A DNA stretch of 36,646 nucleotides, taken from NCBI GenBank assembly GCA_024276655.1, contig JAJRWU010000248.1, positions 1 to 36,646 of the forward strand. Reading direction: 5' to 3'. Position 1 is the stretch's first letter; each line of letters starts with the position of its first letter. Shown here in pieces: positions 1 to 36,646 of the stretch. The position numbers were made by a program, and so were the translations under genes. The notes under the pieces are model-generated. The model was not told the DNA's origin. It ran no database searches and worked only from the letters and a program-made list of their open reading frames with translations. The stretch is from Planctomycetota bacterium (GTDB lineage: Bacteria > Planctomycetota > Planctomycetia > Pirellulales > Pirellulaceae).

Positions 1-135
1 AACACTTTAGCCGCCTTCATCTGATTCGCCATCGGCAAGCTGCTCCTCATTCTGAGAAAGCAGACAAGCCTAATCGACAAACCTCAAAAGTGGCCGGTTT
101 TCAAGCGCCTCTTCCTGGCCGGTTTTGGGCGCTCA

Positions 136-1470
136 GTGACAATCACGCCCGACGTTCCAGCCGCGGCGTTCGGACTTCTAACGATGTTCTTGTTCTGCAA
201 ATACCTGTCGCGGCCTCGCTGGGCAAATGCGGTTCTGTTGGGGATTGCGGTAGGGCTGTCGGTCTCGACGAAGTTCACTTGGCTGGTTATCCTTCCAATG
301 ATTTTCATCCCTGCTGTTGTAATCCACTTAATGCGTCGTAGGTATAGCATTGGCGGCACAGCCAAGGTGCTCGCACACCTTGGCTGTGCCATGCTCGTGG
401 CGGTTTTCGTGCTGAACGCCGTCTACGGTTTTAGTCAATCACCAACAAGACTTGGCGACGTGGAATTCGTGAGTAAGGCTTTAACGCGTCCCAGTAATGA
501 CCCACATGCCCCGACGCCTACTAGAGTCAACCGCTTCCGTGGATCTTGTCTCGAACGCATCATCGTTCCGGCGCCGAGCGTTGTGCTGCAGGGAATCGAT
601 ATAGCGAAACGGGATTTTGAATTGGGTTTTCCGTCTTACTTGAGGGGACATTGGAAGCAAGGAGGGTGGTGGTGCTACTACGCGGTCGCGATCTGCGTCA
701 AGTCGCCGGTGGCGAGTTTGTTGCTCGTACTAGCCGGCGCCTGCGGCGTTATGAAATCAGCCCGGAGTAGTCTAGGCTGCGCGATGGTGATATATGCTCC
801 AGCGATCATACTGATATTTGTTAGTTCACAAACTGGCTTTAACCACCACATGAGATACATCCTGCCAGCGTTACCATTCGGCTTTGTTGCAGCAAGTAGC
901 GTCGTCACGTGGAGTCGTTTCTGGCGGCGAGTTGCTTTCGGTCTTTTAGTCTGCCAAATAGTCTCCGTGATATGGTGCGGCCCGCACTGGATGTCGTACT
1001 TTAACGCCTTAGCTGGCGGACCTGCAAACGGTCAAGAGTGGTTACTACATAGCAACGTCGACGCAGGGCAAGATCTACTAATCTTGAAGCGGTGGCAGCG
1101 CGACAATCTGGGGTCAGCGAGATTGCACTTTGCACCAAACACTTACTTCAACCCACAGGAGATCGGAATCAAGTTCGAGCTTCCACCGCCGTTTATCGCA
1201 GGGCGCCCAGACGTCACGAACGAGGCGGGGCTCCAAGGTCCATAAGCGGGTTGGTACGCGGTGAGTGTCGCCCAATTGAAAGGGCAAAACATCCCCACAC
1301 CCGATGGCCGCGGCGGATGGACCGAGTCAAAGGGACACTACACCTATTTTAAGTATTTTCGTCCAGTAGGCAGGTGTGGTTATTCCATACATTTGTATCA
1401 CATTACCGAGGAGCAGGCGCGGAGCGTCAGAATGCGGCTCGGAGCGATGGAGCCTACAAGTCCGAATTGA
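136..1470 (+). pseudogene. Glycosyltransferase-39-like membrane protein, 5'-truncated and interrupted by an in-frame TAA
   Basis: The frame encodes a hydrophobic protein resembling the C-terminal two thirds of planctomycete dolichyl-phosphate-mannose-mannosyltransferase-type (GT39/PMT) proteins. It starts with an ITPDVPAAAFG segment and several membrane helices (for example around LLGIAVGLSVSTKFTW) and has the YFNALAGGP region. The frame stops at TAA 1243-1245, but the same frame then reads AGWYAVSVAQLKG and runs to TGA at 1468-1470. WYAVSV followed by a YSIHLYHIT segment is, from memory, the normal C-terminus of this family, so a premature stop has cut off about 75 residues. The N-terminal catalytic part (acidic DxD-type motif, first helices) is missing; the frame is open only back to a TGA at 22-24, and GTG at 136 is merely a possible start. 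Base composition is more AT-rich than in neighbouring genes. I infer a decaying gene; an assembly error is possible. Confidence 0.7.
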
Positions 1471-1613
1471 ATCGCTCGCAAGCTCGAACTCCACGGCCGG
1501 GCGGTGCTGTTTTTTGGGCGCCACTGACTTCGCCAGTATGAGTGCGGTTTCGGGATGGATATCGAGCAGCGAAAAAAGTGTCAGAACAGGATGCGGCCCC
1601 AGCGGCGGGGGCT

Positions 1614-2519
1614 TCAGGAAGCAGACGCCGAAGGGTTGGAAGCGGCCGGAGTTCGCGCTGCGGAAGCGGGAATTCCCGTCTGGGCGGCGCTCTTTTTGGC
1701 GGCGCTCTTTTTGGCGGCGCTCTTTTTGGCGGCGCTCTTTTTGGCAACGGGCAGCTTGATCGTGAAGGCCGTGCCCACGCCAACCGTGCTTTGCACCCGC
1801 ACGCGGCCGTGGTGGGCGTCGATGATATCGCGGCAACTGGCCAGCCCCAGGCCCGTGCCGCCTTTTCCCGACTCGTCGGGGCCGTCCTTGGTGGAAAAGT
1901 AGGGGTCGAAAATACGCGGAAGTTGATCGGCCGGAATGCCTTGTCCGCTATCTTGAACGAGTAAATCGACCGTGTCGGCGGTTTTGTCGTGGCTGATTTT
2001 CACCAACAGGCGGCCGCCTTGAGGCATTGCCTGACGCGCGTTGGTCAGCAAATTCAATAACACCTGTTGGATCTGATTGCCGTCGGCCAAAACGGGCGGC
2101 GCGGCCTGCAACTCCATAGTCACCTGGACCCGATACTTGCGCATCTCGCGCTCCAGCAAGAATAACGATTCCTCGGTGAGCTTCGCCAGATCGGTCGCTT
2201 CAAGCCCCGTTTTCCGATTGCGGGCCATGCCCAAGACCGAATTCGTGATTTTCGCCGCTCGCTGGCCCGCGGCCATGATCTTTTCGAAGGCTTTGTCGCG
2301 GGTGGGATCGTCTTTGTGCCGCATGCCGAGCTTGGCGTAGTTGATGATCGTCATCAGCACGTTATTGAATTCGTGCGTCGTGGTGCCGACCAGCTCTCCC
2401 AACGCGGTCATCGTTTGGGCGCGAGCCAACTGCTCCTGGAGCTGCGCAACTTGGGCTTCCAGTCGGGCCACGGATTGAGCCCCACTTTTCTGAGCGTTTT
2501 CGTGTTGGGAGTTACTCAT
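1614..2519 (-). CDS. Soluble sensor histidine kinase
   Basis: Cytoplasmic two-component histidine kinase of about 300 residues. After a short coiled coil (VARLEAQVAQLQEQLARAQ) comes the H-box THEFNNVLMTIINYAKLGM carrying the phospho-accepting His, then the N-box LLNLLTNARQAM, G1 DSGQGIP, F-box FDPYFSTK and G2 GGTGLGLA, so all catalytic boxes are present. There is no membrane segment and no PAS or GAF domain, so the input probably comes through a partner protein. The C-terminus is a low-complexity basic tail with four KKSAA repeats encoded by a perfect 15-bp tandem repeat. I chose the ATG at 2517-2519 (MSNSQHEN) because the coiled coil follows at once; the frame is open further upstream but that part looks non-coding. 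It lies downstream of the sigma-54 activator on the same strand, 326 bp away. No partner receiver gene is adjacent. Confidence 0.88.
   Translation of the reverse strand: MSNSQHENAQKSGAQSVARLEAQVAQLQEQLARAQTMTALGELVGTTTHEFNNVLMTIINYAKLGMRHKDDPTRDKAFEKIMAAGQRAAKITNSVLGMARNRKTGLEATDLAKLTEESLFLLEREMRKYRVQVTMELQAAPPVLADGNQIQQVLLNLLTNARQAMPQGGRLLVKISHDKTADTVDLLVQDSGQGIPADQLPRIFDPYFSTKDGPDESGKGGTGLGLASCRDIIDAHHGRVRVQSTVGVGTAFTIKLPVAKKSAAKKSAAKKSAAKKSAAQTGIPASAARTPAASNPSASAS
1683..1742 (-). repeat. Four perfect 15-bp tandem repeats coding KKSAA
   Basis: Unit ggcggcgctcttttt (plus strand) is repeated four times without mismatch inside the 3' end of the histidine kinase gene. Fifteen bp is a multiple of three, so copy-number change keeps the frame and only lengthens the Lys/Ala tail. 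Confidence 0.95.
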
Positions 2520-2845
2520 CGAATGCTTGGATACCTTTATTCGACAAACCTCCTGGGTTGCCACGCCGTGCGTATTCCCCGCTTTCATTGCAGGCTGCGT
2601 GCGCTCCCGGGGTTCTCTCGAACGCTTTTTTTACCGAGACTTTGAATGCCGTTCGAGACTTTAGTCGTATCGTCGAACAGCGGTGGGTGGCTGCAACCTA
2701 AGTGGTTATAATCCCTTCCCTAGTGATGTGCTATATACACAAAAGGTGTTATGGCGTATATGTTCAGGGGCAAGGATGTGGCGGCGTCTTTCTGTGGGCA
2801 CAGGCTATGGGATTCTTCGTTCGACGCGGTGAATTCGGGATTGCG
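2520..2845. other. Intergenic region between sigma-54 activator and histidine kinase
   Basis: About 326 bp without a convincing gene. It must carry the leader and probably the promoter of the histidine kinase on the minus strand. An AT-rich stretch at about 2700-2770 is the likeliest place, but I see no strong -35/-10 pair and no -24/-12 element. No repeat was found. Confidence 0.4.
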
Positions 2846-3901
2846 TCAGGAATCGAGGCCGTAATCCTTGAGTTTTTTATGCAATGTGTTGCGGTTGACG
2901 CCCAACCGCCGGGCGGCGCGGGTCTGGACGTTGTCGCACTCCAGCATGACCTGTACGATCAGCTCTCGTTCAATTCTCCTGACGACTTTGGCATGCAGGT
3001 TTTCTCCCTCCGGCCCTTCGGCGTTCAAGCCGCGTTGGACCACTTCGTACGTGAGTGCTTCGAGGTCGGCTCCGCGCACGCCGCCGCTCGCCGGGCGGCT
3101 CTGGCCCGTGACGACCGCCGGCAGCAGCTCGACGGTGAGTTCATCGCCGTCGGCCAGCACGACAGCGCGTTCGACATAATTCTGCAACTCCCGCACGTTG
3201 CCGGGCCAATGGTATTGCTGCATCAGTTCCATCGCTTCGCCCTGGAAATGCACGACGCAGCGGTCGTTGGCTTCGCTGTACATGGTGAGAAAATGGGCCA
3301 CGAGTTCGGGGATATCTTCGCGGCGTTCGCGCAGCGGAGGCAGTTCGATGGAAACCACGTTCAGCCGCCAATAGAGGTCTTCGCGAAACGTCTCCTGTTC
3401 GACCAATTCGCGTAAATCGCGATTGCTGGCCGCGATGAAGCGGGTGTCGGTTTTGAGGGTGTGCGTATCGCCGACGCGTTCAAAGCTGCGTTCCTGCAAC
3501 ACGCGCAACAGTTTCACCTGCAAGTACAAGGAGGTGGAGTTGATTTCGTCGAGAAAAATCGTCCCGCCGTGGGCGGCTTCGAAACGCCCCGTGCGATTGG
3601 CCACCGCGCCGGTGAAGGCGCCTCGAACATGGCCAAACAGTTCGCTCTCCAGAAGATTTTCGTTCAACGCGCCGCAATTGACCTGCACCAGCGGGCCTTC
3701 CTTGCGGTTGCTCAACCGATGGATGGCGTCGGCAATCAGCTCCTTGCCGGTGCCGGTTTCGCCATGAATAAGCACCGAAGCATTACTCTTGGCCACGCGC
3801 CGCGTCAGTTGGTACACCGACTGCATGGCCGAGCAACTGCCGATGATCTCCGGAATCGGAGGCCTGGAGTCGGGCGTCAGGTTCGATCCTATCGGAGGCA
3901 T
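2846..3901 (-). CDS. Sigma-54-dependent transcriptional activator without receiver domain
   Basis: Enhancer-binding protein of about 351 residues that would use ATP hydrolysis to open sigma-54 promoters. Starting at ATG 3899-3901, only about 20 residues precede the AAA+ domain, so there is no receiver, GAF or PAS input domain (PspF-like architecture). Walker A is GETGTGKE near residue 48, the sigma-54-contacting loop is GAFTGA, Walker B is GGTIFLDEI, followed by the NRDL sensor region and WPGNVREL. The C-terminus is a Fis-type helix-turn-helix (TRAARRLGVNRNTLHKKLKDYG). The frame stays open upstream to about 4090, but that part overlaps a dispersed low-complexity repeat and is unlikely to be translated. 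Without an N-terminal sensor, activity is probably set by a partner protein or by expression. The downstream histidine kinase is a neighbour but has no receiver here to phosphorylate. Confidence 0.9.
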   Translation of the reverse strand: MPPIGSNLTPDSRPPIPEIIGSCSAMQSVYQLTRRVAKSNASVLIHGETGTGKELIADAIHRLSNRKEGPLVQVNCGALNENLLESELFGHVRGAFTGAVANRTGRFEAAHGGTIFLDEINSTSLYLQVKLLRVLQERSFERVGDTHTLKTDTRFIAASNRDLRELVEQETFREDLYWRLNVVSIELPPLRERREDIPELVAHFLTMYSEANDRCVVHFQGEAMELMQQYHWPGNVRELQNYVERAVVLADGDELTVELLPAVVTGQSRPASGGVRGADLEALTYEVVQRGLNAEGPEGENLHAKVVRRIERELIVQVMLECDNVQTRAARRLGVNRNTLHKKLKDYGLDS

Positions 3902-3948
3902 GGCGGGGAAACAGCGTGTGGGAAATAGCGAGTGGGAAACAGAAGGGA

Positions 3949-4002
3949 TAAACCACCGAGAGCACCGAACACACCAGAGCGCAAAGACGCAGAGGGCTGC
4001 GG
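3949..4002. repeat. Dispersed 'accaccgagagcacc' type repeat
   Basis: The stretch taaaccaccgagagcaccga and the following cacaccagagcgcaaagacg belong to a repeat that I recall from many environmental bacterial genomes, where it yields spurious HREHR-like translations. A 10-bp piece (3952-3961, accaccgaga) is found inverted at 4061-4070. It lies between the HEAT-repeat gene and the sigma-54 activator gene. The family assignment is from memory. Confidence 0.45.
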
Positions 4003-4126
4003 ATTCGAACCTCGCGACAGCCTGTTCACAACTGGTATTCTTTCTTACTTCCCAACATTTTCTCGGTGGTCTCGGAATGCCCTGTGGCAAAAACGTTTTT
4101 TGGTTGCGGCCAACGAAAGCCCGCGT

Positions 4127-6517
4127 TCACTCTCCGCCCGCCGCCACTTGCGGCGCCGGTTGTTCGACGGGACCTGTGTTCTCAGCGGGACCTGTGTTCT
4201 CGGCGGTGTTTCCTTTTCCTCCCTGGCCGCCCGATTCCAAGATGTCGAGAATCGCTCCTAATATCTGTTGCGATTCGACCGAAGACGTTTCGCTCGCATT
4301 GTATCGATCGTATTGTAGGTGAATTTCCGAACTTGTCAGCATCACTCGCCGACGGCGCACCGCCTCTTGGAACGCCTGCAACGCAGCCTGCCGCAATTCA
4401 AGCGGCGCCGACGACAAACTCGCCATATTCACCAAGGCCCGCTGCGCCAGCGGAGTGCCCAACAAGCCGAGCGCCGAAGCCGCGCGCTCGGCCAAGGGGT
4501 CTGTAAAAAGCCCGCGCTCCATCGTTTTTTCCAACGACCGCAGATCATACGCCGGCCGACCGGCGGGGGTTTCCAACAGCAGGGTCATCCAATCGAATGC
4601 CGAAGCCGCATGCACCAGCCGTTCTTCCGGCGAGACATACTGGCGGTCCCAGAACGGTTGCAGGCGTTTGATCGCCAAACTTACTCCCAGCGGCGTTCGA
4701 GGCTGCGGGAGCGCCAGCACGCGGTTGTACTTTTCCGCCAGTGTGTCGCCGGAAACTCTTCGTTCTTCGTGCGTCAACAAACCGATCGGAATTGCGGCGG
4801 TGCGGCGGTCGCGGCGGATCCATTGGATGAGATGCGAAATGGGCGGGTCGTTGATGGCGTCGCTCAGCATGATGAATTCGTAATCAGGATTCTTGGCCGC
4901 CAGGCGAAACGCTTCCCGGCCGTTGATGGCGGTGTCGGCTTCAAAACCCAACCCGTTCAAGATGCCCGCCAGCGATTGGCCGAACGTACTGCGAGGATGC
5001 GCCACCAGCACCCGCCGAACTCCCTGCGAACGCGCCAAAAAACCAAGGGTTTGCGTGAAATAGCTCGAACCGCCATAGTTCCGCTCCGGCGCCAAACGCA
5101 TGATGGCCTGGGCGGCGGCAAAAACCAAACGGCGGTTCCGATGCCGCAGGGCGTCGAGCAAGACAGGACCTCGCCCCGCGTGCGTTTCCAATAATGAGAC
5201 GTCGCCGATATCGCCGAGAATTTCGGCGGCGCCAATGGCGGCGGGCAGATAATCTTTTTTCATGGCCTGGGCGAGCGTCGCTTCCACAAACGCGGCGCCC
5301 AATTGCTCGGCAAATTCGCGAGCGCCGCCGACTGTGCCTTGCCCATGGTGCGGCAAGGGGCGAAACAGTCCATGCGAGATTTTTTCCGATTGCAAAAGCG
5401 TGATCAAATACAAACGGCGGTAAGCTTCCTTTTTGGGCGCCAGGTGGTGAAGATCGGCCGCCAACCGCAGCGCCGTTAGCAGCGAAGCGTCGTCGGCTCG
5501 CAACAGGACGCGCGTCAGGCGGCTACCTGGTTTTGCCGCGTCATCCCAGTGCCACAGCGATATGTTGTTATTTTGATCGGCGCGTAGGGGCGGCGCGCCG
5601 TCCAGGAATTCATGGGCTCGCCGCCACAACAAGGCCTCGGCCGCGGCTTTGGTCGGGCGAACGCCCACGATACTTATCAGCGCTTCTCCCGCTGCGGCTC
5701 GCTCCGCCGCCGATCTTTTCGTCGACACATGCGGCGCGGCCAGAAAACCGACCGCCCGAGTGGCGCGCAAATCACCCAGCACTTCGATCACCAACGTACG
5801 CAGATTCTCGTCGTTCGATTCCAAAACCGCCAGCAGCGGTTCAATCGAGACACCGCCCATTTCGAGCAACGCCTGTTGGGCCAACCGGCGGGCGTCGCCT
5901 TGCGCGGCGTCGGCCAATAGATCGACCAGCGGCGCGACGCCGCCCTGGCCCGCTTTCCGCAAGGCGTTGGTCGCCAAGGCCCGGGTTTGAGGCGAGGCGT
6001 CGACCGCCTGTAACGCCAATGCGGCCAAACGGGCGTTATTTCGACGAGCGTTGTCGGCCGCCGTGAGCACCAATTCGGCAAACTGCCGGCCTTCCGGCGC
6101 CAAAGATTCCTCTTGCGCCAAGCGTAGAAAAAAGGCCGAGCCGAAGCGGCCCGCCAGAGGCGCGAGTTGGTCCGCCGGCGGCGGCTTGGCCAGCAGCGTC
6201 GTCAAAAGTTCCTTGGCCTTATCGGGCCGACCCCAATTCAAGAGGTTGCGCACCGCCTGCGTGACTTGCGACGGCGTTTGCAAGGCGCCATTCAAGATAT
6301 CAAGCACCAGAGGATCTTCGCGCTCCAACGCAACGGCGGGCGCCGCCGAAACCGCAGGGGCTGTGGCGTCGAACGCGACGTCGCCCGCGGCAGACTCGCC
6401 AAACGGATCGTCCGACGCGGCATCGTCAAAAGGGTCTTGTGCATGCACGGAACACGCCAGCAGCAGGCACAACAGCCCGGCGGCCCCTGCCGTTTTGATC
6501 TGAGCGGTATTGGTCAC
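4127..6517 (-). CDS. Exported HEAT-repeat protein with a degenerate receiver-like domain
   Basis: Protein of about 796 residues, type unknown in function. A Sec signal peptide (hydrophobic GAAGLLCLLLACSVHAQ) is followed by acidic low complexity, then alpha-helical HEAT-like repeats (for example VAPLVDLLADAAQGDARRLAQQALLEMG and PLLAVLESNDENLRTLVIEVLGDL; residues about 95-295 and 410-480). Residues about 500-615 resemble a CheY-type receiver (RVLVAHPRSTFGQSLAGIL, INGREAFRLA, WIRRDRRTAAIPIGLLT), but the acidic pair is replaced by AHP and the conserved Lys is absent, so phosphorylation is unlikely. More helical repeats follow, with a tail duplicating ENTGPA. I prefer the GTG at 6515-6517 because GGGAG lies 8 nt upstream of it; an in-frame ATG at 6530-6532 would add five residues. 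It lies 150 bp downstream of argH on the same strand and probably acts as an extracytoplasmic scaffold (inference). Confidence 0.82.
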   Translation of the reverse strand: MTNTAQIKTAGAAGLLCLLLACSVHAQDPFDDAASDDPFGESAAGDVAFDATAPAVSAAPAVALEREDPLVLDILNGALQTPSQVTQAVRNLLNWGRPDKAKELLTTLLAKPPPADQLAPLAGRFGSAFFLRLAQEESLAPEGRQFAELVLTAADNARRNNARLAALALQAVDASPQTRALATNALRKAGQGGVAPLVDLLADAAQGDARRLAQQALLEMGGVSIEPLLAVLESNDENLRTLVIEVLGDLRATRAVGFLAAPHVSTKRSAAERAAAGEALISIVGVRPTKAAAEALLWRRAHEFLDGAPPLRADQNNNISLWHWDDAAKPGSRLTRVLLRADDASLLTALRLAADLHHLAPKKEAYRRLYLITLLQSEKISHGLFRPLPHHGQGTVGGAREFAEQLGAAFVEATLAQAMKKDYLPAAIGAAEILGDIGDVSLLETHAGRGPVLLDALRHRNRRLVFAAAQAIMRLAPERNYGGSSYFTQTLGFLARSQGVRRVLVAHPRSTFGQSLAGILNGLGFEADTAINGREAFRLAAKNPDYEFIMLSDAINDPPISHLIQWIRRDRRTAAIPIGLLTHEERRVSGDTLAEKYNRVLALPQPRTPLGVSLAIKRLQPFWDRQYVSPEERLVHAASAFDWMTLLLETPAGRPAYDLRSLEKTMERGLFTDPLAERAASALGLLGTPLAQRALVNMASLSSAPLELRQAALQAFQEAVRRRRVMLTSSEIHLQYDRYNASETSSVESQQILGAILDILESGGQGGKGNTAENTGPAENTGPVEQPAPQVAAGGE
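4169..4204 (-). repeat. Two 18-bp tandem repeats coding ENTGPA
   Basis: The unit gggacctgtgttctcagc occurs twice (second copy with one change), inside the 3' end of the HEAT-repeat gene. The length is a multiple of three, so the frame is preserved. Confidence 0.9.
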
Positions 6518-6666
6518 GCAATAGTCTCCCATACGGTCGGGAAGGCGCCGCAGTTAGAAAGCCACCGTTAGAAATGATGCCGCCGTGCGGCTAGCGGTCC
6601 TAAGGCGTTGGTGAAAAACCGGGCGCCTCTTTTTTGCACACCTTCACACGGTACTATCATAATTGA

Positions 6667-8052
6667 TCAACCGCGTGGGGATAGCCTCTTTTTCCAGGCC
6701 AGAACCTGATTTCGCACCTCTTGCGGCGCGGCGGATCCGTAGCTGGTGAAGGCGGCCAGGGCGTTCTCGACGCCCAAAATGGCGTAAATGCGGGCATCCA
6801 ACCGCTGGTCGACCTCCTGTAACTCTTCCAGCGTGAGTTCCGCTAGCGGCACATTGCGAGACATCGCCTTGCCCACCAACGCCCCCACCAAATGGTGGGC
6901 CGTTCGTTGGGGGATACCCTCCTTGATCAGGAATTCCATCAGTGTGGTGGCGTCGAGATACCCGCGTTCGAGTCCTTCGCCGATGCGCGCTCTTTGTAGC
7001 TCCGCGCCCGCCACCATGGGCGCCGCCAACTGCAAGCAGGCGCGCACGCTGTCGAACACATCGAACAGCGGCGGTTTGTCTTCTTGGAGATCGCGGTTGT
7101 AGGCCAACGGCAGGCCCTTCACCAAAACCAGCAGCGTTTGCAAGCCGCCCACCGCTCGCGCCGTTTTGCCGCGAATCAATTCCAACACATCAGGATTGAT
7201 CTTCTGCGGCATGATCGAGGAGCCGGTGCAAAACTGTTGGGGCAGGCGAATGAAACCGAATTCGACGGTCGACCACAAAATCCACTCTTCGGCCCACGTG
7301 CTTAAGTGCTCGGCGATTAAGGTCAGGGCGAATGTAAACTCGATGGCAAAATCGCGATCGCTGGAAACGTCTATGCTATTAGCCGCGACGCCCTCGAAGC
7401 CTAGCCGCTTCGCGACATCTTCCCGATCAATCGCGATGCTGGTGCCGGCCACCGCCGCGACTCCCAAACTGCACACGTTCACCCGCCGCCGGCAATCGAG
7501 CAGCCGCGAGATATCTCGCTCCAATTTCTCGCAGTAGGCCAGCCAATAGTGCGGCGCGGGCACGGGTTGCGCTCGCTGCATGTGGGTGTATGCCGGCAAG
7601 ACGACGTCCATGTCGGCGTCGCAACGTCCTACAAACGCCGCCTGCACGCCGCGCAGCAGCAGCACGATTTCGTCGATGGCGTCGCGCGTCCAGAGCCGCA
7701 GATCGGTCGAAACCTGATCATTCCGACTGCGCCCGGTGTGCAGCTTTCGGCCCACGTCGCCCAGCCGTTCGATCAAAGCGCTCTCGATGTGCATATGCAC
7801 ATCTTCCAACTCACGGCGAAAGGGAAATCGGCCTTCGTCGAACTCCACTTCAATCGCTCGCAAGGCCTCCTCGATTTGCAAACTCTCGGCCGCGGTGAGC
7901 ACGCCGACTTGAGCCAACATTTGAGCATGCGCGATCGACCCGGTAATATCGTGCCGGTAGAGCCGGTGGTCGAAACTGATGCTCTCGGTAAACTGCTCGA
8001 CGCGGTCGTCGGCCGCTTGATCGAAAACGCCGCTACGGGAAGGACTGGACAA
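6667..8052 (-). CDS. argH: Argininosuccinate lyase
   Basis: Catalyses the last step of arginine synthesis, cleaving argininosuccinate to arginine and fumarate; cytosolic homotetramer of the fumarase/aspartase superfamily. Family marks are visible throughout: the N-terminal SGVFDQAADDRVEQFTESI stretch, HMHIESALIERLGDVG, TGRSRNDQVSTDLRLW, and the superfamily signature GSSIMPQKINPDVLELIRGK that carries the catalytic serine loop. With a start at TTG 8050-8052 the product has 461 residues, the usual ArgH size; GCGAGG lies just upstream as ribosome-binding site and no ATG or GTG is suitably placed. The frame is open upstream to 8349, but those residues are unlike ArgH. It stands alone: no argG or other arginine gene is in the window. 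The HEAT-repeat gene follows on the same strand. Confidence 0.96.
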   Translation of the reverse strand: MSSPSRSGVFDQAADDRVEQFTESISFDHRLYRHDITGSIAHAQMLAQVGVLTAAESLQIEEALRAIEVEFDEGRFPFRRELEDVHMHIESALIERLGDVGRKLHTGRSRNDQVSTDLRLWTRDAIDEIVLLLRGVQAAFVGRCDADMDVVLPAYTHMQRAQPVPAPHYWLAYCEKLERDISRLLDCRRRVNVCSLGVAAVAGTSIAIDREDVAKRLGFEGVAANSIDVSSDRDFAIEFTFALTLIAEHLSTWAEEWILWSTVEFGFIRLPQQFCTGSSIMPQKINPDVLELIRGKTARAVGGLQTLLVLVKGLPLAYNRDLQEDKPPLFDVFDSVRACLQLAAPMVAGAELQRARIGEGLERGYLDATTLMEFLIKEGIPQRTAHHLVGALVGKAMSRNVPLAELTLEELQEVDQRLDARIYAILGVENALAAFTSYGSAAPQEVRNQVLAWKKRLSPRG

Positions 8053-8296
8053 CGGAACCTCGCGCCCTCGGGGGCGTATTAAAACAGGAAAAGCGGGAAG
8101 ACGGTGCTCATCGCAAACGGCCGCTAAGGCGGCGCATGCTCTCACACATTGCCTTTGCCGCCGCCGAACAAGACTAGTGTATAACCGCCCTGAACTGCCT
8201 GCTATAGGGGCGCCGCAGGGTTGCCAAAACACCAGCGCCAAAACACCGATGGGCCCGTCGGTCTTGCGCTGTGGGACCCCGATTTTTACGCAGCAA

Positions 8297-8776
8297 TCAC
8301 CGTTGGGGCGGGCCCGGCGCACCCGCCACGACGCTGCTCGGCAAACCAAGTTGCGAGATCGTGACGTCGTCGATCCAGACTTCGCCGGCGCCGCTCCAGG
8401 AAAACGTCACTCGGGCCGGACCATCATGCGCGACGGCCCGATACAGAGAAAACTCCCGCCATTGTTCGGCGGCGGAAATTCGCACGGCGAGGTCGGGACC
8501 GGCTTCGGAATCGTAGATGGAAAGTTGGCCCGGCGTCTCTTTTTGCGATTGGGCGGTTCGCACCCAACCTCGCACATGCAGGAAAAAGCCGCGTTTGACC
8601 TGCACCGCGGCCGAAACCATTTGGATCGGCGGCGGGCGTTCCGCCGAGGCCGCTGCCGCGCTGCTCGGGTTCGAAAGTTTCAGGGCGAAGCGTCCTGCAT
8701 GAGGACGCTCGCTCGAAAGTTCAACTCGGCCGGCAAGGGCGCCTTTCGCGGAGCGGCTCCAGCCGGCTCGCAGCAT
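8297..8776 (-). CDS. C-terminal piece of the split planctomycete protein
   Basis: About 159 residues from an internal ATG at 8774-8776 to a TGA. It is a beta-rich, carbohydrate-binding-module-like domain: GRVELSSERPHAGRFALKL, FLHVRGWVRTAQ, WREFSLYRAV and finally GAGEVWIDDVTISQLG. The last motif repeats the VWIDDLQI ending of the N-terminal piece, so the full protein seems to carry one such module at each end. It has no signal peptide and starts only four codons after the stop of the middle piece, in the same frame, so it is probably the tail of one larger gene. Confidence 0.6.
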   Translation of the reverse strand: MLRAGWSRSAKGALAGRVELSSERPHAGRFALKLSNPSSAAAASAERPPPIQMVSAAVQVKRGFFLHVRGWVRTAQSQKETPGQLSIYDSEAGPDLAVRISAAEQWREFSLYRAVAHDGPARVTFSWSGAGEVWIDDVTISQLGLPSSVVAGAPGPPQR

Positions 8777-8788
8777 GTTGTCGAGGTT

Positions 8789-10108
8789 TTACATCGTTCC
8801 GCCCGGCAACAGGTTCGACGACCAGGGCTGGTTTTTTGTCTGCTTGCGCAACGCCCATTGAACCGGCAACGCCGCGAAGTTCAAGCAGCACGGGCTCGCC
8901 GCAGGACTCGGCAAGGAAACAACCTCCTGTTCCCACAAGGCCCGTCGGATAACCGCGATGTCGGCCCGCGTGCGACGTGCAAATTGAAGCGAGTTGAGGT
9001 CGTCTCGCGTATCTAGCAGGGTTTCACAGCGTTTGAGGTTGGCGCGCGCCTCGTGCAGTTTGTTCTTGGCGGCGGGAAGCGAAGCCAGCCGTTGGTTTTC
9101 GCTGGCCAGCACTTCTTCCAACTGAGCCAGGCTGATCGCCGCGATTTCGTAATGCAGCTCCGCTCGCCTGCGCAGCGAATTGTGCCGCCGCCGGTAGAGG
9201 TGGTTGATGACCAGCGGGTCTTGGCTGACGACAATCGCGGCAAACGCCTCGAAGCGTTTCAGAGTGATTCGTAAACCGCCGCCTCGCCGTTGGAATTCAA
9301 GCGGCCGAATTTGACCCTCGCTAATCAGGTAAGGCCGGGCGTCGATCGAAACGCCCGGAATCGTTACCGTGAGCCGAGCGGCCACGGGGGCGGAACTCAC
9401 CAACTGTTGCTGGGCCGACGATCGGACCAGCATCGCCAGGCGTGAACGCTCCGTTTGAAACAGCGCCGATTCAATATCGTGGCGGTTGAGGTCCAATGAA
9501 CCGAGATGCTCGCCGGCGCCAATCCAGGGCGCCAGAAGCGAGAGGTCCAGACAAACCAACTCGATGGCCGCGCTGCGAAGCTGCGAGACGGAATCTTCGC
9601 CATCGAGCGGCGTTCGCGAACGAAACACAAATCCTCTGGCGCCGGCCGCAGCGGCAAGGAAGGCCTGCAAGCGAATTTGTTCGTATTCGACGACGAGCCG
9701 GTCCGACCAATGGGGGGCGGCCGTTTCGGCCGACTGCAACAGCGCGATTTGCTCGACTAACGACGCCGGCGGTTCGGTCGCGATGGCGGCCCAAAACGGA
9801 GCCGCTCCTTGCCGATGCGCGGCGGAAAGATGTTGAAAAAAGTCTTCCAGGGAGAATTCCGTCCCCAAGGGAGTCGAGTTGATAAACCGTAGATCTAGCG
9901 TTCGCTCCAGGCGGGGCGCCGTCCGACGGAAACCGCCGAACTTCAAGGGCTTGCCGCCGGCGGCGGTCCACTGGCTGTCATGATGTTTGATGGCGCCCAA
10001 ATCTCTGGCGGTGAGGTCGGCTCCCATGTCGAGAGCGAGCATGCCCTGGCGGGAGTTTTGCTCTTGAGGACCATTCATTTGCGGCGGCGCCACTAGCCAA
10101 ATTTTCAC
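8789..10108 (-). CDS. Middle piece of the split planctomycete protein
   Basis: About 439 residues from GTG 10106-10108, which reads KIWLVAPPQ immediately. It has no signal peptide and no strong ribosome-binding site, so independent translation of an extracytoplasmic domain is doubtful. The sequence includes LALDMGADLT, RTLDLRFINSTPLGTEFSLEDFFQHL and QDPLVINHLYRR, which I associate with the glycosidase-like middle of the planctomycete family, followed by a helical region (AAISLAQLEEVLASENQRLASL). It ends ...NLLPGGTM at TAA 8789-8791, just where the C-terminal domain begins. No catalytic residues can be named from sequence alone. Confidence 0.6.
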   Translation of the reverse strand: MKIWLVAPPQMNGPQEQNSRQGMLALDMGADLTARDLGAIKHHDSQWTAAGGKPLKFGGFRRTAPRLERTLDLRFINSTPLGTEFSLEDFFQHLSAAHRQGAAPFWAAIATEPPASLVEQIALLQSAETAAPHWSDRLVVEYEQIRLQAFLAAAAGARGFVFRSRTPLDGEDSVSQLRSAAIELVCLDLSLLAPWIGAGEHLGSLDLNRHDIESALFQTERSRLAMLVRSSAQQQLVSSAPVAARLTVTIPGVSIDARPYLISEGQIRPLEFQRRGGGLRITLKRFEAFAAIVVSQDPLVINHLYRRRHNSLRRRAELHYEIAAISLAQLEEVLASENQRLASLPAAKNKLHEARANLKRCETLLDTRDDLNSLQFARRTRADIAVIRRALWEQEVVSLPSPAASPCCLNFAALPVQWALRKQTKNQPWSSNLLPGGTM

Positions 10109-10117
10109 GGCGGCCGC

Positions 10118-11014
10118 TTAGTTTTTTTGTTGTTCGGTCGCCGGCGATGGCAGACGCAGCGTGTTGATTCCCATGGCCTTCAACGTCGAAAACGATTCAC
10201 CATTGTGGTCGAGCACGCGTGGCGGGAAAGGGCGTTTCTCCACCTCCAACACACTGCCCTGGAGTGTGGGATAGCCGCGCTGCTCCAAGACGGCGGGTCG
10301 CGGCGCGGCGTTGGGAGCGCCGCCCTTGCCAGACGGCGTTCGTTTGGCGGAGGCAATATTTCCAGGCCCAATATTTCCAGGCCCAACCGCGATGTGCCCA
10401 GCGATTTGTAGGTCGTCGATCCAGACTTCGGTTTTGCCAGGTCCTCCATACGCATTCAAGGCGACCATATCGAGAAAGGCTCCGCGCGCATCGACTTGCG
10501 AACCGAACTGAGTTCGCACGCCGCGCACGTGCGCTTCGAACTTGCCCACCACGCCCGAGATTTTGAGCTGCTGCCAGCGGTCGACTTGCGAGTATTTGGC
10601 GCCCTCGATCAAGAACGAGATCGGTTCGCCGGTTCGGGGGTGGGCGGAATGCGGCAATACAATGCGCGCCACGATTTGCAGATCGGCCCGGTTGCTCTTG
10701 ACCCACAACCGAGGCGACAACTCCGAGATGATATGCGCCGGTTGAATGTCTTGTCCGATGTAGGCGTAGGCGCCAAACTTCGCCAAAATGCCGAAGTATT
10801 CCGCGCCTTGCCCGCCATGCGATTGCCGAAAAGTGCGTTCGTGTTGGGCGAGTTTGGCGTGGGCGTCGGAATCGACGAGCCTCCAAGACGTGCTAGGTGT
10901 TTCAAACGTCTCGAAATAGTCGCCCCGGACATCGGCCGGCGCGCTGGCGAGAAATAAAATCGCCAGGAAAAGTACCGAGCGTCGACCCACCGGCATGGCG
11001 CGTTTCGATTTCAT
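10118..11014 (-). CDS. N-terminal piece of the split planctomycete protein
   Basis: About 298 residues. ATG at 11012-11014 starts a Sec signal peptide (positive KSKRAMPVGRR, then VLFLAILFLASAPADVRG). The mature part begins YFETFETPSTSWRLVDSDAH and contains a carbohydrate-binding-like beta-sandwich ending EVWIDDLQIAGHI. A Pro/Gly linker holds a duplicated GPGNI. The piece ends ...TLKAMGINTLRLPSPATEQQKN at TAA 10118-10120, in the middle of what looks like the start of the next domain. If translated alone it would be an exported beta-sandwich. A 7-bp inverted repeat (11032-11038/11047-11053) lies just upstream of the start. Confidence 0.6.
   Translation of the reverse strand: MKSKRAMPVGRRSVLFLAILFLASAPADVRGDYFETFETPSTSWRLVDSDAHAKLAQHERTFRQSHGGQGAEYFGILAKFGAYAYIGQDIQPAHIISELSPRLWVKSNRADLQIVARIVLPHSAHPRTGEPISFLIEGAKYSQVDRWQQLKISGVVGKFEAHVRGVRTQFGSQVDARGAFLDMVALNAYGGPGKTEVWIDDLQIAGHIAVGPGNIGPGNIASAKRTPSGKGGAPNAAPRPAVLEQRGYPTLQGSVLEVEKRPFPPRVLDHNGESFSTLKAMGINTLRLPSPATEQQKN
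10354..10383 (-). repeat. Two perfect 15-bp tandem repeats coding GPGNI
   Basis: The unit caatatttccaggcc occurs twice in tandem within the linker of the N-terminal piece of the split gene; it preserves the frame. Confidence 0.95.
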
Positions 11015-11031
11015 GGGCCTGAGCGACGACC

Positions 11032-11053
11032 GGTGTTGTACAATCGCAACACC
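11032..11053. promoter_or_regulatory. Inverted repeat upstream of the split gene
   Basis: ggtgttg (11032-11038) and caacacc (11047-11053) form perfect 7-bp arms around an 8-nt loop, 18 bp before the start codon of the minus-strand gene and within the 288-bp divergent spacer. It could be an operator or a leader hairpin; nothing decides between them. Confidence 0.35.
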
Positions 11054-11302
11054 GCCTGAAAGTTTGGGGACATTGACGCAACGCCTGCTTCTAACAGGAT
11101 TTGCGACCCCTGGCCAGAGCAACTGCGTGGCCCTTTCTCCACGCCGCCCACCGTTGGGGCGCCGCGCGGATTTTTCATTGTTTTCCGCAAAGTCTTTCAG
11201 GGAACGAGCTTGCGGTTTTATCGGACCCCTCACGCAGGTGATTGGCGCGCCGGGTGCTTTGTTATCTGTTAACAACACTGGCCTACACAACGGAGAACAG
11301 TT

Positions 11303-11581
11303 ATGAGCACCACACCTCGCTTGAACAACGCCAAAACCGACGAATTCCCTCAAGACTTAATCGACCTAGCGGCCGTCATTTCCGAGTTGCCGGCGGCCCA
11401 CCGGGCGTCGCTGGAACCGGCGCTCGCCAAAGTCATCAGCAGCACCCGCCGTCGCCGCCGCATTCTTTCATTAGTTCAAGAAGCGTTGGGGCAGCTTCGG
11501 CTCGACATGAAATACCTGATGTTCGATCTCGACGCCACCCGCCGCGAACGCGACGCCCTCCGTGAAACCGATAGCGAATAA
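11303..11581 (+). CDS. Small conserved planctomycete protein, function unknown
   Basis: A 92-residue, strongly charged, mostly helical protein with no signal peptide or membrane segment. The segments DLIDLAAVISELPAAHR, RRRRILSLVQEALGQL and RLDMKYLMFDLDATRRERD are, from memory, conserved in planctomycetes. The RRRRR cluster next to a helix would suit nucleic acid binding, but no recognised DNA-binding fold is visible. The ATG at 11303 has GGAGA about 8 nt upstream. It is divergent from the split exported protein and 135 bp ahead of the prepilin-peptidase-like gene. Confidence 0.8.
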   Translation: MSTTPRLNNAKTDEFPQDLIDLAAVISELPAAHRASLEPALAKVISSTRRRRRILSLVQEALGQLRLDMKYLMFDLDATRRERDALRETDSE

Positions 11582-11716
11582 GCTTTGGGAGCAGACGCCG
11601 GCTGCCCTGGCAGCTCTGGTGACTGTCGCCCTTCATTGTGAGGCGATCGTCGAACCGATACACTTGCACATCTTGCAGCGGTTTCCCGGTTTCGCATTCC
11701 CCTCTTTCAATGGCAT

Positions 11717-12901
11717 ATGGCTCGACGTCGCACGCGAATCAACTGGCCTTTATTTTGGATCGGCGCGGCGCTTCTCGCCGCCTTTCTAGGATACTGCATC
11801 GTAGCGCCGGCTGTTGAATACGCACGCGGCGTGGGCGCTGCCTCCGGTCGGCCAAGCTTTGCTGCGTCTGGGCTTTCTCTCACGGAGCACATTCGAACGC
11901 GCTGCGTGGAGTATTTTATCGGCCTCTGGATTTTCAGCTTCGGCGCGATTATCGGCAGTTTTTTGAACGTGGTGGCGTATCGGATGCCGCGCGGCGAGTC
12001 GGTGGTTTGGCGACCTTCGCGATGTCCGTTCTGTGAGACGCCCATTCGTTCGACCGACAACATCCCCGTGCTGGGTTGGCTGCGTCTTCGGGGCCGCTGC
12101 CGCGCTTGCCGCCTGCCCATTTCTCCGCGTTACCCGACCATCGAATTTCTGATGGGGCTGCTGTTTTTCAGCTTCGCTCTGGCTGATTTGTTCTCCGGCG
12201 CGATGCTCAACCCGGCGCTCGGTCCGCTGCGGGGCGGGGTGGCGGAAATTGTTTTGAGCGCCCGATGGGATTTTGCCGCCGTGCTGGCGTATCAAGGCTG
12301 CTTGGCGGCATTGCTGATGGGCGTGGCGCTGATGCGGTTCGATGGCCAGCGCCCGCCAGGAAAACTGCTCGTCTTTGCCTTCGTGGTTGCCTTCGCGGCG
12401 CCGCTCGCCTTTCCAGAATTGCGGCCGGAAGTGTGGTCTCGGACAGACGTGTTATCGGGCGCGCTCCGTCGGCTGGAAGCGTATCCCGCCGGTATTCTCT
12501 GCGGCTTGGCGTTGGGCTACCTTTGGCATTTTGTACTGCAATACAGAGCCCAGGGAATCAAACCTCAGGTAGGACCGACGCTGTCGCTGATGATGGTCGG
12601 CCTCTTCTTTGGCTGGCAGGCGGCTTGTTCGGTGTTCGGGTTGGCGTTGGTGGTTCATCTTTTGGCGGGCTTGTGGGCTTGCCAGACACACAAACGAAAT
12701 TGGCCGGCCGACGCTTCGGTGCTGGCGGGCTTTTACGTCCATACGCTTGGCTGGAGCGTTTGGGAGATGTTTCGCTGGTGGCCCAGCCAGGATATGTCGG
12801 CCGCGGGGCTGATGCTCTATGTCCTGCTTTGCGGTTGCCTGCTGGTTGCAGTGCGTTCGGTCATGTTGCTGGCCTGCTGGGCGCCCGCCGACGCCGCATA
12901 A
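11717..12901 (+). CDS. Prepilin-peptidase-like (A24) membrane protein lacking the second catalytic Asp
   Basis: Polytopic membrane protein of 394 residues related to type IV leader peptidases (PilD/GspO), which cleave and N-methylate pseudopilins. The N-terminal domain is typical: GSFLNVVAYRMPRGESVV followed by two CxxC pairs (CPFCETPI and CRACRLPISPRYPTIEF) that normally bind zinc. In the peptidase domain the first aspartate region is present (LMRFDGQRPPGKLL), but where PilD has GxGDxK this protein reads QVGPTLSLMMVGLFFGWQ, so the second catalytic aspartate is missing. I infer that cleavage is lost or altered. It has an extra N-terminal membrane helix (LFWIGAALLAAFLGY). No pilin or secretion genes are nearby. 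ATG 11717 follows a weak ribosome-binding site. Confidence 0.82.
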   Translation: MARRRTRINWPLFWIGAALLAAFLGYCIVAPAVEYARGVGAASGRPSFAASGLSLTEHIRTRCVEYFIGLWIFSFGAIIGSFLNVVAYRMPRGESVVWRPSRCPFCETPIRSTDNIPVLGWLRLRGRCRACRLPISPRYPTIEFLMGLLFFSFALADLFSGAMLNPALGPLRGGVAEIVLSARWDFAAVLAYQGCLAALLMGVALMRFDGQRPPGKLLVFAFVVAFAAPLAFPELRPEVWSRTDVLSGALRRLEAYPAGILCGLALGYLWHFVLQYRAQGIKPQVGPTLSLMMVGLFFGWQAACSVFGLALVVHLLAGLWACQTHKRNWPADASVLAGFYVHTLGWSVWEMFRWWPSQDMSAAGLMLYVLLCGCLLVAVRSVMLLACWAPADAA

Positions 12902-12987
12902 GGCGAGCGGCGGAAACGAATTCACCGAAACCCGCCAGGTTTTTTTTCCCAGGGAGCCAGATTCGCGCCGCCGTTTGAAGCAGGCAA

Positions 12988-13021
12988 GAGTTCGTTGCAA
13001 GCCGGAGTTCGTTGCAAGCCG
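12988..13021. repeat. Two perfect 17-bp tandem repeats
   Basis: The unit gagttcgttgcaagccg occurs twice. Unlike the coding tandem repeats in this window its length is not a multiple of three, in keeping with a non-coding location. Confidence 0.95.
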
Positions 13022-13031
13022 GAGGCTTGAC

Positions 13032-13242
13032 AGCCATTAGCCGGCGGTCAGCGCAGCGCCACCGCCGGTATCGACCGCGCAATAACTCCCGCATCCCGGC
13101 GGGATGCTAGGATGCAGCGGTTGGAACAGCGGCCATCGGCGGCGCCACATTGCCGACGCCGCTGGCATCCTTTCAGGATGCGGTGTTTCAGCGATTCGAT
13201 CCTCCGGTGGTGTTCGCCGTGCTCGACCGCCGGCTAATGGCT
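13032..13242. repeat. MITE-like element with 18-bp perfect terminal inverted repeats
   Basis: agccattagccggcggtc at 13032-13049 is the exact reverse complement of 13225-13242. Inside are two short hairpins around gcatccc/gcatcc (13092-13108 and 13165-13181). There is no open frame for a transposase. From memory, this 'agccattagccggcggt' type of element is widespread in planctomycete genomes. Confidence 0.8.
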
Positions 13243-13278
13243 TGAATCCCTGTCGGGATAAATTTTCAGGACGATTCC

Positions 13279-14784
13279 TTAATCGTCTTTCGGTTGCGCC
13301 TCCGGTTTTTTCGGCGACGCCTCCGCTTTTTTCGCGGGAATGGCTTCCGTCTTTTTCGCGGGCGGTTGTTTCTCGGGAGCGGGGTCGTCTTGCTTGACCA
13401 AATCCAGCAGTACTTGCGTTTGGGCGAAGGCGCTATCTGCTTGAGCAGCCGCCAATTCCAGTTGCCGCAGCCGGGAATTGGAAATCGCTCCCGTCTTGCT
13501 CTGGTTTTTGTAGCGGTCAAAATCGAATACCGCGATATGGGCGGCCTTTCTCTTGGCCATCAAGCTGTATTCAAGGATTTTGACCCGCGCCTTATGCGTC
13601 GCCAAAGCGCGCTCGTAGGCAGCCTGCGCCAGCCGTACTTCACCGTGAGCGCGAGTCATCTTGTCAGCTGTTATCTTTCCGGCTCGATACTCTAATTGCG
13701 TAACTTGGACAACGGACGTCGCAATTTCGAGTTTGATTTGGGCTTCGCGCACACTCGGTCCCGCGTTGGCGAACATTTGCGAAAGGCTGGTAGCCGCTGC
13801 TTCCGCGACTCCGGGCGCCGCCTTGGTAGGCTTCATCGTCGGTGTAACAGCGGAAGTCGGCGGATCGACACGTGAGAAGATTTTTGGGGACGATTTACCT
13901 GGAACCGCCTTCGGCACACCGTACGGATTTGCCGCAGGCGCGACTGGCTTTGACGGAGTTGCAGGATACGGAGTGGTGCGGCCAGGCTGCGGCATGTTGT
14001 AGGTCCTGGGGGAAACACCCCTATAAACGCTTTCCCGCCCCGTCGCCGTTGAGGAAGGAACGTAACGCGTTCGGGTTCTGGGTACTGCCACGACGTCGCC
14101 GTTGGGCAAGGTCTGCGGTACATAGAACGTTTCCGTCACGGCCTTATAACCGGGCGAGCTGAGCGGCTCCCAGGCATATTCGTCGACTTCTTGGAGCAAT
14201 TGGGCCACGCGTCGCTCGACAACGCCCTCCTTGGCCGCCTCACGTTTGGCGAGCGCGGCTTCCACTTCTTCCAGCCGCTTTTTCAGTTTCGCCACTTCGA
14301 GTTGCTGCAACTGTTGCCGCAGGTCAAACTGCCGGCTGGTTGCTTCAGAAATCGTTTGGCGGAGGGCTTTGTCGGAACGGCCTTTCTCGTTGTACGCCTT
14401 GACGTCCTGCTGCAAAAGTTTCTCCAGTTCGTTGTACTGCTGGACGATGGCCGCGGAAGGAGCCAGTTCAAACGTCCTTACTACGACTTGGCCGGTCGGC
14501 ATGGGCGACTGGGGCAACGGCGGGGCCGCCAACAGCGGAGAGCCTATCGACGGTTTTGGGCTTGGCGCCGACCGAAGCACGGGCGGCGTCTCCGTTTTAT
14601 CCACCACAAAAGGGCCGGGCGCGGAACGCACCGCCTCAGGTTCGGCCAGAGCCTCACTTGCTTCGATAAACACCGGCGCGGGCGCCGGCTTTTGAGCCAG
14701 TACGTGGGCGACAAATGAAATAACGGCAGTTATCAGCACCAACGGCGCCAAGGCCAACCAAACGCGTCTTCGCACTTTCAACAT
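13279..14784 (-). CDS. Membrane-anchored coiled-coil protein of the sigma/kinase operon
   Basis: About 501 residues, family not recognised. A basic N-terminus and one membrane helix (VWLALAPLVLITAVISFVAHVLA) give a type II anchor with the rest outside the cytoplasm. A Pro/Ala-rich linker follows, then a coiled coil (residues about 105-195, with LRQQLQQLEVAKLKKRLEEVEAAL), a Pro/Gly/Thr-rich middle, and a second helical part (about 330-465) of the TolC-like type. The tail is Lys/Pro/Glu/Ala-rich (KKAEASPKKPEAQPKDD). ATG at 14782-14784 is chosen because AAGGAG lies about 8 nt upstream; a GTG at 14793 would overlap the stop of the kinase gene. Five bp after the kinase gene, it is surely cotranscribed and may be its extracytoplasmic partner or target (inference). 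Confidence 0.8.
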   Translation of the reverse strand: MLKVRRRVWLALAPLVLITAVISFVAHVLAQKPAPAPVFIEASEALAEPEAVRSAPGPFVVDKTETPPVLRSAPSPKPSIGSPLLAAPPLPQSPMPTGQVVVRTFELAPSAAIVQQYNELEKLLQQDVKAYNEKGRSDKALRQTISEATSRQFDLRQQLQQLEVAKLKKRLEEVEAALAKREAAKEGVVERRVAQLLQEVDEYAWEPLSSPGYKAVTETFYVPQTLPNGDVVAVPRTRTRYVPSSTATGRESVYRGVSPRTYNMPQPGRTTPYPATPSKPVAPAANPYGVPKAVPGKSSPKIFSRVDPPTSAVTPTMKPTKAAPGVAEAAATSLSQMFANAGPSVREAQIKLEIATSVVQVTQLEYRAGKITADKMTRAHGEVRLAQAAYERALATHKARVKILEYSLMAKRKAAHIAVFDFDRYKNQSKTGAISNSRLRQLELAAAQADSAFAQTQVLLDLVKQDDPAPEKQPPAKKTEAIPAKKAEASPKKPEAQPKDD

Positions 14785-14789
14785 GGGAA

Positions 14790-16319
14790 TCACTCCTTCT
14801 TTTCCGATTGAGATACCGCCGGCTTGTGCGGTGAAAATTCAAACCCCACACTACGCTCCAATTGACTTATTTCCTCGGCAATCTGTTGGAGTTGCTGGTC
14901 GATATCATGGCCGTCGGGTGTTGGCGTTTTTGCCGCGTCTGCCGCAGCGCTGTTTTCCACCGGCGACGGTGATGTTTTTTCGGACAGCGTCTTTCCGGGC
15001 AGCACTTCCCCATGCTTGGCTGTGTCTCCGAAGAAACCCATTGCCAACAGTCCTACCGCCGCCAGTATGGTCGCCCCAATCGCGATGACGCCCCGCGCCG
15101 AACGGTTGACGAATCGCCCCAGCCATTTGTTTTGTAGCGATGCGGGCAAACCGACGGAAGCCGGATGTTGCACGTGGGCCAAGCATTTTTCCAATAGTTC
15201 GGCCACTTCGCTCGCCGATTGAAAACGATCGGCCGGTTTTTTCGACAACAGCTTTTCCACGATGCCGCTCAGCCAGGGCGGCAGTTCAGGATTGATTTCA
15301 GAGACGGTCCTTGGCGTCGTCTCGCAAATGTGCCGCAACACGCCCATGGTGGTTTGGGCGCGGAACGGCGGCCGCCCGGCGCCCATGGCGTAGAGCAAAC
15401 TGCCCAGGCTGAAGAGGTCGGTGCGGAGGTCGGTCGATTCGCCTTGGGCCTGTTCGGGCGACATATACCGTGGCGTGCCGGCAATCACGCCGCTGCGGGT
15501 GAGTTGGGCGTCGTCGATGGCGCGGGCCAGTCCAAAATCGGTCAGCAAGACGCGGTCGACCGTTTTTTCCAGCAAGATGTTGGCCGGTTTGATGTCCCGA
15601 TGGATGAGCCCTTGGGCGTGTGCGGCGGCAAGTCCTTGCGAGATTTGCAGGCCGATGCGGAGAATGTCTTTAAGATCCAACGGCCCCAAACGGTCGATGC
15701 GTTGCTGCAATGTCTCGCCCGCCACGTACGGCATGACCAAGTAGGGCAGTTTGCCGGTATCGTCCACGGCGTGAATCGCGACCACATGTTGGTGTACGAT
15801 GGCCGCCGCCGCCTGTGCTTCGCGGCCGAACCGTTTGCGGGCCGCGGCGCTACATCCATAGTGAGGCGCCAGCACTTTAATGGCCACGTAGCGGTTGAGT
15901 TCGCGATCAAACCCCTTGAAAACGATGCCCATCCCGCCCTGGCCCAGCAGATCCGTGATTTCATAGTCGCCCAACATGCCCAGCAGCGCCGGGTTCTCCG
16001 ACGGCGCCAACACAGCCAGCGCCTGTTCGCGGATGCTTGGATCATCAGCGTTTTGGCCGACGTTTTCCGAACGGCTATTTTCTGGTTCGCCGTTGGGCCG
16101 TGAAACGCGATGGTATGAGGAATCAGAATCGTATTGCCCGAGAAACTCCTGGGCTTCGCGCCACCAAGATTCCTCGCCCGCCAAGCGCTCCAGTTCGCGC
16201 CGGCAATCGGCGCACGAACCGATATGCCGCACCACCTCCCGAGATTTCGCCTCCGAAAGTTGGTCGTCGAGCAAGCTTTGCAGCCGCCGCCGATCAAAAT
16301 GGATGTTTCGCTTGACCAT
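14790..16319 (-). CDS. Zinc-finger (zf-HC2) Ser/Thr protein kinase with membrane anchor
   Basis: A 509-residue Hanks-type kinase. Residues 1-50 form an anti-sigma-type zinc finger (H32, C36, C39 in RHIGSCADC). The kinase domain spans about 118-385: glycine loop GQGGMG, ATP-binding Lys148 in VAIK, catalytic loop HRDIKPANILL (Asp242), DFGLA (Asp261), and GTPRYMSPEQ in the activation segment, so it should be active. One membrane helix lies at about 410-430, followed by a roughly 80-residue outer tail rich in Ser/Glu. The fusion of an anti-sigma zinc finger to a kinase, 19 bp downstream of an ECF sigma gene, suggests that it binds that sigma factor and releases it after phosphorylation or signal sensing; this is inference from known planctomycete sigma/kinase pairs. 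Confidence 0.93.
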   Translation of the reverse strand: MVKRNIHFDRRRLQSLLDDQLSEAKSREVVRHIGSCADCRRELERLAGEESWWREAQEFLGQYDSDSSYHRVSRPNGEPENSRSENVGQNADDPSIREQALAVLAPSENPALLGMLGDYEITDLLGQGGMGIVFKGFDRELNRYVAIKVLAPHYGCSAAARKRFGREAQAAAAIVHQHVVAIHAVDDTGKLPYLVMPYVAGETLQQRIDRLGPLDLKDILRIGLQISQGLAAAHAQGLIHRDIKPANILLEKTVDRVLLTDFGLARAIDDAQLTRSGVIAGTPRYMSPEQAQGESTDLRTDLFSLGSLLYAMGAGRPPFRAQTTMGVLRHICETTPRTVSEINPELPPWLSGIVEKLLSKKPADRFQSASEVAELLEKCLAHVQHPASVGLPASLQNKWLGRFVNRSARGVIAIGATILAAVGLLAMGFFGDTAKHGEVLPGKTLSEKTSPSPVENSAAADAAKTPTPDGHDIDQQLQQIAEEISQLERSVGFEFSPHKPAVSQSEKKE

Positions 16320-16338
16320 GGTTTCTAGTTTGCCCCCC

Positions 16339-16959
16339 TCATGAAAACGATTCTTGGTCGAATTCCTTCACCGCGGCGCGCAAACGCGCCATCACGCGGC
16401 TGCGGGCGACGTACACCGCGCCGGTTGACATGTGCAGCGTTTCAGCCGCTTGGCGAATGCTGCACTCTTCCACGCAGGTGCTCCAAAAAGCCCGCCAAGT
16501 GTGTGGGTGGAATTCACTTCTTACGCGGTCCGCCGCCCAGCGAAATACTTCGCGTTTGTATTCCAGATCGAAATAGGCCGACGTCTCACTAGCGGGCGCC
16601 GGTTGTTGCGCCAGCAAGCGGTTGAAATCGGTATCGCCGACCGCTTGCGGCCGCCGCTTCTGTTTGGCCAGGAAGTTGATCATCAAATTTCTCGCGATGC
16701 GAAACAGCCAGCCGCGAAAGGCGCCGCGTTGCGGGTCGGGCGTCCAACGTTCGATGGCCCCGGCAACCGCCAGAAAAACTTCTTGCGTGAGCTCTTGGGC
16801 GTCTGCGTCTTGAAAACCGTTTCGCCGCATGAGTCGGTAGATGAGCGGCTCATAAACCGACAAAAACTCACTCCAGGCTTGGTCGTCTGGCCCGTTGCCG
16901 TCCAACCGCTTGTGCAGACGCAACAGCAAACTGGGGCGGGTTTCGGGAATTCGGTTCAT
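16339..16959 (-). CDS. ECF-type RNA polymerase sigma factor
   Basis: A 206-residue extracytoplasmic-function sigma factor that would direct RNA polymerase to a dedicated promoter set. Region 2 is clear (YEPLIYRLMRRNGFQDADAQELTQEVF and GWLFRIARNLMINFLAKQ), as is region 4 (WSTCVEECSIRQAAETLHMSTGAVYVARSRVMARL), a normal helix-turn-helix. ATG 16957-16959 has GGAG 7 nt upstream. It is the first gene of a three-gene unit, with the zf-HC2 kinase 19 bp downstream and a membrane coiled-coil protein after that. The upstream 180 bp end in a dispersed palindrome. Autoregulation is common in this class but no recognisable motif was seen. Confidence 0.92.
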   Translation of the reverse strand: MNRIPETRPSLLLRLHKRLDGNGPDDQAWSEFLSVYEPLIYRLMRRNGFQDADAQELTQEVFLAVAGAIERWTPDPQRGAFRGWLFRIARNLMINFLAKQKRRPQAVGDTDFNRLLAQQPAPASETSAYFDLEYKREVFRWAADRVRSEFHPHTWRAFWSTCVEECSIRQAAETLHMSTGAVYVARSRVMARLRAAVKEFDQESFS

Positions 16960-17077
16960 GCAGCGTCTCCGGCCAACGCCCAGAACGAGATACGACGCGA
17001 TACGCCTTGTGCGATTGTCCTACCTTATAACACAAGGCAACTGGCGAAATCTTACACGGGAGATCGTTTTTCCGCCG

Positions 17078-17110
17078 AGAAGCCCGGCTTTTTGAAAAAG
17101 CCGGGCTTCT
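17078..17110. repeat. Dispersed palindrome, copy 1
   Basis: Perfect 16-bp arms (agaagcccggcttttt and its complement) around a single g. It lies between the ECF sigma gene and the end of the hypothetical gene at 17140. The flank gaccgggaggtcg resembles that of copies 2 and 3. There is no T-run on either strand, so it is not a classic terminator. Confidence 0.9.
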
Positions 17111-17139
17111 GACCGGGAGGTCGATATTTCCACATTTCC

Positions 17140-18051
17140 CTACGATGCCGGCGTTTGCTCAAACCCCGCGTCGGCCAGCAAACGCCTTGCGTGGCAGACG
17201 CGGCCGGCCAAAATCCAGGTTCTGAAAGGCCACAGACATCTCCAGGTCATCAGAAAAGCGCCCTTGACCGTGGCCACATACACGGCGCTCGCAGCCGCCG
17301 CGCCCGGCGACTGGTAAGGATTGCCGCTGTCTGGCGCCACGGTCGCGACGACGGTGTTTCCAGCTTCCACCAAATAGCCCGCATCTTGCGCGAAGGCATA
17401 CTTTTTCGCCAAGCCGTCGGAGACAAATCTTGCCACGTCGCCTTGAAAATCCGTATCCAAAACAAACTCTTTTTGTTTCGCCGGGGCCAGCAGCGCGGTA
17501 ATCGCTCGGTGCGCCCGGCAAAGCTCCGCCGGGTGCTGGAGCCAAGGGGCGACCACGGTTATCTCACCCGGGGGCGCGGGGAAGGTTCGCGCCAAGCGAT
17601 GGTTGTGCATCGAGATATCGGTTCCGTCGGCGAATTGCGTGCTGAAACCCGTGTATTGGAAATGAAGCTTCCAATCTTCATTGTTTCTCGATACATAGAT
17701 GGCCGTTGTGTTGGCGAATACGCTTTCCTCTCGGTTTACAAAAACGCAGATGATGAGCCTCACGTTTCGGACGAGCTGCGGCAAGAGGAACACGCCGCCG
17801 TATTCAAACCCCAGCGGCTGCAAGGCTTCCGCCGTGGCGTCAAACCGGCGGCGAACCTTTTCCGCCAGCGAGGAAAGGTCGTCGAACGGTTCCACGGTTG
17901 GCGCCACTTCCACTCGTAATGTGAAAAGACCGACCAGCGGCACGCCGAATACGTACAGACAAAACACCACCGCGAATGAAACAGAAAGGTAAAACAGGAG
18001 CAGAGGAAGGTCGAAGTTGAAGTACATGTCATGTATGAAACCGTCAGGCAT
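17140..18051 (-). CDS. Hypothetical protein with N-terminal membrane helix
   Basis: A 303-residue protein that I do not recognise. One strong membrane segment follows the N-terminus (LPLLLFYLSVSFAVVFCLYVFGVPLVGLF); the rest looks like a mixed alpha/beta soluble domain with YTGFSTQF, HNHRLARTFPAPPGE and APWLQHPAELCRAH. A second weak hydrophobic stretch lies near the C-terminus (VKGAFLMTWRCLWPFRTW). The start ATG 18049-18051 has AGAGG a few nt upstream. It stands alone on the minus strand, upstream of the ECF operon but separated from it by 180 bp and a palindrome. I believe related proteins of unknown function occur in planctomycetes. Confidence 0.78.
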   Translation of the reverse strand: MPDGFIHDMYFNFDLPLLLFYLSVSFAVVFCLYVFGVPLVGLFTLRVEVAPTVEPFDDLSSLAEKVRRRFDATAEALQPLGFEYGGVFLLPQLVRNVRLIICVFVNREESVFANTTAIYVSRNNEDWKLHFQYTGFSTQFADGTDISMHNHRLARTFPAPPGEITVVAPWLQHPAELCRAHRAITALLAPAKQKEFVLDTDFQGDVARFVSDGLAKKYAFAQDAGYLVEAGNTVVATVAPDSGNPYQSPGAAAASAVYVATVKGAFLMTWRCLWPFRTWILAGRVCHARRLLADAGFEQTPAS

Positions 18052-18144
18052 GAGATCCTCTTTGAATCCAGGTGCGTTAGCATAAGGCGAGCGGCGGGGA
18101 ATAATTTACCCGCACGCAGCGGGAGTCCGTGAGTTTTTTTTAGG

Positions 18145-18162
18145 TTCCCGCCTACGCGGGAA
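18145..18162. repeat. REP-like hairpin ttcccgcctacgcgggaa
   Basis: 7-bp inverted repeat with a 4-nt loop, followed by tgacc. From memory this 'cgcgggaatgac' hairpin is a common intergenic repeat in many proteobacteria and other genomes. Confidence 0.6.
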
Positions 18163-18175
18163 TGACCGTTTGCTG

Positions 18176-18205
18176 ATTCACTCGCTTGCGCTTCGTGCTT
18201 GTATT
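18176..18205. repeat. Dispersed repeat coding NTSTKRKRV on the minus strand
   Basis: The segment from attcactcgcttgcgcttcg to cttgtatt translates on the minus strand as NTSTKRKRVN, a string I remember from many spurious planctomycete proteins. It is likely a dispersed intergenic repeat. Confidence 0.5.
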
Positions 18206-18837
18206 AGGCGACTTCTCATCTGCCGCTCGCCTACATGCACCGACCCGCCGGTCGCGTTTCGGAAAAACACTGTGTTTGAGGCGTGTTGTTGACCGGCAAA
18301 ATCCGGGAAAACGATTTGTTTTTCCCAAGACTTGCAATAGTGTTCATTTGTATATATACTGACAGGCCGCCGCTGTGGGTTTTAGCCCTCGGCCGCGCTG
18401 CGGAAATGATTCTAGCGTGTGATCCCGATTCGGCAGGAGCCGGCCGCGGTCGTCTGGCGAACAGACGAACAGCCCTTGGAGCCCAGGCTCCTTGATTCTT
18501 TGTCCACCATCGGCGGGTGGCGTTCCAAATTGCTCAAACGATTTGAAATATAGCCATGATGACGCCCGCGAAGCATTGCCTTCAATGGTGGTGTTTATTG
18601 TGGCTGATTGGCGTGTCCTGAAAACAACCTCACGCATCGGGAAGGGGAGCCACGATGGCGCTCTGTTTATATTTCGCACCGTTGCCAATGGCCCCTTCAA
18701 AGGCAAGCCGAAGGCGACTGTGTTTCGCGCCAGCGCATACCGACAAGACGGAAAAACGCAGTCGCTTTCGGTCTGCCTGGCAACGAAAAATGACGCTATT
18801 TTCAACAGCCCGCGGCGATTGCCAGAGGCGGCGGCGA

Positions 18838-19125
18838 TCAGGAATTGTCGACGTCGAATTTGCGTTTCGCGGTTTCCGCCAACAAGATCCGCCGATAGGC
18901 GGCGGCCCAATCCGCGTATGCATCGATCACTCGATGCAGAGTGCGGGCGGCTGCGCCGCTGAATTCGCGCCGGGCCAGTCCTTGCAACAGGCTTTCATCC
19001 ACTTCGGGCGCCAGGCTGGCGTCGCGATGCTGCGGCAGCGTCAAGGCCTCCGCCAACGCATGCACTCTTTCGTCTTCCAGAGGCGGCTGCTCGGCGGGTT
19101 GGGCGTTCCGTGGAGGTTGCGACAT
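18838..19125 (-). CDS. Small hypothetical protein
   Basis: A 95-residue protein with a Pro-rich start and two predicted helices (DERVHALAEALTLPQ; AAARTLHRVIDAYADWAAAYRRILLAET). There is no signal peptide or membrane segment. It is transcribed away from the sigma factor at 19364 with a 238-bp shared spacer. The ribosome-binding site is weak. It might be a regulator or partner of that sigma factor, but nothing in the sequence shows this. Confidence 0.6.
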   Translation of the reverse strand: MSQPPRNAQPAEQPPLEDERVHALAEALTLPQHRDASLAPEVDESLLQGLARREFSGAAARTLHRVIDAYADWAAAYRRILLAETAKRKFDVDNS

Positions 19126-19363
19126 CTTTGTTCGTCCAAGCCAGATGACATTGTTGATAACGACTTTAGTTTCACTCGCGTTGGAATAAATTGCAAGACC
19201 GCTCGGGGGGGCGCCGGAAAATCAGCATGTTAGTAATCTGTGATATAGCTCGTGATTGCGCCGACGCACTGCCGCCGCCAATGGCCATGCATGCCGCGCG
19301 GCGCAATGTTTGCAGTTCCTCTCCTTCTTACGCAATGGTCGTCCACCGCAAGCAAGGAGCGAG

Positions 19364-20014
19364 ATGACATTGACAAAAAACGATAGCGCTTTGGCCTTCC
19401 GCACTCCCGCCGCTGGCGCCGATTGGCGAGACCTGCGACGAAAGTTTCTGCGGACCATACGGCATGAAGGCGATGCGCCGAACTACCGCCGTCGCTGGGC
19501 GATGTTCGTCGACCACCCTTGGTACCAACGGGAATTGCGGCGCATTGCCGCATATTTGGTGCGTCGCGACGCCAGATTGGCCGCTTGGGAGGAAGATATC
19601 GCCCAAGACGCCATGTTGTTGCTGGCTCGGAAGTTGGAGCGTCTGCCGGATTTGAATTACGACTTCCGGCGGACGGAACGTTCCTTTCCCGGCTGGCTGG
19701 GAACGATCATCACGAACGACTGCCGGCAGGCGGCGCGGCGTTTGCGGCGGGCCTGCCTTGTCAATTCCGACCTAACGCCGCTCTTGATCGCGCCCGACGC
19801 GCAGGCGCGGTCCGACGCCAGGTTGGATGTCCTCGCCGCTATTGAAGATTTGCAAGAGCCCTTTCGCACCGTCGTGGCGTTGCATATGCAGAGCGTGCCG
19901 GTGGAGGAGATCGCGCGTTCGATTTCCACCAGCCGAACCAACGCCTATCGCCTCTTGCAGAACGCCCGCCGGCAACTGCGCCGCCGGCTGCCAGATCATA
20001 CGGCGCATGGTTAG
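19364..20014 (+). CDS. Divergent sigma-70-family (ECF-like) sigma factor
   Basis: About 216 residues. Region 2 is recognisable as ELRRIAAYLVRRDARLAAWEEDIAQDAMLLLARKL and FPGWLGTIITNDCRQAARRL; region 4 as DLQEPFRTVVALHMQSVPVEEIARSISTSRTNAYRLLQNARRQLRRRL. An unusual N-terminal extension (about 45 residues, RDLRRKFLRTIRHEGDAPNYRRRWAMFVDHPWY) precedes it. ATG 19364 is chosen because AAGGAG sits five bases upstream; the frame is open to 19256 without a better start. There is no kinase or anti-sigma gene downstream, and dispersed palindrome copy 2 follows after about 35 bp. Its nearest neighbour is the divergent 95-residue protein. Confidence 0.85.
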   Translation: MTLTKNDSALAFRTPAAGADWRDLRRKFLRTIRHEGDAPNYRRRWAMFVDHPWYQRELRRIAAYLVRRDARLAAWEEDIAQDAMLLLARKLERLPDLNYDFRRTERSFPGWLGTIITNDCRQAARRLRRACLVNSDLTPLLIAPDAQARSDARLDVLAAIEDLQEPFRTVVALHMQSVPVEEIARSISTSRTNAYRLLQNARRQLRRRLPDHTAHG

Positions 20015-20050
20015 AAGGTGTGGAAGAATTAAATCCTGAGTGGACGTTCG

Positions 20051-20083
20051 AGAAGCCCGGCTTTTGGAAAAAGCCGGGCTTCT
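20051..20083. repeat. Dispersed palindrome, copy 2
   Basis: Arms agaagcccggctttt and aaaagccgggcttct around the centre gga, nearly identical to copies 1 and 3. It lies between the ends of the convergent sigma gene (20014) and the small gene at 20226. The right flank gaaccgggaagtcgtttttc is shared with copy 1 in part. Confidence 0.9.
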
Positions 20084-20225
20084 GAACCGGGAAGTCGTTT
20101 TTCCACGCATTGTTAGGCCGCTGGTGCGTATGCTTGTTGGAGCGTGCGCTTCGGCGTGCTTCGGCTGGAAATCCCGGCGGGAAAACACGCTGGAACGCAC
20201 ACACCCACAAGCCGCGCGTGAAACG

Positions 20226-20558
20226 CTATTTGGGTTCGCCGTGTAGATTCAAATCGTTTTCCAAGCGGGCGATCGCGACCATCAACTGATTCCACTCCGT
20301 CACGACTTCGAAGGTGTCGAGAACGGCGCCGTCCGATCTGCCGAAGCCGCGTTCATTGATGCGCAGCGTGTCGCCCAACACCATGCCTCCGCTGGCGGAG
20401 AGGCCATCTGATTTCAATTCAGGACTTTGGCCCTCTTCGTCGTCGAGCGGCAACACTTGTTGCATCGCCCGGTGAACCGACCAAAGCGCCGCTCTTTGCA
20501 CGTCGTCGGCAATGACCACCAACTGCAACGTACCCGATTCCACATAAAATTTAGCCAT
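20226..20558 (-). CDS. Small conserved protein, paralogue of the upstream gene
   Basis: A 110-residue protein of unknown function. ATG 20556-20558 has a strong GGGAGG ribosome-binding site. It begins AKFYVESGTLQLVVIADDVQ and shares the pattern Y-V-x-x-G-x-L-x-x-x-x-x-x-x-D-x-x-x-A-A with the 96-residue protein encoded just upstream (TEYSVQCGSLKVTILSEDPYNAA). Later it has GDTLRINERGFGRSDG and a C-terminal helix. It is cytosolic by appearance. The two genes are on the same strand about 75 bp apart and probably cotranscribed. I recall similar small proteins in planctomycetes. Confidence 0.82.
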   Translation of the reverse strand: MAKFYVESGTLQLVVIADDVQRAALWSVHRAMQQVLPLDDEEGQSPELKSDGLSASGGMVLGDTLRINERGFGRSDGAVLDTFEVVTEWNQLMVAIARLENDLNLHGEPK

Positions 20559-20632
20559 GACTGATACCTCCCGAATGTGATGTATTGATGAGAGCAAGTG
20601 AATGGCGCCGGTCAATCCGTTGCGCCGGTTCT

Positions 20633-20923
20633 TCAATTGCGATTGGGGTCGAAACCGCCCAAGACCTGGCGCCAGGCTTGTTCGGGCGTCTCGCCTTGCA
20701 AACGGGCTAGGAGGTCGAACGTGGCGAAGCGTTCAGGGCGAAAAGAATCGGCATCGCGTTGTTCGACGGAAACCGATTCGGCCAGCGGACCACGCAGCGA
20801 CTCTTCCCGTCGCCGCGACTCTTTCGCGCTCCAGCGCGCCACCGATTCGATCGCCGCGTTGTAGGGGTCTTCAGAAAGAATAGTGACCTTCAACGAACCG
20901 CACTGCACTGAATACTCCGTCAT
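20633..20923 (-). CDS. Small conserved protein, paralogue of the downstream gene
   Basis: A 96-residue protein. It starts TEYSVQCGSLKVTILSEDP followed by YNAAIESVARW, matching the start of the following gene, then becomes charged (ESRRREESLRG) and ends with LQGETPEQAWRQVLGGFDPN. ATG 20921-20923 is preceded by GGAAGGA. No domain is recognised. The N-terminal beta-hairpin-like half is shared by the pair while the C-terminal halves differ, which suggests an old duplication with divergence. Confidence 0.82.
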   Translation of the reverse strand: MTEYSVQCGSLKVTILSEDPYNAAIESVARWSAKESRRREESLRGPLAESVSVEQRDADSFRPERFATFDLLARLQGETPEQAWRQVLGGFDPNRN

Positions 20924-21210
20924 GACTTCGTTCCTTCCGTGTCGTGTATGAACTTTTGAGCAAGCCGATTCGCTCCCTCGCTGTACATACGTATCGCAGC
21001 AGCAACGACACCTTAGGTCCCTGGCGCCGAAATTTTTCGAAATTCCCTATCGAGCAACTGCTAGCAGTTTGTTGGCAGCCGCGTGGGCTGTATTTACGAT
21101 ACGCTCCGCCCGCCGCCTTGGTTCATTCGATCCATTCGTCAAAGTTTGCCGGACCGCTCCCTGTTTTGCCCGGTTGTTTATACATAAGCATCGAGCGGAA
21201 AATTAGTGTC

Positions 21211-21275
21211 GTAGCCATGCTCGCCAGAGCGTGGGATGGTTCACCGCTCACCCACCGTCTGGCGACGATGGCTAC
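21211..21275. repeat. Imperfect 25-bp inverted repeat (gtagccat type)
   Basis: gtagccatgctcgccagagc at 21211 onward pairs with the reverse complement of 21251-21275, with only two dinucleotide differences (gc against cg). The direct string atcgagcgg occurs on both sides of it. From memory, 'gtagccatgctcgccag' is a recurrent intergenic palindrome in planctomycetes. Confidence 0.7.
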
Positions 21276-21319
21276 ACAAATGCGACCGTTATTTATCGAG
21301 CGGTGCTAAGTTCCCTCTT

Positions 21320-21382
21320 GGGCGGCTTTTGCGCCAGAGAAATCGTGTGGGCACACAAGATTTCATTCTCGCAAGCCGCCCC
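21320..21382. repeat. Long imperfect hairpin downstream of the NtrC-type gene
   Basis: gggcggctt...gaaatc...gtgtgg pairs with the segment cacacaagatttcattctcg followed by caagccgcccc, with small bulges, giving a roughly 60-nt stem-loop. It lies 75-135 bp beyond the end of the minus-strand regulator gene and could act as a 3' structure, but there is no T-run on that strand. Confidence 0.5.
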
Positions 21383-21455
21383 TTTTCGTAGCTAGATCAA
21401 CTTCCGAAAAGCGCGAAACTGGAAGCAAGACCCATCGCCAGGACAATAAGATCCC

Positions 21456-22847
21456 TTACGAAACGGGCGCCGCGCCGGCAGGGAATTCTGATTCCAATCC
21501 CAGGCGTTTCATCTTTTTGTAGAGCGTGGTCCGATTGATGCCCAAAGCCAGGGCGGTGGCGTTTCGGTTCCAATCGTGGGCGCGCAACACTTCCAGAATG
21601 ATCTGGCGTTCGGGTCCCGATAGCGCCTCTTTTAATGTGGCGCCCGTTACCGGCCGCGCGACCGGCGCAACGCCGGCGTCGAGCGAACCGGGCAAGTCTT
21701 GGGGGACGACTTTGGGGCCATGCCCCAGCAACACGGCGCGTTCCACGACGTTCTGCAGTTCGCGCACATTGCCGGGCCAGGCATGGCGTTGCATGACCGC
21801 CATGGCTTCATCGCTGAAACCTTCAACGTTCTTACCCGTATCGGCGCAGATGCTCCGCAGAAAGTGCTCGGCCAACAAGGGAATATCGGAGATTCGCTCC
21901 CGAATCGAGGGCAACTCAAGGTTGATCACATTGATTCGGTAGTACAGGTCTTGGCGAAAGGATCCGTTCGCGACCGACTGTTCGAGGTTTTCGTTGGTGG
22001 CCAAAATCACGCGGGTGTCGACATGATGCGTTTCCGTTCCGCCCACCTGCTCGAACTCAAGCTCCTGCAAGACTCGCAACATTTTCACCTGCATGGCGGG
22101 CGAGGCGGTGCCGATTTCATCGAGAAAGATCGTGCCGCCGTCGGCTTGCTTGAACTTGCCGATTTTGTTTCCGGTCGCGCCGGTAAAGGCGCCCGCGACG
22201 TGCCCAAACAGTTCGCTTTCCAGCAGATTTTCCGGCAGCGCGCCGCAGGCAATTTCTACAAAGGGCATGTCCCGACGGCCGCTGCGGCGATGGATCGCAC
22301 GCGCGATCAACGACTTCCCCGTACCGCTTTCGCCCGTGATCAGCACCGTTGTTTTGGTATCGGCGATGCGGTCGATCATGTCGAACACTTGCTGCATTTT
22401 GCGGTCGTGTCCGATGATGTTGTCCATGCCGAATCGCATATCCAACTGCACTTTGAGCTGTGTGTTTTCCTCCAACACTTTTTGCTGCGAGATCGCGCGA
22501 TCGATGGCCATTTCCAACTCTTCGTCGATCAGCGGCTTGGTCAATAAATCGAACGCGCCGGATCGAATCGCTTCGACGCTCATTTCCACCGTGGCGTAGC
22601 CGGTGATCAGAATGACCATCAATTCCGGATAGTGCTGGCGGCAATAGTTCAGAATTTCAAAGCCGTCGCCCTCGCGCAGACGCACATCGACCAAGGCCAC
22701 GTCGTACTTTTCGCGGTTGATCTGCTCGATAGCGCGAGGCTGCGAATCGGCCACGTCGACCTGATAGTCTTGCTCGCGCAGCCATTGGGCCATGCAATCG
22801 AGCAGGTGATTGTCGTCGTCGACCAATAACAGCGAGGCTCGACTCAT
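21456..22847 (-). CDS. NtrC-family sigma-54 response regulator
   Basis: A 463-residue three-domain activator. The receiver domain (residues 5-120) has the acidic pair in LLVDDDNHLL, phospho-accepting Asp54 (VALVDVRL), the ILITGYA switch Thr, and the Lys in LTKPL. The AAA+ domain follows with Walker A GESGTGKS, GAFTGATGNKIG, Walker B GGTIFLDEIG and WPGNVRELQNVVERAVLLG. The C-terminal Fis-type helix-turn-helix is NRNATALALGINRTTLYKKMKRLGLES. ATG 22845-22847 is chosen for its GTGGAG ribosome-binding site; the open frame further upstream runs through a dispersed palindrome. No histidine kinase is adjacent, so the partner is elsewhere, possibly the soluble kinase at 1614. It is divergent from the NarL-type gene with a 534-bp spacer. 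Confidence 0.95.
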   Translation of the reverse strand: MSRASLLLVDDDNHLLDCMAQWLREQDYQVDVADSQPRAIEQINREKYDVALVDVRLREGDGFEILNYCRQHYPELMVILITGYATVEMSVEAIRSGAFDLLTKPLIDEELEMAIDRAISQQKVLEENTQLKVQLDMRFGMDNIIGHDRKMQQVFDMIDRIADTKTTVLITGESGTGKSLIARAIHRRSGRRDMPFVEIACGALPENLLESELFGHVAGAFTGATGNKIGKFKQADGGTIFLDEIGTASPAMQVKMLRVLQELEFEQVGGTETHHVDTRVILATNENLEQSVANGSFRQDLYYRINVINLELPSIRERISDIPLLAEHFLRSICADTGKNVEGFSDEAMAVMQRHAWPGNVRELQNVVERAVLLGHGPKVVPQDLPGSLDAGVAPVARPVTGATLKEALSGPERQIILEVLRAHDWNRNATALALGINRTTLYKKMKRLGLESEFPAGAAPVS

Positions 22848-22908
22848 TGCAACTCCACTCTCAAATACCGAGTTTGGCGAATTCCGTGTTGGAAAAATTA
22901 TGCGTTTG

Positions 22909-22941
22909 AGAAGCCCGGCTTTTTGAAAAAGCCGGGCTTCT
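22909..22941. repeat. Dispersed palindrome, copy 3
   Basis: Identical to copy 1 over the full 33-bp hairpin. It lies in the promoter/leader region of the NtrC-type gene. The flank tgaaccggg is shared with copy 2. Confidence 0.9.
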
Positions 22942-23302
22942 GAACCGGGCCGTGGACTTTTCATGCTTGCCAACCGCAAGTCCAAGCAATGCGGCCAAGC
23001 TGAAGAGCGCGGCTGGGAACGATGTTACCGTCGTTTTGTCGCAAAATAGGTACGTCATGCGCGGCGAGACGTCAACGTGCATGTTTCCGGCAACACGACA
23101 ATGTGTTTAAACGCCCCTCATAATGCGTATAAACGTTTTTTATCGTGGGGTAAGACCGCAATTCACCGTTCGTGCCGCGCCGCGCTCTAGCCCCGGCCGG
23201 GGCGGTTGGATAATATGAAAGGAAGGGAGAATGCCGCGTTTCTGGAATAACCTGAAACGCCGTCCGAACGCATACTGCCGAGTCATGTATTCTTATCAGT
23301 CT

Positions 23303-23335
23303 GTTGCACCGCTTTATCATCTCTGGCGGTGCAAC
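23303..23335. promoter_or_regulatory. Perfect 10-bp inverted repeat in the leader of the NarL-type gene
   Basis: gttgcaccgc (23303-23312) and gcggtgcaac (23326-23335) with a 13-nt loop, ending 46 nt before the start codon. It may be an operator for a dimeric regulator or an mRNA hairpin; the sequence alone does not decide. Confidence 0.5.
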
Positions 23336-23381
23336 GCCCTATCACGCGGAGGCGCTGGCCGTGGAAGCCGGAGAAACTACT

Positions 23382-24011
23382 ATGAGCATCAAGCTTCTTG
23401 TCGTTGACGACCATCAGGTGGTGCGCACCGGTTTGGCGAGCCTCTTGCAAGATTCCGATATCACGATCGTGGCCGAGGCCGCCAGCGGCGAAGAAGCGAT
23501 CGAAGCCACGCGCGAACATGCGCCCGATGTTATTCTGATGGATATTCGCATGCCCGGTCGCGATGGCTTGGCCGCCTTGGAAACGATTCGCAAGGAATCG
23601 CCCAATGCGCGGGTCGTGATGCTTTCCACCTACGACAACCCCACCTACGTTGCACGTTCGGTCGCCTTGGGCGCCTCCGACTACGTGCTCAAGGGATCGC
23701 CTCGTGAAACACTCGTCACGGCTATCCGAAACGCCGCCGCCGGCGATGCGCCGGCAGACGATAGCGTGCTCAATCGGATCAAGGGCGCGATGGCCAAACG
23801 CGGAGACCGCAGCGACGACATTCCGCTCACCAACCGCGAACTTCAAGTATTGCGGCACGTGGCTCTGGGGCTGAGCAACCGCGAAATTGGCAATTCACTC
23901 GGCATCAGTATTGAAACGGTCAAGGAACACGTGCAGAATATTTTGCGAAAAATCAGCGTGACCGACCGCACCCAAGCCGCCGTATGGGCCGTGAAACGAA
24001 GTTTGGTGTAG
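23382..24011 (+). CDS. NarL/FixJ-family response regulator
   Basis: A 209-residue DNA-binding response regulator. The receiver (residues 3-120) has the acidic pair in LLVVDDHQVV, phospho-acceptor Asp54 (VILMDIRMPGRDG), the switch Ser in VVMLSTYDN and Lys in YVLKGSP. The LuxR-type helix-turn-helix at about 147-205 reads LTNRELQVLRHVALGLSNREIGNSLGISIETVKEHVQNILRKI. ATG 23382 is chosen because GGAG precedes it by about 8 nt and the receiver begins at once; an upstream open extension is not receiver-like. No kinase gene is adjacent. It is followed 70 bp later by coaB on the same strand. Confidence 0.95.
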   Translation: MSIKLLVVDDHQVVRTGLASLLQDSDITIVAEAASGEEAIEATREHAPDVILMDIRMPGRDGLAALETIRKESPNARVVMLSTYDNPTYVARSVALGASDYVLKGSPRETLVTAIRNAAAGDAPADDSVLNRIKGAMAKRGDRSDDIPLTNRELQVLRHVALGLSNREIGNSLGISIETVKEHVQNILRKISVTDRTQAAVWAVKRSLV

Positions 24012-24081
24012 GCCGATACTTCGCGCATTCCCCAATCAGCCGTGCAACGGCAAGGCTGCCGCACCACTTGCATGACAACCG

Positions 24082-24714
24082 ATGGCGAAAATCCTTATCA
24101 CTTCGGGTCCCACGCGGCAGTTTCTCGACCCCGTTCGCTATCTGACCAACGCTTCCAGCGGCCGCATGGGCAGCGCACTTGCCGCCGCCGCGTTGGAGTT
24201 GGGGCATGAGGTGCTGGTGGTGAGCGGCCCAGTTTCCCTGGAGTATCCGCCGGGGGCGCAGGTGGTTTCCGTCGTCACGACCGACGAAATGCTCGCCGCC
24301 GCCGAGCAAGAATTCCCCGCCTGCGAGGGCCTCATCGGCGTGGCCGCGCCCTGCGATTATCAGCCACTCAAAGTGGCCGAGGAAAAAATCGCCAAGACTG
24401 GCGGGCCCTTGGCATTGCATTTGGTCGAAACGCCCGATATTGTCGCCACGCTGGCCTCCAAAAAACGGGCCGATCAATGGGCCGTGGGCTTCGCCTTGGA
24501 AACGCAAGACCATCGCTTTCGCGCACTGGCGAAACTCGAACGCAAGAGTTGCGACCTCATGATTCTCAACGGACCCGCCGCCATGAACGCCGACCAGAAC
24601 GACGTTGAAATCATCGATCCCACCGGCGCCGTGCTGGAAGCCGCGGCAGGAAAAAAGCAAGATGTTGCCCGCCGGATCATGGCCATGATTCAAAAACGGC
24701 TGATTGGCGGCTAA
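24082..24714 (+). CDS. coaB: Phosphopantothenate-cysteine ligase (CoaB domain, stand-alone)
   Basis: Catalyses the nucleotide-dependent joining of cysteine to 4'-phosphopantothenate in coenzyme A synthesis. The 210-residue protein corresponds to the C-terminal half of bifunctional CoaBC: it starts ITSGPTRQFLDPVRYLTNAS followed by SGRMG (the family nucleotide-binding segment), has VAAPCDYQPLKVAEEKI, and the VGFALET and LMILNGPAAMNADQND segments. The N-terminal decarboxylase half (CoaC) is not present and is not encoded next to it, so CoaC must be elsewhere. ATG 24082 has no strong ribosome-binding site. The TAA is followed after 29 bp by a strong terminator hairpin. I judge it complete as a CoaB, the family's smaller single-domain form. 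Confidence 0.9.
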   Translation: MAKILITSGPTRQFLDPVRYLTNASSGRMGSALAAAALELGHEVLVVSGPVSLEYPPGAQVVSVVTTDEMLAAAEQEFPACEGLIGVAAPCDYQPLKVAEEKIAKTGGPLALHLVETPDIVATLASKKRADQWAVGFALETQDHRFRALAKLERKSCDLMILNGPAAMNADQNDVEIIDPTGAVLEAAAGKKQDVARRIMAMIQKRLIGG

Positions 24715-24743
24715 CGGTTCGTCCGGCAATAATTTGCCGAATT

Positions 24744-24780
24744 AAAAGCCCGGCATTTTGAAAATGCCGGGCTTTTTTGA
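24744..24780 (+). terminator. Intrinsic terminator of coaB; dispersed palindrome, copy 4
   Basis: 16-bp perfect arms aaaagcccggcatttt/aaaatgccgggctttt followed by a T-run, 29 bp after the coaB stop. It is a variant of the dispersed palindrome, and a 69-bp stretch around it is repeated almost exactly at 35152-35221. Confidence 0.88.
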
Positions 24781-24825
24781 ACTACAATCGGTAACTTATT
24801 TCAGGACGATCGCTAATATACTTTC

Positions 24826-25809
24826 ATGCTGCAACGATTTCTCATTGTCTGGCTGGTGCTGCTTTCGGCCGTGGCGTATTTCTGGCCGCTGGTCGAAACG
24901 GCGGCGCCCTGGCTGGGTGATCCGCTGGCGGGCGGCGGTCCGTTCTTGCCGTACTTGATCGTGGTGACAATGTTCTGCATCGGCGCGATGCTGCCCCGCG
25001 ACGAAGTCCGGCAGGTGGCGCAACGTTGGCCGATGGTTTTGGCGGGCGTCGGTTTGCAATATCTGGCCATGCCGGCGTTGGCCTACGCAATGGCCCGCCT
25101 GTGGGGTATTGAAGGCGATTTGCTGGTCGGCATGGTGGTGGTCGGCTGCGTGCCGGGGGCGATGGCGTCGAACGTGCTGACTCTCTTGGCGCGAGGCAAC
25201 GCCAGCTATTCGGTCAGCCTGACGACCTTGGCCACGTTGGTTTCTCCGCTGGCCGTTCCGCTGGCGCTGCGGTTTTGCCTTTCCGCCAGCGGTGATGGTA
25301 TTGCTGACGGCTTTTTCTTGTCGCTGGCGTTCAAACTGCTCTGGATGGTCGTGGCGCCCGTTATTTTTGGGCAGTTGCTGGCCCGTTGTTGGCCGGCTTG
25401 GGAATCGGTGGCGGGTCGGATGGGATCGAACATCGCTAATCTGGCCATCTTGCTGATCATTGCCGTTGTGGTGGCCGGCAGCCGGGAAAAGTTGGCCGAG
25501 TTGCGAGCCGACCTCTTTCTGGCGCTGCTGGGGGTGAATTTGGCGGGGTACGCCATCGGCTACGCGGGCGGCGCGGGGTTGCGTCTGCCGGAAAGCATGC
25601 GCCGCGCCCTGACGCTCGAAGTCGGCATGCAAAACGCCGGCTTGGGCGCCACCCTGGCCCTGCAAATTTTTCCCGACCAGCCCGGCGCCGCTATTCCGCC
25701 GGCGCTCTACACCTTCGGCTGCATGTTCACCGGCGCCGTTCTCGCCAGAGCCTGGGCGACCTGGGGCGCGGAAAAACAGCTTGAACCTGAACTCGCTGAA
25801 GATTCCTAA
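24826..25809 (+). CDS. Bile acid:sodium symporter (BASS) family transporter
   Basis: A 327-residue membrane protein with about nine or ten hydrophobic segments. Family marks are GCVPGAMASNVLTLLARGN followed by ASYSVSLTTLATLVSPLAVP (substrate/sodium site of the repeated SBF fold) and EVGMQNAGLGATLAL. It probably moves an organic anion together with sodium across the inner membrane; substrates in this family range from bile acids to 2-keto acids and pantoate, and this one cannot be assigned. A pantoate-type role would fit its position after coaB, but the intervening terminator weakens any operon link. ATG 24826 has a poor ribosome-binding site. Confidence 0.9.
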   Translation: MLQRFLIVWLVLLSAVAYFWPLVETAAPWLGDPLAGGGPFLPYLIVVTMFCIGAMLPRDEVRQVAQRWPMVLAGVGLQYLAMPALAYAMARLWGIEGDLLVGMVVVGCVPGAMASNVLTLLARGNASYSVSLTTLATLVSPLAVPLALRFCLSASGDGIADGFFLSLAFKLLWMVVAPVIFGQLLARCWPAWESVAGRMGSNIANLAILLIIAVVVAGSREKLAELRADLFLALLGVNLAGYAIGYAGGAGLRLPESMRRALTLEVGMQNAGLGATLALQIFPDQPGAAIPPALYTFGCMFTGAVLARAWATWGAEKQLEPELAEDS

Positions 25810-25959
25810 CATCGCTTTTTAGCACGTGTGGCCTTCGACCACCCCGCGTCGTATCATGGAGATATGCTTGCCGCTGGCGCGAGCCATTCGCAGACTGCGT
25901 CGGTCTGCGTGGAACACACACCAACACATTCCCGCTCCGAAAGGATGGGCCTTAGTTAG

Positions 25960-26520
25960 ATGAGCGCCGACGAAATTCTCCTCGACGCCGAGGAACGCAT
26001 GGAAAAGGCCGCTTCGGTCTTGAAGCACAACTTATCAGGCATTCGCACCGGCAGGGCGAACCCTGGCTTGGTCGATTCGTTGCGAGTGGAAGTGTATGGC
26101 TCCGCCACGCCGCTCAAGCAACTGGCTTCCGTGGGAGCGCCCGAACCGACTCAAATCGTGATTCGCCCCTACGACCCCGGCACCATTAAAGACATTGAAA
26201 AAGCAATCGTGGCGGGCGATTTGGGTTTTAATCCCCAAAGCGACGGACGCGTCATTCGTATCAACGTGCCGCCGCTCTCGACCGAAGTGCGCAAGAAGTT
26301 GGTCGCACGCGTCAAGGAATTGAGCGAAGAGTCGAAAGTTTCGATTCGCAACATTCGCCGCGACGGCAACAAAGCCGCCGAACAAGCGGAAAAAGCCAAA
26401 GACATCGGCGAAGACGAACGCGACACCATCAAGGATGAAATCCAGGAACTGACCAAAAAATACGAAGGGCAAATTACCAAACACGCCAAGGACCGCGAGA
26501 AAGAAATCCTCGAAGACTAG
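25960..26520 (+). CDS. frr: Ribosome recycling factor
   Basis: A 186-residue protein that, with EF-G, splits the post-termination ribosome. The length and sequence match RRF: ERMEKAASVLKHNLSGIRTGRANPGLV at the N-terminus, PTQIVIRPYDPGTIKDIEKAI, IRINVPPLSTEVRKKLVARVKELSEESKVSIRNIRRDGN and a helical charged end. Usually frr follows pyrH; here the neighbour is a BASS transporter, so the classic pair is separated. The ATG at 25960 is unambiguous by homology, but its nearest AAGGA is about 15 nt upstream, an unusually long spacing. A small inverted repeat (25889-25895/25903-25909) lies in the leader. Confidence 0.96.
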   Translation: MSADEILLDAEERMEKAASVLKHNLSGIRTGRANPGLVDSLRVEVYGSATPLKQLASVGAPEPTQIVIRPYDPGTIKDIEKAIVAGDLGFNPQSDGRVIRINVPPLSTEVRKKLVARVKELSEESKVSIRNIRRDGNKAAEQAEKAKDIGEDERDTIKDEIQELTKKYEGQITKHAKDREKEILED

Positions 26521-26542
26521 CGTCTCGTCTCGAAACAGTTTT

Positions 26543-26576
26543 AGAAGCCCGGCTTTTTTGAAAAATCCGGGCTTCT
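26543..26576. repeat. Dispersed palindrome, copy 6 (degenerate)
   Basis: agaagcccgg...ccgggcttct with an imperfect centre (ttttttgaaaaat), 22 bp after frr. It has no T-run, so termination is only possible, not shown. Confidence 0.85.
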
Positions 26577-26670
26577 GCGTTGGGCTTCTACGCCCTCCAG
26601 TGCATTGAAATTTGCCTTGCGAGCATAAAGACTAGCATCTCACCAACGGCGCCTTACGAAACAGCTTCCC

Positions 26671-27579
26671 ATGCAAAAATCGCCTTTGTTCCTTCGCTTC
26701 GCCGCCGCGTTGCTGATTCTCCATTTCGTTCTAACGCCGAGCTCTCAAACGTGGGCTGATGAAAAGAACACTGCCCGGGAGAAAAACATGCGGCTGAACG
26801 GCGTTTCCAGCATCGGGCATTTTCGCGGACCTTTGGTGATCGCCCATCGGGGAGATAGCGCGGCGTACCCTGAGAATACGTTGCCTGCATTCGCCTCGGC
26901 GGTAAAGGCCGGCGCCGACTTGGTGGAGTTGGATTTCTATCGCTCCGCCGACGATGTATTGGTGGTGTTTCACGACAAAACACTCAAACGCACCACCAAC
27001 GCGTTGCAGCTGTTGGGAGGCGACGCCCCAATCGGCGACTTGTCGCTGGCGGCAATAAAAAAACTGGACGCCGGCGCCTGGAAGAATGCACGATTCCGAG
27101 GCACGCGCATTCCCACGCTGGCCGAAGCCTTGCAAACGATTCAAGCCGGCGCCATCACCTTGATCGAACACAAACAGGGCAGCGCGGCCGCTTGCATCGC
27201 GCTGTTGCGAGAGAAAAAGCTGCTGCAAAATGTCGTCGTGCAATCGTTCGACTGGGGTTTCCTGGCCGACTGCCACAAACTCGAACCCCAACTCGTATTG
27301 GGCGCTTTGGGCGGCAAGGAGTTGACCGCCAAACATCTCGACGACATCCAAACCGCGGGCGCGAGTATTGTCGGCTGGCGGCATTCAGATATCAGCCCGC
27401 GAGAAATCCAACAAATTCACGAGCGAGGATTGCAAGCCTGGGTTTTTACCGTGAACGATCCTCTGCGGGCGGCGGAGTTGGCCCGCGCGGGCATCGACGG
27501 CGTGATATCCGACAAGCCCGCGTTGATGTTGCAAACACTGGCGCCGTTTCGCCAAGGCGGCCAGGGAGATAAAAAATGA
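26671..27579 (+). CDS. Exported glycerophosphodiester phosphodiesterase
   Basis: A 302-residue GDPD-family protein (UgpQ/GlpQ-like TIM barrel). A Sec signal peptide (LFLRFAAALLILHFVLTPSSQTWA) precedes the catalytic domain. Motif one is VIAHRGDSAAYPENT, with the conserved HRG, followed by ELDFYRSADDVLVVFHD, where E, D and the final HD are the metal and catalytic positions. Later GTRIPTLAEALQ, TLIEHK and VFTVNDPLRAAELARAGIDGVISDKP are typical. It would release glycerol 3-phosphate from glycerophosphodiesters outside the cytoplasm. The start is set by the signal peptide; no good ribosome-binding site is seen. It overlaps the following SGNH hydrolase by ATGA, implying translational coupling. Confidence 0.92.
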   Translation: MQKSPLFLRFAAALLILHFVLTPSSQTWADEKNTAREKNMRLNGVSSIGHFRGPLVIAHRGDSAAYPENTLPAFASAVKAGADLVELDFYRSADDVLVVFHDKTLKRTTNALQLLGGDAPIGDLSLAAIKKLDAGAWKNARFRGTRIPTLAEALQTIQAGAITLIEHKQGSAAACIALLREKKLLQNVVVQSFDWGFLADCHKLEPQLVLGALGGKELTAKHLDDIQTAGASIVGWRHSDISPREIQQIHERGLQAWVFTVNDPLRAAELARAGIDGVISDKPALMLQTLAPFRQGGQGDKK

Positions 27580-28847
27580 ATCGTTCCACGACGCGCAGCA
27601 AGACACGAAGCCGCGTTTTTCCGGCGAGCGTTGTGTGGGCGATCTTGATCGCGATCTTCTCGGCTGCATGCTTGGAGGAGGCGACGTCGGCCCAAGAAAA
27701 ATCGGCCCAAGAAAAATCGCCTCGGTTGTCGATGGCCAACATCCATTTGCGAGGTTCGTTGCAGAATGCCCGCATTCGATTTGATCGCGAGAAAAAAGGG
27801 CGCGTCGCTTTCTTGGGCGGCTCCATCACCGAAATGAACGGCTATCGGCCGATGGTCGAGAAGCTCCTCCAGCAACGGTTTCCGCAGACGGACTTCACGT
27901 TTACCGATGCCGGCATCGCTTCCACATGCTCCACCACCGGCGCGTTTCGCCTAGCTCACGACGTGCTCGACAAAGGGCCGGTCGATCTGTTGTTCATCGA
28001 ATTCGCGGTCAACGACGATCAAGACGCCGGCCACGCGCGCCGCGAATGCATTCGCGGCATGGAGGGAATCGTTCGCCACATGCGGCGCGGCTATCCGCAG
28101 GCTGATATCGTCGTGACCTACTTCGTGAACCCTCCCATGCTCGAAACATGGCAAGCGGGCCGCACGCCGCTTTCGGTCGCGGCGCACGACGAAGTGCTCA
28201 AACAGTATCGGGTTTCGACCATCGATTTGGGAAAAGAAGTCGCTGGGCAGATCACCGCCGGCAAACTGACATGGCGGAAGTACGGCGGCACGCATCCCCA
28301 ACCGTTGGGAAATCGCATTGCGTCCAACATGATTTCCCAACTGCTGGACCACGCCTGGCGGCAACCTCTGGCGGCCGACGCAAAAGCCGCCCCGCACCCG
28401 TTGCCGCCGCCGCTCGATCCCCTGAGTTATTTTCGAGGCCGGTTCGTCGACCTCCGCCAAGCGAAAGCGGCCAGCGGTTTTCAGTGGCAAACTCCCGACT
28501 GGAAGAATCTCGAAGGGCAATGCCGGTCGCGTTTCGCGGAGGAAAAACTCCTTTGCGCCGACCAAGGCGGCGCCGAACTGACACTAGCCTTCGAGGGAAC
28601 CGCCATCGGCGCGTACGTATTAGCCGGGCCCGACGCCGGCATGGTGGAAACGAGCATCGATGGCGGCGCCTACCGCCGGGTGAATTTGTATCATCGTTTT
28701 AGCAAGGGGCTGCATTACCCTCGCACGGTGATGTTCGCCGCCGACCTGCCGCCCGGAAAACACACGCTCCGCTTGCGCATTGCCGCCGAAACGCCCTCCG
28801 GCGGGCAAGGCCGCGCCGTACGCATTTTGCAGTTTGTCGCGAATTAA
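27576..28847 (+). CDS. Exported SGNH/GDSL-type hydrolase
   Basis: A 423-residue secreted esterase-like protein. A signal-like N-terminus (VVWAILIAIFSAACLEEATSAQ) is followed by a duplicated SAQEK and then an SGNH fold: FLGGSITEMNGYRPMVEKLLQ carries the catalytic Ser in the GGSIT form, EFAVNDD the Asn/Asp block, and GGTHPQPLGN the His. The C-terminal part (about 290-423) is a beta-rich, carbohydrate-binding-like domain ending LRLRIAAETPSG. Substrate is unknown; sugar-ester deacetylation is a common role in such planctomycete proteins. ATG 27576 overlaps the TGA of the GDPD gene and has AGGGAG upstream, so the two exported hydrolases are cotranslated. Confidence 0.86.
   Translation: MNRSTTRSKTRSRVFPASVVWAILIAIFSAACLEEATSAQEKSAQEKSPRLSMANIHLRGSLQNARIRFDREKKGRVAFLGGSITEMNGYRPMVEKLLQQRFPQTDFTFTDAGIASTCSTTGAFRLAHDVLDKGPVDLLFIEFAVNDDQDAGHARRECIRGMEGIVRHMRRGYPQADIVVTYFVNPPMLETWQAGRTPLSVAAHDEVLKQYRVSTIDLGKEVAGQITAGKLTWRKYGGTHPQPLGNRIASNMISQLLDHAWRQPLAADAKAAPHPLPPPLDPLSYFRGRFVDLRQAKAASGFQWQTPDWKNLEGQCRSRFAEEKLLCADQGGAELTLAFEGTAIGAYVLAGPDAGMVETSIDGGAYRRVNLYHRFSKGLHYPRTVMFAADLPPGKHTLRLRIAAETPSGGQGRAVRILQFVAN
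27687..27716 (+). repeat. Two perfect 15-bp tandem repeats coding SAQEK
   Basis: tcggcccaagaaaaa occurs twice just after the signal peptide of the SGNH hydrolase gene; it preserves the frame. Confidence 0.95.
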
Positions 28848-28972
28848 GCCGAGTTTTCGTCTTCTGCAAAGGAGGCAACTTTTTTTGGGGTTGCGGTCAA
28901 CGACGCCGCCGTGACGTCGGTGGCGGAAAATGAATGGACGGAAATTGTTTGGCCGATGCTTCCCCAGCGGCT

Positions 28973-31189
28973 TCAATGCAGGTAAAGCATGGGGGTTGCA
29001 CCGCTTTGCGGCGCCGCGCGGCCGATATCGTAGACGTCGAGGCCCCGCTCTTGAAACCTCGCCAGTGTTTGTTCAAGCTTTTGCTTGGGAACGCCGATCA
29101 GCAACCCGCCGGAAGTTTGCGGGTCGAACAGCGGCGCTAGGGCTTGGGCGTCGCGATGCATGGCGGGGCTGCTGGAAGCGAAATCGATGTTCGCCAGCGC
29201 CTGATTCGATTCCGCCAGCGTGCTGGCGAATCCTTCGTCGAACAGGGTTCGCGCGCCGGGCAACAGCGGGATGTCGTCGAGATTCAGCTCCGCGTCGACC
29301 CGGCTGGCGGCGAGCATTTCGGTAAGATGGCCCGCAATGCCGAAGCCCGTGATATCGGTCACGGCGCGTAAGTCGAGGTCGGATACGATCGCCGCCGCCT
29401 GTTGGTTGCTTTGCAGCATGGCGTCGAGCAGAGTTGGCCACCATTCGACCCGGCAGCGCGCCTGCATGTGTGCCGCCAACAGCACGCCCGCGCCAACCGG
29501 TTTGGTGAGCAGTAAATGATCGTCGGGCAGGAGCGCGTTTTTGACGCACGGAGGGTCGGCCGCGGCGCCGAAGAAAGTGAAACCGATCTCCAATCGATCG
29601 CCGGCGATGGTGTGTCCTCCGGCCAGGGCGGCGCCCATTTTTTGCAGTTCGAAGGTCGCGCCGGAGAGCAGTTCGACCAGCAGATCTTCTTGAGCTTCGG
29701 CCACGCCTTCTGGAAGCGTGATGATCGCCAAGGCCGCTTGCGGCGTGGCGCCCATGGCCCATAAATCGCTGGCGGCGTGGAGCGCCGCGATGCGTCCCAT
29801 TTCGAACGGCGCGTCGAACGGCGCCGCGAAGAAATCGACGCTGGCCGCAATCAAACCGTTGGGCGGCGTGCGAATAATGGCGGCGTCGTCGGCGGCGCCT
29901 AGTCCAACCACGATGGAGTCGTTGCCCGGCGCGTTGATACGCGCCAGCGCCCGCGACAACACCGAACCGCCCACTTTCCCACCGCAGCCTAGGCAGCGCA
30001 TCGGCTGTTCGCCCGAAGCGGCGGGCGGCCGAGAGGGCATGGGCGCGGCGTAGCTTTGGTATTTGTCCATGAAGGCGCCGTCGATCGCGTCCTTGAGTCG
30101 CAGACACCATTTGCCGCGCCAAGCCAGACCTCGATACTCGGCAATCGCGGCGCCGTCGCCGGTGTTGAGCAATTTGAGGAATCCCTGTTGCGGCTGGTAC
30201 GATAACAACGGCCGCCCGGCCAAAACCCGGCCGAGGTTCTCCCACAAAACCGGTCCTTGCCGCACGGCGTAGACGCCCGCCTTGGGAGTGTTTCGGCCTT
30301 CGATCGTGCCTGAATCTCCCACGGCGAAAAGGGCCGCCGCGGCGGTCGATTGCAGCGTGGGCGCCGTGAGTAGAAAGCCGCGTTCGTCTTTGGGCAGGTC
30401 GAAGCTTTCCAATAAAGGCGGCGCCACGGCGGTTGTGGCCCAAATCGCGAGATCGCAATCGAGGGTTGCGCCGTCGTCGTAAAACAGTTGGCCGTTGGTC
30501 GCTCGGGTGACGCGAATGCCGCTCACCACGCGTACGCCTTGCTGCTGAAGCGTCTTCCGCACGAGCCGCTCGGCGCGGGGGCAGAGCGCGCCGCCTAAAC
30601 GCGGGTGCGCATTGATGAGCATCAATTCCAGCGGGCGTCCGGGAAGAACTTGTTGCACACGCCGGGGCAGACAACAGGCAATTTCGATCCCGCCCACGCC
30701 GCCGCCAATCACGGCCAAACGCAGGGGGCGCGCAACAGGAACAGATGCAGACAATGCCAAGAGGCGCCTCTGCAAGCGATCGAGAAACGTTTGCATCGGT
30801 TTGATCGGCAACGCGGTTTCATCGGCGATGAAGTTTCGGGTGTCGGGAACCGAACCGACGCCAATCGAAAGCGCATCGTACCGCAGCGGCGGCCGGTCGT
30901 TAAAAAGAAGTTCCCGCGACGATGCGTCCAGCCCCCTGACTTGGTCGACAATCAGCCGCGCGCCCGAGGCGGCGCACAGCCGAACGAGATCGATCGTCAT
31001 GCGTTCGTTGGGGTATTGCCCGGCCAGCACGCCCGGCAGCATGCCGGAGTACGTTACTTGCGGGAAATTCGAGATGCATGTCAGGCGGGCGTCGGCCAGG
31101 GGCTGCATGCGCCACATTCTCAAAATATGCGAGTTGGTGTGCCCAAGGCCGAGCAACACAATATTGTACCGGGGCAATTGCGAATTCAT
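28973..31189 (-). CDS. selD: NADH-dehydrogenase-like flavoprotein fused to selenide, water dikinase
   Basis: A 738-residue bifunctional protein. Residues about 1-370 are an FAD/NAD(P)-binding disulfide-oxidoreductase (NDH-2 type): nucleotide fold VLLGLGHTNSHIL, second Rossmann motif AVIGGGVGGIEIA (about 159-171), and LFAVGDSGTI. Residues about 395-738 are SelD, which makes selenophosphate from selenide and ATP: catalytic Cys402 and Lys405 in CLGCGGK, VGLGAADDAAI, SVDFFAAPF, AGGHTIAG, VTDITGFGIAGHL and FDPQTSGGLL. The active site uses Cys, not selenocysteine (no in-frame TGA). ATG 31187-31189 is chosen because the Rossmann start follows at once. Such fusions are known; here no selA, selB, selU or selenoprotein gene is nearby. 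It is convergent with the SGNH gene and divergent from the di-haem cytochrome. Confidence 0.94.
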   Translation of the reverse strand: MNSQLPRYNIVLLGLGHTNSHILRMWRMQPLADARLTCISNFPQVTYSGMLPGVLAGQYPNERMTIDLVRLCAASGARLIVDQVRGLDASSRELLFNDRPPLRYDALSIGVGSVPDTRNFIADETALPIKPMQTFLDRLQRRLLALSASVPVARPLRLAVIGGGVGGIEIACCLPRRVQQVLPGRPLELMLINAHPRLGGALCPRAERLVRKTLQQQGVRVVSGIRVTRATNGQLFYDDGATLDCDLAIWATTAVAPPLLESFDLPKDERGFLLTAPTLQSTAAAALFAVGDSGTIEGRNTPKAGVYAVRQGPVLWENLGRVLAGRPLLSYQPQQGFLKLLNTGDGAAIAEYRGLAWRGKWCLRLKDAIDGAFMDKYQSYAAPMPSRPPAASGEQPMRCLGCGGKVGGSVLSRALARINAPGNDSIVVGLGAADDAAIIRTPPNGLIAASVDFFAAPFDAPFEMGRIAALHAASDLWAMGATPQAALAIITLPEGVAEAQEDLLVELLSGATFELQKMGAALAGGHTIAGDRLEIGFTFFGAAADPPCVKNALLPDDHLLLTKPVGAGVLLAAHMQARCRVEWWPTLLDAMLQSNQQAAAIVSDLDLRAVTDITGFGIAGHLTEMLAASRVDAELNLDDIPLLPGARTLFDEGFASTLAESNQALANIDFASSSPAMHRDAQALAPLFDPQTSGGLLIGVPKQKLEQTLARFQERGLDVYDIGRAAPQSGATPMLYLH

Positions 31190-31401
31190 GCCCTCACCAT
31201 AATCGATTCCGCTCCGTTGGAGCATTCCCCCAAGAAAATTACCGGGCGGCGGCAATATTTCAGGCGGCCGGAAGTAGAGCAAGCCAGCTCTGATGATCGG
31301 ATCAAGAACGCCGTTTTCTCTTGTTCGATGCGCGGCCTTCTGCCAAAATATCGCTTGGTGACCGCCTGTCGCCGGGATGTCTTTCCAGGGAGATGATAAC
31401 G

Positions 31402-33204
31402 ATGCAAATGCCGAGATTCCGGCTGGCCGTAACCTTGGCCGCGTGCTGTCTATGCGGCGCGATGGCCGGGGCGGAGGATTACGCCCCACAAAAAAAAGCA
31501 GCCCCCACAAAAAACGCGCTCGCCGGCGCTGGTTTGCGCGAGCCGTTGGCTGTGGCGCTATCGGCCGATGACCAGAAATTGTATGTCATTACCCGGCGCA
31601 GCGGCGAACTGTATGTGATCGACCTTCCCGCGACAAACGAAGCCAGCGTCGCGACGTTGGCGTTGGGCGGAATGCTTTCCGACGTGGTGCGGCTGGATGC
31701 GCATCGCTTGGCGGTTGTCGATCAGGCCGCCCACCAGTTGATTTTGATTGCCACCGACGGCCAGCCCAAGGTGCTTCAGCGGCTGCGCGTCAGTTCGCAC
31801 CCGGTTTCGGTGGTCGCCTCCAAACAGGGAGATCGTTGTTTCGTTTCGTCGTTGTGGTCGCATCGGGTGAGCCAGATCGACACTCCGCCCGGCGCCCCGG
31901 CGCACGTGGCCCGTGTGATCGATCTTCCCTTTGCGCCGCGCACGCTCCTGCTGGCGAAAAACGATTCCCGCCTCATCGCGGCGGCGGCCTTCGCGGGCCA
32001 ACTGGCGGTAATCGACGCCCAACGCGGAAAGTTGCTCGGCGTGCGGCGGTTCCCCAGCCACAATATTCGCGGTTTGGCGGTGGGCGGCGGCGGGAAAATG
32101 TTGCTGGTTTCACACCAGATGTTGAACGAACTGGCGCATACCGTTCGCAACGATGTTCACTGGGGGCTGCTGATGTCGAACGACTTGCGCTGGCTGCCGC
32201 TGAAAGGCGTTTTGGAGGGGACGGAAGATCTTTACGCCGGCGCCCACATGCACCCGTTGGGCGACGCGGGCCATGCCGCCGGCGATCCGGCGGGCGTCGC
32301 GATTGCCAACGATCGTTTGGTCGTGGTGGCGTTGGCGGGCGTCGGAGAGATCGCCTTCGGCCGCGAGGACGATTTCTCACTGGCGCGCATGCGCGTCGGC
32401 GAACATCCTGTCGATGTGGCCATTACCGCCGATAGCCGGCGGGCCTACGTGGCGAATCAATTCAGCGATTCCATTTCGGTGGTCGACCTGGAGCAAGGCC
32501 GCGTGAAACGCGAAATCAGCCTGGGGCCGATGCGTCCCTTGACCCAACTCGAACGCGGGGAACGGCTGTTTTACAACGCCCGCCTTTCGCACGACGCCTG
32601 GATGAGTTGCCATAGCTGCCACCCCGACGGGCACGCCAACGGACTGCGCAACGACAATTTCACCGACGCTTCATTCGGAGCGCCGAAGCAAGTGCTTTCG
32701 CTGTTGGGCGTCTCGAAAACGGCGCCGTACGCCTGGAACGCTTCTTCGCCATCGCTGGAAGGCCAAGTGGCCAAGTCGGTGCAATCTACGATGCAGGGCG
32801 ACGAACTGCCGCCGGAGCAAATCGCCGATTTGGCCGCTTATTTGCGATCGTTGCGTCCGCCGCCTTCGTTGTTGCACGCTCGCGGGCAACGTGCCGACGT
32901 TGAAAACGAGAATGCCGCCATTGCGCGAGGACGCGACGTTTTTTCCAAGCAGGATTGCATGCGCTGCCACCAGCCGCCGCTTTACACAACGCCGAAAACC
33001 TACGACGTCGGCTTGCAAGACAAAGAGGGAAACCACGAGTTCAATCCGCCTTCTTTGCGGGGCGTCAGCCAGCGGGGGCCTTATTTTCACGACGGCAGCG
33101 CGGAATCGTTGGAAGACGTCCTCCATGAGTTTGGCCACCAACTCGAAAATCCGCTTTCCGAGCAACAAAGCGCCGACCTACTTACCTTTCTTCGCAGCTT
33201 GTGA
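31402..33204 (+). CDS. Exported YVTN beta-propeller/di-haem cytochrome c (MauG/CCP-like)
   Basis: About 600 residues. After a Sec signal peptide (LAVTLAACCLCGAMAGA) comes a beta-propeller of YVTN-type repeats (LAVALSADDQKLYVITRRSG, ADSRRAYVANQFSDSISVVDLEQ), then a cytochrome part with two c-haem sites: C403-H-S-C-H407 and C519-M-R-C-H523. GERLFYNARLSHDAWMSCHS, FNPPSLRGVSQRGPYFHDGSA and DLLTFLRSL are typical of MauG/di-haem peroxidase relatives. It should work in the periplasm, as an electron-transfer or peroxidase-like enzyme on an unknown partner. ATG 31402 is preferred since GGGAG lies 9 nt upstream; the ATG at 31393 abuts the ribosome-binding site. It is divergent from the selD fusion. Confidence 0.92.
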   Translation: MQMPRFRLAVTLAACCLCGAMAGAEDYAPQKKAAPTKNALAGAGLREPLAVALSADDQKLYVITRRSGELYVIDLPATNEASVATLALGGMLSDVVRLDAHRLAVVDQAAHQLILIATDGQPKVLQRLRVSSHPVSVVASKQGDRCFVSSLWSHRVSQIDTPPGAPAHVARVIDLPFAPRTLLLAKNDSRLIAAAAFAGQLAVIDAQRGKLLGVRRFPSHNIRGLAVGGGGKMLLVSHQMLNELAHTVRNDVHWGLLMSNDLRWLPLKGVLEGTEDLYAGAHMHPLGDAGHAAGDPAGVAIANDRLVVVALAGVGEIAFGREDDFSLARMRVGEHPVDVAITADSRRAYVANQFSDSISVVDLEQGRVKREISLGPMRPLTQLERGERLFYNARLSHDAWMSCHSCHPDGHANGLRNDNFTDASFGAPKQVLSLLGVSKTAPYAWNASSPSLEGQVAKSVQSTMQGDELPPEQIADLAAYLRSLRPPPSLLHARGQRADVENENAAIARGRDVFSKQDCMRCHQPPLYTTPKTYDVGLQDKEGNHEFNPPSLRGVSQRGPYFHDGSAESLEDVLHEFGHQLENPLSEQQSADLLTFLRSL

Positions 33205-33243
33205 GGCTGGGTTTGCCGGGCGTGTTTTGTAGGTCGCCCACGG

Positions 33244-33320
33244 TTGGAGTTCATGCTTTAGCATGTTTTATTTTTGGAGGCGTGCGCGATTACGAAAGCA
33301 CGCTAAAGCGTGAACTCCAA
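33244..33320. repeat. Imperfect 26-bp inverted repeat (ggagttcacgctttagcgtgc type)
   Basis: ttggagttcatgctttagca at 33244 onward pairs with 33295-33320, with three mismatches and a 25-nt loop. It follows the cytochrome gene stop by 40 bp and could act as a terminator-like 3' structure. A related half-copy is at 36522-36545. I recall this repeat in planctomycetes. Confidence 0.75.
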
Positions 33321-33492
33321 CTCCACCGCCTAAAAAGTGCGGTCCTGCACCCGGGGTTGGCGACGCCGGCCATCCTCCATAACTTGTTTTCATTACATAT
33401 GTTACGGTCATTCGGAGGCGTCCTGTTGCCAGCGTCGCCGTGAAAACCGCCAACGGCGGCGAACTGCGCTTCCGGATCAATCGAGCATTTCG

Positions 33493-33521
33493 TTGACAGT
33501 TGGGGCCCGGCTGTTTAAGAT
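33493..33521 (+). promoter_or_regulatory. Putative sigma-70 promoter (TTGACA-17-TAAGAT)
   Basis: A perfect -35 hexamer ttgaca at 33493-33498, a 17-bp spacer and taagat at 33516-33521 (four of six consensus positions). It is about 200 bp upstream of the ATG at 33722. It is the clearest promoter-like match I found in the window. Confidence 0.5.
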
Positions 33522-33721
33522 CGAAATAGCCTCTAGCCTACAGAATCAACATAGATTCTTAGCTCGGCCGGACTTACGCGCCGGGGGAGCGGTCGCACGT
33601 ACCGGTTGGGGTGGTGTTGTAGGCATTTCGAGTTGTACGCAATGCATAGCGTGAACCGAGCAAACACTTCGCAGAAACTGCAACGTTGAAGCGTTGCTGT
33701 TAAACATTGGAGACCACCGTC

Positions 33722-35131
33722 ATGGCGGCGCGAGATTCTCAAGGCCTGCAAATCGGTCTGATTGTTACCGTGATGTTCAGTATCGCTTTACTGATCGCGT
33801 GTTACGTGCTGTTTCGCAGCGCTGACGAAGCGAATGCCAAGGCGCAAGCCGCTGAAGATTCGCTCAACAAAGCCAACGAAATTCGTGATACCTCGCTCTT
33901 GGAAAGCCAAGAGTTGAAAAAAATGCTGGGCTACGATATCGGCGCCAAGCTGGACGAAATCACGACGAATTTCGAACAAGACATGAAGCTCTTCGGCGCC
34001 GATGTGCCTCCGTCCGACCCTAAGCATTATCGAACATTAAGCGGATACTTGTTGTCTGCGATCAACTCGCGTCATGCGCAGGTCGTGGACGGCGCCATCC
34101 GGGAAAAAACGCTCCAGAAAGAAAAAGACGACGCCGAAGCTCGTGAAATCGCCAAACGCGATGCAGCAATCAAGGCGCAACAGGCGGCTGTCGCGACACT
34201 GGCCGATGAGCGAACGAAGTTCAACACCGGTTTGGAGCAATTCAAATCGGAAACCTCTCGCCTGGAGGGTGAACTCAGTAAGAAACAAAAGGAAAACAGC
34301 GCTCTGGTTTCGCAACTGAGCAAGGAAACCACCTCGCTGCTGTCGCAGATCGACACCAAGGAAAAACTTATTCGGGGCCTGAGGGAAAAAATCGAGGGTC
34401 TGACGCCAGAGTCGTTCGATATCGCCGATGGAAAAATCACTTGGGTGAATCAGGCGGAGGAAACGGTCTGGGTGAATCTTGGTTTTGCCGACGGCCTCAA
34501 TCGGCAAATCACTTTTAGTGTCTACGATCGCGACGACAACACCCGCACCGCCGACAAAATTAAGGGTGAAATTGAAATCATCCGAATTCGAGACGCCCAT
34601 CTGGCGGAGGCGAAAATCGTCGGCTCCAGCGTTTCCAACCCCATTCTTCCAGACGATCTACTCTTCACGCCCGCCTGGACCCCCGGCTCGCCTCAGCGGT
34701 TTGCCTTCACGGGTGTGTTAGATATCAATCACGATGGTAAGTCGACCGAAGCCGAGCACAACCTGATCCGCAACTTGATCGCGATCAACAACGGCGTGAT
34801 TGACGCTGAAATGCTGCCCGATGGTAAAGTGACCGGCGCCATGTCGATCAACACGCGTTATCTGGTCGACGGAGATGCGGGTCCGGAGGGCTCCACGTCG
34901 GAAAGAATCATGACCGCCAGAACAGATATGACCAACGCGGCGGCGGAGCTGGGCGTGAAAAAGATTCCCCTGGATCAATTCCTCACACTCATGGGATACC
35001 GCCGCAGTGCTCGCTCGATTCCGCTCGGAAAAGCGGCAAACGCCGACGATTTCAAGGCCAAGCCGCCCGGCGGCAGCACGCGATTTCGGCCGCGCAGCGC
35101 GCCGACGCGCGGCGCCAAGGGAGCCTATTAG
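33722..35131 (+). CDS. Membrane-anchored coiled-coil protein of planctomycete type
   Basis: About 469 residues, function unknown. A single membrane helix (IGLIVTVMFSIALLIACYVLF) is followed by a long coiled coil (about 40-235; KAQAAEDSLNKANEIRDTSL and DAAIKAQQAAVATLADERTK) and then a beta-rich C-terminal domain with KITWVNQAEETVWVNLGFAD followed by GLNRQITFSVYDRDD. Near residue 340, FAFTGVLDINHDGKSTEAEH followed by NLIRNLIAINNGVIDAE faintly resembles a BRCT-like fold, though this is speculative. The C-terminus is basic and Pro/Ser/Arg-rich. Topology is similar to MreC-type envelope proteins. ATG 33722 has GGAG about 10 nt upstream. A terminator follows 28 bp after the TAG. Confidence 0.82.
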   Translation: MAARDSQGLQIGLIVTVMFSIALLIACYVLFRSADEANAKAQAAEDSLNKANEIRDTSLLESQELKKMLGYDIGAKLDEITTNFEQDMKLFGADVPPSDPKHYRTLSGYLLSAINSRHAQVVDGAIREKTLQKEKDDAEAREIAKRDAAIKAQQAAVATLADERTKFNTGLEQFKSETSRLEGELSKKQKENSALVSQLSKETTSLLSQIDTKEKLIRGLREKIEGLTPESFDIADGKITWVNQAEETVWVNLGFADGLNRQITFSVYDRDDNTRTADKIKGEIEIIRIRDAHLAEAKIVGSSVSNPILPDDLLFTPAWTPGSPQRFAFTGVLDINHDGKSTEAEHNLIRNLIAINNGVIDAEMLPDGKVTGAMSINTRYLVDGDAGPEGSTSERIMTARTDMTNAAAELGVKKIPLDQFLTLMGYRRSARSIPLGKAANADDFKAKPPGGSTRFRPRSAPTRGAKGAY

Positions 35132-35159
35132 GAACTGTCCCGAATTCACCGACCGAATT

Positions 35160-35196
35160 AAAAGCCCGGCATTTTGAAAATGCCGGGCTTTTTTGA
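35160..35196 (+). terminator. Intrinsic terminator; dispersed palindrome, copy 5
   Basis: Identical 33-bp hairpin to copy 4 with a T-run, 28 bp after the stop of the coiled-coil gene and ahead of the convergent oxidoreductase gene. Confidence 0.88.
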
Positions 35197-35229
35197 ACGA
35201 CAATCGGTAACATCTTTCAGGAAATGTGC

Positions 35230-36249
35230 TTACCCGCCAAGTTTCGCCGCAGCCGCCTTGCGAGCCTTGGCCAGCACTTCGTCCATCGCGACCGGCGCCC
35301 CGCCTCGGCGTTTGCTTTCGTCGGCCGCTTCCATGAAGGTGTAGATTTCCAGGGTTTCCTCTTCGCTCACCGGCGGCTTGCCGGTGCGGAAGAATTTCAC
35401 GATCTCGACGACCAACGGCCGGTAGCCATCGTAGGGGCCGACCGCCGCGATTCCTTTTGTGCCGAAGGCCTGCCCGCCATAGCCGCGGCTGCCGGTGCGG
35501 TGCCCTCGAAAAGTGCCGATGCGGCCATCGTCCCATTGGCCGACGGCAAGATCAAAATCAGGCGATGTGGTGCGGGCAACCGTTTTGCAGCCGACGCCCA
35601 TCACGGTGAATAATGTCTCGACGCCATGAATGCCGTACCAAAAAAGATCAGGATGGGTGGCTTCGAGCGAGCAGGGGCTGTAGGCGTCGCAACCGAGCAC
35701 CTTGCCGATGGAGCCGTTTCGCAGCGCTTGCGCGCCGCCGGCAAACCGCAACGACGACGACGAAAACACCGGCGTGTTGTATTTTCTCGCGGCTGCGTAA
35801 ATGGCCACGGCGTCGGTCAGACTACCGGCCACTGGCTTGTCGATAAAGCAGGGTTTCCCCGCCTTGAACACCGGCAACGCCTGCTCCAAGTGGGGCCGGC
35901 CATCGTTGGTTTCCAGTAGCACGACGTCCACCCGTTTGAGCAGTTCCTCAATCGAGCCGACAACCTCAACGCCCATCGCCTTGATTTTCTTCGTGTATTC
36001 CGGAACGCGGCTCACGCTCGACGGAATATCAGGACTTCCCTTGGGCGAAACGGCCACCACGCGACAATGTGAGACGTCGTCTTTCGCCTCAGGATTGTTC
36101 AACTCCTTGGTGAAGGCCAGACAATGCGAGGTGTCTAACCCGATAATACCGACCTTCAATTCGGGGATGTCATCGGCGGCATTCGTCGAGGCGAAAAAAC
36201 CGAGCGAGGCAACCAAAACCGCCAGGGGAAATAATCTCGATGGGTGCAT
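35230..36249 (-). CDS. Exported Gfo/Idh/MocA-family oxidoreductase
   Basis: A 339-residue NAD(P)-dependent dehydrogenase-like protein. A Sec signal peptide (LFPLAVLVASLGFFASTNAA) precedes the Rossmann start ELKVGIIGLDTSHCLAFTKEL; the usual GxGxxG is altered to GLDTSH, so cofactor binding is uncertain. The family region CFIDKPVAG (the EKP-like site with D-K-P) is present, then SSSSLRFAGGAQALRNGSIGKVLG and YGIHGVETLFTVMG, with the catalytic-type His. Planctomycetes have many exported proteins of this family, thought to act on sugars. ATG 36247-36249 has AAGGAA 9 nt upstream. It is convergent with the coiled-coil gene. Confidence 0.88.
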   Translation of the reverse strand: MHPSRLFPLAVLVASLGFFASTNAADDIPELKVGIIGLDTSHCLAFTKELNNPEAKDDVSHCRVVAVSPKGSPDIPSSVSRVPEYTKKIKAMGVEVVGSIEELLKRVDVVLLETNDGRPHLEQALPVFKAGKPCFIDKPVAGSLTDAVAIYAAARKYNTPVFSSSSLRFAGGAQALRNGSIGKVLGCDAYSPCSLEATHPDLFWYGIHGVETLFTVMGVGCKTVARTTSPDFDLAVGQWDDGRIGTFRGHRTGSRGYGGQAFGTKGIAAVGPYDGYRPLVVEIVKFFRTGKPPVSEEETLEIYTFMEAADESKRRGGAPVAMDEVLAKARKAAAAKLGG

Positions 36250-36321
36250 TTCTAAAGATTCCTTAGATATTGGTCGGAGCTATACTCCGCACGGAAAGGA
36301 TTGACACAATGGCATCATATT

Positions 36322-36454
36322 GAGTGCTTTGTCACATCTTAATTTTAGGATCAGCCGCAGGGCGCTAGCCCACGGTTTTGAGCAGGAAAACCGTGGGCTA
36401 GCGCCCTGCGGCTGATATCTTGCAACCCTAATTCTTAGCTGTGACAAAGCACTC
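36322..36454. repeat. MITE-like element: 15-bp outer and 30-bp inner inverted repeats
   Basis: gagtgctttgtcaca at 36322-36336 is the exact reverse complement of 36440-36454. Inside lies a perfect 30-bp palindrome, 36350-36379 against 36387-36416, with a 7-nt loop (gagcagg). The inner core (ccgcagggcgctagcccacg) is, from memory, a widespread planctomycete repeat. It has no coding capacity. Confidence 0.85.
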
Positions 36455-36521
36455 GTGCAAATCTCACATTTTCAGCCGCTTGAGGTATAAAGCTTCAGCG
36501 GAGCGGCGGCGGGGGAAACAC

Positions 36522-36545
36522 AAAGCAGGCTGAGGCGTGAACTCC
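36522..36545. repeat. Half-copy of the ggagttcacgc repeat
   Basis: aaagcaggctgaggcgtgaa followed by ctcc matches the right arm of 33244-33320 at 21 of 24 positions. No opposite arm is seen within 50 bp. Confidence 0.6.
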
Positions 36546-36646
36546 GGCGTGCGAAGCGCTGCCGCTCTCAAATACTTCCCGGCGCCCGCGCATTGAGGCC
36601 CGTTGGAACTCCCTAGCTTATGCCGCCGTGAACCGCGACGCCAGCC

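Follow-up and report, generated by a model that had tools for sequence, protein, structure and literature searches.

Two in-frame TAA codons in a planctomycete gene, best read as miscalled bases in the assembly consensus

A large gene in the Pirellulaceae assembly GCA_024276655.1 is interrupted by two TAA codons that are probably base errors in the assembled consensus: sequence error is the best reading of the data, with recent real loss of the gene as its main rival and readthrough of the stops as a long shot. The gene lies in a stretch of 36,646 nucleotides (contig JAJRWU010000248.1), which is referred to here as the window. It is present today as three pieces in a single minus-strand frame (11014-8297), with TAA at codons 299 and 742, as an earlier sequence-only reading of this DNA had proposed (table 1). 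That reading had also taken the pieces for one large planctomycete protein, recently inactivated, and had allowed for sequence error or readthrough instead. The intact gene of a sister genome bears out the single protein, and the split does appear recent, but the weight now moves from inactivation to sequence error, because this assembly carries like nonsense codons in conserved housekeeping genes, the gene for Der foremost among them and that for SecD with two.

Table 1. Positions in the window of the interrupted gene, its pieces, the two TAA codons, and the downstream neighbor.
Feature	Coordinates	Strand	Remarks
Ancestral gene, 905 codons + stop TGA	8297..11014	(-)	Aligns without a break to the intact sister gene and to 28 relatives
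First in-frame TAA, codon 299	10118..10120 (read 10120-10118)	(-)	Sister codon GAA
Second in-frame TAA, codon 742	8789..8791 (read 8791-8789)	(-)	Sister codon GAA
N-terminal piece, 298 codons	10121..11014	(-)	Hydrophobic N-terminus resembling a signal peptide (by eye)
Middle piece, 442 codons	8792..10117	(-)	
C-terminal piece, 163 codons + natural TGA	8297..8788	(-)	
Argininosuccinate lyase, downstream neighbor	6667..8067	(-)	PF00206, PF14698; uninterrupted in both genomes

The closest relative found is a Planctomycetaceae MAG (contig QIKY01000218.1), hereafter the sister, in which one unbroken 905-codon ORF encodes the protein, reading GAA at each stop site and showing no indel relative to the genome studied here. 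The continuous family-like sequence that had been noticed on reading through both junctions was recovered in the alignment to 28 further relatives, which runs across both points without a break, and none of the 28 proteins ends or starts at either of them. Among the 29 proteins including the sister, the column of the first stop holds Glu in 24, Asp in 2, Ser in 2, and Leu in 1, and the column of the second stop holds Glu in all 29. Each stop is flanked on both sides by conserved sequence in one frame, far beyond what chance would give. A search with the whole protein found matches in 141 of 149 family genomes, and the two internal stops occur together only in the genome studied here; five other family genomes show one internal stop, which in both of those inspected (L016 and L017) is the natural end of the protein. 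The 439-residue ORF of the middle piece has a match in 178 of 241 family genomes, with no stop inside it among the matches listed.

The rest of the gene is intact, as the sequence-only reading had held: at the 203 columns conserved among the relatives, the protein departs privately at three, namely the two stops and one Arg-to-Gln change, and the sister protein at none. The event, whatever its nature, is therefore recent. Compared with the sister, the interrupted gene has a dN/dS of 0.193, which exceeds that of five neighboring genes (0.06-0.17) and the upper quartile of a background of 79 genes (median 0.095, upper quartile 0.138), yet lies far below 1. Selection has acted on the gene during most of the period since the split from the sister, or still does, if slightly more weakly than on its neighbors. 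Across the assembly, the genes marked as interrupted have a pooled pN/pS of 0.174 versus 0.119 for the background, in a set of ten rows of which one (L138) was marked for a stop within gapped alignment that is not counted otherwise; these genes are under purifying selection, in some cases weaker than average.

Nonsense changes of the same class are present elsewhere in the assembly, including in housekeeping genes (ten further cases in 943 kb). The scanned sequence comprises 63 stretches and the window, 943,327 bases in all, with rows sorted by eye, and 12 nonsense codons were recognized within otherwise intact genes: 11 from codon-score scans, together with the second stop of the studied gene, which appeared in none of these scans. 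The ten outside the studied gene interrupt the genes for the GTPase Der, SecD (two stops), a FabA-like dehydratase, a creatinase-like peptidase, a sigma-54 regulator, a histidine kinase, an ABC ATPase, a C-terminal processing protease, and a caspase-like WD-repeat protein; the names were assigned by eye, with Pfam support for Der (via the sister protein), for the FabA-like domain, and for SecD (in the part that precedes its first stop). At all 12 sites the sister has a sense codon (GAA at 8, GAG at 2, TCG and CAA at 1 each), and the residues lost are Glu at 10 sites and Ser and Gln at one each, the latter two being the SecD sites. The strongest single case is Der (contig C45, 9303-10628), with TAA at codon 224 of 442. 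Der is an essential protein; 146 of the 149 family genomes match it, and among the matches listed none of the other 145 genomes has any stop in it.

In the sister, no comparable stop was recognized in 496,968 bases sorted by eye, the rows being read as gene boundaries, antisense frames, or possible selenocysteine TGA codons. Within aligned coding frames we counted 11 clean stops here (40,902 codons) versus none in the sister (40,176 codons), in alignments that total 139.5 kb and of which much was fetched for containing such sites. The count for this genome derives from 13 rows, two of which were dropped (one lies 30 codons in, probably before the start, and one is gapped), and the only row for the sister was dropped as gapped; the stop in the ABC ATPase (L138 + 5408) lies outside the coding-frame alignments and is based on direct comparison with the sister codon. 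It should be noted that the codon-score scans (23 rows here vs. 11 in 497 kb of the sister) and a looser version of them (51 rows here vs. 29 in 624 kb of the sister) overlist, most discarded rows looking like adjacent same-frame genes or antisense frames, and that the codon-score scans also overlook some, the second stop of the studied gene among them. For one of the discarded rows of this genome (L154 + 15832), comparison showed the TAA to be conserved in the sister. The looser scan also gave candidates that are left out of the count: L216 + 18815, L214 - 1369, and L220 + 11547 in 274 kb of additional sequence, and L056 + 637 and L148 - 7848 in the stretches covered earlier. By eye, L214 - 1369 is a DnaJ-like protein and L216 + 18815 an ABC-2 type permease; L148 - 7848 is an NAD-dependent epimerase by eye and by comparison with solved relatives, in two of which the candidate stop aligns with Cys and Thr.

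Under sequence error, G would have been read as T on the gene strand at both TAA sites, as part of a low background of G:C>T:A errors across the genome that shows up where a stop codon arises, and the gene in the living organism would be intact and encode one 905-residue protein. Error in place of real mutation as the cause is something we infer; it could have come about, for example, through DNA damage before sequencing combined with thin coverage, and oxidative damage is described as giving rise to G>T mismatches (PMC12390751). In the assembly, G:C>T:A accounts for 11 of the 12 nonsense changes, 10 of them as G>T on the gene strand (P = 0.045, on a list chosen by eye). Over 139.5 kb, 685 such changes stand against 650 in the reverse direction, no clear excess and compatible with either the presence or the absence of an error rate of about 1e-4 per base; the coding frames hold 498 versus 464. 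A generally poor assembly was considered and rejected, since frame-breaking gaps are no commoner here than in the sister (92 vs. 109 rows, many of them one local alignment gap counted from both sides). Some features of the list, which was chosen by eye, count against error: Glu codons account for 10 of the 11 G:C>T:A nonsense changes, versus 54% predicted from codon use (P = 0.011, nominally unusual). Two genes carry two stops each, a clustering above what a uniform rate would suggest. The dN/dS of the studied gene, above its neighbors and the upper quartile of the background, is likewise what weaker selection would give. At three of the 12 sites (L167 + 9053, L144 - 2549, and L138 + 5408) the base preceding the stop also differs from the sister; it is C here in each case, possibly by chance at third codon positions. 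The Glu bias and the differing preceding bases at these three sites are not fully explained by error.

The main rival is a very recent true loss of a dispensable gene, through one G-to-T nonsense mutation and later another, with further decay pending, which we consider possible though clearly less probable than error. Such a loss would suit the presence of two stops within one 2.7-kb gene, its dN/dS above that of all five neighbors, and the pooled pN/pS of interrupted genes above background, and the gene may be dispensable given that 63 of 241 family genomes lack a match to the middle piece and 8 of 149 lack one to the whole protein, many of these genomes being incomplete. It sits less well with a gene that has no frameshift and, besides the stops, a single private departure at its conserved columns, and dispensability of this gene leaves the same class of change in Der and SecD inexplicable. 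Very improbable, in our judgment, is a real split into three cistrons by termination and reinitiation. A start codon does follow each stop within five codons (GTG as the fourth codon after the first TAA and ATG as the fifth after the second), but start codons that near often occur by chance, all 28 relatives examined have one ORF with no boundary at either point, the middle piece is free of stops among the matches listed in family genomes, and none of the pieces reaches the cut-off of a Pfam or NCBIfam family.

Similarly hard to credit is that the stops are passed, with UAA (and UAG) decoded as Glu at some efficiency and the full protein made. In its favor are the replacement of Glu codons at 10 of 12 stops, the conserved Glu columns at both studied sites, and the housekeeping genes affected, as tolerated recoding would permit; a trypanosomatid is described that reads UAR as Glu with UAA doubling as a stop (PMC12153298). 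Decoding specific to Glu seemed well supported by the first scans but lost ground with the TCG and CAA found at the SecD sites of the sister; the epimerase candidate, aligned with Cys and Thr, likewise speaks against it, as does the absence of the stops from the sister. No tRNA with anticodon UUA or CUA occurs among 42 Rfam tRNA matches (41 of them read by ARAGORN), which come from 150 scored of 202 first-look candidates in an incomplete assembly, and a dedicated pattern search for the UUA anticodon found none. No tRNA-Glu(UUC) turned up in this genome either, though the sister has one; incomplete assembly or an incomplete search is the probable cause. A weak tRNA-like match on contig C302 (L122, 5815-5879, minus strand, 32.4 bits) has a short D arm and no ARAGORN call; read by eye, the anticodon loop is GAC. 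Among 440 long ORFs in the stretches of this genome that were analysed, 253 terminate in UAA or UAG (TAA 143, TAG 110, TGA 187). The fuller version of this idea, in which UAA and UAG are decoded as Glu usefully while still serving as terminators, and Glu-to-stop changes are tolerated even in housekeeping genes, strikes us as very improbable. The passages on alternative codes in PMC8629427 do not decide the matter, and a literature search on premature stops in MAGs found no paper that matched the full topic.

As to the product, neither the three pieces nor the sister protein has a Pfam or NCBIfam match above cut-off (the middle piece has two Pfam matches, both below it), and 24 aligned family members have no Pfam match at E 0.01. 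A profile search of solved structures gave weak matches only, two of them to glycoside hydrolase family 2 (E 0.04), and a structure predicted from the sequence of the sister protein alone was poor (mean pLDDT 36.5). The product would be a secreted-looking planctomycete protein whose family shows no Pfam match among the members scanned; the weak structure matches hint that it may be secreted and carbohydrate-active. The window also contains four short dispersed-repeat families (12929-13270, 18083-18233, 21185-21310, and 24737-24809), each with many copies in this genome and in the sister; copies of the 125-base family are mostly 98-100% identical here, and the four look like small non-autonomous mobile elements. 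At a separate locus (L048 + 5619, contig C6), a TGA lies within a redoxin/AhpC-TSA domain (GDT-TGA-PVCHG) and is conserved in the sister (L179 / L192); the redoxin is likely a selenoprotein. The sister has a further TGA (L076 + 6835, contig C16) in the context CRY-TGA-LGAHAM, which we take to be reminiscent of alkylhydroperoxidase-like selenoproteins.

Paired nonsense codons in one gene suggest that the gene is lost as long as that gene alone is considered. In this assembly such stops number about a dozen per megabase, and the genes that carry them are unlikely to be all defunct; pseudogene counts and claims of gene loss based on it are therefore not to be trusted without the reads. Should the stops be real, their preference for Glu codons would pose a strange but testable question about translation.

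Compared with known systems, the interrupted gene resembles a recent nonsense pseudogene in its single-base nonsense changes, its otherwise intact sequence, and the intact orthologue in the sister, but differs in that this assembly has comparable nonsense codons in housekeeping genes as well. With artefacts of 8-oxoguanine (oxidized guanine) it shares the G:C>T:A changes that make up 11 of the 12. Such artefacts are normally confined to a low allele fraction, whereas here they would have had to reach the consensus, which would require low depth. The nuclear code of Blastocrithidia nonstop, in which UAR is read as Glu, is similar in that the stops fall mostly at Glu and UAA is also a terminator (PMC12153298); unlike in that protist, 2 of the 12 stops in this bacterium are at non-Glu sites, no cognate tRNA was found, and only about a dozen sites were recognized per Mb. 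Selenocysteine recoding appears to be represented in this genus by the in-frame TGA of the redoxin gene, at its separate locus (L048 + 5619). The stops studied here are TAA and absent from the sister, whereas the redoxin TGA is conserved and lies in a redox-motif context.
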